From Peltaster fructicola (taxonomy: Eukaryota; Ascomycota; Dothideomycetes), in assembly GCA_001592805.2 (NCBI GenBank), contig CP051142.1, positions 372,001 through 436,000 on the forward strand: a stretch of DNA of 64,000 nucleotides, in the 5' to 3' direction. The stretch's first letter is position 1, and every line of letters starts with the position of its first letter. This document shows positions 1 to 64,000 of this stretch, in pieces. The notes beneath the pieces were generated by a model. It had not been told where the DNA came from, ran no database searches, and saw only the letters and a list, made by a program, of their open reading frames with translations. A program made the translations under genes and the position numbers.

Positions 1-864
1 CAGCCAGATATGTGGGATAGTTGTGTCGATTTCGACGTAGATGGGTGAAGGTAGGAGCTGGACCGCATTGGGAGAGGATGCAACGGACGAAGGTGTAGTA
101 ATGGACTGAAGAGCGACCAGTATCTCGTGGTCGTTGTCCGCTCCAAAGTTAAAAGTGACATTGTTATCACTGTATTTCGAAGTATCGTACCCTCCGAGTG
201 TGAGTGATGCGTACACTCCATTCGCGAAGCGGTAGTATGCGCCAGCTGTGAAACCAAAGGACATGCTGGCTATCTTCTTGTTGTCCCTCAGCTGCGTCAT
301 CAAGCTCGGGTAAGGATCGTTCTCGCTGGTGAAATTTGTAGGCTTAGGATTCACGCCCAACACGCCAAGGTAGAATGTGTCGAGAGCAATACCGCCGACT
401 GTGGTGTTTTTGACTGTAGGGCCGTTCTCGCCGTTGCCGGCCAAAGTGACAGTATCATAACCGTAGTAAGCATTAGCCGTGTAGCCTAGATTCTGCTCGA
501 TGTATGTGTAGTAGAGTCCCTGGTATGTCCACGACGATGAAGAGCTATAGTTGAATAAGCCGCCTCGCGAGTCCGAGCATGCTGAGTAGCTCGAAGCTGT
601 GAGGCAGCCCTGAGGAATCACGGCCCACGTCTGATATGATTGAAAGGAGAACAGCGTCCGCACGGTCTGAGCTGGAGTGCCGACCTGAATTGTGAATGTA
701 GACCAGGTGCCATCGTCACCCTCCCAGTGCTCCGAGGCAGGATAAGAATATGGAGCGATGACTGTGTCGGTACGTGCTTCGAGCAGATCTGCGAAAGCAT
801 ACGATGTTGTCAAAGCCAGAATCGCGGTCGGTAGCAGCAGGAGGTGCTGCATCCAGGGCGACAT
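1..864 (-). CDS. secreted aspartic-peptidase-like protein, cut by the window edge
   Basis: The reverse-strand frame is open from an ATG at 864 to base 1 (288 codons), so the C-terminus lies outside the window. It starts with a hydrophobic signal peptide (leucine-rich stretch around residues 7-24). A peptidase A1-like fold follows: VGTPAQTVRTLFSFQ near residue 50, LTLGGYD near 220 and EIDTTIPHIWL at the edge. In active pepsin-like enzymes the first motif carries the catalytic DTG, but here FSF stands in its place. The second site reads DTT instead of DTG/DSG. This resembles a group of fungal secreted A1-fold proteins thought to be non-catalytic. Several N-x-S/T sites suggest glycosylation. It is divergent from the GPI protein at 2671. 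A1-like fold: fairly sure. Loss of protease activity: inferred. Confidence 0.75.
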   Translation of the reverse strand, partial: MSPWMQHLLLLPTAILALTTSYAFADLLEARTDTVIAPYSYPASEHWEGDDGTWSTFTIQVGTPAQTVRTLFSFQSYQTWAVIPQGCLTASSYSACSDSRGGLFNYSSSSSWTYQGLYYTYIEQNLGYTANAYYGYDTVTLAGNGENGPTVKNTTVGGIALDTFYLGVLGVNPKPTNFTSENDPYPSLMTQLRDNKKIASMSFGFTAGAYYRFANGVYASLTLGGYDTSKYSDNNVTFNFGADNDHEILVALQSITTPSSVASSPNAVQLLPSPIYVEIDTTIPHIWL

Positions 865-2670
865 GATCTCCTCTTGTTTTTCGAGTCCAGCTCGCCCAGT
901 GTGTCAGCTCCTCACATTGCTATGTAGTCGAGGACGGAGCAGGATGCGACGCGAGACAGGAGATAGGTTGGAAAAAGCCTGAGGAATACGAGGTGCTGCC
1001 GTTTGGTTCGATTGACGTCTGCGAATCCTCACCTCCGGCCGCGCTTGCTAGTCAGCAGTCAACCCACATGCAAAAGGAACACAGCCCAGGACTCAGAAAA
1101 GTCAGCCTCCTCCCTCCTTCTCTTCGCTTGGCGGTTGGGAAACGCACGGTGCCGAAACGAATCGCCACGGTAGAGGATGATCCGGTTGCCCTGACACAAA
1201 TGGCATGGCGTGTAATGATCAGCTTGCCTCAAAGCAGTGCTAGTCTATTCGGTCGAAGGAGGCTGAGTTTGACTTGCTTCTTGCTTGCATGACACGAGAC
1301 GCGATGAGAAAGAATCCTAGCAACAATGCCAAAATGTGAATGGATGCTGGTGCTGTGGTCGACAAGACATTCATCACATTTAACGAGCCTATGTAGGTAC
1401 CACTACACAGCAGCTTGTCCTCAGTCTTGCTCGCTCGAGCGGTAACGCACAAAACGATCGGCCCTGGTTCTTGGCCACAGGGATCACAATCGTCATCGCC
1501 AGGAAGGGCTCCCACAGAGAGCTTTGACACACGAGATGGATCCAGTTTGTCAGACTCGAGCCAGCAGTTCGACCGATCGCAAGATTTGACAGTTACGACT
1601 CTGCTTGTGATTGGGTCTGGTGCTTAGAGACCGGTCTTGCGACGATGTCGAATAGCCTTTTGTCTTGCGACTCTATCTGCGACCTTGCAACGCTCTCACA
1701 TCTGATCACACCTCGCGGGATCGCCGTGTTGTGCTGTCTTCAGCTCGCAGAAAGCCGAGCGAGCTGCAGGGCGTACACATCGGAGTCACCAGCAAGCAGG
1801 CAATCTGAAGATGCAAGGACACGCAGGTTCGATAGCGAAGGACGGGAATTCTTCTACCGGCCTTCGCCTGCACGTGGTAGCACTGCATGCACAACCGGTG
1901 GAATACATTTCGGCCTTTTGACCAGGACCATTCCTGTTGTGCGACTTGCATCAGCTCGCTCCGCATGCTACGATGGTTCAAACCATGTGCAGCAACACGG
2001 CAGACGCAGCAAGGTACACAGGCTTGCTGAAGTACACAAGTGACAAGCTCATCTCAATTGAAAGATCACTCAAGATATGACTCGGGATAAGATAACCTGC
2101 AAGACGTACGTATGCATCCGCACCTTAAAACGAGCCAAGCAACCTTGCTTACCCAGCACTTACCCGTCTCTTCCAGCAAACCACGTTGTTTTCACTTGAT
2201 TCGCTCACATTTCATGCTGCCCGGTCCGGTCACGATAACAACCTCACCGCTGTGCACTGGAACGAACGCTCTCTGTTCTTCTGTGCGAGATACTTTAACC
2301 CTAGCCTGAACGCTCCCGGCTGATCACTCACAACCCAAACCGTTGCTCCTTCATCTTCTCACTAAGCGTCGATCCTGGCCAGTCTTGCAGTAGTGCCTTC
2401 ATCTGCAACTCGTCTAGCCTCAAAGCTTCTGGGGAAGCCTATCAGCCACACATCATAACCCTGTTTCCCGCGCTGCCCAATTCTACAATACCACACTCAC
2501 TCGCTTGTGTGCGTCTTCTTCTCGCCTCGGACTCGCTGACAACAGGGCGCAGCTGCGTCTAAGCACCACACTCGCTCTCAACATCATTACTCCGGCTGAC
2601 TTACACTCGTTCAACCTTCAGCATGACACTTTAGCAAATCTACAGTCAGACCACACGCACAATACTCGAT
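865..2670. other. divergent intergenic region
   Basis: This 1.8 kb separates the 5' ends of two secreted-protein genes. The last 350 bases before 2671 are pyrimidine-rich, as in a fungal 5' leader. Short open frames occur on both strands but show no family resemblance. I see no RNA gene or repeat. Confidence 0.5.
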
Positions 2671-5277
2671 ATGGCAGTCAGGTCGTTGCTTGTAGCTTCC
2701 CTGTTGTCGAGTGTGGGCTTGACAGCTGCACGGCAACAGCGCGTGCGTAGAGGAGGTGACTACGACATATATCTTAACACATCGAGGGTGCCGAGCCATA
2801 CCGCACAACCATCGAGCACATACTATCCGGAGTTCTCCTTCGCGCCCGAGACGACCACAACAACACCGAGTCCAGCGGCCACCTTCTCGTCACCACTCGC
2901 CGCAAGTACACTCGCTTCATCCACATATCGCCATGGACCACTTCCTGTCGGACCAGGTTCGCGGCCATTCCCTTCATCACCAACGGGAACCGCAGCTTCT
3001 GGCATATATCCGCATTCTGGGTTCAGCTTCAGACCGACGACGACATCTGTCGACGACGATTGTGGCGGCGCCACTCTGAACGTTCCCAATGCTACGCTGG
3101 ACTGGTGGTGGACCTCGACAGCGTACGATGCGGTGTCACAACTGTCTTTTCAACACAACACGGAAGGGCGCGTTACTGGCTGGACCATCACTCATGTCGG
3201 CACTGGACTGGACGCATCTACAGCCATCAGCGCCGACGCATGTGATCCGACACCATGGTCTTACACCTACCTAGACTCTGACACAAACCAAACGGAAACC
3301 TTTTCCGCCTACGAGTGCTCACAGGTACCGGTCAGTGTAGCACCAGCCACGAGTGCAGTCACAATACGCGCATGGGTGCCAGTATCGAAGACTTCTGGAA
3401 CGAGCTTCAATGATGTGCCAGTTCGCCAGACCGCTCCACCGCCTCCCAAAGCAACAGTCGCCGGCGTCAATGCGACCTTTGGCGCCGACTCACCATTTGT
3501 CTATTTCAGCGCATACCAGATCGTGTCCGGTAATCGCACCACGAAAGCAAACGGCGACGAGATCTGCAATTATGTTACGAAGACCTATAATATGAGCAAG
3601 CCGTATGCTTTCTCTTATGCTGACCAAGACCCAGCATCTTCGACAATCTACCCAACGATCCTGTCTGGAGATTTGGATCCATGGCTTCCAACAGCTATCG
3701 GGCGGCCTCAAGTCGTTCTGGGATCTTTCACTGCAATACCCACAGTGGTCGTCGTTGTCGACGAGATCTATGAGATTGGTTTCGAAGCTGCACTTGCTGG
3801 CACCATGGTCACGGCATCGCAGTTGGAAGTCCCAACAGCAAAGTTGCCGGCTGGTGTCAGCGCGTCTACAAGCGAAGACATCGGCGCGCTGTACACCTCT
3901 CTCACGGCTACCGCGCACATCGAGGTGACCAACAAATTCTTGTTGGTGCCAGACGTGACTAGTACAGTACCAATTCCTGTGGTCCAGAGCTTGCAACAAG
4001 CCACCTCGTCTCCAACTCCGAGTCCGAGCGCAAGCCCAGCAGGCGTGGCCACCGTAGAGAGCAACAACGGCATCACAAAGCCTGCTGATGCACTTGACGT
4101 GCTCACTCAAGCTCTCGGTCCCTTCATCGTGCAAGGCCTTGGGGCAAATCCGACGCCAGCTCAGACGATGGATATAGCTGGCGCGACAGCCACGGTCTCG
4201 ACCGTCTCTGGCTTTGTCGTGGATGGTCAGACGGCTGTGGTAGGTGGTCCGGCCATCACAGCTGACGGTAAAGTCATCTCGGTGCCAGCAGTGGGCGACT
4301 CGATCGTCGTTGGCGGTAGCACAGTCGTTAGACCTGCAGCAGGCGAAACTATTTCGGCCAATGGTGTGCAAATCACTGAGGCGCCTGCTACGGTGTTTGC
4401 AGTGGCAGGACAGACTCTCCTTCCAGGTGGTTCAGCGATAACAATATCCCAGACACCAGTGGCTCTTGCACCAGGTGGTGGAGCTGTGATTATTGGATCG
4501 TCCACATCGATATTGCAGACCCGTGTCATCACTGTGGGCACGCAAACCGTCACCGCAAATGCAGCAACGCAGTTTGTGTTTGGACCTGGCCAGACACTGA
4601 CCCCAGGAGGAACATTGATTGTCGGTGGCACGACAGTCAGTCTTGCCAATGGTGCAAGTGTTGTTGTCGTCAACGGACAGACGAGTACCATCACGGTCCA
4701 GGCCAAGACAACAGCAGGAGCGCTTCTCACGATCGACGGGCAGACCATCACACCCACCGCTGGAGTCTATGTGATATATGGTCAGACCTTGAGTTCTGGA
4801 GGCGCAATCACCTTCACCGGATCCAGTGGCCGTGAGACCGTATCTCTGGACAAATCAGGAACTGTAATGGTGGATATCGTGTCGGGCAAGAGCACGACAA
4901 CAACACTGCAGGGTGCATCGCCTGTGCTGACCATTGGAGGGCAAAGTTTCACAGCACAAGCTGGATCGACTTATATCATTAATGGACAGACACTCACTCC
5001 AGGGGGAGTGCAGACCGTGGTTGTCGGCAGTACGACGTACGTTCTCAGTCTGTCAGCGACACCTACAATTGTCGAGATCGACCAGATCAATGCCAGCGGT
5101 CGAACCACGGCGACGAGTTACGAGACCTTGATCACGGCATCAGCCACGCCTGGCAGTGGGACGAAGGATAGTTCGCCGACAACCACAGCCCTCGTGGGCA
5201 AAGCTGCATCGACGGGTTTCCAGCTGATATCGATCGTTGTAGCTAGTAGCGCGTTGGTCTTCGCCATCTGGCTGTGA
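2671..5277 (+). CDS. GPI-anchored cell-surface protein with beta-rich GQT repeats
   Basis: An intronless 868-residue protein. It begins with a signal peptide (residues 1-20, ending SSVGLTA) and ends with a GPI-type signal: small residues near SGTKDSSPT, a spacer and a hydrophobic tail ending in AIWL. Residues 30-120 are rich in Pro, Ser and Thr and probably O-glycosylated. Residues 125-430 contain a less repetitive part with cysteines and several N-glycosylation sites. From about 490 to 800 there are degenerate repeats of roughly 35-50 residues around GQTLTPGG-type cores, seen as GQTLLPGG, GQTLTPGG, GQTITPTAG, GQTLSSGG and GQTLTPGG, which look like a beta-solenoid. Proteins of this style are common surface proteins of Dothideomycetes and Sordariomycetes. 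The exact function is unknown; a cell-wall or adhesive role is inference. Confidence 0.85.
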   Translation: MAVRSLLVASLLSSVGLTAARQQRVRRGGDYDIYLNTSRVPSHTAQPSSTYYPEFSFAPETTTTTPSPAATFSSPLAASTLASSTYRHGPLPVGPGSRPFPSSPTGTAASGIYPHSGFSFRPTTTSVDDDCGGATLNVPNATLDWWWTSTAYDAVSQLSFQHNTEGRVTGWTITHVGTGLDASTAISADACDPTPWSYTYLDSDTNQTETFSAYECSQVPVSVAPATSAVTIRAWVPVSKTSGTSFNDVPVRQTAPPPPKATVAGVNATFGADSPFVYFSAYQIVSGNRTTKANGDEICNYVTKTYNMSKPYAFSYADQDPASSTIYPTILSGDLDPWLPTAIGRPQVVLGSFTAIPTVVVVVDEIYEIGFEAALAGTMVTASQLEVPTAKLPAGVSASTSEDIGALYTSLTATAHIEVTNKFLLVPDVTSTVPIPVVQSLQQATSSPTPSPSASPAGVATVESNNGITKPADALDVLTQALGPFIVQGLGANPTPAQTMDIAGATATVSTVSGFVVDGQTAVVGGPAITADGKVISVPAVGDSIVVGGSTVVRPAAGETISANGVQITEAPATVFAVAGQTLLPGGSAITISQTPVALAPGGGAVIIGSSTSILQTRVITVGTQTVTANAATQFVFGPGQTLTPGGTLIVGGTTVSLANGASVVVVNGQTSTITVQAKTTAGALLTIDGQTITPTAGVYVIYGQTLSSGGAITFTGSSGRETVSLDKSGTVMVDIVSGKSTTTTLQGASPVLTIGGQSFTAQAGSTYIINGQTLTPGGVQTVVVGSTTYVLSLSATPTIVEIDQINASGRTTATSYETLITASATPGSGTKDSSPTTTALVGKAASTGFQLISIVVASSALVFAIWL

Positions 5278-5493
5278 GAAAGAGCATGCGATCAGAGGAT
5301 ATATTAATAATTTTGAGGCATTTGGGAGCGGCTGGTTACGAGCAAGATACCACTGGGCTGCATAGGCACTTTTGAGCATTGGCGTTGGAAATGAAAAGCA
5401 AGAGCTGGTCTCATACGAGGAATGGCATTCGAAAGAAGGGTATCATATGCACGAGCCATACATGTATAGTATGGATAATGATGATAATACAGC

Positions 5494-7014
5494 TCAAGCA
5501 TCACCTGTGGTTTGTTCCTGTGCCTTCTCCCGCAATGCTAGTTTCTCTGCCCTCTTCTCGGCAAGCTTGGCAGCTTTGCGTTCACCTTTTGTGCCTCTAC
5601 CTTCCTTGCCTTCCACCTTCTCACTACTAGCAGCAGCACTTGCTTGCTCAGTAGGTTTTGGCGCAGGCTTCGTCGGGTTCGGGTTGCCCTTGTACTCTAA
5701 TTTCCTGGGCTGCATAAATGAACGTAATACTTCGTCCGTGACTTGTGCTCTCCGTTCCTGGAAGGCTGACACAAACTTCTGCAGCTCCTGTATGCATCGT
5801 GCTTTCAGTTCGCCAGTCAACAGCTCTCCTGACTTGTACTTGGTGGCGAGGTCATCCAGCTCCGCGTCCGACTCGAGGAAATAGGACAGGTACGTATATG
5901 CAACATCGACGTCTGGATTGCCACCATGCTTGCGGTGCTCTTCCAAGGACTCTCGTCCACCAGAGAAGGCGTGTTTGTTGATCTTGTTCTTGATTTGATT
6001 AGGCGTGTCGGACATGAAGATTGCCGAGTTAGGATCTGATGCGCTCATCTTTCCTCCTGGTCCTTGTAATGCTGTAAGGAACTTCGACAGTATCAATGCA
6101 GTCTTCGGGTGAGGATCGATCATGCGCTCGCATCGGTCTCGCAGCATTCGGAAGTATGGCTCCTGATCGATGGCACATGGTATTAGTGTCATTATCTTGG
6201 AGAGCTCTTTCCGTCGTCGTTTGGCTGAAAGATCGAACTCCGGCCCTCGAAAGTCCTTGTACCCGAATGCCTCTGGATATGACGATGGGAATGCTGCCAC
6301 GCACTGCTTCGCTCCGTATGCGACCAAACCAATGTTTGTTGATCCATTGAAGCCAAACGCACCTTCAGCCTGGTTCACTGTCACCAGCGATTCGAACTCG
6401 CTAACATTGCGGTAGAAGTGCCCACCCACATATTCGTAGTCTGAAAAGATGAAGGTCTTCTTTGGGTCGAATCCGAGCGCAATGATATCGCGAGCGTTCT
6501 CATGTGCAAAGTCAAGAAAGTCGTCCGGCGTCTGGCCAGCCTTTGCAGCATGTCCTTGGTTCTTGTTTCGTGTATGCAGGTACTTCTCATCATCCGTCAA
6601 CATAATGACCAAAGGTACATCGAACATCTCTTGCAGCTCTTTCGTGAACAGGAAGGGAACGGTGTGTCCCAAGTGCATGCTCCCACTACTCGGCCCTCTT
6701 CCCGTATACAGCATGAATTGCCCATCTCTTTCATATGCGTCTAGGATCTTGTCGAAATCTCGATGCGAAAAGAACAGTTTCCGTCGCATCAATCGATGAG
6801 CTGGTTTGCCTGTGACTTGCTCGAAGCGTGCGAGCTGTGCTTCTGTGAGTGGCTGTACTCCGAAGAGCTCAATCAACCGGTTGTAGTCGATCGCCTTCGC
6901 ATTGCCATGCTCGTCGAAGCCGCCCGAGACATTGTATGGATCGATCTGTTGTTCGCTCGCCTGAATCTTCTGCTCGGCAATTGGTGGTGCGCCGCCAGCT
7001 TCTGCTGTAACCAT
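5494..7014 (-). CDS. WRS1: cytosolic tryptophanyl-tRNA synthetase
   Basis: A 506-residue single-exon class I aminoacyl-tRNA synthetase that charges tRNA-Trp. The ATP-binding HIGH-type motif is HLGH at residues 114-117 (in GSMHLGHTVPF) and the KMSKS-type motif is KMSAS at 322-326. The middle carries the eukaryotic TrpRS signature (GPEFDLSAKRRRKELSK, MTLIPCAIDQEPYFRM). The C-terminus ends in a charged Lys/Ala/Glu tail from about residue 445, as in many fungal cytosolic enzymes. No mitochondrial presequence is visible, so this is the cytosolic form. A MITE begins about 130 bases upstream of its start codon. Length and motifs are normal for the family. Confidence 0.97.
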   Translation of the reverse strand: MVTAEAGGAPPIAEQKIQASEQQIDPYNVSGGFDEHGNAKAIDYNRLIELFGVQPLTEAQLARFEQVTGKPAHRLMRRKLFFSHRDFDKILDAYERDGQFMLYTGRGPSSGSMHLGHTVPFLFTKELQEMFDVPLVIMLTDDEKYLHTRNKNQGHAAKAGQTPDDFLDFAHENARDIIALGFDPKKTFIFSDYEYVGGHFYRNVSEFESLVTVNQAEGAFGFNGSTNIGLVAYGAKQCVAAFPSSYPEAFGYKDFRGPEFDLSAKRRRKELSKIMTLIPCAIDQEPYFRMLRDRCERMIDPHPKTALILSKFLTALQGPGGKMSASDPNSAIFMSDTPNQIKNKINKHAFSGGRESLEEHRKHGGNPDVDVAYTYLSYFLESDAELDDLATKYKSGELLTGELKARCIQELQKFVSAFQERRAQVTDEVLRSFMQPRKLEYKGNPNPTKPAPKPTEQASAAASSEKVEGKEGRGTKGERKAAKLAEKRAEKLALREKAQEQTTGDA

Positions 7015-7145
7015 GTCTATGTAGCGCAGAAGCTATCGATCTTTTGTGTTGTTGGAAGTGTGTTGTACTCAATCGAAACAGCTTCTATGACTGTTTGGAG
7101 GGATTCTTGCTGTAGTCGATGCCCGCATGGTGGGCTGCTGACTTA

Positions 7146-7186
7146 GAAGTCCATCCCACTTCACGCACACACCCACTTCACGCACG
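7146..7186 (+). repeat. left terminal inverted repeat of the MITE
   Basis: Pairs with 7767-7807. It holds two direct 17-base units starting at about 7155 and 7172, likely transposase-binding sites. Confidence 0.8.
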
Positions 7187-7766
7187 CGTATTTACACCAA
7201 AATTGGTGATTTTCGAAGGTCGATATCCCACTCAATTCAGGACCTATTGAGTTGATTCTTGAGTGTATGGATTGAAGCTGCCAAGGTCTATCACTCAGAG
7301 GCTCTTCAGAGTTATATGATCGATAGACAGCTTGTGGCGAGCTCTCGAAGTGAGCTTCACCAAATTTACACCAAAACCTATAGGCTTCACTAGCTCAACA
7401 CCCTTCGACTTTCAGCTTTCCTATATATGAGGCCATAGGCTCTATATCTCGAGCTCTATCACCTCAAGGAGTCTCAGACAGCTTGAGTCGTCTGATCTAT
7501 CGTGAGATGAGATGAGAGGGACAGCCTGAAAACCTCTGCGTATATCTCATCACATACTGCAAAACTGTGCTCAGAGCTGCGCGTGGACGAGCTATAGGCC
7601 TTATATCTCAGGAGTGGTTGATTTGAGCGCCTTGAGAGCCTCAGAGACGATAGATTGAGCCTATAGAAGCCATGTACATCAGTCTCAAGGACCTAGGAGC
7701 CAAATTGGCGACGTGGTGAGCCGAGAGCTGATATAGGTTTTTGGTGAAGCCACCACCAAAATGAGG

Positions 7767-7807
7767 TGTGCGTGAAGTGGGTGCGTGCGTGAAGTGGGAC
7801 GAACTTC
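7767..7807 (-). repeat. right terminal inverted repeat of the MITE
   Basis: Reverse complement of 7146-7186 with a few transition differences. It has the same two-unit internal structure. Confidence 0.8.
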
Positions 7808-8389
7808 TATCGCTTGATCCGTGCTCATAGCCTATATTGACGCTGCTTGCACCTTTGCTTTCCTCATTCTTGCATCGACAGGAGCATCGCGCACGGAATA
7901 GCGATGTATCATTAATGCCTGGACATCGAGCATCGAGCGCAGTCTCCAGAAGCGCTGTGCGAAAATGGCGCACACTATGATCCTGATAACCATCCGAGTC
8001 GTTATAGGTCCAGATTGAGGTACATACCCGGCCCTCTGCTCTCGCCAGCACAGCGAGGCTAGCCATCTCTCTGCCGTGATACCACGAGCAAACACATCGC
8101 ACCTCCAGAATGAGTGGAAGCGCTGCTCACTCCCATGGCACTAACTGCTTGACCCAGGAGTGATTGTTGCATTCACTGCGCTTGCTTGATGTCAACACTG
8201 TCCACACGAGTCCTTGTCGCAGATGGCTCGCTGTCGCTCAACATTTGATACAAGGCCAGGCTGAAGGATCTCAATGCAGGACACTATCGACGTAGACACG
8301 GCACACAGCCTTGTCCTTCGCAGGCCATACATATTGTGAAGTCACATCCGCGAACCTCGTCCTCCATACATGTGTTCCTACTCAGTACA

Positions 8390-9769
8390 ATGGCACGATC
8401 AACGTTTTCTTACAACGTCCAGAGAAGCTATCCATACAAATGGTTCACGCCTGTTGTGATCATCGGCGGCAGCCTCTTGATAGTCTTGTTCTCTTTCCTC
8501 AACCTGGGCTCTTCTGGGTACAATCTCACAACAGAGTTGACGCAGAACCCGAACTCCACTTCCTCTGGGAGTTTCTACGACCAGCTTCCATCGTTCATCG
8601 CCAGCAAGCTCCAGCGCTCTTGTGAGCCGGCAATCATACCGATCAACTCTAATATCATGACGAACAACTCAGCACTAACTTACACATTGCGAAGTGTCGT
8701 TGGTGCAGACGCACAACTCCAGCCATCTCTAAGCTATCAATACAATTTCCTCGAAAACTGTACAGTGAACACGGTAATTGTCTTCCTCGAGTACAGTCTC
8801 AGCCGGACAGCAGCACAGTATGCTGCTCGTCAATTTGGTGCCAATGTGCAAGCAGACATCACTTGTAGTACACAACTTGCATCCACAGGACGCACCATTG
8901 TCAATTTGACCGCTCTCTGGGATCCATTTCCATCGACGGTCGCAACATATGAGGCCGTTTTCTTTCCAGGCCGCAACAAGACAGCCAGCGCGAGCATGTA
9001 CTGGGGTGAGTCGCTGCTAATGCTGAACTGGCTCAAAACGACTGGAGACATGCTTCGTACGTACAAGAGCGAGGTACTCCAACCACTGCTCAAGGCCGAA
9101 ACTACACTTGTCAAAAGCGGGTTGACATTGGATGTGCTGGACTCCTCATATTACAATGCGAGCTTTCGTGGTATCTCCTTCCACGTCACTGAGCCTTGGT
9201 TGGATTTCTCTGAGACAAACTGGAACTGGAATTTTTCCGACGTCACGATACGCCAGCTTGAGGAGATCTCGTTCGCTGCAGACATCTGGAATGGCGTCGA
9301 CCACCTTGCAAAGTCCTTCGAAGCTACCGTTCTTGCTGATCTCGGTCAGATCACCACCACTCCCAACATCCTCGCAGATGCAGCGATGCTACAGAACTTC
9401 ACGTCGAACTTCACGAACGAATGGAGCATCTACAGTCCTCCAGACTCGTTATTCGAGATCGTAGCGCAGTCGGACTATAACAGCCTCAAAGGAAGCACTG
9501 GCCCATTAGGTATTCGACCAGCTGTGCTTGGAGCGACGTACATCTGCAACGTACCCAAGCAAAAGCCCATTGGCGATCTCATAATTGCAATACTGGTTGC
9601 TGATCTGGTGCTCTTACAGACTGCTTGGAAGATCTATTGTCTCATCGTCGGCATGGTGCTCAGGAGAACTAACAAGGATGCAGATCGGTGCCAAGGTTGT
9701 TTGTCAAACGCCGAAGTGATGAGTGTTGACGGTGTCGAATACCAATCAATCTCGGCAAGGCCAAAGTGA
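8390..9769 (+). CDS. two-pass membrane protein with large glycosylated loop, unknown function
   Basis: A 459-residue single-exon protein. The frame is open further upstream, but the ATG at 8390 has a good context (ACAATGG) and puts the first membrane segment (WFTPVVIIGGSLLIVLFSFL) at about residues 20-40. A second membrane segment lies near residues 405-430 (LIIAILVADLVLLQTAWKIY). The roughly 360 residues between them have about a dozen N-x-S/T sites, so this part is expected in the ER lumen or outside the cell. Similar two-TM hypothetical proteins occur across ascomycetes and basidiomycetes. I cannot name a function, and no catalytic motif is visible. Confidence 0.75.
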   Translation: MARSTFSYNVQRSYPYKWFTPVVIIGGSLLIVLFSFLNLGSSGYNLTTELTQNPNSTSSGSFYDQLPSFIASKLQRSCEPAIIPINSNIMTNNSALTYTLRSVVGADAQLQPSLSYQYNFLENCTVNTVIVFLEYSLSRTAAQYAARQFGANVQADITCSTQLASTGRTIVNLTALWDPFPSTVATYEAVFFPGRNKTASASMYWGESLLMLNWLKTTGDMLRTYKSEVLQPLLKAETTLVKSGLTLDVLDSSYYNASFRGISFHVTEPWLDFSETNWNWNFSDVTIRQLEEISFAADIWNGVDHLAKSFEATVLADLGQITTTPNILADAAMLQNFTSNFTNEWSIYSPPDSLFEIVAQSDYNSLKGSTGPLGIRPAVLGATYICNVPKQKPIGDLIIAILVADLVLLQTAWKIYCLIVGMVLRRTNKDADRCQGCLSNAEVMSVDGVEYQSISARPK

Positions 9770-10324
9770 ACTTGGGTCTCTGTCGACTTCCAGGATGTTG
9801 AGATCCTGGTATATCCACTGGAAGCTAGAGATGTCAAGATGGCTGTTGTCTGAGCATGAGAGCCTGTATCCATGAGAACGCCGGGCTACAAAAGCTGGCC
9901 GTCATTCAGGCCCTCGACATCTTCTCCCAGAGGCGAATAGCAACGAGCAGACGGTGTGGACGTAGGCTACAACCTGTGCCATCGTTCGCGCTCGCAATCA
10001 TCACTGAAGCCGTTGTGTTTCCTATACCAACAAGCATCGACAATCGCGACGGCAATCAACATTCGGATGAGTTGGGTTGATCGAGGAGACGGGTACCAGT
10101 GTGGGCGCTTTTCACTTGACCTTACCGATCACGACGCATGTACAGCGTCACAACAACATCATCATCGACAGGCCCACCTTGGGATGGGCGAGAATGCACA
10201 GAGTGTAGCTCTGCAGGTCTGCTGCGGTATCTTGCTACTCCAATGCACTCGTTCGCAACTATTTACGTTCAATGTTTTGTCTTAACAGACCACAACCTAC
10301 TGAGAACCGTTGAAAAGTCAAGCT
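9770..10324. other. intergenic, tail-to-tail
   Basis: The 3' regions of two converging genes. Nothing recognisable is seen. Confidence 0.5.
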
Positions 10325-11134
10325 CTACTCTCCATGCTGCCAGAGGGAGACCATGTCCTTGCCTTGCCCAGCATGATGCGATCTGGCTGGTGCCCAATGC
10401 GCAATCCTGCGCAGCCTGTGTCCTTGAGCTGTGCCAGAGTTCTCTGCCTCGCCAGCATTGTTGTGTGTGATCTCACGGCCCGGGCTTCTGAACAATGCCT
10501 CGTACACAGTGCTGTTCAGACCATGAGGAGGACCACCTGCGCTCAGCGGCTTGCCCAATGGGAACTCGACACAAATGAGGGTCCCCTCAGGCGCAAGCAG
10601 GTCGCTCATACGTTTCGCCCACTGTGGTCGCATCTCCGGAGGAAGTGCGCAGAGGAATGTGTAGTCGTAGATGAGATCAAACTTGGTAGTACAGACCTTT
10701 GTCAGGAAGGCGTCTTCGAAGAAATTCTCTTCAAGAAACTCTGCCTTGCCTGGCCCGATAGTTTGGTCATGGACAGGATAGTCCTTGCGATCTTTCTCCT
10801 CTGCAGCCTGCAGCTGTCTAGCATTGGTTATGGCAGTTTCTGCAGTGTCCAGTCCCACTGCATCATATCCGTAGCTCGATAGCAAAACGACGTCGTAGCC
10901 GGCACCACAGCCTGGCACGAGAGCACGCCTCCTCGTACCATTTCGCATTGGACTTCCTAGGATGCTGGACTTGTCGTTGAGAGTGTCAACGAGAGCTAGA
11001 TTGGGGCGACTGCGATCCCACGGCGTGACTTTCTTCTGCCATAATGCCTCCCATCCTTTCGCTTGTTGTGCCGCAGGAACCTCCGAGAAAGTCTGACGAA
11101 GCAGCTCTACATCTTGTGTATTTGTTGATGTCAT
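10325..11134 (-). CDS. TPMT-family thiol/thiocyanate methyltransferase
   Basis: A 269-residue SAM-dependent methyltransferase of the thiopurine S-methyltransferase (TPMT/thiocyanate methyltransferase) family. The first part holds the WEALWQKKVTPWDRSRPN motif. The SAM-binding loop is RRALVPGCGAGYDVVLLSS (about residues 68-86). FDLIYDYTFLCALPPEMRP and the closing HWAPARSHHAGQGKDMVSLW are characteristic of fungal members. The frame is open for 71 further codons upstream, but the Met at 11134 (MTSTNTQ) matches the usual family start. The substrate cannot be read from the sequence; fungal relatives methylate halides, thiocyanate or thiols. It is divergent from the MFS gene at 11564. Confidence 0.88.
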   Translation of the reverse strand: MTSTNTQDVELLRQTFSEVPAAQQAKGWEALWQKKVTPWDRSRPNLALVDTLNDKSSILGSPMRNGTRRRALVPGCGAGYDVVLLSSYGYDAVGLDTAETAITNARQLQAAEEKDRKDYPVHDQTIGPGKAEFLEENFFEDAFLTKVCTTKFDLIYDYTFLCALPPEMRPQWAKRMSDLLAPEGTLICVEFPLGKPLSAGGPPHGLNSTVYEALFRSPGREITHNNAGEAENSGTAQGHRLRRIAHWAPARSHHAGQGKDMVSLWQHGE

Positions 11135-11563
11135 CGAAGTGGTTGTTTCTCGAAACGCGTGTGGCACAGCGATCGAAATCACAGCGGTCTTCTTACCATC
11201 GAGCTTGATAGTGAGCAGCCAGTAATGCGTCCATGCCTGCAATATGGCAATGCAGAGATCTGCAGGCCGATCTGCTTTCAGGGATGCTGACGTGCGGCGA
11301 AGTCGGTCCACGGCTTGTCGGCACATCTCGAACTGCTGCTTCCTCATTCAACGCTACCATCGCCATGCACGATTAGTCTTTGGTCCCATCAAATACGCAG
11401 ATCGACGCTGTAGTCTCGTTCGATTATAACCGGTAGGTTGTGTGTCTTTCATCTCCCCATACCTAGGTTGCAATCCATCATTATCCCTAAGTGTACAGCT
11501 CCTATCGCCAGTAAGACTCGAGTCACCGTCGATGACGTTCTGGAAAGCACCACAACACGCATA
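11135..11563. other. divergent promoter region
   Basis: A 429-base shared upstream region of the methyltransferase and the MFS exporter. No motif stands out. Confidence 0.4.
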
Positions 11564-13376
11564 ATGGGCCCACTGGTCAAAGACCACGACGAGACGATAT
11601 CTTCAGACGACAGCACACCCTCGACACCAGAACCTACGTTACCACAGCTCGCCGTAGCAGAAAGTCTTACCATTGAGAAAGCAGAGCCTCATGATATCGA
11701 TCGTGGACGAAGAGGCTCGTCCCTGTCGATAGCGACAGTATCAGAAGATGAAGTACACGATGCACAAGTACCGCCACACCGCAGTCGAAGTCGAGCACAC
11801 TCGTCCGTGCGGTCAGTCGTAAGAGATGCTGTGATAGTGCCACGAGAGGAAAGGAGAGGTCTTTTCGCAAGATTCGCAGTCATCGCCGAGGTGACAGAGC
11901 CACATGACTATACACGCAAGAAGAAATGGACAATCACCTTCATTGTGGCTGTTGCTGCCGCTGCTGCACCAATGGGATCAGCGATTATCCTTCCCGCCTT
12001 GTCAGAGGTACAGCAAGCTCTCGATGCTGGAGCAGTCATCGTCAATTTGAGCGTGGCATTATATATGCTGAGCAGTGAGTACGGCCGCTAGGCTAAGGAC
12101 CATGCTGACCTTGTGTAGTGTCGATCTTTCCTTTGTGGTGGTCCAGCTTCAGCGAGACTCTCGGCCGCCGAACTATCTATATCGTGTCGTTTACACTTTT
12201 CTTGATCTTCAACATCCTTGCAGCGGTGTCTGTCAATATAGGGATGTTCATCGTTACACGACTGCTCGCTGGTGGAGCTGCTGCGTCAGTCCAAGCTGTC
12301 GGCGCAGGCACCATAGCAGATGTCTGGGAAGTCAAGGAGCGTGGTCGTGCCATGGGCATATTCTACCTTGGACCACTCTGCTCCCCTTGCTAGCACCATT
12401 CATTGGTGGAGCATTGACGCTGGGCCTGGGATGGCGTAGTCCACAATGGTTCTTGGCGATATTTGGCTTTTGCGTGCTGGTGATGATCATCATTTGTCTG
12501 CCGGAGACACTGAAGGTCAGGCAGAACCTCGCAGCAGCAGCTGAGGCCGAAGTCGTGGATATTGCAGTCAACGAGAAGCCGGAAGCACTCACACGCGTTT
12601 CCACTCACAAGTCGGTACAAATGCGCACGAAGAAGCTCGCTGTTATGTGCAGAAGAGCTTTGCTGGATCCGTTGCACATCATTGTCTACCTCAAGTTTCC
12701 AGCAGTTGCAATGTGTGTTGGCTATGCAAGCATTGTCTTCGGCTCGTTGTATGTGCTCAACATCTCAGTCGAATATACCTTCTCTCGATCGCCTTACAAC
12801 TACAGCAGTCTGGTCATCGGCTTGCTGTATCTGCCTAACAGCTTTGGCTACTTCTTGTCATCGATCTTTGGAGGTCCCTGGGTTGACAAAATCATGCACC
12901 GCGAGGCACGAAAAGCTGGTAGATATGATGACAAAGGTCGTCTGAAGTTTATACCCGAGGACCGCATGAGAGAGAATGCTTGGATAGGAGCTATCTTGTT
13001 TCCTTGTGGAATGCTGATCTACGGCTGGACAGCACGATATGGCGTCAATATTGCAGCGCCTATGGTAGCCAATTTCCTCTTTGGACTGGGCAGCATGTTG
13101 GTCTTCGCCATGGTGACCACGATGCTGACAGAGTTTATGCCACGCAAGGCATCTCATGGTATTGCCCTGAACAACTTCGTCAGGAACATCCTTTCTTGTG
13201 TTGGAACGATCGTAGCTCAACCACTGATCGTCGCCATCAGCAATGGCTGGTTGTTTACCATTCTTGGACTTGTTTGTCTGTTCAGCGGAATCGTGACCAT
13301 TCTGGTCATGAAACACTTCGGTGCCCGATGGCGTGAAGGTATGGAGGAGCGGATGGAAAAGGCTATGGGTGATTGA
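11564..13376 (+). CDS. Qdr3/Dtr1-like MFS drug:H+ antiporter (DHA1), apparent one-base frameshift
   Basis: A plasma-membrane exporter of the DHA1 family. The exons are 11564-12074 and 12119-13376, with an intron at 12075-12118 (GTGAGT...TGTAG). The N-terminal 120 residues are hydrophilic and cytosolic. Membrane segments begin at WTITFIVAVAAAAAPMGSAI. The loop motif SETLGRRT and LPNSFGYFLSSIFGGPWVD are typical of Qdr2/Qdr3-like carriers. At 12383-12387 the frame breaks: GIFYLGPLCSP runs into a stop at 12391, while the next frame continues LLAPFIGGALTLGLGW exactly as the family expects. One base, probably a C in the CCCC run, is missing. No GT-AG intron can explain this. With that base the product would be 589 residues and complete, so a sequencing error is more likely than a dead gene. 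It converges on the next gene, 38 bases away. Confidence 0.85.
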
Positions 13377-13414
13377 TGTTGTTTGTTGTCTGAGCGATGG
13401 CGCTGGTGGTTTTG

Positions 13415-14461
13415 TTACAGGTCTGGTATGCCATCGATGAATCTGACATTACTTGGACTGTCTCGGGGTCGTGTGAGCTCTCTCCTGATCACCTGGGTGT
13501 CTGTAGAAGAGTAGTCCTCAAGTCCGAGAGACGACTTCCGTATGGCCTGGGATTGGACATCTCGAACGAAATGCACTCTTTCGATGCCGCTGTTGTCAAG
13601 CATTGTCGCTATACCGTCGATTATCCAGAAAGGTGCTCCCGGATACATCAAGGTCGGTCGTGCTACCATGATGCGAAATGTTGCCAGGCTCTCGCAGCAC
13701 GCTAACAACGCAAAGGCCAGTGCATCCTCTCGGGATCCATACTTTATGGCCACAGCCTGCAGGAAGCGTCGTCCACGCCGACCGACTGTGCGTAGGAAGA
13801 TGTAAAGCAGCTTCGTCGACGAGAACGCGAGTTCTGTCTTACTATACAACTCGGAAAGTGCTTCAGCATGTATCGTGCGACATGTTCGCAAGATGTCCAG
13901 CTCACCTGGACTGACAGGCCCTACGGCAGGTACAGCCATTAGTTGGAACGTAGCAGAGCTGTACGGATCTTCCTGAATATGACAACGCCGACCCAGCCTT
14001 GGCAGTATATATCCATATATTTGCAATCTGATCTCAACTGGGAGCTTCATGAAGCTGCTATCATCACCGTGGGCACGCTTGCTGCATTGAGGCTTCCTCT
14101 TCGGTTGACTCGGAGGAGACGGAGATCGTCCGAGTGGCCATCTCTCACTTCGAAGCCGTTTGCGCGGCATCCGCGTTGCGAGTCGTATGCATTTCTTGTG
14201 GTGAAAGTCGGTCATCTCTGCTTCCATGAACTTGTGATCAGTGATTGGGTTATCGAGGAGTGTCACACTAGCATCCTTCGCCTTGAAGACCGCACAATTG
14301 ATGCAGCGAGAGCCTTCTTCGAGCGATTCGAGAGGTGGCCTGTCTGATACGTGCCCTATCGCGGCGAGTTGTCTTGCGGTAGCCAAGTCATTCTCCCAGT
14401 AAGAGTCTTTGAAGGTCTGTAAGCGCTCGGCATAGCTCAGTCTACTCCCTGGGAGCGCCAT
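13415..14461 (-). CDS. BIR-like zinc module plus F-box/2EXR-like domain protein
   Basis: A 348-residue single-exon protein. The start is set at 14461 (MALPGSRLSYAERL); 32 further codons upstream look non-coding. Residues 8-95 resemble a baculovirus IAP repeat (BIR): an RLQTFKDSYW opening, a TARQLAAIGHVS helix, a CINC pair, DNPITDHKF and a final HHKKC. The ligand order Cys-x2-Cys...His...Cys fits zinc binding, although the His-Cys spacing is wider than in classical BIRs. A basic stretch follows (RKRLRSERWPLGRSPSPP). From about residue 137, FMKLPVEIRLQIYGYILPRL is an F-box or 2EXR-like helix pair typical of fungal proteins, followed by LRTCRTIHAEALSELYSKT. The BIR assignment is by eye. An adaptor role is inference. 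Confidence 0.65.
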   Translation of the reverse strand: MALPGSRLSYAERLQTFKDSYWENDLATARQLAAIGHVSDRPPLESLEEGSRCINCAVFKAKDASVTLLDNPITDHKFMEAEMTDFHHKKCIRLATRMPRKRLRSERWPLGRSPSPPSQPKRKPQCSKRAHGDDSSFMKLPVEIRLQIYGYILPRLGRRCHIQEDPYSSATFQLMAVPAVGPVSPGELDILRTCRTIHAEALSELYSKTELAFSSTKLLYIFLRTVGRRGRRFLQAVAIKYGSREDALAFALLACCESLATFRIMVARPTLMYPGAPFWIIDGIATMLDNSGIERVHFVRDVQSQAIRKSSLGLEDYSSTDTQVIRRELTRPRDSPSNVRFIDGIPDL

Positions 14462-15214
14462 TGTGCGGCAGCATATCGTTGTTGTAGGATCGAGCAGATG
14501 GAGCGATTGCTGGTCCTGGACGTGTTGAAACAGTTTCCTCCGCCACTTTGATAACAAACAGCGTTGTCGTACAGATCGAGTGTTGAACCTAGACCTGTGG
14601 AGCCAGTCGTTGAGGTCAGCGAGTGGTGAAGCTCTCGAGCATCGTGAAGTAAAGTGGTCGTCACTGCTCCATACGAGCGCGCACGGACCAGATTAGACCT
14701 CATGTGAATACCACTAATAAGGGATGTCTTTCGACGCTCTTGTCCTCCTCTGTCGATAGACACCATAACCCATGTCATTCGCCAAGCTGATCAGACGACC
14801 TCCAGCACGAATGCAGCAGTGGCCGTTCATGCAGTTTGCCCATCGGACGTGCTAGGAATCATAGCTTGTCCCTGCTACGATCAGACCGGACACTTCGATG
14901 AAGAGCTGCACGACAAGAAAATACCCAATACCAGCACCAGCTGTCATCGCTAGCTTGCATCTCCTCGTCAATCGATAAGACGTGTCTACCAGAAGGTGCA
15001 CTCCTTATGTAACTCTCATCAGGCTTCTGCGCTGCCATACATGACTGAAGACACTAGCCATGCAGGAACTGCAAGAGTACTCACGCCTGCCAAGATGGAC
15101 TTCCTGTGCGTGTAGACTCATGTAGGTTGATGGTGAGGAGCATCACCAACGCAAACGAGCTTGCGCCGTCTGGTAATGTATAAGCAGTCGTCATCTCAAC
15201 CACCCAGGTCCACG
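14462..15214. other. intergenic region upstream of a relic gene
   Basis: No coding signal could be supported. The missing N-terminal half of the decayed monooxygenase downstream should have been here, but I could not recognise its Rossmann motif. Confidence 0.4.
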
Positions 15215-16130
15215 TATCTTGCCGCCAGCGTTCTGTGCGGCTCTCGTCGCCCAGGAGGCGAGAGACAAGACTGTAGTGGACATCCTCTGAAAAGGTTAGG
15301 ATGGCAATGGAGATCGTCTGTGTTGGCAGCGCTCGATACCACGATACTATTGTGGTTGGCGCTGATAGTGCTCACAGCAAAGTACGGATCCTGATGCGCT
15401 CATCGAGAATGGCTGCAGGGTCTTCCATCGACACCGAAAAGCTTGTTCAGACCAGCTATCGAAGCCTATGGGTGCAATCCTCTCAAAAGGTGGTCTACAC
15501 ACTGGCGACTCTACTACGACTCACAGTCCAGTGGCATCAGCACACTCTCTTTGCTGGTTCTCGTCAGTGATGTTCGTTATTTACGAAAATTGCCTACGTC
15601 GACTCGAGAGCATGAATGATACACTGTCGAGGATCGAACTGATATGGTCGAGCGTTGAATCTATCTCACACTCGCAACCCTGCTGACGCTATGCTACGTA
15701 TACGGGATGAAGCTAGAGAATGGTCTTGTGAGTGTGCAGAGAGTATACTGGATCGCTGGAGCTGACATGGTCGGTCCGTTCTTCCTGGTGATGCTGCCGC
15801 AAATCCGAACATAGAACAGCTGCAAGCTAGAACAACGGCCTCATTGATGTTGTTGCTCTAGTCAACGAGCTTATTGGATCGCCTCCGCCGTCAAGTGAGG
15901 CATTGCAGTCAGTCTTCGATACATTCCAGACCAAGTGACATGGTTCGGCTAAGGAGGCCCGGGATATGGCGAGTCTAATCACAGCTACGAGGACTGGGCT
16001 TACGAGTGACTCAATCTTTGCCTGTCGAGTTGTTCCTTGACAGCTTGTACAACAACGGATGGCTGCATCACTCGTGCGAGAGATGAAACAAGCACCCATG
16101 TTCTCAACACCCGTGGAAAACGCTGGATGA
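15215..16130 (+). pseudogene. decayed PaxM-type FAD-dependent monooxygenase
   Basis: Pieces of one FAD monooxygenase appear in order, in changing frames, with stops between them. Near 15250 is RDKTVVDIL, matching the DKSKILLNK strand of the family. At 15331-15400 is GSARYHDTIVVGADSAHSKV, the conserved DG-type FAD motif usually GDIVVGADGVHSKVR. At about 15420-15530 is the lid segment, with GDSTTT continuing it. At about 15760-15815 is HGRSVLPGDAAANPN, matching GRIVLLGDSVHKMTPN. At about 15840-15930 is LIDVVALVNELIGSPPPSSE, matching the helix that follows. The FAD-binding N-terminus is absent. Many breaks suggest an old, non-functional copy of a host gene. Confidence 0.75.
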
Positions 16131-16580
16131 ATGATTCGCGGTAATGGCAGACATGCCGAACTTGATCTGTTCGAAAGGTCATGCTCTGGTCACATCCTGA
16201 CAGTTGCTGCGACCGCCGTGGGGCCTCATATTAAATTCACGAACGCTGCTATATATGCATGTGTCGATCGGAATGCTTCATCTCTGCACGATGGGCACGT
16301 TTGCTCCGAAGTATGACAGTCGCGTGTTACGCTTGTGCAGTGACCACAATTACAGCTTCCTTTATTGGCAACCCGACTGTCGTAGCCGCTCAGTGGAGGT
16401 CAAATGCCGACGGATCGTCCTTATGCTATCCTGCGTCATTCACGATCACACTTGACAGCCTTTGAGACTCAACAGCTGTCATCCTACCTTCAGTCTCGCC
16501 TCGCATGGTCTCGAAGACTCTGTACTAAGATAGAGCCTTCTCATAACCATAACAGATCGAAGTCACAATCATACTCTACC

Positions 16581-17852
16581 ATGACGTCTCAAATGCCGAG
16601 AATTGGATGGACTGGCTTGGGAGCGATGGGTGGTGGTATGGCCACCAACCTGGTCAAGAAAGGTTTCAAGGTGACTGGCTATGATGTATACCAACCACTG
16701 GTGGACAAATTCGTACAGGCTGGCGGCACAGCTGCGAAGACTCCCAAAGAAGCGGCAAATGGCGTCGACTTCTTCATCTCAATGGTAGCCAATGCTGCCC
16801 AGAACGAGGCACTGCTCTTCGACGGATCAGATGCTGCCATCCACAGTATCGGACAACACAAGACCTTCATACTGTGCTCTACATGCCCTCCAGACTTCGC
16901 AATAGCACTTCGAAAACGTTTCGACGATGCAGGGCGATCAGACATCAGGCTTCTGGATTGTCCAGTCTCTGGCGGCACTATACGTGCAGCGGATGGCACT
17001 CTTTCGATCTTCGAATCAGGTCCCGAAGAACACCTCGAAGCTGCACACGAAGTGCTACAGAGCATGTCAGCAAACCTGTATCGCATGGGACCAATCCCGA
17101 ATGGCTCGAAGACAAAGTGTGTCCATCAGTTGTTAGCAGCTACGAATATCATCTCGGCCTCTGAGGCTATGGGCATAGCAGCTACAGTCGGACTGAACAC
17201 TCAAGCCGTCTACGAGCACGTGAATGAGTCAGACGGTGCGAGCTTCATGTTCGAGAACCGTGTGCCTCACATGCTCAAGAACGACTGGTCGCCATTCTCA
17301 GCACTCGGTATCATCCTCAAAGACGCAAGTATTGTCACCGCAGTAGCTCGGCAGGAGGCGTTCGCCACGCCATTGGTCTCGACTGCAGAGCAAGAGTACT
17401 TTAGAGGAGTAGGCCAGGGCTTACTCAAGGACGACGACGCCAAGCTGGTCCAGATGTACCTGCCAAGGGATAAGAGCGACCTCGTTTCCGTCAAGGCTGA
17501 AGCCGATATCAAGATGGTCAAGTCGCATCAAATAAGCAAGGAAATGGTCGCAGATCTGCTTGCTGGCATACATCTGGCTGCATCGATGGAGTGCATGGCG
17601 TTCTGCAAGAAGCTTGGGATCGACCGTAAGTTGATGTACGAGATCGTTTCGAAAGCTGCAGGCTGGTCAGCGATCTTTGTCAAACATATACCTGGTATGT
17701 TGGAGAAGGACAGTTGGTGTCTAGAAGATTGTGCCGCCGCAGAGTCGGTTGGCAGCAGCCTGGCTACTATCGTCGAGAAGTGCCATCTCATCAAGTATCC
17801 CTGTCCTATGGCGGAGCAGGCATTGACGCAATTCGCTTTCGCAAGACTGTGA
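16581..17852 (+). CDS. beta-hydroxyacid dehydrogenase (3-hydroxyisobutyrate / L-threonate dehydrogenase-like)
   Basis: A 423-residue NAD(P)-dependent oxidoreductase of the 6-phosphogluconate/3-hydroxyisobutyrate dehydrogenase family. The Rossmann motif GWTGLGAMGGGMATNLVKKG lies at residues 8-27. DCPVSGGTIRAADGTLS is the substrate-binding signature. The catalytic-lysine segment is NGSKTKCVHQLLAATNIISA. After the first C-terminal helical domain there is a second similar helical domain (from about residue 300, with a new DLLAGIHLAASMECMAF helix), longer than the roughly 300-residue bacterial enzymes. The start is chosen at 16581 (ACCATGACG); an upstream in-frame extension is open but looks non-coding. 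The substrate is uncertain: threonate, 3-hydroxyisobutyrate or a related sugar acid. It converges on the acyl-CoA synthetase. Confidence 0.85.
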   Translation: MTSQMPRIGWTGLGAMGGGMATNLVKKGFKVTGYDVYQPLVDKFVQAGGTAAKTPKEAANGVDFFISMVANAAQNEALLFDGSDAAIHSIGQHKTFILCSTCPPDFAIALRKRFDDAGRSDIRLLDCPVSGGTIRAADGTLSIFESGPEEHLEAAHEVLQSMSANLYRMGPIPNGSKTKCVHQLLAATNIISASEAMGIAATVGLNTQAVYEHVNESDGASFMFENRVPHMLKNDWSPFSALGIILKDASIVTAVARQEAFATPLVSTAEQEYFRGVGQGLLKDDDAKLVQMYLPRDKSDLVSVKAEADIKMVKSHQISKEMVADLLAGIHLAASMECMAFCKKLGIDRKLMYEIVSKAAGWSAIFVKHIPGMLEKDSWCLEDCAAAESVGSSLATIVEKCHLIKYPCPMAEQALTQFAFARL

Positions 17853-17984
17853 GAAGGGGATTAACCATCGAATGATAGGATATAATACGTTATTGAACGC
17901 CGCTAAGTCATCCTAGATGTATGCTTTCATGGTACACTGGCCAAGCCATTCATTACCCACTTTCGTAAAGCGAGCAGCAAGATT

Positions 17985-20388
17985 CTAGTTTCCGTATGCC
18001 TGCTTGACCTCGTTCTTGTACTTCTCCAACAGGCCTCTACGGTTGAGCTTCTGTGCGGAGGTGACAAGACCCTGCAATATGTTAGCTAGTGTTGAGGTGG
18101 ACGAGACAAAACTTACGCTCTCTGGAGTCCACTCCACGTCACTCAGTACAATGCCATCAATGATCTCGATGCCTGCAAGACCACGGCTCTTGCCAGCTTG
18201 CTGGACTTCACGGAGAACAATAGCGTTCAAGTCCTTGTTTTGACACAATTCATCATGTGTGCCGCTGATGTTGTTCTGCGATGCCAGCTCTTTCAATGCC
18301 TTCTCCACTGGTGTGATGATGGCGACAGGTTTCGTTGCATCTGGTGAAGCGTAAACACAGATGTTGTTGACGACCGGACATGCTCGGTAGCGTGACTCCA
18401 ACTTCTCCAGCGCAATGTACTCTCCATTCAAAGTCTTCACCAAGTTCTTCTTGCGGTCAATGATCCTGAGTTGTCCCTGGCTGTCGAACTCGCCGATGTC
18501 ACCAGTCTTAAACCATCCGTCATCTGTAAATGCCTCCTTCGTCTCTTTCTCAAGATCGAGGTAACCCTTGGCGATTGAATCACCTCGGATCCAGATCTCA
18601 CCTTGTGGTGGCGTGTTCGTGGAGTAGTATCCGGCATCTGCGTAGTCTACGAGCTTGACCTCAGCGCTTGCAGGAATCTCTCCAAGCGCGGTATCGGTCC
18701 AGGCACAAGGGTCTGTGACGGCACCCATGGCGCTGTGATAATGTTAGCAGAGTCTTGAACGAGGGCTGAGGTACTGACGCTGTCTCTGTTAGACCGTAAC
18801 CAGAAATCATAGGAGCAATGGTCATCGAAACGAAGCGCTGCGTATCCTGGGCAACAGATCCACCTCCGTTGAAGCAGATTCGCAGCCTACCACCAGTGCC
18901 AGCAGCAATCTTCCTGAACACGACGCTGTCCACGATGCCAGCACCAACACTGTGCATTGGTACAAAGGAGTGGTGGCCCAAGATGAAGCTCTTCCAGTTG
19001 TATCCTGCCCAGAAGATGTTTCGTGCGATTGGCCTCTGCTCGGCGACCTTAGCGAGAATGCCCTTCTTGATAGTCTCCCAGACCGCTGGCACACCAACAA
19101 GGATAGTTGGCTTGAACTCGGCGATGTCACCACTGCAGTTGCGCATGTTTGTCTCGGCGATAGTCTTTGGGTTTCCATATCCCATAGTACCTCCCCACCA
19201 GAGGCAGGCAGTCTCAAACATGAATTCCAGGATGTGCGCCAGTGGGAGATATGTCAGGAGAGCATCACCGGGACCCAAGAACGGTCCCACGACGAAATCA
19301 ACACCAGTGATTGCTGCAATAACGTTGCGGTGAGTCAAGAGCACACCTTTTGGCGCTCCAGTCGAACCTGAGGTATACATGATGCAGCAGAGATCATCAG
19401 CATGTGGTGGAACTGGCTCCACCGTGCTCTTCTCGCCCAGCTTCAGAAGCTCGGAAAAGGCCAAGACCTCGAGGTGTGGGTGTGCGTCTTTGAGCTTCTT
19501 GATGTTCTCCTGCAGCTTCGCTGGCTCCATAGCGGTCGTTGGCGCCTCGTCGTCATTGTAGACAACGTACTTGATGTCCTTTGCCTCCTTGAAAGGGTTG
19601 ATCACCGTTGAGAGAAGGTGCGGATCCAAGAAGAGGAGCTTGGCGTGTGTCTGCAGAAGGGAGTGCTTCAAGCCCTCTTCTCCGAGAGTATCGTATGCCG
19701 TGACGATTGGCATGCTCTGACTTCCAGCACCATGTGCAACAGCCAGCCAGTATGGATGTGTGGCAGCAAAGATATGCACCCTGTCCTCTGCCTTCAGTCC
19801 GAGCTCGCGGAAGCCTCGTCCAACCTTGAGAGCAAGCTGCTCATACTCCACAAAGGACATGTATTCATATCCCGAGAGCTCATAGTATGACCATTTCTTG
19901 TCAACATCCTGCTGCTTGCCGTCCACCATCTTCTTCACCTTTTTGGTCTCGTAGTGCATCTTGATCAGCTTTCGTCTTCCCAGAGCCTTGGCGTTGCCAT
20001 ATTTGCGGCTGGACTGTCGTAGGATGTCGTAGACCGTGTTGATATCAGGACCTGGCGTTGATCGCAGTTTGTCTAGAGACTTTGCATTGCGGTATGGCAC
20101 GGTCTCGCCCTCTTTCTTCACAGCTCCTGGAACAGGCAGGTTGAAAGGCCCTCCTCGATACGGCTTGGGCTGCGGCACAAAGGTCTTGAGGTTTCGGTAG
20201 TTGAGGATGTCGGTCATCGTGGCGGTGCCAAAATGAAGCTGTAACTGTGTGATGAGCTCGGTCTTGACCACTTCGAATAAGCTGCGGTCGGGCTTGTAAA
20301 TCAAAGAACGAAGGCCTGGCGGTAATGACACCGCGGCGTTATCTTGTTGCGCCGGTGCAGCAGGTGCCTGGAGCGACGTCATTGTCAT
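17985..20388 (-). CDS. long-chain fatty acid-CoA ligase (Faa1/Faa4-like)
   Basis: An adenylate-forming enzyme that activates long-chain fatty acids to acyl-CoA. The exons are 20388-18779, 18732-18117 and 18071-17985, with introns of 46 and 45 nt (770 residues). The P-loop-like motif is MYTSGSTGAPKGV and the core motif is SGYGLTETAAMG, restored exactly across the first intron. GWFKTGDIGEF and IIDRKKNLVKTLNGEYIAL complete the AMP-binding signatures. The closing LVTSAQKLNRRGLLEKYK is standard for fungal Faa proteins. The second intron is a multiple of three with no stop, so its retention would add 15 residues near the C-terminus. The first donor is GTCAGT. The N-terminus is longer than usual; a start at 20217 (MTDILNYRN) or 20448 is also possible. 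Confidence 0.93.
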
Positions 20389-20448
20389 GCTGCTGAGCTT
20401 GGCCAAGTGCACGGTCAGCGGTGAACCCAGCACACGCGGATGCAACAC

Positions 20449-22138
20449 GAATAATGACTCGCTTCTGGAATTGTCGAGTGTATGCTCGCAAAAGAGTACT
20501 GATGTGTTGCAGAATGCTCTCTTCTTTCCAGGATATAACGATGCTTGGCGAGGAGTACCATTTTACCTGGGGCACACGGCCGCATTTGAATGCTTTGCAT
20601 CACTGTCCAAATTGCTTTACTAGACCTACGCCCGAGGTTCACCATGTTCCCAACAGAACTCATCACTAGCACCGCGAATCGCGTGGTAGTGTACAAGTCT
20701 AAATCGTCTCCCTGAAGCCTGGGATGTCGCCCCAGAGCAATCTGCAACCTAAAGCATCAGGTGACGAGCAAGCCACTCACGATACACTCAAGAGCTAGGA
20801 GCAACGCACGTACGCTAGGACAAAGGATCACGGACTGTGTGACCGGATAGCTGTGAGCTTTGGAGGTCGCCTGGCTGTGGTAGGTCAGCTCTTCGCCCGA
20901 CTGCTCATAGCGAACTGCCACAATGCGCCTCTTCGCCAGTACAACGAGGATAAAGCTCAGCCATGCTGCGAGGATCTTCATCTACAGCCACCTACTCCAC
21001 ACGCTTCCCCACGATAGACCCTTTTCATCCTCAACAAAGCTCGTCTAGGTTTGGTTTTCTATCTTAACCAATGTCTACCAGGAACGCTGCGACTGCTGTC
21101 CTTAAAACACCCTGTCAAACTACGCATGTCACACGGCAGATCACGCGCCACGATCCTGCATGCTGTTCATTAATCCACCACGGCGGTCGACTGCCTTTTG
21201 TGTCTGATATTGCTCGACTGGAAGTCAGGCGCCAGCTAGAACTGTCTCTTTCGATATCCATCGACGTGATCACCCGTTGCAGGCACCGACAAAAACACAG
21301 CGAGCGATCAAGATGTGTCACCCGTCAGTAGATTGTCAACTCGAAGGTTTGATTTTCCCTCTCAGTGGCTTGCACGAACAAGGCAGGGCGGCAGTCTTCT
21401 GATTACATTACATCGGTCTCCAGTCTTTACCTTGGCACACTCTCCTCAAAATCTGTAACTCCTCCTCAACGCTTTTGAGATGATTTCAATGCTATGTCTG
21501 AAGTCAGCCAATAACAGCAGCATCGCCGGAAGTCAAAATGCTTAAGGGCACGATCTGGACATGCAGACCTACGCGAGAATAGGCACTTCAATTCAATCTA
21601 AGAGGTACTTCCCCAGGTACACTCGACGAAAATCTGGCTCGTGACGTTGACTATGACGCCAGATAGCAGCGACATGTTGAGCGGTCTTACAGCATCTTCT
21701 AATCACTGTACGCGCAGTATGCAAGACAGCGTCTGCCTGCTGCGACGCACGAGGCCGTTGTTGGTAGTCGTGGCTCCCGACATGTCACGATACATGGATC
21801 GCAAGCATAACCTCACTTGACTGTTGCGCGCGCAACTTGCTCGACGATCAGTCTAGTCTCCCTTTGGAGCTAAGTCAAGATTGATACACGCGAGATATAG
21901 CCGCCATCATGGCCGAACACACTGCAGCAAGGTTTGTTCGTTCATTATTACTTATTACATTACTCATTATGCGAGAAGTACCTGCAGTGTGCCGTAATTG
22001 CTTCGGTGGACTCGTGGCGACCCAATGCTCAATGTCCTGGTTGTGGGTAACAGTGCTTGAACGTCCTGAGCCGTATGTCCTTGCACAGCACCTTGACAGC
22101 TAATAGCATCTCGTGCAGGATCGCAGACCTCAGTCACC
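20449..22138. other. long intergenic region
   Basis: A 1.7 kb gene-poor stretch. A reverse-strand frame at 20757-20981 begins with a signal-peptide-like MKILAAWLSFILVVLA but has no further support. Nothing else is recognised. Confidence 0.4.
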
Positions 22139-24371
22139 TCATACTCCAGAATCGTGCTTCAGGTAGGATGCGTGGACCGGATAGAAGTCATGCCAAGCCT
22201 GGCATTGTTGGTCGAATTCAGTGCCGATCGGATTGACCGACTGCATCTGGTCAGCAGCTTCTAAGAACTGCACTCCAAGTCCCTCGTCTGAGTGCCATGC
22301 CTATATTACGATTAGTGATGTCTTGAAGGGAGGAATGGCACGCATACAATATGACAGTGGAAGAGCCAAGCGCCAGGATTGTCAGTCTGCCACGCAAGCA
22401 CTATCCAGCCATTAGACGGCAGCATCGCGGTGTCTCGTCTTGGTGGGTTGTTGTAATTGAGGTTTTGTGAGAACTTCGCATCCCAGGTATCAGTGCCAGT
22501 CCCTAGGATGAAGAAGTCGTGTCCATGGAGATGAAGAGGATGTGGTACGTTGACATTGTAGGGAGTTCCGGGCACCTCTTGTATTACCCAATAGGTCCAC
22601 TGCAGATCTGTCAGCGTTGTTGTTCGGTAGCTCAGCTTTACTCACCTGTCCTTCGGTCGCCGTCTCGACCACATTAGCGCCGCTTGGATAGCTGGTGTTA
22701 CTCTCTTGCACGTATTGCAATGTTGGTTTGTCCCACTGGATATTCAAAGAAGAACCGTTGACTTGCCAGTAGAGCGTCAATGTGCCATCTGCCGCCGTAG
22801 ATTGATTGAGCGCTGTTCCAAAGAAAGTTGGTTCTGCGAAACCTGCTTTTGGTGGCACATAAGAGTTCCAATGCGGCACGAGCTGGGTCTCGTCAGTGCA
22901 ACGACCAGTATAGCCGGAGCCTGTGCTAATCGGTGTCTCGTTCTCATGACCGGGATAAGCGAACATTGACTTGATGTTCTTGTTGTTGGCGTTCGCACCG
23001 CAACCGTCTTGTACTTCGGCGCGGAACCAGTAGTTGCCAGGTGCCTGATCTGCAGTGATGATCACATCGTACCTTTGGCCTATTCCAAGCATAATCCAGG
23101 TAGTGTTGTAAGGCACAATGGGAACGAAATCAGCTGTGATCACTTCAATTTGGTGCCCGTCCAAGCTGACCATGAAGTGGTTGTCCACGCTTGTATTGAT
23201 GAGCCGTAGACGATGTCGCTTCCCTGTCGTAAGCTTGGTCAGCGCATAGGCACCTCCACTGCTGCTTGTCATTGTGCCATTGATCAGAGCGTTGTCTGCA
23301 ACAGGAGGCGACCCATTTGTGTGCTCCGTTATGGAAGCATGGTAGTTGACAGTAGGATAGTACCAATCTGTGATCGGTAGAGGACCGACGTCGATGTCAT
23401 AATTGGCAGTAGCAGGTCCTTGGATAACGATGGGACCCAATATGCCGTCACCATACTGGCAAGAGAAGTGTGAATGGTACCAGCTCGTTCCGAATTGAGT
23501 GGCTTGAAATGTGTATGTTCGTGTGGTACCCGGTGCGATCGGGCACTCTGTAAGGCCAGGTACACCATCCTGCGTATTGCTATGCCATTGTCGCACTCCA
23601 TGGAAGTGTATGGTCGTGCCGTTGTCCTGCAGCTTATTGATAACAGTAACGGAGATCATGTCACCCCAATCTGCATATATCGTCGGACCAGGGTATTGTC
23701 CATTGATCGCAAAGACCGGACGACTAACGCCATCAGGTGCTAGCGTTGTGTTTGTGATCTCGAATGTGTACGAGACAGTGCGGCCTGTAGTCGGCCAGTG
23801 ATTGTCAAAGTCGGTGTTGATGTCGAAGCCATCTGCCCAACAGTTTCTTGTGGTTGGAGTGTTCGGACAGTATGTTGGCTGTGAAGTAACAACAGCTGAT
23901 GCTTGTGCCGTTGTAGACGTTGCGGCTATTGCGACTGCTGCGCTTGTCGATACAGGAGGGTATTGCCATGGGCCCGACAGCACGGGACTCGTGTTGCAAT
24001 CTGATGGCACCGTGTACTCGCGATTAGGATCAGCCTCCCATGTCAGTGTCGTATCGGTGCCGATCTTGATGAACTTGTACTGAAAGTAAACGCCTAAAGG
24101 AAAGTTGACACTCCTGACCATGTCGGCGAATCGACCGTGTACTGTGCGGCTGATAAAGGCACCGCTTGTGAAGTGTTCCAGGTGCCAAGCTCCGGTATAG
24201 ATCCGACGACTAGAATGCTCTCTCCCAGACGGTGGTGACGTTGACGTTGAAAGTGACAGAGACATGTAAGCAGTTCTGCCTCGCCACTAGATCTCGTGGC
24301 TCGATGTATGGTATGTGGATGCAGGCGACGAGCGACAGTAGCGACAGTAGAAAAGAGAAAATCGCTAACAT
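22139..24371 (-). CDS. secreted laccase (multicopper oxidase) with N-terminal CBM20 starch-binding domain
   Basis: The exons are 24371-22646, 22599-22348 and 22300-22139, with introns of 46 and 47 nt. The start ATG at 24371 opens a clear signal peptide (MLAIFSFLLSLLSLVA). Next comes a CBM20: VTFNVNVTTVW, GESILVVGSIPELGTWNTSQ, GVYFQYKFIKIG and TWEADPNREYTVPSDC, as in glucoamylase tails. A Ser/Thr/Ala linker leads to a three-domain laccase with all copper ligands: IHFHGVRQ, WYHSHFS, HPLHLHGHDFF and HCHIAWH, the last split by the second intron. The C-terminus DSGV matches the asco-laccase C-terminal plug (DSGL/V/I). Two single bases appear missing inside the CBM20, at the C runs 24224-24226 and 24115-24116, putting this domain in three frames. 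With both restored the protein would be 713 residues. Laccase identity is sure; the fusion is read directly but crosses these frame breaks. Confidence 0.88.
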
Positions 24372-25592
24372 GCTTGCTAAAGTGACAGAGAAAACGAGTG
24401 ATGAAAAGCCAGAGGAACGAACATGAGATCGAGCGCAAGCGAAGGATGACTTATGTTGAAGTGCTCACCTCCCTCTTGTGATGTATCGTCGTATAGTATT
24501 TGCGCTACCGATTCGTAGCGACACCCTCAGGCAATACTCCATCTATTCTTGGGCTGTTTGCCAACCAAATACGAAGGACCAGCTTTGTGAGTGACGGAGG
24601 CGGCGAGGAAAGCATGGCTACTCATGCAGGTGAGCCAGGTTTATTACAGTCGAGATGAGCACCAAAAACATTCCTAGCACGCGCATTGGTGCCACCAGAA
24701 GCATGGCAGGGTTGCCGTGTACCCAAGATGCCGGTCGTTGACGCTTGATTTGGGTTTGCAGCAAGGTGACACGGCAGTGATTGCGGTGCCGATCTGCAGA
24801 GAAGATCTCAACGCACGAGAGCCGCATCCCCTTTTCGATAAGGCTCGTGTCAAACCTTGTTGGTTGCTGCATTGGCACGCGTATTCCTGCTCAAGAGATT
24901 CGATAAGACGAGGTGATAGAGTTGGTGATTGATGATCACAAGCGTGGTTGATGTCGGAAGAAGAAGCTCGCAGAAGCTACGACCCAGCTGATAAGCCTCA
25001 GGTTCGCCGCACTAGGCACAAGTAGAGCACAGCATGACGCTGAGCTGACTGTGCGAGCTGTCAATTGCAACTTCGGCCTGCCAGGTCAAAAGTCTCTTCT
25101 GTGCCAGGATTGGCTAGACATCCACATTCTCGTGCCAATATGTCTCATCCCTCTGGCTACAGGTTGCGGAATGTCATGGCTGGTACAGTTCTTTGTCCCG
25201 TCCACCCTCTCACAGCGAACTGGTCGACGACAACGATTGCAGGTGAGGCGTACTGACAGCGCGGTATCAGAACTCGTGCGACGCTCATCTTGCACACCTG
25301 AACACGGGATGATCCAACTCTGGTGCTCTGGTCCTGCCAGGCAACAGAGCGGACGGATGTAACGCACTGCAGTACCTGCTCACTCCATCCAAATCTTCGA
25401 CAAGCCTCCACCAGTGCAAGACAGCTACGATAAGCATGTAGAGCAGCCTCAGCATGCCGGTTGTCGAATGCTATAAAGAGATGTTTGTGGTCAGGACTTC
25501 CCACGGTTGCGGTTGTGAGACAAATTTATTGTCTGCATGAAGGCACTCAACGATGATATCATCATCTGACGCATGTTGTGTAAAGGACTCCT
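24372..25592. other. intergenic region upstream of the laccase
   Basis: The laccase promoter side. Short frames only, and nothing I can name. Confidence 0.4.
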
Positions 25593-25990
25593 GTGCTGTA
25601 TAACTCATACGAAGTCTTCGTCATTGCTTCAATGTTCCACCGGGCTCTGCTCTTAGAGGCTCGGCTGGTCTACGATGATATTGGCTTCGGAAGAGTACAT
25701 CACACAAATGATACTGACCTTAGGACAACCCACTCGATAATCCGCAGCAGGCTTTGGCTAGCACTCCCGTACGGGCAAGTACACGATCATGCTCCTGGGT
25801 CACAGAGCCGAGAACTTGGAGCACCAACGATGCTGCTCTGGATCCAGCACGCTCGCTGAACAGGTCGAAGCATCAGTACTGCTGGCACCAGATGGTCGTG
25901 GGAATGACACCGTCATGTATCACCAACTTAGCTAAGAGAAGACGTTTCGATGTCACTATTTGAAGTGCAAGCTCAAAGACGCATCCTAGA
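25593..25990 (+). pseudogene. possible tyrosinase relic
   Basis: A short frame (25593-25859) contains three pieces in the order found in secreted tyrosinases: SMFHRALLLEARLVYD, like the copper-A motif WHRxxLxxxE; LPYGQVHDHAPG, like the GPHGxVHxxxGG copper-B motif; and MLLWIQHAR, like DPLFWLHHAxxD. The spacing between the first two is only about half of normal, and the frame then stops. It lies about 1.3 kb upstream of the laccase. The match is by eye and weak, and chance resemblance is possible. Confidence 0.25.
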
Positions 25991-26479
25991 GTGAGATGGA
26001 GCTGTCGACTGACTCCCAAAGATCCCGTTCGCCATACGACCGCGAAACCCAATGTTCATCGCAGCCAAGTTGCGATGGAAGATACTCATTCATTCTATGA
26101 ATCCATTCAATATGCAATGAGCAGTTGAGCTTCGACTGCGTGCCCAGCATGAGGTAGGGCGGTCTAAAGAGGATGCAGCTCTTCTCGACGGGTCGAAATT
26201 ACACCAGGTCGGATCAACCATTTTTTGAGTTTCAGACTATCTATCTTAGAGACACGCAGGTCGGACACTACTAACACCGACATTCGTCGGAAATCCTACC
26301 AGTGAAACCACGATCTGCTCGCTACTAACGGAGCAACAAACTGTCTGGCCTAATACACATCCATCACTCACGGAAGAACATGGCAGCAACGCCATACTCG
26401 GCACCATGCTCGACATATATAAAGCAGGACTCCTGGCAATGGCCTGCATCAATACAACGAACATCAGCAAGCGATTACA
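25991..26479. other. promoter region of the MDR reductase
   Basis: It holds the TATA box listed separately. No other signal is seen. Confidence 0.4.
26416..26423 (+). promoter_or_regulatory. TATA box
   Basis: TATATAAA lies 57 bases upstream of the ATG at 26480, which implies a very short leader. A clear TATA box suggests an inducible gene. Confidence 0.55.
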
Positions 26480-27580
26480 ATGGCAGCACAGAGGCAATCA
26501 CTGATCGCACCAAGCTTTGGAAATCCCTCCGTCTATGTGGTTGAAACAAGCTCACAACCCACGATCACCAGCGACACAGAAGTCTTGGTCCAGGTTCAAG
26601 CCGCGAGTATCAATGGACACGATACAGTCCTGGCATCAGGCAAGACAAAGGCACTCCAGCATGTCCCTCTACCACATCGTCTTGGTCTCGACTTCGCAGG
26701 CACCATCATCGAGGTTGGTGCCGCAGTGAACGACTTTGCCAATGGCGACCAAGTGTACGGTTTCTATACGCATGGCGCCGCCTGCACTCACCTCGTGGTC
26801 GACCTGTCGAAACCAAACGCGGTTCTCTCGAAAGTCCCTGCTGGCCTTGCTATGATAGAAGCTGCGAGCCTCCCAGCGGTAGCTATCACAGCCATTGTTG
26901 CACTGAAACGTGCGGACACGTTCCTTGAAGAACAAGGTGGACTTCGAGGCAAGACGATATTCATTCCAGCAGCCTTAGGTGGTGTGGGCTCGGTGGCCTT
27001 GCAGATCGCCAAGCATGAATGGCATTGCCGCACGATAAGTTCGGCATCAACGAAGAAGATGTCTCAAGTCGATGGCTACCTTGGCGCAGGTGTAGTCGAT
27101 CAGTTGTATGATTACACAACTACAGATGTAGCCAAACAGGTCGGCAAAGGCAAGGTCGACTTCGTTTTCGACACAATCGGAAAAGCTGGAGACTACATCC
27201 CAATGATCCGAAAGGGAGGTCTATGTATCAGCATTGCTCGATTACCGCCAGGTTCAGCGCTCAAAGACGATGCTCCGAACGCCCCGACTCAATCTCGTGT
27301 GGCTTGCATCGGTCAAGGTGTCATGAACGGCATAGATTCTGCGTTTCGTTTGTGGGCAAAGACCTCTTATGGCGTATCGTATGAGTACCAGAAGACCGAG
27401 CCAATCCAACAGGACATTGACGAGCTCAGTCGTCTGCTTGAGGAGAACAAGATCAAGGCCGTGGTTGGCACAACGGCGCCACTGTACGACCTGGCGAAGA
27501 TCAAAGAGAAGTGCTTCGATGTCGCCAACGGCAGAGGTGGCGTGGGCAAGTTTGTGATCGATATGTCAGCTGCAAGATAG
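26480..27580 (+). CDS. MDR-superfamily quinone oxidoreductase / zinc-independent alcohol dehydrogenase-like
   Basis: A 366-residue single-exon medium-chain dehydrogenase/reductase. The GroES-like half contains VLVQVQAASINGHDTVLASG and HRLGLDFAGTIIEVG. The NADPH-binding Rossmann loop is AALGGVGSVALQIAKH (about residues 170-185), followed by KVDFVFDTIGKAGD. The cysteines of the structural zinc lobe are absent, which places it with quinone oxidoreductases and enoyl reductase-like enzymes rather than zinc alcohol dehydrogenases. The C-terminus GGVGKFVID is usual for the group. The substrate is unknown. The strong TATA box and short leader suggest stress-type induction. Confidence 0.85.
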   Translation: MAAQRQSLIAPSFGNPSVYVVETSSQPTITSDTEVLVQVQAASINGHDTVLASGKTKALQHVPLPHRLGLDFAGTIIEVGAAVNDFANGDQVYGFYTHGAACTHLVVDLSKPNAVLSKVPAGLAMIEAASLPAVAITAIVALKRADTFLEEQGGLRGKTIFIPAALGGVGSVALQIAKHEWHCRTISSASTKKMSQVDGYLGAGVVDQLYDYTTTDVAKQVGKGKVDFVFDTIGKAGDYIPMIRKGGLCISIARLPPGSALKDDAPNAPTQSRVACIGQGVMNGIDSAFRLWAKTSYGVSYEYQKTEPIQQDIDELSRLLEENKIKAVVGTTAPLYDLAKIKEKCFDVANGRGGVGKFVIDMSAAR

Positions 27581-27961
27581 AGTACTCTAATGATCCAACA
27601 CTTGTAGCCATGATGCTCTTCCGCTCGTGTCAGCCTTCGTCCAGGTTGATCGTTGTTCACGGATCATATGTCTACGCACAGACCCTTTGCGTTATCACTT
27701 CACTCCACGAGCAGACTCAACACTCCTTCGTCTTCACGAAGCCTAAGGGCAAGACAACCCCTCGGATCTCCACAAATAAGTGCCAGCATTGGTGAGCATA
27801 TGGGAGAGCTCGTCTCATGTCTCCACCTGCCCCACCACAGTGGAAGCTCAAGACCATGATATAAGTTACTCAACCCTTCTCTACCATTCTTCATAAGTCC
27901 TCGACCTTCCTACCTGTCCTACACTTCAATCACCATTACCAGATACAGCTCAGCACTCACG
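27581..27961. other. THI5 promoter region
   Basis: A 381-base upstream region of the thiamine gene. The last 100 bases are pyrimidine-rich, consistent with transcription start and leader. No further motif is recognised. Confidence 0.4.
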
Positions 27962-27984
27962 GTATGGCACGCCAGCCTGAAGAC

Positions 27985-28086
27985 ATGAAACCTCTGCCAC
28001 AAATGGCTCTTGATCAAGGTAATACGATAAGTATGCATGACGGGTGTTCGTTAGGAGGAATCAATGTGTATGCACAATACCATTGA
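27985..28086 (+). other. upstream ORF in the THI5 leader
   Basis: Two in-frame ATGs (27985 and 28003) open a 33-codon frame ending at 28086 in unspliced RNA, inside the aptamer. Such upstream frames repress the main frame in TPP-controlled fungal transcripts. The peptide itself need not matter. Confidence 0.55.
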
Positions 28087-28154
28087 GACCGACTCTCGAT
28101 CTGAGATAATACCGTTTGAACCTGATCGGGACAATGCCTGCGCAGGGAACATGC
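28035..28154 (+). promoter_or_regulatory. TPP riboswitch (THI-box aptamer)
   Basis: All conserved parts of the thiamine pyrophosphate aptamer are present in order. The closing P1 stem is GCATG (28035-28039) with CATGC (28150-28154). ACGGGTG forms one side of P2, followed by a long variable P3 arm closed by CAATG/CATTG. CTGAGATAATACCG (28101-28114) is the pyrimidine-binding core. TGAACCTGATC (28117-28127), ACAATGCC and GCGCAGGGA (28140-28148) form P4, P5 and the pyrophosphate-binding loop. It lies in the 5'-leader intron of THI5, the arrangement known for Neurospora NMT1, where TPP controls 5' splice-site choice. Confidence 0.95.
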
Positions 28155-28203
28155 CTTCCTCCATCCTACCCCCTTGAGCACTTCTAACTCGAGCAGTATC
28201 ACC

Positions 28204-29424
28204 ATGTCTACCGACAAGATTACCTTCTTGACGAACTGGTGAATAACAATTTAGTTACAAGCTGTACAGTACTGAGCAATGTCAGGCACGCAACGCCATA
28301 CCATGCACCATTGTACCTTGCCCAAGCCAAAGGCTTCTTCAAGGATGAAGGTATCAAGGTCGCTCTCCTTGAGCCAAACGACCCAAGTGTTGGTCCATCG
28401 ATGACATTGCCTTCAATCTACTAAATCGTATAGGATGTCACCGAGATCATTGGCACGGGAAAGGTTGACCTTGGCTACAAGGCTATGATCCACACCCTTG
28501 CTGTACGCCTATTTGCACTATAGATGTGGCTCTACTCACCAATGCTAGGCCAAAGCACGCGACTTCCCAGTCCTCTCGATCGGCTCACTTCTCGACGAAC
28601 CCTTCACCGGTGTGGTATACCTCAAAGACAGCGGTATCACCACCGACTTCCGCACACTTAAGGGAAAGAGAATCGGCTATGTTGGAGAGTTTGGCAAGGT
28701 GAGTTCAAGGATAATGTTACATACTCTTGCTGACCGGGTAGATCCAAATCGATGAGTTGACCTCGCACTATGGTATGTCGCCGTCCGACTACACCGCGAT
28801 TCGTTGCGGTATGAACGTCTCCAAGGCGATCATCAAGGGCGAGATTGATGCTGGTATCGGTCTTGAGAACGTCCAGATGGTCGAGCTCGCTGAATGGTTG
28901 TCCTCGCAAGGTCGCCCAAAGACTGATGTCCAGATGTTGCGTATTGATGAGCTCGCTGAGCTCGGATGCTGCTGCTTCTGCTCGATTCTGTACATCGGTA
29001 ACGAGAAGTTCATCTCTGAGAACCCGGAGAAGGTTCGCTCCTTCATGCGTGCAGTCAAGAAGGCAACAGACTTTGTCTTGTCGGAGCCAGAGCAGGCCTG
29101 GGCCGAGTATGTTGACTTCAAGCCAGTCATGGGCACCGAGCTCAACCGCAAGATCTTCGAGCGCAGCTTTGCTTACTTCTCCAAGGACTTGCAGAACGTT
29201 GCCCGTGACTGGGCCAAGGTCACCAAGTACGGTAAGAGGCTGGGTGTCTTGGACGAGTCCTTCGAGCCAAACTACACCAACGAGTTCTTGGAGTGGACTC
29301 TTGAGCACGACCAGGCCGACCCACCGGCGACCAGAAGCGTATGGTCGATCTTCAGCAGGAGATTGCCGAGCAGGGCGGCTTCAAGCGTCTCGATGTCCGA
29401 CGTGCTGTGGGTGCAGCAGCATAA
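28204..29424 (+). CDS. THI5/NMT1: HMP-P synthase, thiamine pyrimidine biosynthesis
   Basis: Makes the hydroxymethylpyrimidine phosphate half of thiamine from PLP and histidine; the protein is its own histidine donor. The exons are 28204-28238, 28286-28388, 28434-28502, 28549-28698 and from 28742. The active-site segment GYKAMIH holds the conserved Lys and His, and the iron-linked CCCFC motif is in [15 protein letters not shown]. All residues up to EHDQADP fit the family. At about 29318-29324 (GACCCACCGG) one base, probably a C, is missing. The family C-terminus ([20 protein letters not shown]) continues in the next frame to TAA at 29422-29424, giving 346 residues. As written, the frame instead runs to 29446 with an unrelated tail. 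This most likely reflects a sequence error. Expression is controlled by the TPP riboswitch just upstream. Confidence 0.95.
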
Positions 29425-29622
29425 ATGCATCTATCCAAGGATGTAGCTGAGATGGCTATTCTACAGATTAAGTTTACACCGACCCTTGTCGTTCTTTACA
29501 AGCTTGGTCTGTCAGAGAAGAGATCTGTTGCCACAGTATTCTTATGCATACGTTTCCGCCAAATGTGCAAGTGCTTCCCGTGTGTCTGTTTTCTCGTACT
29601 GCCCAATGATCGACCAGATTGT

Positions 29623-31293
29623 TCACCCAGAGCCAGCCGCCTTCTTAGGCTCTTCATTTTGCTGTGGCTTCTTGTCGTCTGGCTTCGACGATTTGTCACT
29701 ATCAGGTTGACCATGCTGACCTGTAATGTTGTGCCAAAAGTTCTTCAAGAATCCCTCTTCTTCATGACCTGGCGGAGCTGTCGGTTTACCATCACTACTG
29801 GTACCGCTCGATGCGTCTTGTCTGTACTGCTTGAGATTCATTGTTCGTGTTGCAGACTTGTCATCAAATTCATCCGCAAGCATCTCTAAGAGTGTCTTTT
29901 GATTTACACTCAGACTCCTTGGCATTGTGATCTTGAATGCCACCCTGAGATCGCCAAAGGCAGGCCGTCGACTATTGAGCTTCTTCATGCCCATGCCACT
30001 CATGGTCACTGTGTCGCCATGGCTGGTACCACGAGGCACTCTGACTCGCACCTTATCGCCAAGTGTCGGGACATCGATCTCACCTCCAAGGACTGCAGTC
30101 GTGAGTGGAATGCTTGCCGAGTAAAGCACGTCTGAGCCAGATCGCTGAAAATTTCGATCTGGCTCAACCTTGATAAAGACATATAGGTCTCCTCGCTGCG
30201 CTCGTGCATTTGGGTTGGCGGCTTGCCCTGTAGCCGGATAGTCTCCTTCTCCCATTACGCGAAGTCGCATGCCATCCTCAACACCACCAGGTATCTCTAC
30301 TGTCACCGTCGTCTTCTCCCGCACCGACCCATGTCCTCGACAGGTATTACATTCTGACCCTCGCGGTATCACGACACCTTGACCTCCACATGTTGAGCAT
30401 GTGCTGGCCATCTGAAAGCCGCCTTGCATGAAGTGAACCCTCGTTCCTGTGCCATCACAAGACTTGCAGGTGTCCTTCTTGATACCCTTCTTGAGTCCAG
30501 CACCTCCACAGGTACCGCATTGCACCATCGTGTTGATCTTGAGCTCCTTTTTCGTTCCCTTGGCAGCATCCATAAACGATATGCTTGCCTGGACTTCAAT
30601 GTTGTCGCCAACCATGATCTCTTCTTGGAATGGTCTGGATCCTCCCCGTCCACGTCTGGCTCCACCGAACGCACTGAAGATGTCATCGAAATTGATATCA
30701 CCACTAAAGCCGCCTTGTGCACCACCACCGCCAAAGCCTCCGAAACCAGCAGCACCACCAAAGCCAGCAAAGGGACCGCCAGCGCCAAATGGATTACCTC
30801 CTTGTGCACCACCAGAAGGATCGAATCCAGCACCTTGATCGAATGCTGCGGACCCATATTGATCCCATGCTTCCTTCTTTTTCGGATCATTCAGAAGTTC
30901 GTATGCGGATTGTGCTTCTGCGAATCGCTCCTTGGCTGTAGGTTCTTTGTTTGTATCTGGATGGTACTTTTTCGCCAGACCATAGTATGCCTTCTTGATC
31001 TCCGACGCGGATGCTCCCTTCGAAACACCTAGTGCTTTGTACGGATCTTTAGTAGCGAAAGCCGGCGATGATGCGTGAAAGGCTCGACATTGTATTCGAT
31101 CGTGATCCGTTCGTGGACGGGCAGTGGATGTTCTAGCCTGTCGTCGCGGCGAGCGAGCTCCTGTATGGAAAGCATGGTATCTAGAGGCGGTACAAGAATC
31201 GTCTTGATGTCGTTGGCATACTGGTCGTCTCGATGCAAGTATCCTCAGAGGTTGTGCTGCTCTGGGAAGCAATGCAGGCGTTGTCAAACTCAT
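29623..31293 (-). CDS. MDJ1: mitochondrial DnaJ (Hsp40) co-chaperone
   Basis: A 556-residue type I DnaJ that stimulates mitochondrial Hsp70 in folding. An arginine- and serine-rich presequence (residues 1-80) is followed by a J domain ([20 protein letters not shown]) with the HPD motif in YHPDTN. Next come a Gly/Phe-rich region, a zinc-finger domain with four CxxCxGxG-type repeats ([32 protein letters not shown]) and the client-binding C-terminal domain. A hydrophilic Lys/Ser/Pro tail ends the protein. The start is taken at 31293 ([14 protein letters not shown]), which gives a proper presequence; an in-frame ATG at 31332 adds 13 residues. Confidence 0.95.
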
Positions 31294-31873
31294 CGTGTTG
31301 ACATCGAGAGTGTCACGAGTGACTATGCGCACAGATGATAGAGACTCGCGAGTGTGGACGAGCGATGCGATTTTCTCGATGTTGCCAGAAACAACTGCGA
31401 TATCATCGGAGGTCTACCACGCTTACCCGAAAAGGATGATTCGCTTCACTTTTCTTTCATAACATCTCATTGGCCGATGTTCTTCAGAAGCTATATGACA
31501 TTGGCGAGCCTACGCAGTCAGAGACATACCTTGGTTTGATGATTGTGGCATGAGGCAGCTTGCGAGAGTATGTTGCCGTTACAAGCAGGCTCAATATGGG
31601 TATATAAACATGATTGCGTCGTGAAGCAGCTATAGACAAATTACATACATGTATGTAGCTTCAGCAACAACCAAATATCGATCGTGTGACTAAGCGTCGT
31701 TGCTGATTCAATGCATTGTGGTCTGTGGTCTGGAGATCCATGCGGTCCTTTTGGTAGTGAGGTAGTGCCACCATTGTCGAGATGTACAACACGCCAGACG
31801 CAGACCAGGGTCTGGGATGACTGGCATGTCGTGTGGAAGGGTGATCTTCTTAGAAGCTTACGCCAGACGACTT
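31294..31873. other. intergenic
   Basis: A 580-base spacer between the 5' end of MDJ1 and the 3' end of the SAP30-like gene. Nothing recognisable is seen. Confidence 0.4.
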
Positions 31874-32510
31874 CTACTTCCTGACCCCTGATGGTGCTGA
31901 ACGCATACGGAATGCTTTACCTGTATGGAAGTCAATACTTATCAAAAGATATAACGGGGGCATACTTTGATGCTTGACCTTGTACGCAAGCTGCACAACA
32001 ACATCGATCTCGCTGACTGCTGCACCATTGAAGTGCTTGCGTACACTCGTCGCCAGTTGGTCTCGTGAGATTGGCCGTTTCTCCTTCCGTCTTGCCATAG
32101 TTGGCGACTGCCGTGCGATCCCAGAGGTCGTGAGGAGAGCTTGGTTCAGTGGAGATGTGAATGAGGCTGGTGCAGAGATGTCATATGCTATGCGGTAGTT
32201 GTCAAGCATCTTCGCAGGAACGGTAGTCCAGTTCATCTGCAGCAATCAGTACCGTCCGTATCTCTTATCACTTCTTACATACTCCTGTGCTTTGTCCTGG
32301 TGCTATCACCTCACCACTTTCAGTGCTTATCAACGCAAGCTCTTTCAGTGTACTGCCATGGTCTCTTGTTGCGCTCGTCGGCGCACTCGCACCAGGACCT
32401 TTGCCTCTTCGAGAGTACGCGCCTGTGTTGTTCTGCCGCTCTTTCGTGCCAGATATGTCCGATCTAGAATCGTCTGCTAAGGCGCCTGTCCGAATCTTGG
32501 CTGGAGGCAT
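31874..32510 (-). CDS. SAP30-like Sin3-binding subunit of a histone deacetylase complex
   Basis: A 181-residue nuclear protein in three exons: 32510-32283, 32236-31966 and 31920-31874. The introns are 46 nt (GTATGT...CTGCAG) and 45 nt (GTATGC...TACAG). The first 75 residues are low-complexity. The conserved part begins at MNWTTVPAKMLDNYRIAYD and continues with KRPISRDQLATSVRKHFN, EIDVVVQLAYKVKHQ and KAFRMRS, matching the Sin3-binding region of fungal SAP30 proteins. The second intron is a multiple of three and stop-free, so its retention would insert 15 residues. Family assignment is by pattern recognition. It is divergent from URA5. Confidence 0.75.
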
Positions 32511-33022
32511 GGTTGCTCAGGAGGACGTCGTCGCTTAATCGGAAGTGAATACCAGCGAGATCATCTCATCATCTCAGTCGCTATCGAGTGGGCATGCAGC
32601 CAGTAACATAACATGTGGTCAAGAATGGACTCGGCCGAGTACGAGTTGTGGCCGAATCGTCTTGCTGCGTCGTGATGTTCTACTCCTTGACAACAGATGA
32701 AATTGAGCGCATGAGCGATGACGGCATGAGGCCAGGGTCTTCCGCACGCGAGCGCGCGCCGAACCTTGTCTCGTGTCGTCTTCGTGACAACCAGGAAGTC
32801 GATACTGCTCTGTAAGTACGAAGTGTTCTAAGGCTCTTACCACGGCGATTGACTTCGGTCATCGCGCTCTGCTATCCACGATCCTGTAATGCACGCGAAG
32901 TGCGAAAGAAGACGGTAGTAAAGTCACTCTTCCCTGATCCATAATCTGAAGCCCCACTACCTTTCCATTTTCTTGACCCTCACAACGAGCTTTCTTTCCT
33001 GTTGACAGTGTAACATCACACA
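32511..33022. other. divergent promoter region
   Basis: A 512-base region between the SAP30-like gene and URA5. No distinct motif is seen. Confidence 0.4.
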
Positions 33023-33757
33023 ATGGCGCAGTCAGGTACAGCAGAGCTACCACCATGGAAAGCAGAACTCGTCAATCACTGCCTTAGCGGTAACATCCTC
33101 ACCTTTGGCAGCTTCAAGCTAAAGTCGAACCGAATGAGTCCATACTTTTTCAACTGTGGTCTCTTTTCGAAAGCACACCTCATTCGAGCAATCTCAACAG
33201 CATACGCAAAGACCTTGGTTGAACATGCTCAAACAAACCCTGACTGGAGCTTCGATGTCCTGTTCGGCCCAGCATACAAGGGTATCCCGCTATGCGCTAC
33301 AACAGCAGAGAAGCTGGCCTCGATCGACGAGAAGCGCTTTGGTGAGGTGGGATATTCGTTCAACAGGAAAGAGGTTAAGGATCATGGCGAGGGAGGTTTG
33401 CTCGTGGGCGAGAAGTTGGCAGGCAAGCGTGTTGTAATCATTGATGATGTGGTCACTGCAGGCACTGCTATTCAAGAATCCATCAGCATTATCAAAGAGC
33501 AAGGAGGAGAACTGGTCGGTATCATTGTCGCGGTGAACAGACAGGAGAAGATGCCCAGCCAGAGTGAGAAAGATGGCAAAGGTGACGATGGAAGTGCAAG
33601 AGGAAGCGCTATCGGGGCACTTCGAAAGCAGACTGGTGTGCCAGTACTTGCAGTCCTGACCCTCAGCGACATCACAGCTGCAATGAAGAGTCTGGGCAAG
33701 GAGGCCGAGGTGAAGCAGATGGAGGAGTACTACAGCAAGTACGGCACGCAAGACTGA
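33023..33757 (+). CDS. URA5: orotate phosphoribosyltransferase
   Basis: A 244-residue cytosolic enzyme that joins orotate to PRPP to give OMP, the fifth step of pyrimidine synthesis. The N-terminal FGSFKLKSNRMSPYFFNCG is the orotate-side signature. FGPAYKGIPL and the flexible-loop EVKDHGEG segment follow. The PRPP-binding motif is VVIIDDVVTAGTAI (about residues 138-151). An acidic insert near residue 185 (SEKDGKGDDGSARG) is common in filamentous fungi. Single exon and complete. Confidence 0.97.
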   Translation: MAQSGTAELPPWKAELVNHCLSGNILTFGSFKLKSNRMSPYFFNCGLFSKAHLIRAISTAYAKTLVEHAQTNPDWSFDVLFGPAYKGIPLCATTAEKLASIDEKRFGEVGYSFNRKEVKDHGEGGLLVGEKLAGKRVVIIDDVVTAGTAIQESISIIKEQGGELVGIIVAVNRQEKMPSQSEKDGKGDDGSARGSAIGALRKQTGVPVLAVLTLSDITAAMKSLGKEAEVKQMEEYYSKYGTQD

Positions 33758-34414
33758 TGGACAGACTTATGGTCTTGCCCTCACGTTGATACCCAATATC
33801 TATACCGCTGCTTCGTCGACCTGCCAGTGCGGCGCTAAATGACGAGAGCATTGGCGATTGGATCGAGCGTTGACTACAGAAGAGCTTTTATCAAGCACAG
33901 CAGGTGTAGTAGCGCTGGTAAGATGACCTGTTCCACAACGGCGCTTAGCAATAGCCTTATGGGATCAAGGATTGGCCGATCCCATGTGGCCATGTTGTCG
34001 ACCAGTTATCGATGTGACTTGTGCTTCAATACACGGCGACACGCTGATTGTATCCACCCAAGTGTCCTGGTAAGTATATCGTTACTCGTTTGTAGCAATT
34101 TGTAGACGTCTGACGTTCATGTCCCCACCACCTCGACCTTTGCTACTCTTATAGCCATCCACAACCCGGAACACATAACGCGCACATCCTTCACCATCGA
34201 GGCGTGGAGCGAACTGTCTCATCCATCAGCCACAACTCTGCTTCACTCGTGGTCAATCAGTGTGGTGCTCAATCTTGAACACGATTCATCCGGAGGCCAA
34301 CGATGCCTAGCACACCGTGAGAGAAGCGCATAACAGCATAGGCTACGGGTCACACACGCAGCCAGCATGTTGCCATTACGCCCAGGGCTGTCACGTCAGC
34401 TCTCAGCTGCAGCC
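33758..34414. other. intergenic
   Basis: A 657-base spacer covering the URA5 3' side and the BRO1 promoter. Nothing recognised. Confidence 0.4.
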
Positions 34415-37342
34415 ATGCAGGTGCCCATGGTCTCGACACCTCTGAAACAGACAAACGAGATCGACTGGATTGCACCTTTGAAGCAACATATCCGCACAGC
34501 GTACGGCGACGACCCAGAGCGATACACAACAGAATGCGCGCAGCTTAATCGACTGCGGCAGGACATGAGAGGTGCAGGGAAAGACAGTGCTGCTGGAAGA
34601 GATCTGCTATATCGCTACTATGGACAACTAGAGCTGCTTGACCTGCGGTTTCCAGTGGACGAGAACCACATCAAGATCAGTTTCACATGGTTCGATGCAT
34701 TCACACACAAGCCGACGAGTCAGTATAGTCTGGCGTATGAGAAAGCGAGCATCATCTTCAACATCTCGGCGGTGTTGTCTTGCCACGCGGCAAACCAGAA
34801 CAGACATGAAGATGCAGGGCTGAAGACAGCATACCACTCGTTTCAAGCGTCTGCTGGCATGTTCACATACATCAATGAGAACTTCTTGCATGCGCCTAGT
34901 ACAGATCTGAGTCGAGACACTGTCAAGACGCTGATCAGTATCATGCTGGCGCAGGCACAAGAGGTATTCATTGAGAAGCAGATCGCTGATGGCAAGAAGC
35001 CAGGACTGTTGGCGAAGCTCGCATCTCAAGCTGCATATATCTACGCTCAAGCAGTTGAGGGTGTGCAAGAGAATGTGTCAAAGGCCATCTTCGAGAGAGT
35101 CTGGCTACTGGTTGTGCAGATCAAACAACATCATACAGCGAGTCTGGCACAGTACTACCAGGCCATCGCAGACTACGAGGCTAACAGCTACGGCCAAGCC
35201 ATTGCGCGGATGCAGGCCAGCTTGAGTGCCAGCAAGGAAGCTTCTCGACTGGCAAATGGCTTCCCTGGTAGTGTGCCATCGAACAGCAATCTGAGCTCGG
35301 AGACTGGAACTATCTTGGTTGATGTCGTCAAGAAGCATATGGCTGCTATACAAGAGAAGCTCACAGAATATGTGCGAGACAACGACATGATCTATCATCA
35401 ACCTGTGCCATCCGAAACTAACCTGCCAAGTATTCCGAAGCTGCCAGCAGCAAAGCCGATACCAGTGAGTGAGCTGTATCAGGGCCAGGACATACAACGC
35501 ATCATCGGTGCCGACATATTCCAAAGGATCGTTCCTATGAGTGTGACTGAGAGCGCCAGTCTCTATGACGAGGAGAAAGCAAAGCTGGTCCGAGCAGAGT
35601 CAGAAAGGGTGGAAGGAGCCGATGACGAGTTGGCAGCTTCGCTAGACTATCTGAAACTCCCTGGCAGTCTGAACATCCTGAAAGGTGGTCTTGATCAAGA
35701 GAGCATGGGCGTGGACGAAGACTTCCGCAATTGGTGTTCCGAACTCGCGGGCCACAGTTCTTTCACGCCAATCTTCGAATCTTTGCGAGAGGACAAGCAG
35801 AAGGTCTTATCCACACTCGATAGCTGTAACAAGCAGCTGGACATGGAGGAGTCTGTGTGTGAGAAGATGCGCAGCAAGTATGGCGGCGAGTGGACACAAC
35901 AACCGTCTAGCAGACTGACCACAACACTACGTACAGACGCGAAGTCATACCGAGCTGCTGTGGAAGAGGCATCTACGAGCGATGCTACACTGTTCTCGAC
36001 ACTGCGGCAGTATGAATCCGACTTTGACGAGATGCGATCGGCTGGTGAGACTGAGGAGGCTGATGTGCTTTACCAACGTGCCATGTCCCAAGCTGGAGGA
36101 GGCAAGAAAGGTTTTAGTCCTTCAGAGGAGGGCAATCTCCTGGACGATGACTTTGGCGACGACTCCCGACAGTCTGTCGCACAACAGATTGAGCATGTTG
36201 ATGGTCTGCTCAAGAAGCTGCAGCTCGTCAAGCGAGAAAGACAGCAGGTACTAAAGGACCTCAAGGAAAAGGTGAGTCCATGATATGGTATATTAGACCT
36301 TCACTGACTTTACCAGGTACATACAGACGACATCAGCAACGTGCTAATCCTCAGCAAGAAGGCAGTGTCCAATCAAGAGCAGCAGCTTTTCAAGCAAGAG
36401 CTCGAGAAGTTCAGGCCGCATCAGAACCGCATCTTTCAAGCAATGCACAAGCAGTCCTCCCTGATGAAGGAGTTGACACGAACGTACAGTGATCTTTTGC
36501 AAGACAAGCGAGTACGCTCGGAGCAGAACAAATACGAAGCCTTTTCACGACAGCGTAACAGTGTATTGAACAAGTACCGCAAGATCTTCCAGGCCTACCA
36601 GGATTTGCAAGCAGGCCTCGATCGAGCGAAGCAGTTCTACTCTGAGATGAAAGAGACTGCAGAGAGCCTGCAGAAGAATGTACAGTCGTTTGTCGAGAAC
36701 AGGCGTAGTGAAGGTGGTCAGCTACTCAATGCGATTGAGGCTGCAAAAGGCTCCGGCGCAGAGCGTGAGCAGACGCGATTGAAGGAACTCATGGAGCGAA
36801 TGAGTGTAGGCTCCTCCACATCTGGGAGCAACAGCACTCCACCACTGCCGCCACCACCAACTCCAGGCTACTCAGATGGGCGTAGTGCAGCACCTCGTCC
36901 TCCGCCCCTTTACCCACAGACTTCGTACGGTGCACAGCCAGCATACAATCCTGTGACTAGCCCGCCCATTACACCTCGATATCAGGCCAACGGACGAGCT
37001 AGTCACCAGGTCCAAGGTCAACTAGATGGAGCGTACAATCCTTCAACGTATGGTGCTATATCTCCTCCAGCTCATCAGCAATACTTCTCGCCGCCGCCGC
37101 CACAACAATACAACTATTCGCAGCCTGGCGCCGCTCAATATGGTCATGCACAAGCTTCATCGAGCTCGATGCCTGCTGGCTGGCAGCCTCCACCACCGCC
37201 ACCAGGCCCACCTCCTGCTCAGGACTATAGTGCAATGCAAGCGACACAGTATCCGAACGGGCCTGGTGGTTATGCATCCGACTCGCGACGATCACACCAA
37301 CAGCCCCAGGATCCTTGGGCTGGTCTGAATTCGTGGAAATGA
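34415..37342 (+). CDS. BRO1: Bro1-domain ESCRT-associated protein (Vps31/Alix-like)
   Basis: A 960-residue cytosolic protein that binds ESCRT-III (Snf7) at endosomes and recruits the deubiquitinase Doa4 for multivesicular-body sorting. The exons are 34415-36271 and 36317-37342, with a 45-nt intron. The Bro1 domain starts at STPLKQTNEIDWIAPLKQHI and runs to about residue 380 (LYDEEKAKLVRAE). A coiled V-shaped domain follows to about 770 (NKYRKIFQAYQDLQAGLDRA). The last 190 residues are rich in Pro, Gln and Tyr, with runs such as PPPPPPGPPP, as in Alix-type tails. The start at 34415 (MQVPMVSTP) fits the family; an in-frame ATG 16 codons upstream is less likely. Confidence 0.95.
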
Positions 37343-37699
37343 GTGATGAGAGCTTGTGGTTATTGCATAGCGACGGGGACAATTGATGTCAATCTTTGTT
37401 AAATGTGCAATGGCATGCAGCAACAGCAGCGACTATAAGCATGTCTATGCGTCAAATGTTTACCACTATTGTCCAATGTCGATCTTGCCCGGTGTAGCCC
37501 GTGAATGACTAGACAGTTGTGATGCCAAGACTGAAGCCAAGATTAGCGCGGTATCTTGTTTATCTGCATTGCATCACGTCGAAGCATGCATCTTTTCATA
37601 TACATCGATTGACATTCTCCTGCAGGATCAGGATTGGAGATCTGCTCGTCAGTAAGAGCGGCGGTCACCACAGTCATTACAGTTTTGACATCCCGCAAT
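37343..37699. other. intergenic
   Basis: A 357-base stretch upstream of the gamma-glutamyltranspeptidase. Nothing recognised. Confidence 0.4.
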
Positions 37700-39481
37700 A
37701 TGCGTAGCTGGGCTCGCTACTCGCTCGTGGGTCTGCTGTTTCTGCAGACCTCGCGAGCTCTTCCTTCTGCGTTCGGCGCACTGGCTTGGCTGTGGCAAGA
37801 TCAGTATGGGACTGGACCACACAACGAGATTAGCATGACCTCTGGTCCTCCAGTGGACGAACCACTCTCCAGCGGTGCGGTTGCATCAGAAAGTGCCGTT
37901 TGTAGTCAGATCGGCATTGACATCCTCAAACAAGGCGGTAATGCAGCTGACAGTATGGTCGCGACCACACTGTGCGTTGGTGTCATCGCAAGCTACCACA
38001 GTGGCATTGGCGGAGGTGGTTTTATGCTGGTTCGCGATGAGGAAGGCTGCTATGAGTTCATCGACTTTCGTGAGACTGCTCCTGCTGCTGCAACCACGAA
38101 CATGTTCAAGAATGATGTCAATGCTAGCATCTATGGCGGCCTCGCGAGCGGTGTGCCCGGAGAGATCAGCGGCCTGGCATACCTCCATAAGCACTATGGC
38201 AGACTTGCGTGGAAAGATGTCGTCTCTCCTGCTGTCAAAATTGCGCACAACGGGTTCGTAGTCACACAAGACCTACTGCGATTCATGAACGCAGCTATCA
38301 AAGAGCGTGGTCACAACTTCTTCGTCGAAGATCGTAACTGGGCGATCGACTTCGCTCCAAATGGTGTCCTGCCTCGACTTGGCGACACAATTTCGAGGAA
38401 ACGTTTCGCCAGAACATTAGAGAAGATCGCAAGGCTCGGGCCCAAGGCTTTTTACAAGGGCAAGATCGCAGACTCGATAGTCAAGACTGTTTCTCAGAAT
38501 GGTGGCATCCTTACACAGGCGGATCTCAAAAACTACAAGGCAGTCACCGGCAAAGTGTATAATATCAGCTACAGGGACTTCCGTATCTACGGTGGCAGTG
38601 CTCCTTCAAGTGGTGCTGTGGCGTTGTCGGTTATGAAGATCATTGAGGGCTACAGCGACATCGGACAGACAGACTCGCTAAACATCAGCACTCATCGATT
38701 CGATGAAGCCCTTCGTTTTGCTTATGGTCAGCGGAGCGAATTGGGAGATCCAGCTTTTGTTGATGGTATTGGCGAGTATGAGGAGGACTTGTTTAGCACA
38801 GCGACTGCTGCCGATATTCGTGGCAAAATCAACGATTATCACACGCAGAATGTCTCGGCTTATGATCCGTCTGGTTTTGAGTCTCTCGAGACACCCGGGA
38901 CATCAGGCATTGTCACGATGGATGGGAATGGCCTCGCTGTTTCACTGACCACAACGGTCAACCTCTTGTTCGGATCGCAGATCGTGGATATGGAGACAGG
39001 CATCATCATGAACAATGAGATGAACGACTTCAGTATCCCTGGAATCTCCAATGCTTTTGGCTACATTCCTTCACCAAACAACTATGTCGAGCCAGGTAAG
39101 CGACCATTAAGCTCTATCGTACCAACGATTGTCGAGCACAGGAATGGAACGCTATACTATCTCATCGCTGCAGCAGGAGGCAGCAGAATCATTACGTCTA
39201 CATTACAGAACGTTTGGAATGTGCTGGACCGTAACATGACTGCAGCACAAGCGAATGCAGAGCCTCGTCTTCATGATCAATTGGTGCCAAATGTGGTCAC
39301 CTTCGAATACACTTACAATAACGACACGGTCGCCTTCATGAAAGGTCGTAAGCATAACATTACCTACGTCGCTCCAGGACAGTCGGCCACACAATCGATA
39401 TTGAGACTTGCCAATGGAAGCCTCGTAGCTGCAGCAGAGTCAAGACAGAAGAATAGCGGAGGATTTGTATGGGAAGAATGA
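37700..39481 (+). CDS. gamma-glutamyltranspeptidase
   Basis: A 593-residue secreted or vacuolar N-terminal-nucleophile hydrolase that cleaves glutathione and gamma-glutamyl amides. A signal peptide follows the ATG at 37700 (MRSWARYSLVGLLFLQT). The large subunit has AVASESAVCSQIGIDILKQG, GGNAADSMVA and SGIGGGGFM. The self-cleavage site and nucleophile Thr lie in PGTSGIVTMDGNG, followed by the SLTTTVNLLFGSQ motif. The small subunit has the RPLSSIVPTIV and GGSRIITSTLQNV signatures. Several N-glycosylation sites are present. At the nucleophile the usual TSH/TTH is TSG here, a mild change in the residue after Thr-Ser. The P450 gene converges, 123 bases away. Confidence 0.94.
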   Translation: MRSWARYSLVGLLFLQTSRALPSAFGALAWLWQDQYGTGPHNEISMTSGPPVDEPLSSGAVASESAVCSQIGIDILKQGGNAADSMVATTLCVGVIASYHSGIGGGGFMLVRDEEGCYEFIDFRETAPAAATTNMFKNDVNASIYGGLASGVPGEISGLAYLHKHYGRLAWKDVVSPAVKIAHNGFVVTQDLLRFMNAAIKERGHNFFVEDRNWAIDFAPNGVLPRLGDTISRKRFARTLEKIARLGPKAFYKGKIADSIVKTVSQNGGILTQADLKNYKAVTGKVYNISYRDFRIYGGSAPSSGAVALSVMKIIEGYSDIGQTDSLNISTHRFDEALRFAYGQRSELGDPAFVDGIGEYEEDLFSTATAADIRGKINDYHTQNVSAYDPSGFESLETPGTSGIVTMDGNGLAVSLTTTVNLLFGSQIVDMETGIIMNNEMNDFSIPGISNAFGYIPSPNNYVEPGKRPLSSIVPTIVEHRNGTLYYLIAAAGGSRIITSTLQNVWNVLDRNMTAAQANAEPRLHDQLVPNVVTFEYTYNNDTVAFMKGRKHNITYVAPGQSATQSILRLANGSLVAAAESRQKNSGGFVWEE

Positions 39482-39604
39482 TCTGCAATCCACAGGACCG
39501 CTACGACCACAACAGCTCTATCTTTGAGATGATGGGCAGTAGATTGAATTATCAGAACCACGACAACTACATCATGGTGGATTCCCACTACTCTATGAAC
39601 ACTA

Positions 39605-41124
39605 TCAAGACCACACCAGCTCGACCTTCTCAGAGACAATCCGGCTGTTGAACCATTCTATAATGCGGATCCTGTCAGCCACAGGCTTGGCTCCGGCGAA
39701 GACATCGTGTCGAGCCAACGCTCTCACAGCCAGCAGCAACTCATACTGCGCCATGTTGCGTGCGATGCACTGTCGAGAACCAATGTTGAAAGGTATCAGA
39801 TCTCGCAGCATCTCTGGCTTCGGACCATCAAGCCATCGGTCTGGATTGAAGCGCTTGGGTTGTACAAAGATGTCTGGGTTTTCGTGAAGAGTCATTGGAG
39901 CACATCCTACGATCGTGCCGGCCGGAAAGTGATAGATCTTGCCATTTGATGCCGAGAACGTCCATCCAGCCAGTGGTACTACGCGAGGAAACCTTGTAGG
40001 ATTGGCACGACCTAATCGAAGACCTTCCTTGATCACAGCGTCGAGATACTTGAGTGACTGAGGATTGTACGCGCCAGTCGGGTCGTTTGCATCGGCTTCG
40101 ACGATCTCATCCTTCAGCTTCTTATAGCTACAAATATCAGTATTATGGCAAGCTAGTATACATTGGCAACTCACACATCAGGATTATTGCACAAGTGCCA
40201 GCTTGTGAGGGACATGACTGTACCAGTCGAATCGGTCCCAGCGAAGATGAGATCCTTACACTGGACCTCTATCTCATGATCTGTCAGACCGACACTCTTC
40301 AGTCGCCCTTGGAAAGTGCTCTCATCCGTGGCATTGGCAGAAAGTCCATGGCCATAGACATCGACCGTGTTGATGCCCGTGGACTCAGCCTTGGAGGCAA
40401 AGTAGTTTTGGCGAGTGAGCTCGACCAGTTGGAATAACCAGTTTGGAAGAAAGAAGAACCGACCGAAAGCGACAGCAGTGTCCACAAAGATTGCAGCACT
40501 CAGCTTGTCACCGCTCTCGTCGATACCTCCATATGGTCTTTGGAAGAGGTAGGAGCATACACTATCAAGAGCGAGGCGTCTACAGAGCACCAGCATGTTG
40601 ACAGGATTTCCAGTGCTGGCCTCAGATTTGAGTCGAGCGATAAAACGCTCCACTTGTGCTTCGAACACATCATGCTTGGCTCTGATGTTGTTCGTGCTGA
40701 ACAGTGAGGTCACAGCCTTCGACCGTTTGGCTCTGTACTCTGTGTCGAGGGCGCTGAAGATGGTAGCATGCCCTTCGAGGTCGAAGTTGGAGTAGCATCC
40801 AGCTTTGAGGAAGCCTCCTTTCTCGCTGTAGATGGGTGCAAGAGCAGCTCCATCAGCGATCACACAGTCATTAGGTCCAATTCGCAAGACCGGACCATAT
40901 TTCTTGTGGAGCAGATCTATTATGCTGCAGTCGTCACCAATATAGGTGTGGTACCAGATCCATAGTGATGTGAAACGACAGATCAAAGGTCCCGGTATTG
41001 CTGCAAGAGGGTGGAAGAAGGCTCGGTGGAGAAGGAAAGTTATCCACGCAGTGATAGCTGTTAATGCTACGAATGATGCCAGCGTTGTGAGAGAAGTGTC
41101 TTGGAGAAGTGATGCGATCGCCAT
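39605..41124 (-). CDS. cytochrome P450 monooxygenase
   Basis: A 490-residue ER-anchored P450. The exons are 41124-40175 and 40127-39605, with a 47-nt intron; the joint restores CNNPDVYKKLKDE. The N-terminal membrane anchor (residues 10-35) is followed by the proline-rich hinge PLAAIPGP. The I-helix oxygen motif is FAGTDSTGTVMS, the K-helix ExxR is EGLR, PKRFNPDRW precedes the heme loop, and the heme ligand is in PFNIGSRQCIARN. In that loop the usual CIG is CIA, a known tolerated change. The family is close to the fungal benzoate/pisatin-demethylase-like CYPs by look, but I cannot name the substrate. It is not beside a secondary-metabolism backbone gene. It shares an upstream region of about 450 bases with RAM2. 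Confidence 0.92.
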
Positions 41125-41571
41125 CGTCGTGAACGAGAGCCCGTTGCTTGACAGATGTTGGAGGAAAGTGAGAATGTCTAATCACAGTATCTACCTTACC
41201 ATTGAACGTCGATCGTACATGATGCAGTGATCTTTATGACTAACTCAGCCCATCGAAGAAAAAAGTAGGTAGTCAGACGAGCCAGCTCTCGATGCTCAAG
41301 AAGCCCCACGCAATCTCACACCTCCTGTCATCTCTCAATGGACACACTCACAAGTCATCCGGCCTCTGTTACACCGTGTCGCCTCAGGATCAGCGAGGGA
41401 GCTTGCCTTTAAGAACTGGAGAGGTAAGAAGAAAGACAGAATGTGAGCTTTCGACCACTATTCTTCCTTTGACCGCGCTTCGTATTGTTCATCCCCAAGA
41501 CCGCTCTGGCATCTTCAACAACCTAACACCTCCTGCACACGCCATTGACGAATTACAGTGACAGCAATAAC
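41125..41571. other. divergent promoter region
   Basis: A 447-base region between the P450 and RAM2 starts. No clear motif is seen. Confidence 0.4.
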
Positions 41572-42504
41572 ATGGGCAAATACTCTGACGATCCAGCCTG
41601 GGCAGACGTCACGCCACTGCCAACAGACGATGGCGGACCGCATCCATTAGCTGCCATAGCATACAGTGAAGAGTACGAGGAGGTCTCATCATATCTGAGG
41701 GCGATCATGGCGGCAAATGAGTTCTCACCACGCGTCTTGGACCTAACCGACGATCTGATCGAGCTCAACACAGCGCACTACACAGCCTGGCTATATCGAG
41801 CACAGTGTTTGTTTGCACTCAACTCGGACCTCAAAGCAGAGATTCAATGGCTGAACGAGACGGCATTAGCACATCAGAAGAACTATCAAATATGGCATCA
41901 TCGGAACCTCATTGTTGACAAGCTCGACAGCTGTGACGGTGAGACGGCATTCGTGGAGCAGATGTTTGAGCTGGACGCGAAGAACTACCACGTCTGGAGC
42001 TATAGGCAGTGGCTGGTGAAGAGGTTCGACCTATGGGACAAAGGTGAATTGGAGTTCACAGAGCGTATGCTGGAGAAGGATGTGCGAAACAACAGTGCTT
42101 GGAATCATCGTTGGTTTGTCATCAATGGTCGAGGAGCACAAGGAGTAGCGGGCATCACAAAAGAGGATATAAGACAGCGCGAGGTCGCCTTCGCAACCAC
42201 TGCTATACGCAAGGCACCGAAGAACCAAAGTCCATGGAACTATCTTCGAGGCATCTCGCGTCACAGCAAGACGCCCTTGAGCCAGTACACAGCCTTGGCC
42301 ATTGAGTTCGCCGACCTGCGTGCACCAGATACCATATCGTCCAACCATGCACTCGATCTTTTAGCAGATATCTACGCTGTCGAGGACGACCACAAAGAGC
42401 AGGCTGCTCTGGCTCTCGATCTCCTCGCCGCCAAGTACGATCCGATCAGGAAGAACTTCTGGGAATACAAGAAGGGCATGTTAAGTCTGTCTACCAGTGC
42501 TTGA
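41572..42504 (+). CDS. RAM2: farnesyltransferase / geranylgeranyltransferase I alpha subunit
   Basis: A 310-residue alpha subunit shared by the two CaaX prenyltransferases, which attach farnesyl or geranylgeranyl to Ras- and Rho-type proteins. It shows the five or so PPTA tetratricopeptide-like repeats with the typical W-x-x-R cores: HYTAWLYRAQCLF, NYQIWHHRNLIV, NYHVWSYRQWLVKRF, NNSAWNHRWFVI and NQSPWNYLRGI. The initiator is the ATG at 41572 (MGKYSDDPAWADVTPLP). Single exon. It converges on the dehydratase gene with only 45 bases between stop codons. Confidence 0.95.
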   Translation: MGKYSDDPAWADVTPLPTDDGGPHPLAAIAYSEEYEEVSSYLRAIMAANEFSPRVLDLTDDLIELNTAHYTAWLYRAQCLFALNSDLKAEIQWLNETALAHQKNYQIWHHRNLIVDKLDSCDGETAFVEQMFELDAKNYHVWSYRQWLVKRFDLWDKGELEFTERMLEKDVRNNSAWNHRWFVINGRGAQGVAGITKEDIRQREVAFATTAIRKAPKNQSPWNYLRGISRHSKTPLSQYTALAIEFADLRAPDTISSNHALDLLADIYAVEDDHKEQAALALDLLAAKYDPIRKNFWEYKKGMLSLSTSA

Positions 42505-42549
42505 GCACTTCAAGCTAGGCAGTACGATCTATATCGAACTCGGCGGACA

Positions 42550-43684
42550 CTACACAGCTTTTGAACTTGGCAGAACTCCGTTGGTCTGCGCCCCAAGCAG
42601 GCCGTATTCCTGCCTCCAGCCTTCAAGCATGCTTGTCGAGATGTTACTGCCACCACAGACCTCGATCACCACTCGATCGCTCGGCTTCACAGGTCGCCCA
42701 AGAGCCGCTTCCAATCGACCATCATAGCAGAGCGCAAGGTTGACGCCACAAGCAAGCTCGACCAACATTCGCTCGTCGTCAGCAAAGCGCCAGCAGCCCA
42801 TAGCCGCCTCTGCATCCGACAAGAGATGCGTGCGAACCCTGCCAGATGCTTTCCCTTGCATGCCGAGCTCGAATGCTCGATCGGCTATCCTGATTGCTCC
42901 AAGAGATGTGGCCTGTGAGGTGATGCCTGGGATGGTAACGTGTTCGCCAGATTCGACAGCTGCAGAGAACGAATTCGCACCATGAGTGCCCATGACCAAG
43001 ATTGTTGTGCTCTGCCAGCCTACCTTCTCCATGCCTTGTGCTATGCCGATGAATAGTCCTGCTCCCCCTGACGAACAGACCATGACATCAGGTGCTCCAG
43101 ACTCGCCTTGCTGTTCGAATTGAGCTTTCACTTCCTCTACTAGAGTCTCGTGACCTCTCCAAACGTCCGGATGGTCGAATGGGCTGACGTATATAGCCTC
43201 CTCGCCTCTCGCCTGTGCTTGCTTCATGACCGTATCTCGAAGGTAGGCGTCTGCGAACTTCCAGCTCTCGCCTTGCTGGATGACCTCACTGGCACCGGCT
43301 GCTTTGATCCTGGCTATCATCATTGGCTTCGTAGACAGTGGCACAACGACAGTGCTTGGTCGGCCAAGTGTGTTTGCTGCACATACGCATGCTAGACCTG
43401 CATTACCGCCGCTGGAGGAATAGAAGTGGACCTTGTCAGGCTTGTCTGAGGCTGTAAGTGCCTTTGCACAGAAGTAACCTAAGCCTCGAGACTTGAATGC
43501 ACCACTTGGCTGGAGATTGTCGAGCTTGAGGAAGATTCTGCTTCTGCGGCTTAGACAAGGGATGAGCAGTCATATTGCCCTTCACTCACCATCCTGCAGC
43601 TTTCGACAAGTTGATAGACTCAATCAATGGTGTCTTGAACCAAAGTCCCTTTGCTTGGGCTTCAGCTGTGGTCAGAGGAGGCAT
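42550..43684 (-). CDS. PLP-dependent serine/threonine dehydratase-like enzyme
   Basis: A 364-residue fold-type II PLP enzyme that would deaminate serine or threonine to pyruvate or 2-oxobutyrate. The exons are 43684-43590 and 43549-42550. The intron is only 40 nt, with a CTAAG acceptor that is slightly weak; alternative acceptors give stops. The N-terminus (MPPLTTAEAQ...WFKTPLIESI) and the PLP-lysine motif in LQPSGAFKSRG match the family. SSSGGNAGLA binds the substrate carboxylate and MVCSSGGAGLFIGI the PLP phosphate. The closing EVCGGSNIS is the usual cofactor-ring contact. Serine versus threonine preference cannot be read. Confidence 0.9.
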
Positions 43685-43978
43685 GATGCACGAGAAAGAC
43701 GATCTGAATCAGTACTCTGATGAACACAATTTCGTGATCTCCTTATATCTTGAGAAAATAAGCCTCTGACTCACGAAAGATGTACATTACGAATTGGCCT
43801 GGGTTTGAGCTGACACGGATATAGAGATGGACAACCACATCACAAAGCCGGTCTTAGCCGCAATAGCCACATCTTGATATCGAAAACATTGCCCTGTAAT
43901 GTCCTACATTAATCTGTCTATTCGCTCATAGTCATACAGTGTAATATAGCTCATGTCATGCTCTCGTTTTGTGTCCAC

Positions 43979-46797
43979 TCACGCACGGGACTTGACGTTG
44001 AAGTAGTCCTCGGGCTGTGCTGCTGCCGATATCTTGGCCAGCTTGATCAGTGTAGTCAAGAGACCGCTAGTACCTTGGGTCAAGGTAGCCTGTGCTTCGG
44101 TGTTACGTCGACCAACAGAGATGGTAAAGACATGTTTGATAGCCTCTTGCTTGCCGAGGTCGTTGGCCCATCTGAAGATACTTTCGTCCTCACGATCGTC
44201 TCCGGCGATCAGTAAGAAGTCGACACCGTTCTTTGATTGATCTGCGCGGAGGTGGTCCAGGATCTTTGCAGCTGCAAAGCCCTTGCTGTAGTCGAGTGTC
44301 TCGATCAGTATGGCTTGATTGATAGGCACGGCATGGATGCGTGTTTTGTTAAAGGCTCCATTGATGTGATCAGCGCACTCGCCCACCATGCGTGCTGCCG
44401 CTTCTTTGTCCTCGCACTTTTCGAAGCGAAGGAGAAGTGAGCAGTGTCGCTCCTCCAGATAGGTGCCTTCCATTCGCTCAATATAGTACCGAAGGATGCC
44501 TTTGACATCGTTCTTCCATCCCTCCATAGTATCCATATCAGGATAGCTGGTCCACTCGCTTGTCTCCACCCCTGCTTCGCGCATGAAGCAGCCATTCTCA
44601 GCGATGAGGCCCAGCTTCGGCACGGTCTTGAAGTGGTTGTCCAACTCGTCTGGCATACGTCCAGACATGACGTACACCAGATTTCGCTGATCTTGTATCA
44701 GATCACCGAGTGCATCAATGACTCGTTGAGGTGAGCCAAGCGTGATTCCAGTCTGAGTACGATGTGGTGCCAGAGTACCCTCGTAGTCTAGGATGAACAC
44801 CCGACGTTCCGAAGCCTTGTAAGCTGTGCTGACTTGTGGTAGTGACAGACGTGGGATCGATGTAGTGTCATGCGCTGCATGCTCTTCGTGTACTTGACGA
44901 AGCGACTCAGCCAGGCTCTTAGCCCATTTACCTCCACTATGTTTCAGGACGATGTCGTGTAGATGAGTCCAGCGATCCTTCTTCTCTGCATCAGACATTT
45001 CGAATGCCCTCGTGATGGCAGTACACTGATCTTCGTACGCCCAGGGATTGATCGATAGCACATGGTCGCCGAAGAGTGCCGCACTGCCTGTGAATTCGCT
45101 CAGAATGAGGGATCCGTACTTCTTCTCGCAGTATTTGCCGTCCTGGCAGATGACATAGTCGTGTGCTGTGAGATTCATGCCATCGCGAAGTGAACCAACG
45201 ATCAAGATATCTGCGATAGAGAGCAGTGCCAGGTACTGCGAGAAGGGAATGTCTTGCTTGAGGAAGACCAGCGGTTGATGTGCAAGCGTAGAGTGCATCG
45301 ACTCGATGCGAGTGACGATGTCGCTGACAGTCGCCATGAGCTCGGCCTGTTCACTGGTCGATGTTGCGACTTGTATCAGCACAATCTTCTCGCGCCATTC
45401 TGGATTCTTGTTGAGGAAGAGCTCGTAAGAAAGCAGCTTATGACGCACTCCACTGATACCGTCGAGCTTGTCGCGGGCAACAATGACACGCTTGCCTGCG
45501 TACTTCTCAGATATCTTGGCGATCCACTCTCGCACCTCTGTTGATGCCCTTTGCTCGTTGACAGCCTCAAGGTTGATACCAATTGGTTTGCTGATGACAT
45601 TGACGAAGTGGTCATCCAGCTGCACGCCCTGAGATGTGGTCTCAACGGTCAGGATACGACTGCAGGTCTGGAGGAAGTGCTCCGCATATTCGTCGACTTG
45701 GAATGCAATGAGATTGGCGCCTAGCATCCCCTCGAGGAGCTCGGTTCTCATGACGAGACAGCGAAAGACCTCTGAGCTGGGAAAGGCAGTGTGAAGGAAG
45801 AATCCAATCTGTGCGTTGGGCAGTCGTTCTCGGATCATCTTCGGAACGAGGAGCAGATGGTAATCGTGTATCCAGATGATATCGCCACGCTTGTAGTTCT
45901 CGACGACGCGATCGGCGAAGGCCTGATTGACAGCGCTGTAGAACTTCCAAGAGTGGTCTGCATATGCGCGACTCTTGGGATGGTCCGGCACCTGGTAGTG
46001 GAAGATCGGCCACAGGATAGTCTTGCAATAGCCGGCATAGTGTCCTTGGAAGTTCTTGTCGCTGACGTACACCACCTGAGCTTGATACTCATTCGCTAGA
46101 TGATCAGCAATATCCTCCTTGAGGGATTCTGGCAGCGAGTCGGTAGGAAAGTCGAGTGTGCCGTGCCAGGTAATATCTGCAAGTGTGTCGCTCGAGCTCT
46201 CACGCATAGCATTGGCCAGACCGCCATTGCCCTGCAGAGCAGTTTCTATAGTCCACGTCTTCGAGTCGAAGGTACCTTCCGAACTGGCTTTCCGAGAAGT
46301 CAACGCAGACACTGCTGACCTTGAGGCCTTAGGCTTTCGTTGAAGCTCTTCATGAACCTTTGCGAAGTCCAAGATAGATCCTGATGGTAGCGGGCCTGCT
46401 CGACTACGAGGTTGGTTGAAGATGGCCTGCTTGCCCCAGTCAGGCACGTGTGCGTCAGAACGCATCAGTGAGCGAGGATTGCCTGGCGTGATGGGAAGCT
46501 GACGTTGCATGTCCTGAGCAAACTTCGCGAAGAGCTCTGTTGCGACGTTCCCGTCGGACAGTATGTCTGGAGCATCATCGCCGAACAAGGAGACTGCGCT
46601 GCCTCGCTTGGTGATGTCTATGCTGTGTCGTGAGAGGAGTGGCGGATGACCTGGCAGTGTACGCTGCGCTGGACTGTGCTTGCGTTCCTCTTTCTCGTGA
46701 AAGTGAGCAGTGTATGGCAAAAAGCTGATAGAGTTAGCACTGGTAGATCAGCTCGCAGGGCAGGTACTCACAGCGACACCACATGGGTTGTAGCCAT
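43979..46797 (-). CDS. trehalose synthase complex regulatory subunit (Tps3/Tsl1-like)
   Basis: A 923-residue subunit of the trehalose-6-phosphate synthase/phosphatase complex. The exons are 46797-46772 (26 nt, coding MATTHVVSL) and 46724-43979, with a 47-nt intron; the joint gives VVSLFLPYT, a family start motif. The N-terminal 150 residues are serine-rich. The GT20 domain contains IWIHDYHLLLVPKMIRERLP, FLHTAFPSSEVFRCL and GSLRDGMNLTAHDY. The C-terminal HAD domain starts at VFILDYEGTLAPH, where active phosphatases have DYDGT. The second aspartate is therefore Glu, which together with the overall style points to the regulatory Tps3/Tsl1 class rather than catalytic Tps2. GDDREDESIFRWAN is the later HAD motif. 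Its exact class needs a tree. Confidence 0.87.
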
Positions 46798-48367
46798 TCT
46801 GTACTGTCGTTGAGGAGTATGCGGCTCAAAGGAAGGTGTGCCAGGTCAAGGGAGTACCTGCAAAGCTCAACGCATAACTATCTGTGAAGAGGTGAGGTGA
46901 GGTGACTGTCATAAGAAGTGAATGCCAGCTTTGAAGCACAGAGATGCGATGTTAAAGGGCGACGTCATATTATGTGAAGTCCAAGCTGTTCGAGGAGGAC
47001 GAGGCTGCTGCTTGCTACTGCTGCTATTGTTGGCTGTTGCACAAAACTTGCAAAACTGGGAAGCAAACACCCAGCACTGCCCGACACTCACTCATCGGAG
47101 GCGGCGGCGATATGCGAGAGCCATTTGCGCATGCTCTTTCGCATCCACGTGTTGGCTCATTGCGTTTTTGCTATACGCATACCTGTCCTTGCAGGCGATC
47201 GCCTTGGTCAATCCTTACCGCCCTCGAGATTACGCTCACCGCACGTCCATCAAGCCCTAGCGTCATCATGCCTTACCTTTGTGTCGTACGCAACCACGTA
47301 CGCTGTGGCATCACCTACTTTCGACTGGCAAGAGGAAGAGGAAGATTGTCTTGAAGAGAGGTGGTCGCAAAGATGAGCTAAGGTTTTGTGTCTCTCCTGC
47401 AGCACTATTGGATCTTCTATCATATGGCCGCATTGAGTTCTTCCGTCTCATCCGAGATCACCTATTGGCTTCGCTATGCGACCAGAACACCGACGATAGA
47501 TTCGATTCAATCAGCTCATACCATAGTACAAAATGGGACAGTAAAGCCGGAAATGTCAGTCCTCGACTCTGTGTGCACTTAAGAATCGACGGACTATGAA
47601 GCTAGGTGTCCTGCAGCTGTCCCTTGAACCCTGTATAGGTATCTCTTTCGAGGGTGAGCTAGCTGAGGTACCTCTCAATACTCGGCATGAGATGTGCTGC
47701 ATTCATGATCCGAGTATGAATGTCTCGACTGGCCTTCATCATGCTTCTGGAAGGCTTGCCCATTGAGCATACGTGGAGCGGATTGACTGGCGTGCGCTGT
47801 CTCTCGGTCAGAAGTAAATCACGCCGCGAAGGATGTATACGACATCCTTGAGGAGCGTCTGGTCACCTGAGAACCTTGGAGGACTCAAGGGTGCAGTCAA
47901 TGGCAAGCATGCCGCCTTCAGCGAGTGCTCAAACTTCGCCGATAGCACCTGTCTGCAGATCAGCACCTGGCTATGCATAGAGACAGACTCGAATCGGAAT
48001 AGAATTCTGTCAACGGCCCAGAGCAAAAGCCACCGTCTCTCAACCATCCCCACGGGCAGATCCTGGTCCTGCATCATACACCTCGAATGCGGCACCTTAG
48101 GGCGGAAAGCAATGACCAGCCTCGGCAGACGCCACTCTCATTGGATGCATAATTGTCTAAAGTCTATCCAGGCACGAGTGATTAGTTAGGAGACGTCTTC
48201 CATCGCTTCTCTCTCCTTGAGAATATCTCTTTGACAGAGTATCTGCTTCTACAACCAATTATTCCTAGCAAGTCGACATTGGGATATGAAGCGCTGAGCA
48301 CGATTGCCTTCGATAGCGCAGCGATAAATTCCTCTACATTACTCGACAGGACTCGACATAGCCCAGC
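46798..48367. other. long divergent intergenic region
   Basis: A 1.6 kb region between two divergent genes. Several frames of about 60-125 codons occur but none resembles a known family, and they overlap each other. Nothing supported. Confidence 0.4.
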
Positions 48368-49943
48368 ATGATCGTTATGCTGCGGCGGCGCCCGTTCCTT
48401 CTGGTCGGTCTGCTTCTCACCATCCTGCTTATAGCCTTCCAAAGGTCAGAAGTCATCAACGAGGACACCCTGAAGCATATTCCAGGTCACGATACTATAA
48501 AAAATCTGCCCGGCAAGGTCAGCGATCAGTGGGAACAGACATTTGGTCCAGGATCAGACAAGGCCAAGTCACAGTACCTCGAGAAGCCTCTTGAGAATGC
48601 GCACAAGCTGAAGCACCCCGATGCTTTCCTGCCACACTTTGATGCTGTTGCGCGTATGCCAGGACTGACACTGAAGGAGGCAGAAGCAGGGTGCACCTGG
48701 TCTCGGGAGGAGAAGATCAACTTCCAGTACGGCTATACCACAGATTTCGCAGTCAATAGACGAAACGACTCGGAGATCTCGCAGCGCCGAGCAGCGCTGC
48801 ATGACTTCGTCAAGAGAGGCATGGTGCCGTGGTCTGCAGCAAAGGACAAGTTCAAGGGCCGCGGCATCGTCACACTTGGTGGTAACGAGGAGGGAAAGAC
48901 ATTCAAGCGTATGCTTGTCGCTCTGAACGAACTCAGACGAGTAGGATCGCAGCTGCCAGTCGAGGTGCACCACTGGGGCGATGAGCTTTCGGACGAGAAC
49001 CGCGAGCTGATCCTGAGCAACTACCCAAACACATATTTCCATGACCTTGCTGGTCCAGACAACGTCATCAAGATCTGGAAGCACATGATGCCAAACTTCC
49101 AGTTCAAGATTGCTGCTATGCTCAACTCTCGCTTTGCCGAGCCATTTCTTCTAGACTCGGACAATTTGGCTCTCTTTGATCCTGAAGAGCTCTACGAGTC
49201 GGATACCTACAAGGAATACGGTACCATCTTCTGGCCAGATATCGCCCGAACACTGCCAATGAACCCGATCTGGCCTATCACCAACACCAAGTGCCGCATG
49301 GACGAGTACGAGCAGGAGAGTGGACAGCTACTCATTGACAAGCGAAAGTTTTGGTACCACTTGCAGCTTGCCCTCTACTACCTTGACAAGGACGACGAGT
49401 AAGTCTCGAAGATGTACAAAGCTGGTACACTACTAACAGATGTGCAGCCGTCTCTACTATGCTCGAATTATCCTCGGTGACAAGGACGCCTTCCGATTTG
49501 CATGGCACGCACTCAAGACCAAGTACGGCTTCCCAACAAAGTGGCTGTCCAGCGTTGGTATTGTCCGTGAGGATGGCGAATACTGCGGTCACTCATTCGC
49601 ACAATATCACCCAGACAAGAGCGATGGACGACCAGCTTTCTTCCACGGAGGTCTACTTAAGTCCTTCACAAAGCCATTCGTCTCGCATCTGCACCAAAAC
49701 AAGGGCTTGTTCCAGTACTACAAAGCCAGTCCTAACCCCACCAATCACTCGGCGAACCCTACCGAGATCCAGATTGGAGTCATGGGAGCAAAAAGTGTGC
49801 CTGGCGAAGAGGAGGGAGCTAAGGTCGCGTTCTGTACGAGATTCAACGACGTCGAGCCACGTCCTCTAGATGAGATTGCACCTGGTTTCGAGAAGCACTT
49901 CCAGGACATCAAGGGCTACTGGATCATCTTGGACGTCGATTAG
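48368..49943 (+). CDS. Golgi alpha-mannosyltransferase (Mnn1/Mnn2-type, GT71)
   Basis: A 508-residue type II membrane protein that extends mannose chains on glycoproteins. The exons are 48368-49398 and 49448-49943, with a 49-nt intron; the joint gives DKDDDRLYYARIILGDKD. A short cytosolic arginine tail is followed by a signal anchor (FLLVGLLLTILLIAF). The stem has a coiled segment. GRGIVTLGGNE and MLVALNELRRVGSQLPVEVHHWGDE are GT71 signatures. The metal-binding DxD is in FLLDSDNLALFDPEELY. The C-terminal lobe has FAWHALKTKYGF and FFHGGLLKSF. Linkage (alpha-1,2 or alpha-1,3) cannot be decided. An in-frame Met three codons in may be the true start. Confidence 0.88.
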
Positions 49944-50549
49944 ATGTGGCGATGGTCAACATAACGAGCAATGTGGCATCCATAAGGACGGTTCTAAAAG
50001 CCAAGATTGACATCGCTAATGTGAGCATACTCACATCACAGCAGCGATGACTACAAGGGCTGACAGCGCTCTCGACGTCTCACTCGGTTGGCTCGTGGCA
50101 TCCAGCTCGGCAGCACTGTATCAGAATGTGTATAAGATAGGTCCTGGTCGGCTTCGTGCTTTGATGGTTCATAACACGTGTACACGTTCCGCGAAAGAGT
50201 GAGCAATGGTGCAATGCTATTCATGACGCCCTGTGCGCCGTCTATATCATCGCTCAGGCTCGTCCATAGGACTACCGACATCGAGTCTCCCATCTATAAT
50301 CATTGAGACCATTGCTAAAAACAAATTAATTCGAAAGTCGATGAAGCCGCAGCCTCTTGCAGCTCACAATCACTGCATTGGGTATACTGGTTGGAAAGAA
50401 GTTTAGGTAATGCTGCTCGTGCAGCGTACCACATGCCATGATCATGAGTCGTGATATGCCTGGAACTCGTCGTGCGTCCACCGCTATGCTGCAACACCAG
50501 AAGTCTGCGGCCATGGGTCCATGTCTGGGCTGCTGCTGTTGGGATGCTC
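49944..50549. other. intergenic, tail-to-tail
   Basis: A 606-base 3' region of two converging genes. Nothing recognised. Confidence 0.4.
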
Positions 50550-51867
50550 TCAACCCGCCGCCTGAACTGTCGAAGCGCTGTCTGCTGATGACTCGCTCGA
50601 AGACCGTAGCTGCATTGCATCTGCTGCTCGCTGCTGTGCTACGACCTCTCTGGCGTAAAACTCAACCAGCATCGTGCCATATGCTTCAATCTCCTCGACA
50701 GGGATTGACAATCGGAAGTCGTTGAGAAGCAAGAATTGAAGCTCCAAATGGTTCAACTCAGGTAGAGGCAGACCACCAACCTATAAATCGTCAGCAAGTA
50801 CAAATCCCATATGTCACTGCAACACCTACCTTGGCATAACGTGAATTGGTGTAAAAGATATCCGAGAAAAACTTGCTTGCACAGGTCACACCTGCAATGA
50901 CAAGTCGGTGAATGTTGAAGCTGTCTACAACAAAAAAGTGTGACAGGTTGTAAAGATCAGCGGAACGAGGCTCTGCTGGTATGGATGGCGAATCTACGCC
51001 TTGCGGCTTGCTGTGAGGCGTGCCTGGTATGTTCTGCTCCGTTGCCTTCTCCATTGACCCGGAAGCAGGTGGAGTAGCAGTCTGCGCCGCTTGCTCACCA
51101 CCATTGTTGATTATGTCCTCCATCTTGTCCGAGCTTAGCGACGACGAGGAAGATGAGCTGCCCGAGTCGCGATGACGGGAATGTGCTTGTTCATTGGCCT
51201 GACGCAGGCCTTGGATAGGTCCTGCGTTCACACGCTCAGTCATACGATCGAAGTAGACCAGAAGACTGAGGAAGACCTCGTAGCTCGTGGGGCAGTACTT
51301 GTTGATGCGGCTCAGATAGCTCAGGATTGTTATGCTGGGTATGTTCTTACCATGGAATGCCAATACGCTGCTCGTCTGCGCACTCAGTGAGGACGCATGA
51401 TCAATTGAAGGCGGTTGTCGATGCAGGTGTTCATGCTGCTGGTCGTTCGTAGATGTGATCTTCGTGAGCAGACCAGCGACCATCTCAATGATATGCTCGA
51501 CCTTCATCTCGCTTATCTCGTACTGCGTCCCTTCGTCATGTGCGCCTCTTGATCTGCTGCGACTCCTGTTGCGCAGCTCTGAGAAAGCATTCATGTCCTC
51601 GGTCGCGAAGCTTTGTATGTGTTCGAGATCTCGTACCTTGATCCTTCGAGGGCGAGCTGCACGCGTAGGTGTATCCATGACAGCATTTTCGATTGCGTTG
51701 CCTCGTTCGGTCTGTGGTGTGAAAGGAGAGTTGGTGGTACGCAGGGTTGGCTCAGATGGCGTGGTATCCGATCGTGGTGCACTTATGACGGAGCTTCTGT
51801 TGCGAGGAGGAGAGCTGGCGGTCGCAGAGGTGGAGCTGCTACCGCCGCTCGACGCCCTCTGCGACAT
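50550..51867 (-). CDS. Pho80-like cyclin (Pho85-type CDK partner; PREG-like)
   Basis: A cyclin that would partner a Pho85 kinase, as Pho80/PREG do in phosphate sensing. The exons from the first safe Met are 51867-50830 and 50780-50550 (422 residues), with a 49-nt intron; the joint restores RYAKVGGLPLPELNHLE. The cyclin box is split by a long low-complexity insert. ISYLSRINKYCPTSYEVFLS-like residues (SYLSRINKYCPTSYEVFLSL) form the first half and NIHRLVIAGVTCASKFFSD the second, the Pho80 hallmark. The N-terminus is Ser/Pro-rich. The frame stays open and protein-like upstream to a good acceptor at 52085 (YPFWFQPLSDNYTIIWDQS), so an upstream exon with the true start is likely, but I cannot place it. 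Confidence 0.85.
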
Positions 51868-53028
51868 GAGGGAGGTTGTAGTGGGACGTGGCGGAGTTCG
51901 AGCTTGTTTTTGATATGCTGACGTTTTCGAGGCGTTGTTGTGGTGAGCTTGTCGCGTCGGAGAAGATGCTTCGTAAGGTCTGCGCTCCGCGTGAGTGATT
52001 GAAGAGGTTGACAGAGTCGAGAACGACTGATCCCATATTATTGTGTAGTTATCGGATAGTGGTTGAAACCAGAATGGGTAGAAGCTAGAGAAGTAGGTAT
52101 TAGTCTCGCCGCGAGATTTATGACCCAGGAGCAGTGTATGTTAGGTGAATGGAGGGTCAATGCGATGTGAAGTCTAGATATCGACCTGGTCAATGGCTCG
52201 GCCGATCAGGACCACCAGAGTGAAGTGGTTGTCGCCGTGGTACACGTGCCAACATGTGATCGATAGTGTTGGCTGTTGCGTTGAGAGATCACGTAATGCC
52301 AGGTAGTTCGGCCGGGAGCAAAGCAACTCGTGTCAACGCTGTCAGAGAGTTGACAGCGGCGGAGAGTTCGCGCACAGGATCGAGTTCAGATGGGCGCCGT
52401 AGGACTGGCTATTGGAGTTGTTGTAGGGAGGCGGTGACGGTGGTGTTGATGAGCGCTCAGTGACGTCCCAACTGGAGTAGGACGACTGCCAGCCTTGCCG
52501 GATCTCTGCAGGGTGTGTTGGTGGGCTTTAACACACCTTGAAATAGTCCATGACACAATGATCTACACCACGCCTGCTATCACCATCGAAAATGGGGCAA
52601 TCTTCCTCCTAGCCGTGTGTTGGGTCGCTTGAAGGGGAGCTCAGAGGGACGCTTTTTCGTCGTGATGAAGTAGACCAAAACTTATGAGCTACTTTGTCTT
52701 GACTACGAGTTCCCTGCCGGGTCAGCTAGGCGCAATATTGTCTTTTTGGCTTGACGCTAATACGAGCTGCCGGTCGAGCTACAAAGCTGAAAGGATCAAG
52801 AGAGAGCTGACAGGTACGAGCGCTACGAGGTGTGCTGATAACAGCACGTGGTCTTTGTGGGTTTGTACCAATGTTCGTTGCACTCATACCCTGTGAACGA
52901 GCATGGAAGGGGTCAGAACAGACAGGCTCGACCAGGAGACCTTTGTCAAGATAATACTGACCATTGATTATCGTCTGGTGAATGCCAGTGCGTACTTCGT
53001 GGTAGACATATACCTATGATGCTGTTCA
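51868..53028. other. cyclin upstream region and intergenic
   Basis: Bases 51868-52084 are probably the 5' part of the cyclin gene (see that entry). The rest, to the proteasome gene's 3' end, shows no supported feature. Confidence 0.45.
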
Positions 53029-53839
53029 TTATGGCTTGGCCATACCAGGTCCTGTGTAGTCTCGGTCTGGCAGGTACAGGTGTCGCTGAGCGCCCTTTGC
53101 TGTAAGGACGACCATACGAATGACACCTCCAGAGCTACCATCCCACTTGATAGCTTCTCGTAATGCTCCCTTCACAAATGCGACTCCCTCTGCCTCATCC
53201 ATGTCCTCCTTCCAGTTGGCGTCACAGTATCCGTAGATGTATGTCGAGCCAGAGCCGCCAATTGCGTAGTCTTGCTTGTGAAGAGAGCCTCCAAGCGGTA
53301 TCGAATAGACTTGTCCTCCATGTCTGTGGTCCCAGCCTGCAATGATAATGCCCGCACTATCACGATATCAGCAAACACCCTCCCTGCAGCACTCTACATA
53401 CCTCAGTTGATCTTTGTTGTCATAGCATAGCTCTTGGAAGATTGCTGCAGCAGTCTGTGTGGTGGGAGGCTCATCGTTGGTGACGCCGTACATCTCGAGA
53501 TGATACTGAACGATATCTGCAACTGCTTGTGTATCCGCTGCTGAGCCTGATCTACAGCACCATATTGTGTCGTGGACTCGTGTGAGCTTGTCTGTTACTC
53601 GGTTCGCAATGTATGCACCGGTCGTGGTTCTGCTGTCTGCACCAAGTATCACGCCATCTCTGAAGTTGATCGCCATGCTGTGAGACAGTCAGACTCTGGC
53701 CATAGACATCCTTCCGTCGGCTGCGCTTACATCGACGTTCCGAGACTGAGCAGTAGTTAGCATGAGTCTGGCTAGGAAGGGTGAATCGACAAGCTTACTT
53801 GACTTCTCCCTTCTTCAGATGGTTCATGTCCACGTGCAT
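53029..53839 (-). CDS. PRE3: 20S proteasome subunit beta-1 (caspase-like), with a 15-nt exon
   Basis: A catalytic subunit of the 20S core that cuts after acidic residues. The exons are 53839-53799, 53745-53731 (15 nt), 53677-53402 and 53356-53029 (219 residues), with introns of 53, 53 and 45 nt. The joined start reads HLKKGEVNLGTSIMAINFRD, the beta-1 propeptide and active site. Thr of LG|TSIM becomes Thr1 of the mature enzyme, and its codon is inside the 15-nt exon. [35 protein letters not shown] and [17 protein letters not shown] are family signatures. The initiator is uncertain: Met at 53839 is the first in frame, but an upstream exon beginning MVQSTGMLGEGKT at about 53928 looks plausible, although its intron does not join in frame. 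Confidence 0.93.
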
Positions 53840-54293
53840 GCCATCTAGCAAAGGTCAATAGCTGTATCGTTCTGCATCTCACAAGGTCTTGCCTTCGCCT
53901 AGCATGCCTGTCGATTGCACCATGATGTGGTCTGTAGGCAGCAAGATGCTGCAAATGTATGCCGAGCTGATAGCACGAGATACGTCTTTGCTAAAGCGCG
54001 AGTCGGATCCGGTCGAGGTCGGCGAGCAGTGTTGTATGAGCACGCAAAGTGTTGATGATGTATATGCGATCAGGCATCTTGAAGCTCACGCGGCTTTCGA
54101 TAAATAAGCGGCCGCAGTTCTAGCTTCGCGCTGCTGCAGCTGCGCCTCAGGCAAGCATACATCAAGACAATGAAACTCTCGTGGGCATTTAACATTATGA
54201 GTCCCCCCAGGGGAAGGATGCCTGCACACGCGACCTGAAGCCTGCATGGTTTCAGGACATATGGACAATCAGGATTCACCAGCACCCGCCAAG
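53840..54293. other. divergent promoter region
   Basis: A 454-base region between PRE3 and the BEM46 hydrolase. It may hold an upstream PRE3 exon near 53885-53930. I looked for the proteasome control element GGTGGCAAA and did not see it. Confidence 0.4.
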
Positions 54294-55288
54294 ATGAGCC
54301 AGCTTTGGGGATACACGAAGTATCCATTCTACTTCGTTTCGGGTCTCCTCACAGTGGCAGGCAGTGCCTTGTACTACTACCAGAAGTATGAACGCCCACT
54401 CCTGCGAAGAGAGTGCAAACTGATCGTTGTGTAGCGACATCATTTACCCACGCAATGTGCCACTGGGCTCGAGGACAGATGTTCCGAAGCCTTCACGATT
54501 CGCAGTCGAAGACTATGAGGAGATATCGCTGCCTACACCAGATGGCGAAACACTGTCCTCCTTTCTGATACGACCGGCGAATCCCTCGCAGGCTCAACCG
54601 GTCACGATACTCATGCTGCACGGTAACGCAGGTAACATAGGTCATCGAGTGCCTATCGCAAAGGTCTTGGCCAACGAGTATCATTGTACAGTCTTCATGC
54701 TCGAGTATCGAGGGTATGGTCTCTCCACAGGCATACCTACCGAGGCTGGACTCGTCATTGACTCTCAGACTGGTCTTGACTACCTGCGCTCGCGGAAGGA
54801 CTTGGCCGACACCAAGCTTGTCGTCTATGGACAGAGCATTGGAGGTGCTGTGGCCATCGACCTTGTCTCGAAGAACCAAGAAGCTGGCGACATCGCTGGA
54901 CTGATCCTTGAAAACACATTCCTCAGCATTGCCAAGATGATCCCAGCTGTCATGCCTGCAGCCAAATATCTGATACCACTGTGCCATGAGTATTGGCGCA
55001 GCGAGTTGACGATCCCTAAGATCACGAAAGTCCCGATTCTGTTCCTCAGTGGTCTTAGGGATGAGATCGTTCCGTGAGTTCTTGTTTGAGAGCTGCATAC
55101 ACCTGCTGACACTTTTCAGTCCATCTCATATGCTTGGTTTGTTCAAGCTGGCACGATCGAAAGCCGTCATGTGGAAAGAGTTGCCAAACGGCGACCACAA
55201 CAGCACTGTCATCGAACCTGGATACTTTGCATACATCGAGGACTTTCTACGACGATACGTATATCCAACCTCTACGGTCAGACTATGA
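54294..55288 (+). CDS. BEM46-family alpha/beta hydrolase
   Basis: A 299-residue membrane-anchored serine hydrolase (ABHD13/BEM46 family). The exons are 54294-54385, 54435-55073 and 55120-55288, with introns of 49 and 46 nt. One N-terminal membrane segment (FYFVSGLLTVAGSALYYY) is followed by NDIIYPRNVPLGSR, which the first splice joins exactly. The oxyanion HGNAGNIGHR segment, the nucleophile elbow YGQSIGGAVA, the acid SGLRDEIVPPSHM (rebuilt by the second splice) and the His in LPNGDHN give a complete triad. The start at 54294 has the best context; an ATG at 54246 adds 16 residues. BEM46 proteins act at the ER/plasma membrane in polarity and germination in other fungi, but their substrate is unknown. 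Confidence 0.93.
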
Positions 55289-55519
55289 TACCTGGGGACG
55301 AGAGACGAGGAATGAGAGCGGCTTCTTTTTGGTACTGTACATTTAATATGCAAAGTGTATTTGATCAAGTTGTTCTTGATAATTCAGTCTGCGTGTATCA
55401 GTGTGGATGAATCCAAGGAAATCTGTAATGTCGTGACGCCCAGCGCCTATTATCGCCGTGCTATGCATCCCCATGCTGAGTTTTCTCTCTTTGTCTCTCC
55501 TCCTACTTCTTCGTCGTAT

Positions 55520-57047
55520 CTAGCGAATCCATTCGGTACCGGTCTTGAGGTTACCGTACCAAGCCATCATGATATCCTTGAAGTAGTAGCTTCGTGGCTT
55601 CCATGGTCCACGGTCACCTGTTCGTGGCAGTGCAGCCTCACCGGCCTTGATGTATGTGCTGCTCAATCGAAGAGCTGGTGCGTGCTTGAGCAACTGGCGG
55701 TCTTCGTCGGACTGTCGTGGGACAACCTCTGAGACGCCCTCCTTCTTCATTGCGTTGATGATACGGCACATCATCTGTGCGGTTGCATCTGTGGGATGTG
55801 TTAGTATATCATGAACCTCTCTCATCACATCATGACTTACCAGCACCAAGAGTCCAGCTAGCATCGACGTATCCGATAGTGTAAGCAGCGTTTGGCAGCT
55901 CCTCCAACATGACACCCTTCCACATGTAATGTCCACCAATGTTGTATGGCTTGCCATCAACCTCGATCTTGATTCCACCTCCTGTCAAGAGCTTGAGACC
56001 AGTGGCGGTCACAATGATGTCTGGGTGAAGCTCAGTTCCGTTCTGCATCTTGATGGTCTTGTCTGTGATGGTGTCGATGTGGCCAGTCTCGATGCTAGCC
56101 TTTCCAGATCGGAGAGACTTGTAGAAGTCACCGTCTGGACAGAAGCACAGTCGCTGCTCGAATGGGTTGTATGTTGGCTTGAAGTGAGGATCTTGCTTGA
56201 TGTTTGGCGGGAGCTCAGCCTGTGTTCGTCGCTTGATGGCGCGCTTCGCCAGGGTTGGAGCGTGGACACAGAACCAGACGAAGAGGAATGGCAGGAGCAG
56301 CCACTTTGCACGGATGAGCTTGTCTGCAATGAATGTTGGGCAGGTCTTGAGGATGAGCCACTCAAGACCGTCCATCTTTGGAAGGGAGAGGAGGTATGAT
56401 GGTGATCGCTGGACCATAGTAACGTGTTTGGCCTTCTCAGCAAGGTTGGGCAGGAGAGTGACTGCAGTGGCACCGCTGCCGATGACTGCAACCTCCTTGC
56501 CAGCGAGATCGAGGTCTTCTGGCCAGAACTGTGGGTGAATGACCTGGCCCTTGAAGCTCTCAATTCCTGGAATGATGACCTTCAGAGGAGTGAAGTAGTC
56601 GTAGTAGCCAGTGCAGAAGAGCATGAACTGTCCGCGGACGGTCTTGTTCTCCTTGCCATCAACTGTCACATCGAGACTCCACTTCTTCTGTGGTGTAGAC
56701 CAGCTTGCATTGTTCACAGTGTGCTTGAACTGAATGTGCTTGTCAATGCCGTACATTTCGGCAGAGCTCTCCAGGTAGTTCCTGATTGATGCTCCCTCAG
56801 CGATTGAGGTCTGCTCGCTCCATGGTCGCCATGGGAAGCCGAATGTGTAGAGATCTGAGTCTGATCGGATGCCAGGGTACTTGAACAGCGACCAGGTACC
56901 TCCAACCTCGTGTCGCGCATCAAGGATGGTGTAGCTGAGTGTAGGGCATCGCTCTTGAATTCTGTACGCGAAGTTGATACCAGAAATACCAGCTCCAATG
57001 ATGATAACGTCGAAATTCTCGACCTTGTTCTCAGCTGTGGAACCCAT
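55520..57047 (-). CDS. Baeyer-Villiger-type flavin monooxygenase
   Basis: A 491-residue FAD/NADPH monooxygenase. The exons are 57047-55841 and 55788-55520, with a 52-nt intron; the joint gives TLGADATAQMM. The FAD site is DVIIIGAGISGINFAYRIQ (about residues 13-31). GTWSLFKYPGIRSDSD is typical of BVMOs. The BVMO fingerprint FxGxxxHxxxWP is FKGQVIHPQFWP, followed by the NADPH-binding VAVIGSGATAV. HPDIIVTATGLK closes the core. A hydrophobic patch near residue 245 (WLLLPFLFVWFCVH) suggests membrane contact. The ketone substrate is unknown. It shares its direction with the dolichol kinase gene but is not obviously linked in function. Confidence 0.92.
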
Positions 57048-57886
57048 GATTGCCGTCTCGATGTTATGTGCAAGTGGCAAGAAACAACAACAATGTCAGG
57101 AGAAGTCAAGGAAAGCTTCACGAGACAATATTCATAGGCAGCACATGCATTTAGTATAATGACATTCCCCACCAGATCTTTTGACGTACCCAGGCCGAAG
57201 GCAAAACGCAGACCTCGGTACGCTGTTCCTAAGCCGCAGCGTCGTTGCGCAGACCTTCTGCCACACATTCACACTTCCTCCGTCAAGGAGAATGTGAGCT
57301 AGACTCGTGCCGCCTCCAAGATTGCGGTCCTCTATCGTCGGGGTGCAAAGCAAGCAAACAAAGCCGGATACTGCAGGGTTGTCTTCGCTGCATCTGCTTT
57401 AGGTCTCAAGAAGAGTAGCCAATGACATATGCGCCCGGTCAGCCGAGAACGGGCGTATGAGCGCTCTATAACGAATACTGCACTGTGGTCATCTCCGACC
57501 ATCTTCTTTGTGACTGGCATCCTCGGTAGATGAGCTCATCGGCATCAACAATCAACAATGAATTCACACAAAAGAAGAATAATATGGATGCCTGCGCAAC
57601 AATTCTGCTGCCTTTGTTTATGCATGGCGATCAGGAACATCGTGCACTAAGTCGATGAAGGCATCAGTATTTTGTGCTCCTAACCGCAATCGGTACATAG
57701 TTGCGCTGGAAGTCCTGGAGATGCGATCAGTCAACTTCTGGGACACGAGACAGTCAATCCAGGGTCGAGCCAAGTGGGATTGGTGATCATGTCGATCGAG
57801 CCGGCTAAGAATCACCTGTCAACAGTTCAGACGATCTGGTACGAAGTCTAATTACTCATGTTCCATGTGAATCATGTGAATACTCA
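57048..57886. other. intergenic
   Basis: A 839-base region between the BVMO start and the dolichol kinase stop. Nothing recognised. Confidence 0.4.
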
Positions 57887-60568
57887 TCATAACCTCATAC
57901 CTCTGACCAACAGCCAGAGCGCTACGGGACATGTCACGTTATCATTAGCACCTGTCAGCACAGCTTCCATGAAGCTCGCACCGCATGCGCAAGAGATTGC
58001 CTTGACCATCCAGATTGCCCAGTCAAGGGTGCTGTGAAGTGGTTCGACATCGTGCCAACCACCCATCCACAGCCAAATCTTGCCGAAGAGCAAACCAAGC
58101 GTGACGGCGGAGGCGAAAGCAGCAGAGCCCTCGAGACTCTTGCCACCAACCCAGATCCATTTCCGCCGTCCGTATCGTCGGCCTATGAGACTGGCAGCTG
58201 CATCTCCCATGCCTACACAGATGACGCCTGCGAGCATGCCGACATCTCGAGCTCCATCCTTTGTCTCCCACGACTTCCATGCACCACCAGCGTCGTCTTC
58301 GCGGTGAAGCCCTGCCAACGAAAACCACAACGGTACCGCGCAGCCAATGGCTAGAAAGAGGTGACTGACGACAACCGGTCCCCGTAGGTCTCGACCGTCC
58401 ACATATGGTGCGATGAATCTGCCGATCGCTGTTCCCAAAGGCGCTATCTGCGCAGCTCGAATCACCTCGAGCAGGAGAAAGATTGTCAGTACTAGGGCGA
58501 GAGCCAAAGCACAGTAGCAGGGGTCCACAAAGGTAGCAGGCAGGAACATGGCGACCATGACTCCGTGGAAGATCTTTCGTCGTGTATCGACTTCCACATA
58601 TGGCGTCAACGTGAAGACAGCGACCAGTCCTGTAACCAGCACCAGAACCCAGTAAGCTATCAGCAGAAGGTGCATGTTTGCTGCTCCGACGTTGCCACGT
58701 ACTTCCACCATATCCAACGGTAAAGCATCTGGTATCAGCGCTTGGTAATCCAGAGATGGCTGCAGTGGCATCGTGATCCAGAGATCCAGTCCGAGATAAT
58801 CTACTGCGTTGTGAATGACTGGCAGCTGACCAAATAGATATCCAATGGCCCAACCTACAGCTTCACTGCCATACAGTGCGTTGTCGCTAACATAGACACG
58901 CACTGGCAAGAGTACAATGATGATGATAACGCCGTACACATACGCTGCGTATGCCATCTTACGTCGATCAACCTGAGCGGAGGTGAGCTGTAGACACCAG
59001 TTTCTGTGTATATTGCGAGCCTTAGTTCGCTTCTTGTCCTGCCGTATGACAAGCTCTGGCTTCTGTCTCGGCGCTGGCAAGGTATTGCGGCGTGACTTCG
59101 TCATTAGAAGCGGCCGCGAGGTCTCAGTGATCCCAGGATCATCGGAGACTATCGAATTGTTCTCTTGGTCGAGTAGCTGCTGCAATCTCGAGTCGGTAGA
59201 TTGGTTGAATGTCATTTGTTTTGCTCGCTCCTGTCTGATCGGCGTATGAGGATCGTGATCCTCGTCTGCATCGCTGTCGTTGTCATTCTTGATCCCTTGA
59301 AAAGCTCTTGTTGCCCGCTGCAGGTGGATGACCTCCACGGCTGCATCAAGCAAGCTTCGTCTGTCGCCGTCGGGATGTCCTGGTCGACGTAGCTTCCACC
59401 TTGGTACTCTTGCGAGTATCACGTTCCAATGCAAGACTCGCTCGGTACAGGCAAAGAGCGAAACTCCTCCTATCCACAAGCAAGCTTTGAGTATGGTGGA
59501 TTGTGGTGCTCGAGCGAACAATAGAAGATTGATCAGAGCAATTGAGAGCAGATGCAGTTCTGAGATGAGCAGCGAGTTCGTTGTTAGATAGTGTAACGGC
59601 GGCAAAAGAGCGTGATGGAGAGGGTAGAGGGAGACCAGTGTCTCTGTTGAAAGGCTGAGGTCGGCTGTTGATGAAACATATCCAAGCCACTTGCTGCCAC
59701 TACCAATGACCAACGGCAGTATCGAAATGAGCCAATGCAATGCATTGTAGCCTCCAAGACGACTTGATCGCGGAAAAAGTCGCTGAGGTAGAGCTGCCAA
59801 CCCTAGAATGATATTCGGCAGCACGATCGTAGGACTGATGGGTGATACGATCAGAGCAACCATGACTGGCAGAAGTGGAGGGTATAACACTGTAGCTGGG
59901 TCGAAAGATGCCGGTACACGGAAGCGCTGCCATGGCTTGGTGATGGTCTTCTGTGTATCGACAAGCGAGAGCTTGACTGGATATGCTGCAACCAAGCCTG
60001 CCATGATCAGGATGTTCGCAAGAAGCTCATATCGCCAGATCTTGGCCACAGACCAGACATCTCTGCCGCAAAGTACCAAGACTAGCATGATGACCATAAG
60101 GCCCACCTCTGAGCATCGCCGGGCAAACTCGCCAAGTCGTCTCTTGAGCAGTATCTTACTCTCCTCAGCATCCGTCATCGACTCCTTGGTCGAGAAGTAT
60201 CCTTCTCCTTCGAGCCTTCTGCCTTCGTCGTCGAGCTGACTTGGTGTAAGTAAGGTGTCCTCATCTTTCTCTCCGACCTTGAGACCTTTGCTTGGCTTGG
60301 TTTGAGGTGCCGGTAGAGCCTTCACGATTGTCTCGGTCTCATCATCTGCCTCAGTGCCGCTCTCGCTGCTTCCCGTAGCACTTGTAACACCTCTTCGTCG
60401 TCTGACACGGGTGCCGTCTCTCTTCGTCCTTGGATGTCCCCGGTTGTCATTGAAGCTCAAATGATAAAGGTGTGGGCTGCGATCAAGCGTTCGTAGCTCT
60501 GCTGCCTCGGACACGTCAACAGACTCTTGTAAGTCCGGGACCTGCAATGCAGGTGGTGCGTCAGACAT
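57887..60568 (-). CDS. SEC59: dolichol kinase
   Basis: An 893-residue multi-pass ER membrane enzyme that makes dolichyl phosphate with CTP, the carrier for N-glycosylation, O-mannosylation and GPI anchors. The N-terminal 150 residues are hydrophilic with charged stretches. About fifteen hydrophobic segments follow. A second hydrophilic loop (about 400-510) contains KKRTKARNIHRNW. The catalytic C-terminal part has VDTRRKIFHGVMVAMFLPA and the CTP-binding signature GVICVGMGDAAASLIGRRYG with KSLEGSAAF. The protein is much longer than yeast Sec59 (519 residues), as is usual in filamentous fungi. Single exon. It is divergent from the Zn2Cys6 factor. Confidence 0.95.
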   Translation of the reverse strand: MSDAPPALQVPDLQESVDVSEAAELRTLDRSPHLYHLSFNDNRGHPRTKRDGTRVRRRRGVTSATGSSESGTEADDETETIVKALPAPQTKPSKGLKVGEKDEDTLLTPSQLDDEGRRLEGEGYFSTKESMTDAEESKILLKRRLGEFARRCSEVGLMVIMLVLVLCGRDVWSVAKIWRYELLANILIMAGLVAAYPVKLSLVDTQKTITKPWQRFRVPASFDPATVLYPPLLPVMVALIVSPISPTIVLPNIILGLAALPQRLFPRSSRLGGYNALHWLISILPLVIGSGSKWLGYVSSTADLSLSTETLVSLYPLHHALLPPLHYLTTNSLLISELHLLSIALINLLLFARAPQSTILKACLWIGGVSLFACTERVLHWNVILARVPRWKLRRPGHPDGDRRSLLDAAVEVIHLQRATRAFQGIKNDNDSDADEDHDPHTPIRQERAKQMTFNQSTDSRLQQLLDQENNSIVSDDPGITETSRPLLMTKSRRNTLPAPRQKPELVIRQDKKRTKARNIHRNWCLQLTSAQVDRRKMAYAAYVYGVIIIIVLLPVRVYVSDNALYGSEAVGWAIGYLFGQLPVIHNAVDYLGLDLWITMPLQPSLDYQALIPDALPLDMVEVRGNVGAANMHLLLIAYWVLVLVTGLVAVFTLTPYVEVDTRRKIFHGVMVAMFLPATFVDPCYCALALALVLTIFLLLEVIRAAQIAPLGTAIGRFIAPYVDGRDLRGPVVVSHLFLAIGCAVPLWFSLAGLHREDDAGGAWKSWETKDGARDVGMLAGVICVGMGDAAASLIGRRYGRRKWIWVGGKSLEGSAAFASAVTLGLLFGKIWLWMGGWHDVEPLHSTLDWAIWMVKAISCACGASFMEAVLTGANDNVTCPVALWLLVRGMRL

Positions 60569-60937
60569 GGTGCGCTACGAAGACGAAATGATATGCGAGC
60601 TGAGGCTTCGCTCATGGCGGATGTCGAGTGTATGCAGGCATTGAAACTATCGTCAATGTGTATCAACTCATCAGCACAGCAAGTGCTCCATATGCTGGCG
60701 TCGTAGAGCACACGTCGTCATTGTTGACTTTTTTAAAGTGTTGGGAGCTTGAGCGCTTGCCTTGAATCAGTCAAGGCTTTGAGGCTGGGATGACCAACTC
60801 ACCTGCATACGAACGCATGTCTTTGTATAACACATCATCACCGGAACTCTGCATATTGAGTTGTATCACCTGCTAGCCACATGACCCACCTTATGGGAGG
60901 CTTTGTGGATCGCTGAGTGCAGTCGAGCTGGATCCAG
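60569..60937. other. divergent promoter region
   Basis: A 369-base region between SEC59 and the transcription factor. Nothing recognised. Confidence 0.4.
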
Positions 60938-62320
60938 ATGGCACAGAGGAAAACACATGCCAAATCGCGGCTTGGTTGTCTCACATGCAAGAGACGTCAC
61001 GTAAAGGTGAGCCACACCCATCCCTCCCAGCTATCACGAAATCTGCAGCACCGAAGCGGTCTCCAGACATGCAGCGTCAGAGCCGTATAGGCTACTTGAC
61101 TGTTTATGCTACGGTTCGACTTCCAGATGACGACGAGCTCTCGGGGCTATGTCTGCTGCTGAGACGCGTTCAGGAAAGACTCCGTCTTCGGTGCAGAGCT
61201 TTGTGGTGCTAGGAAATTATAGAAGTCTTCGCTCACATCTTGACAGTGCAACGAGGAGCGACCAAAGTGTGACAAATGCCTCAAACTTGGTCTTCACTGC
61301 AAGTGGGCCACAAGGCCAGACGAAAGCAAATCACCAGCGACGTCAGCCAGTTCACCAGCAACATCTCAGCACAATAAGATCAGCTCACCAAACTTGGGGC
61401 TCGCAGACCTGAGACTACTTCACCATTGGCTACGTCGGACTGTGCCTGCGTCATTCGTAGATGGTGACGCGGTGCAGCCATGGTTGGACGAACTGGTAGA
61501 GCTTGGATTTGAGCAGCCATATCTCCTACATGCCATGCTAGCTGTGGCTGCCGTCCACAAGGCTACGTCTTCGAATAATCCCGGTGACTTGTGCCTGCAG
61601 GCATCCGCCCACATCGACGTGGCTCTTCGATCATTGCAAACCTATATCAAAGAGCCTGATGCCGAGTCGTACGTTCCGATATTTACGACGGCGTCACTCA
61701 TGGTGCTGTACAAGCTTGGAGTGGCACAAGTAGAACCACCTGTTGATCCGATCGCCGACACCTATGATTGGATCAGACTGCTGAGGGGCGTGGCGACGGT
61801 CGTCCATCAGTTCAGGGATCAACTTCAACATGCTGCCTCCGGTACACTGTTGCAGGCTGCTCCGATGAGTGAAACAACAGGCGAGATTCCAGGAGTCACC
61901 CACCTTCGAAGTCTCGTGACTGAATTGCATGTGTCGGATGTTGCTGAGTCCTGTCTGTTCGCTGTAGATGATCTGCACGATACCATGCTCAGCCTAGAGC
62001 AGGACAGCACCAGACCTCTACACCTGAGCAGGCGATTGATATTCACGTGGCCAATACGGCAGCGGCCTGCGTTCGTCGAGCTGCTGTCTTCGAAGGATCC
62101 GACTGCATTGATCATTCTTGCTCATTACGCCGCCGTCTTCCATGCTTGTAGAAAACAATGGCCGATGCAAAATTGGGCAACTTGGATCTTGGATGCTGTC
62201 AAAACTGCGATTGACCCGGCACTTCACTCCTGGCTAAGCTGGCCAGCACAAGTCTTGCTGCAGGAGCCAGCAGATGAGTGGCTTTGGCCGAAAGCTAATG
62301 ATGCTGCACTGCCTTCATGA
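60938..62320 (+). CDS. Zn2Cys6 transcription factor
   Basis: A 380-residue nuclear regulator. The exons are 60938-61006 and 61247-62320. The joined zinc cluster is CLTCKRRHVKCNEERPKCDK followed by CLKLGLHC, with spacing C-x2-C-x6-C-x6-C-x2-C-x6-C. The intron cuts it exactly before the third cysteine. At 240 nt this intron is about five times longer than the others here. A Ser/Thr-rich linker leads to a C-terminal region starting ADLRLLHHWLRRTVPASF and PYLLHAMLAVAAVHKA, typical of the Upc2/sterol-uptake-control class of fungal regulators with the DUF3468-type domain. Targets are unknown. The RTA1 exporter downstream in the same direction is a candidate, as Upc2-like factors and RTA1 genes both respond to membrane stress. 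Confidence 0.9.
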
Positions 62321-62832
62321 GTAGACACACATGCTCGGATATTGGAAGAGTACTCGTCAGCTGGTGCCTCTACGTCAAATCGTGGACCCATGAGTGCGTC
62401 TGTGGTCTACTGAAAAGCAGCATGGACTCGTCAGCCTCAAACGTCGGCAATGGCTTTTTCACAGCTTTTAGGCTCACTCGACCGTACCGTTTTGGTTGTG
62501 GCTTGTTCACAGCCTTAAGGCTTAGGCGACGGCACCACTTCGGCTATGGTTTTCTCACAGCTTGGATCTACTCGATGGTAGCACTTCGGCGAGGCTTTGC
62601 AAGTATACGACTAATACGACGATTTAGCTGAATAAGAGTACGACAGGCAATGATATACGACCAATACGATGACCATAACAGCAAACATGAGAATAACTCC
62701 AATGCTATATATTACTCGACGACGCAGCAATATACATCCCTCATTAAGCCCAACTTCACCTCCAAACCTAGACGAGTCACCACTACTACCACCACCACCA
62801 CCGTCGCTTGCAACCTCGACCACTTCACAATC
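62321..62832. other. intergenic with tandem repeat
   Basis: A 512-base region between the transcription factor and the RTA1 gene. It contains a 48-base-period repeat, listed separately. A 104-codon frame (62317-62631) covers the repeat, but I do not call it a gene. Confidence 0.45.
62443..62600 (+). repeat. imperfect 48-bp tandem repeat, about 3.3 copies
   Basis: Units start at 62443, 62491 and 62539, with a partial fourth at 62587. Each holds a variant of GGCTATGGCTTTTTCACAGC. In the open frame the units read VGNGFFTAFRLTRPYR, FGCGLFTALRLRRRHH and FGYGFLTAWIYSMVAL. The copies have diverged more at the nucleotide level than in the F-G-x-G-F-x-T-A core. Confidence 0.7.
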
Positions 62833-63707
62833 ATGTCGACAGACAACTCTAAATTTGTGCTATACTACTATACACCTTCTCTGCCTGCAGCGGTCGTGTC
62901 GGTCGCGGTCTTCGCCATTTTGACAGTTGCACACATCTGGAAGCTCTGCAAGTTCAGGACATTCTACTTCCTGCCTTTTGTTATAGGAGGCATCTGTGAG
63001 TTGCAGACCCAGAATCACGCCGCGCTTTTGCTGACTATCCATGCAGTCGAGACAATCGGATATAGTGGTCGTTTATGGGGGCAATTCGACCAACATGCCC
63101 TCGGCGGCTATATCATCAATCACTGCTTATCCTGCTGGCACCGGCTCTCTTTGCAGCATCGATTTACATGATCCTTGGCCGGTTGATACGTGCCCTGGGC
63201 GCTGACGGGCTCTCGGTCATACGAGTCAACTCGCTCACCAAGTTATTCGTTACTGGAGACATTGTCTCGTTCATGATGCAGTGCTTTGGTGGTGGTATGT
63301 CCGCTGCCAAGTCAGCGAAGATGTTGGAGATTGGACGAATACTCGTCATCGTCGGCTTGTTCGCCCAGATCACGTTCTTCGGCTTCTTCGTTGTCACAGC
63401 TGTGGTCTTCCACGTTCGAGCTCGGGCTTCGCCGACACCCACGATGTCTAACACAACCTTACCATGGCAGCGCCACCTGGTCGTGCTGTACGTCACGAGC
63501 GTACTCATCCTTGTCCGAAGTGTTGTACGAGCCATTGAATACCTGCAGGGCAACGATGGTTACCTACTGAGCAACGAAATCTTCATCTACATCTTCGACG
63601 CGCTCCTTATGGCTGCGGTCATGGCCATCCTCTGGGTGTGGTATGTCGGAGATCTCCAGCCTCGTCGCACTGAAATCTGGGCAGAGGAAGAGACACTGAA
63701 AGCGTAG
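62833..63707 (+). CDS. RTA1-like lipid-translocating exporter, apparent one-base frameshift
   Basis: A seven-TM protein of the RTA1/RSB1 family (sphingoid-base or toxin export) in the plasma membrane. The exons are 62833-62995 and from 63047, with a 51-nt intron; the joint gives GGIFETIGYSGRLWG, a family motif. The start at 62833 (MSTDNSKFVLYYYTPSLPAA) fits the family. At 63115-63119 the frame breaks: LGGYII is followed in the next frame by QSLLILLAPALFAASIYMIL, the RTA1 signature normally continuous with it. One C appears missing (ATCAA where ATCCAA is expected). With it the product would be 274 residues and complete to LQPRRTEIW. Probably a sequence error. Identity is sure. Confidence 0.9.
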
Positions 63708-64000
63708 TGTTGCTGGGCTGGACTAAAGTCATATAGATCTGTGTGTTGGCTTAAGGCTTAGGGCGTCATTAGCTGTGTGTGTAGCATCTCTATGGAAACT
63801 CATTCAGTAACTTTTCATGAGCACCTCAAACGTAGCTAAGTTACTATAGCAAGTACAACGCAAGCGTTGAGCCAGCCTGACAGCACATGGCATGGTGCAC
63901 GTCAAGTGGACTGATTTGCATCGAGCTGAATGGAAAGAGGGATCCAAGACCATAGGAGTTCTGCTCTGTAGGTACCCGCAGACATAGCGCTGAGTCCTAT
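63708..64000. other. window end, no feature
   Basis: The 3' side of the RTA1 gene. Nothing recognised in the remaining 293 bases. Confidence 0.4.

Follow-up and report, generated by a model that had tools for sequence, protein, structure and literature searches.

The leader of THI5 in Peltaster fructicola very probably carries a TPP riboswitch of Type I (the fungal NMT1 type) that controls the choice of the 5' splice site. Judged by its sequence, it is clearly a real and well-formed Type I switch, the mechanism being known from Neurospora and the example being new. Under the proposed mechanism, at low TPP the core strand of the aptamer (28120-28131) would pair with positions 28008-28020 and hide the proximal 5' splice site; the intron 27962-28196 would then be removed together with all three upstream ATGs, and THI5 would be translated. 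In the presence of TPP, the core strand would be absorbed into the P4/P5 part of the aptamer and the proximal donor released; splicing from 28019 to 28196 would retain an upstream reading frame that passes over the THI5 start codon in a different frame, and less THI5 would be made. A vitamin B1 sensor most likely decides the splice site here, shutting THI5 off when the vitamin is plentiful. We infer that these donors are used, that TPP would shift the ratio between them, and that the aptamer is captured co-transcriptionally. Positions refer to the window, that is, the whole 64-kb stretch of DNA analysed; the features of the THI5 locus lie on its plus strand, and published accounts given by PMC number are cited from excerpts of the papers.

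The THI5 gene and its TPP aptamer

The THI5/NMT1 (HMP-P synthase) gene at 28204-29424 was identified by matches of its spliced protein, with five coding exons obtained from the exon joins (28204-28238, 28286-28388, 28434-28502, 28549-28698, and 28742 to about 29424). The first 313 residues match PF09084 with 255.5 bits and the yeast THI5 of solved structure (4h65) with an E-value of 1.3e-147. Over the same residues, fungal NMT1 proteins are 85-91% identical among the best 120 of 1,359 matches, and N. crassa NMT-1, among the matches listed, is 86% identical.

Two irregularities were observed in the coding part. The frame changes in its last portion (29300-29440), where the residues resembling the THI5 C-terminus presumably sit in a different frame from the upstream exon; this represents either a small assembly error or an altered C-terminus. 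If the join giving NDPSDVTEI is right, the donor of intron 2 (28389-28433) would be AGT|GTTGGT, which looks unusual against the donor consensus.

When the entire window was searched with cmscan, RF00059 at 28030-28166 was the sole match at the gathering threshold, scoring 59.7 bits (E 3.4e-9) against a gathering score of 54.3 bits and covering all 105 model positions (1-105). The Infernal alignment gives P1 as GCAUG 28035-28039 with CAUGC 28150-28154, P2 as 28040-28043 with 28112-28115, P4 as 28121-28124 with 28143-28146 and P5 as 28127-28130 with 28137-28140. The conserved core is intact, all four of these helices are there, and a long P3 arm lies between 28046 and 28101; a lengthened P3 has been reported from many fungal TPP aptamers (PMC5882874). 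A preceding sequence-only reading had proposed a complete aptamer at 28035-28154, and the ends of P1 fall at exactly these coordinates; the Infernal/Rfam check that it suggested is the score given above. By its sequence, then, 28030-28166 is a TPP riboswitch aptamer, for which binding of TPP is predicted. Its core strand ACCTGATCGGGA (28120-28131) makes up the 5' strand of P4, J4-5 and P5 and is the partner of the donor in the free state.

Splice signals and upstream reading frames

A TATA-like element, TATAAG, lies at 27860-27865, and transcription would begin a few tens of bases 3' of it. The distal 5' splice site is CACG|GTATGG, with GTATGG at 27962-27967, and the proximal one is CAAG|GTAATA, whose intron would start at 28019, within the anti-aptamer strand 28008-28020. 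Both predicted leader introns, of 235 nt from the distal and 178 nt from the proximal donor, share the 3' splice site CAG at 28194-28196, with a likely branch site TTCTAAC at 28182-28188. The sequence confirms GTATGG at 27962, the CAG ending at 28196 and the main ATG at 28204.

Translation of the isoforms shows how the two donors would differ. Proximal splicing retains the stretch 27964-28018 of an upstream frame that runs from 27964 to 28231 and shares 28204-28231 with the main ORF in a different frame, just as the overlap had been claimed. Of the in-frame ATGs of this frame, those at 27985 and 28003 had already been noticed; their total is not two, since a third, at 27964, lies inside the distal donor GTATGG. 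The distal donor was expected to remove both of the noticed ATGs, and the distal isoform indeed contains no upstream ATG at all from 27900 to the THI5 ATG at 28204. The layout of a Type I switch is thus found in the sequence signals: the donors 27962 and 28019 flank the uORF, the acceptor at 28196 lies 3' of the aptamer, and the aptamer would be placed within a 5'-leader intron upstream of the thiamine gene THI5.

Predicted pairing between the proximal donor and the aptamer core

The strand GATCAAGGT at 28012-28020 pairs with ACCTGATC at 28120-28127, and the duplex extends upstream, where UCUUGAUC (28008-28015) pairs with GAUCGGGA (28124-28131). In total, the anti-aptamer strand 28008-28020 forms 12 pairs with 28120-28131, including two G-U, with one bulged A and an energy of -14.8 kcal/mol; the sequence-only reading had described eight pairs and one bulged A for 28012-28020/28120-28127, so the pairing and the bulge stand and the length does not, the helix being four pairs longer. 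Among the five GT sites in 27881-28035, the next-best duplex with the core has -7.9. Elsewhere in the window, -14.8 or better is reached with the core at 106 of 7,793 other GT sites, and at 95 of 7,793 if the G or T of the donor must also take part in the pairing. Duplex energy alone therefore amounts to about 1-in-80 per site, and its comparison with every GT of the window is a weak test, suggestive only.

Ensemble tests are stronger evidence than duplex energy for the donor-core pairing in THI5. As controls we used dinucleotide shuffles of the leader, the remaining sequence being kept. In the THI5 leader, the G and T of the donor are jointly paired at 0.93, a value that none of 300 shuffles reached, and the observed number of pairs between the donor 9-mer and the core (4.36) was reached by 7 of 500; compared with the 500-shuffle version, the 300-shuffle version used a narrower core and leader ends that differ slightly.

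In the free ensemble of 27940-28210, the donor-core pairs have probabilities of 0.92-0.99, but 0.49 for A28017-U28123, which alternates with a pairing of A28016 (the bulge alternative). Over five segments the free-state values are 0.88-1.0, and about 0.5 for A28017-U28123. The aptamer state was represented by imposing all helices of the Infernal alignment, in place of P1 alone, on the five segments, and all donor-core pairs then dropped to 0.0. The donor-core helix and the aptamer are thus shown in silico to be mutually exclusive folds, which bears out, within the folding model, the earlier proposal that folding of the aptamer makes the core unavailable to the donor. The mean unpaired probability of the proximal donor rises only from 0.32 in the free state to 0.36-0.39 in the aptamer state of the five segments; in the folding model, such slight unpairing on release speaks against the simplest form of the mechanism, other partners probably being taken up by the donor.

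The energies of the aptamer fold point in addition to the timing of TPP action. For the aptamer alone (28035-28154), the aptamer fold lies 3.5 kcal/mol above the ensemble of that segment, and the cost is 3.6, 9.0 and 12.8 kcal/mol for segments starting at 28022, 28005 and 27962, respectively. The donor strand appears as the competitor of the aptamer because the cost is 3.6 from 28022 versus 9.0 from 28005. With the leader included, the aptamer state lies 8.6-12.8 kcal/mol above the free ensemble, which exceeds what micromolar TPP would pay at equilibrium, given its affinities; therefore TPP probably acts during transcription and not by simple equilibrium. In the growing transcript, the donor-core helix (0.98) is already formed once 28127 has been made. 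The ON state looks like the default in these models, and TPP would need to bind co-transcriptionally. For N. crassa NMT1, a co-transcriptional proposal reportedly comes from Gong et al. in 2019. Such a proposal is cited in the excerpted text of a review (PMC7404189).

One can suggest that a working aptamer acts mainly on splicing as a whole, through retention of the intron or a block at its 3' end, and that the complementarity between donor and core is of secondary importance. The thiamine response persists in the single-donor riboswitch intron of Ogataea polymorpha DUR31, and unspliced RNA rises in Candida parapsilosis (PMC5997356); the unspliced leader of P. fructicola also has several further upstream frames, the first of which ends at 28086, and an energy of -14.8 is not rare by itself. 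We nevertheless consider this unlikely, since between the two states the donor-core helix drops from a probability close to 1 to zero and the intron end changes little: the mean unpaired probability is 0.86 (free) and 0.89 (aptamer) for the branch site in 27940-28210 and 0.85 and 0.81 in 27900-28260, and for the 3' splice site it moves from 0.21 to 0.23 and from 0.23 to 0.37 in the same segments. The rarity with which shuffled leaders match the donor-core pairing also argues for control through the donor. Branch-site repression is mentioned for nmt1 (PMC7404189), whereas the likely branch site of P. fructicola is not part of the aptamer and stays largely unpaired in either predicted state.

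Comparison with known fungal switches

The TPP riboswitch of N. crassa NMT1/THI5 was reportedly described by Cheah et al. in 2007. According to the excerpted accounts of this system (NCU09345; PMC5997356, PMC7404189, PMC10907184), it too combines an aptamer in a leader intron, a THI5/NMT1 orthologue and two donors; likewise, a part of its aptamer pairs with the second donor without TPP, and uORFs are retained with TPP. That the P. fructicola leader follows the Neurospora NMT1 logic, as the sequence-only reading held, is supported: every anatomical element is present in the sequence, the folds are exclusive in silico, and the published descriptions match. Sequence and spacing differ from N. crassa NMT1 and are P. 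fructicola's own.

The leader resembles Type I of Mukherjee et al. 2018 (PMC5882874) and the TPPsw-NMT1 group (PMC11683625) in location, in the uORF between S1 and S2, in an acceptor just 5' of the coding exon and in the target gene. As far as the excerpted descriptions go, nothing was found that separates it from Type I/TPPsw-NMT1. A TPP aptamer also governs donor choice in the Type II long-distance switch of N. crassa NCU01977, where, within a long coding intron, the first donor is promoted by a distal element that is the pairing partner of the P1' strand (PMC5882874). In P. fructicola, by contrast, the P4/P5 strand would mask the second donor, and this in the leader. The long-distance switch of NCU01977 is said to be the work of Li and Breaker in 2013.

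The genome of P. fructicola (18.99 Mb, among the smallest known for filamentous fungi) comprises five chromosomes of 2.77-4.89 Mb with an N50 of 3.68 Mb, has a median intron of 50 bp, and comes with described RNA-seq (PMC7181583). The THI5 leader adds a case in which the fungal NMT1 switch can be followed base by base, with leader introns of 178-235 nt kept despite this compact genome. The literature searched, with most subscription papers and supplements outside it, contained no riboswitch report for Peltaster fructicola and no paper uniting riboswitch, Dothideomycetes and thiamine. In viral contigs, a search for THI5 relatives by part of exon 5 gave six pattern stretches and no relatives, and the fungal core pattern gave no hits.

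Other TPP loci and the shared donor word

The genome search covered 18,987,130 bases in 5 contigs with E up to 10, and 49 of 695 first-look candidates were scored. At least four TPP matches are present, two of them above the gathering score: THI5 (59.7 bits) and a PF02133 nucleobase/thiamine permease on C3 (54.8 bits). The sub-threshold matches belong to an amino-acid permease (PF13520) at C5:476522-476652 (minus strand of L004, 1501-1631; 31.9 bits) and to THI4 on C1, 245 bases before the Thi4 match (24.9 bits).

In three of the four leaders (THI5, THI4 and the nucleobase/thiamine permease), the proximal donor reads GRTCAAG|GTA. As the candidate proximal donor upstream of its weak TPP match, the THI4 leader has the same 10-mer as THI5, GATCAAGGTA, and the C3 permease leader has GGTCAAGGTA; each of these two words is then followed by its own aptamer with the core ACTTGATC. 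The C5 leader, as read by eye, is without the word. GRTCAAGGTA occurs at 156 places in the 19 Mb genome, counting both strands, and simple arithmetic predicts about 4e-4 occurrences in the 99-base THI4 leader and about 2e-4 in the 46-base permease leader, although the surprise is smaller once the donor AAG|GTA is taken as given. We tentatively suppose, at somewhat less than even chances, that a donor-embedded anti-aptamer word, GRTCAAG|GTA, is common to three unlinked TPP-controlled genes, the invariant core (ACCUGAUC or ACUUGAUC) being antisense to an ordinary AG|GU donor; with GATC-like bases in front of it, such a donor would become subject to TPP. As the word recurs in three genes, this idea of the core as a splice-site antisense is testable with a single compensatory reporter set.

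Folding of the other leaders is less uniform. The probability of the donor-core helix in THI4 ranges from 0.18 to 0.70 over the four segments tried; in the permease, the THI5-type register reaches at most 0.10, and, as we read the MFE folds, two of the three segments have a shifted register. Donor pairing does not exceed that of the leader shuffles either in THI4 (204 of 500; 188 of 300 with the narrower core) or in the C3 permease (200 of 500; 25 of 300), and in the 300-shuffle version the best GT of both leaders is another GT and not the word donor. For the C5 gene the counts are 15 of 500, for another donor, and 219 of 300 in the narrower-core version.

These results bear on chance complementarity, under which the ACCU of the TPP core naturally complements a generic AG|GU donor, and almost every donor in the vicinity would therefore seem paired. 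Indeed, -9.2 kcal/mol or better with the core is found at 298 of 532 other AGGT sites in the window, and the THI4 and permease leaders do not rise above their shuffles. This reading is very unlikely for THI5 itself, because the observed -14.8 is reached at only 35 of the 532 AGGT sites, the ensemble pairing is seldom matched by shuffled leaders, and THI4 has the GATC extension too. The least probable alternative is a relic, an aptamer that scores yet no longer switches in a compact genome: two of the other three TPP matches fall below the gathering threshold and equilibrium folding does not favour the aptamer, but the THI5 aptamer exceeds the curated cut-off with its core intact, the low THI4 score seems due to its P3 arm, and the leader introns persist at 178-235 nt against the genome median of 50 bp (PMC7181583). 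Control of donor choice by a Type I switch remains the preferred reading for THI5.

Observations on the THI4, amino-acid permease and C3 permease leaders

The THI4 leader (C1:4255210-4255487; L005 1323-1600) shows, in order, a distal donor TCG|GTGCGT, an ATG, the proximal donor GATCAAG|GTATCT and the aptamer. By eye, the latter has P1 as AGCACGA/TCGTTGCT, P2 as GCCG/CGGC and an apparently long P3 arm (CCAACATC...GATGTTGG); the Rfam score of 24.9 bits is seemingly low because this arm is left out of the match. On the 5' side of the distal donor there is one more ATG (L005 1268), close to what may be an earlier acceptor.

The C5 match seems, by eye, to lie within the first coding intron of the amino-acid permease, with a stop codon soon after the distal donor; the layout is that of Type III, and the core is one base short of the consensus. 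The excerpt of PMC5882874 gives the amino-acid permease TPP class as absent from Ascomycota, and that of PMC11683625 reports the group there, with one member in Hortaea werneckii. The view of an amino-acid-permease switch as new for Ascomycota was dropped, the group being already there according to PMC11683625. The excerpt of PMC11683625 also remarks that certain Dothideomycetes have a nucleoside group in place of the urea group, and the P. fructicola set of THI4, NMT1, nucleoside-type and amino-acid-type genes agrees with this remark.

In the leader of the C3 permease (L003 4811-5060), the donors GTGAGT and GGTCAAG|GTATCC are situated around ATGCAGCCT. A deposited P. fructicola protein of 502 residues has exactly the sequence of this permease, and many of the homologues listed have longer N-termini than this product. 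Isoforms were enumerated for 5 donors and 4 acceptors. If the CTCTAG acceptor is used, the proximal isoform gains an N-terminal extension in frame from the ATG at 4811 (L003), and the distal isoform does not; an inverted logic considered for this gene was undone by the other acceptors and by a further upstream ATG at 4738 (L003).
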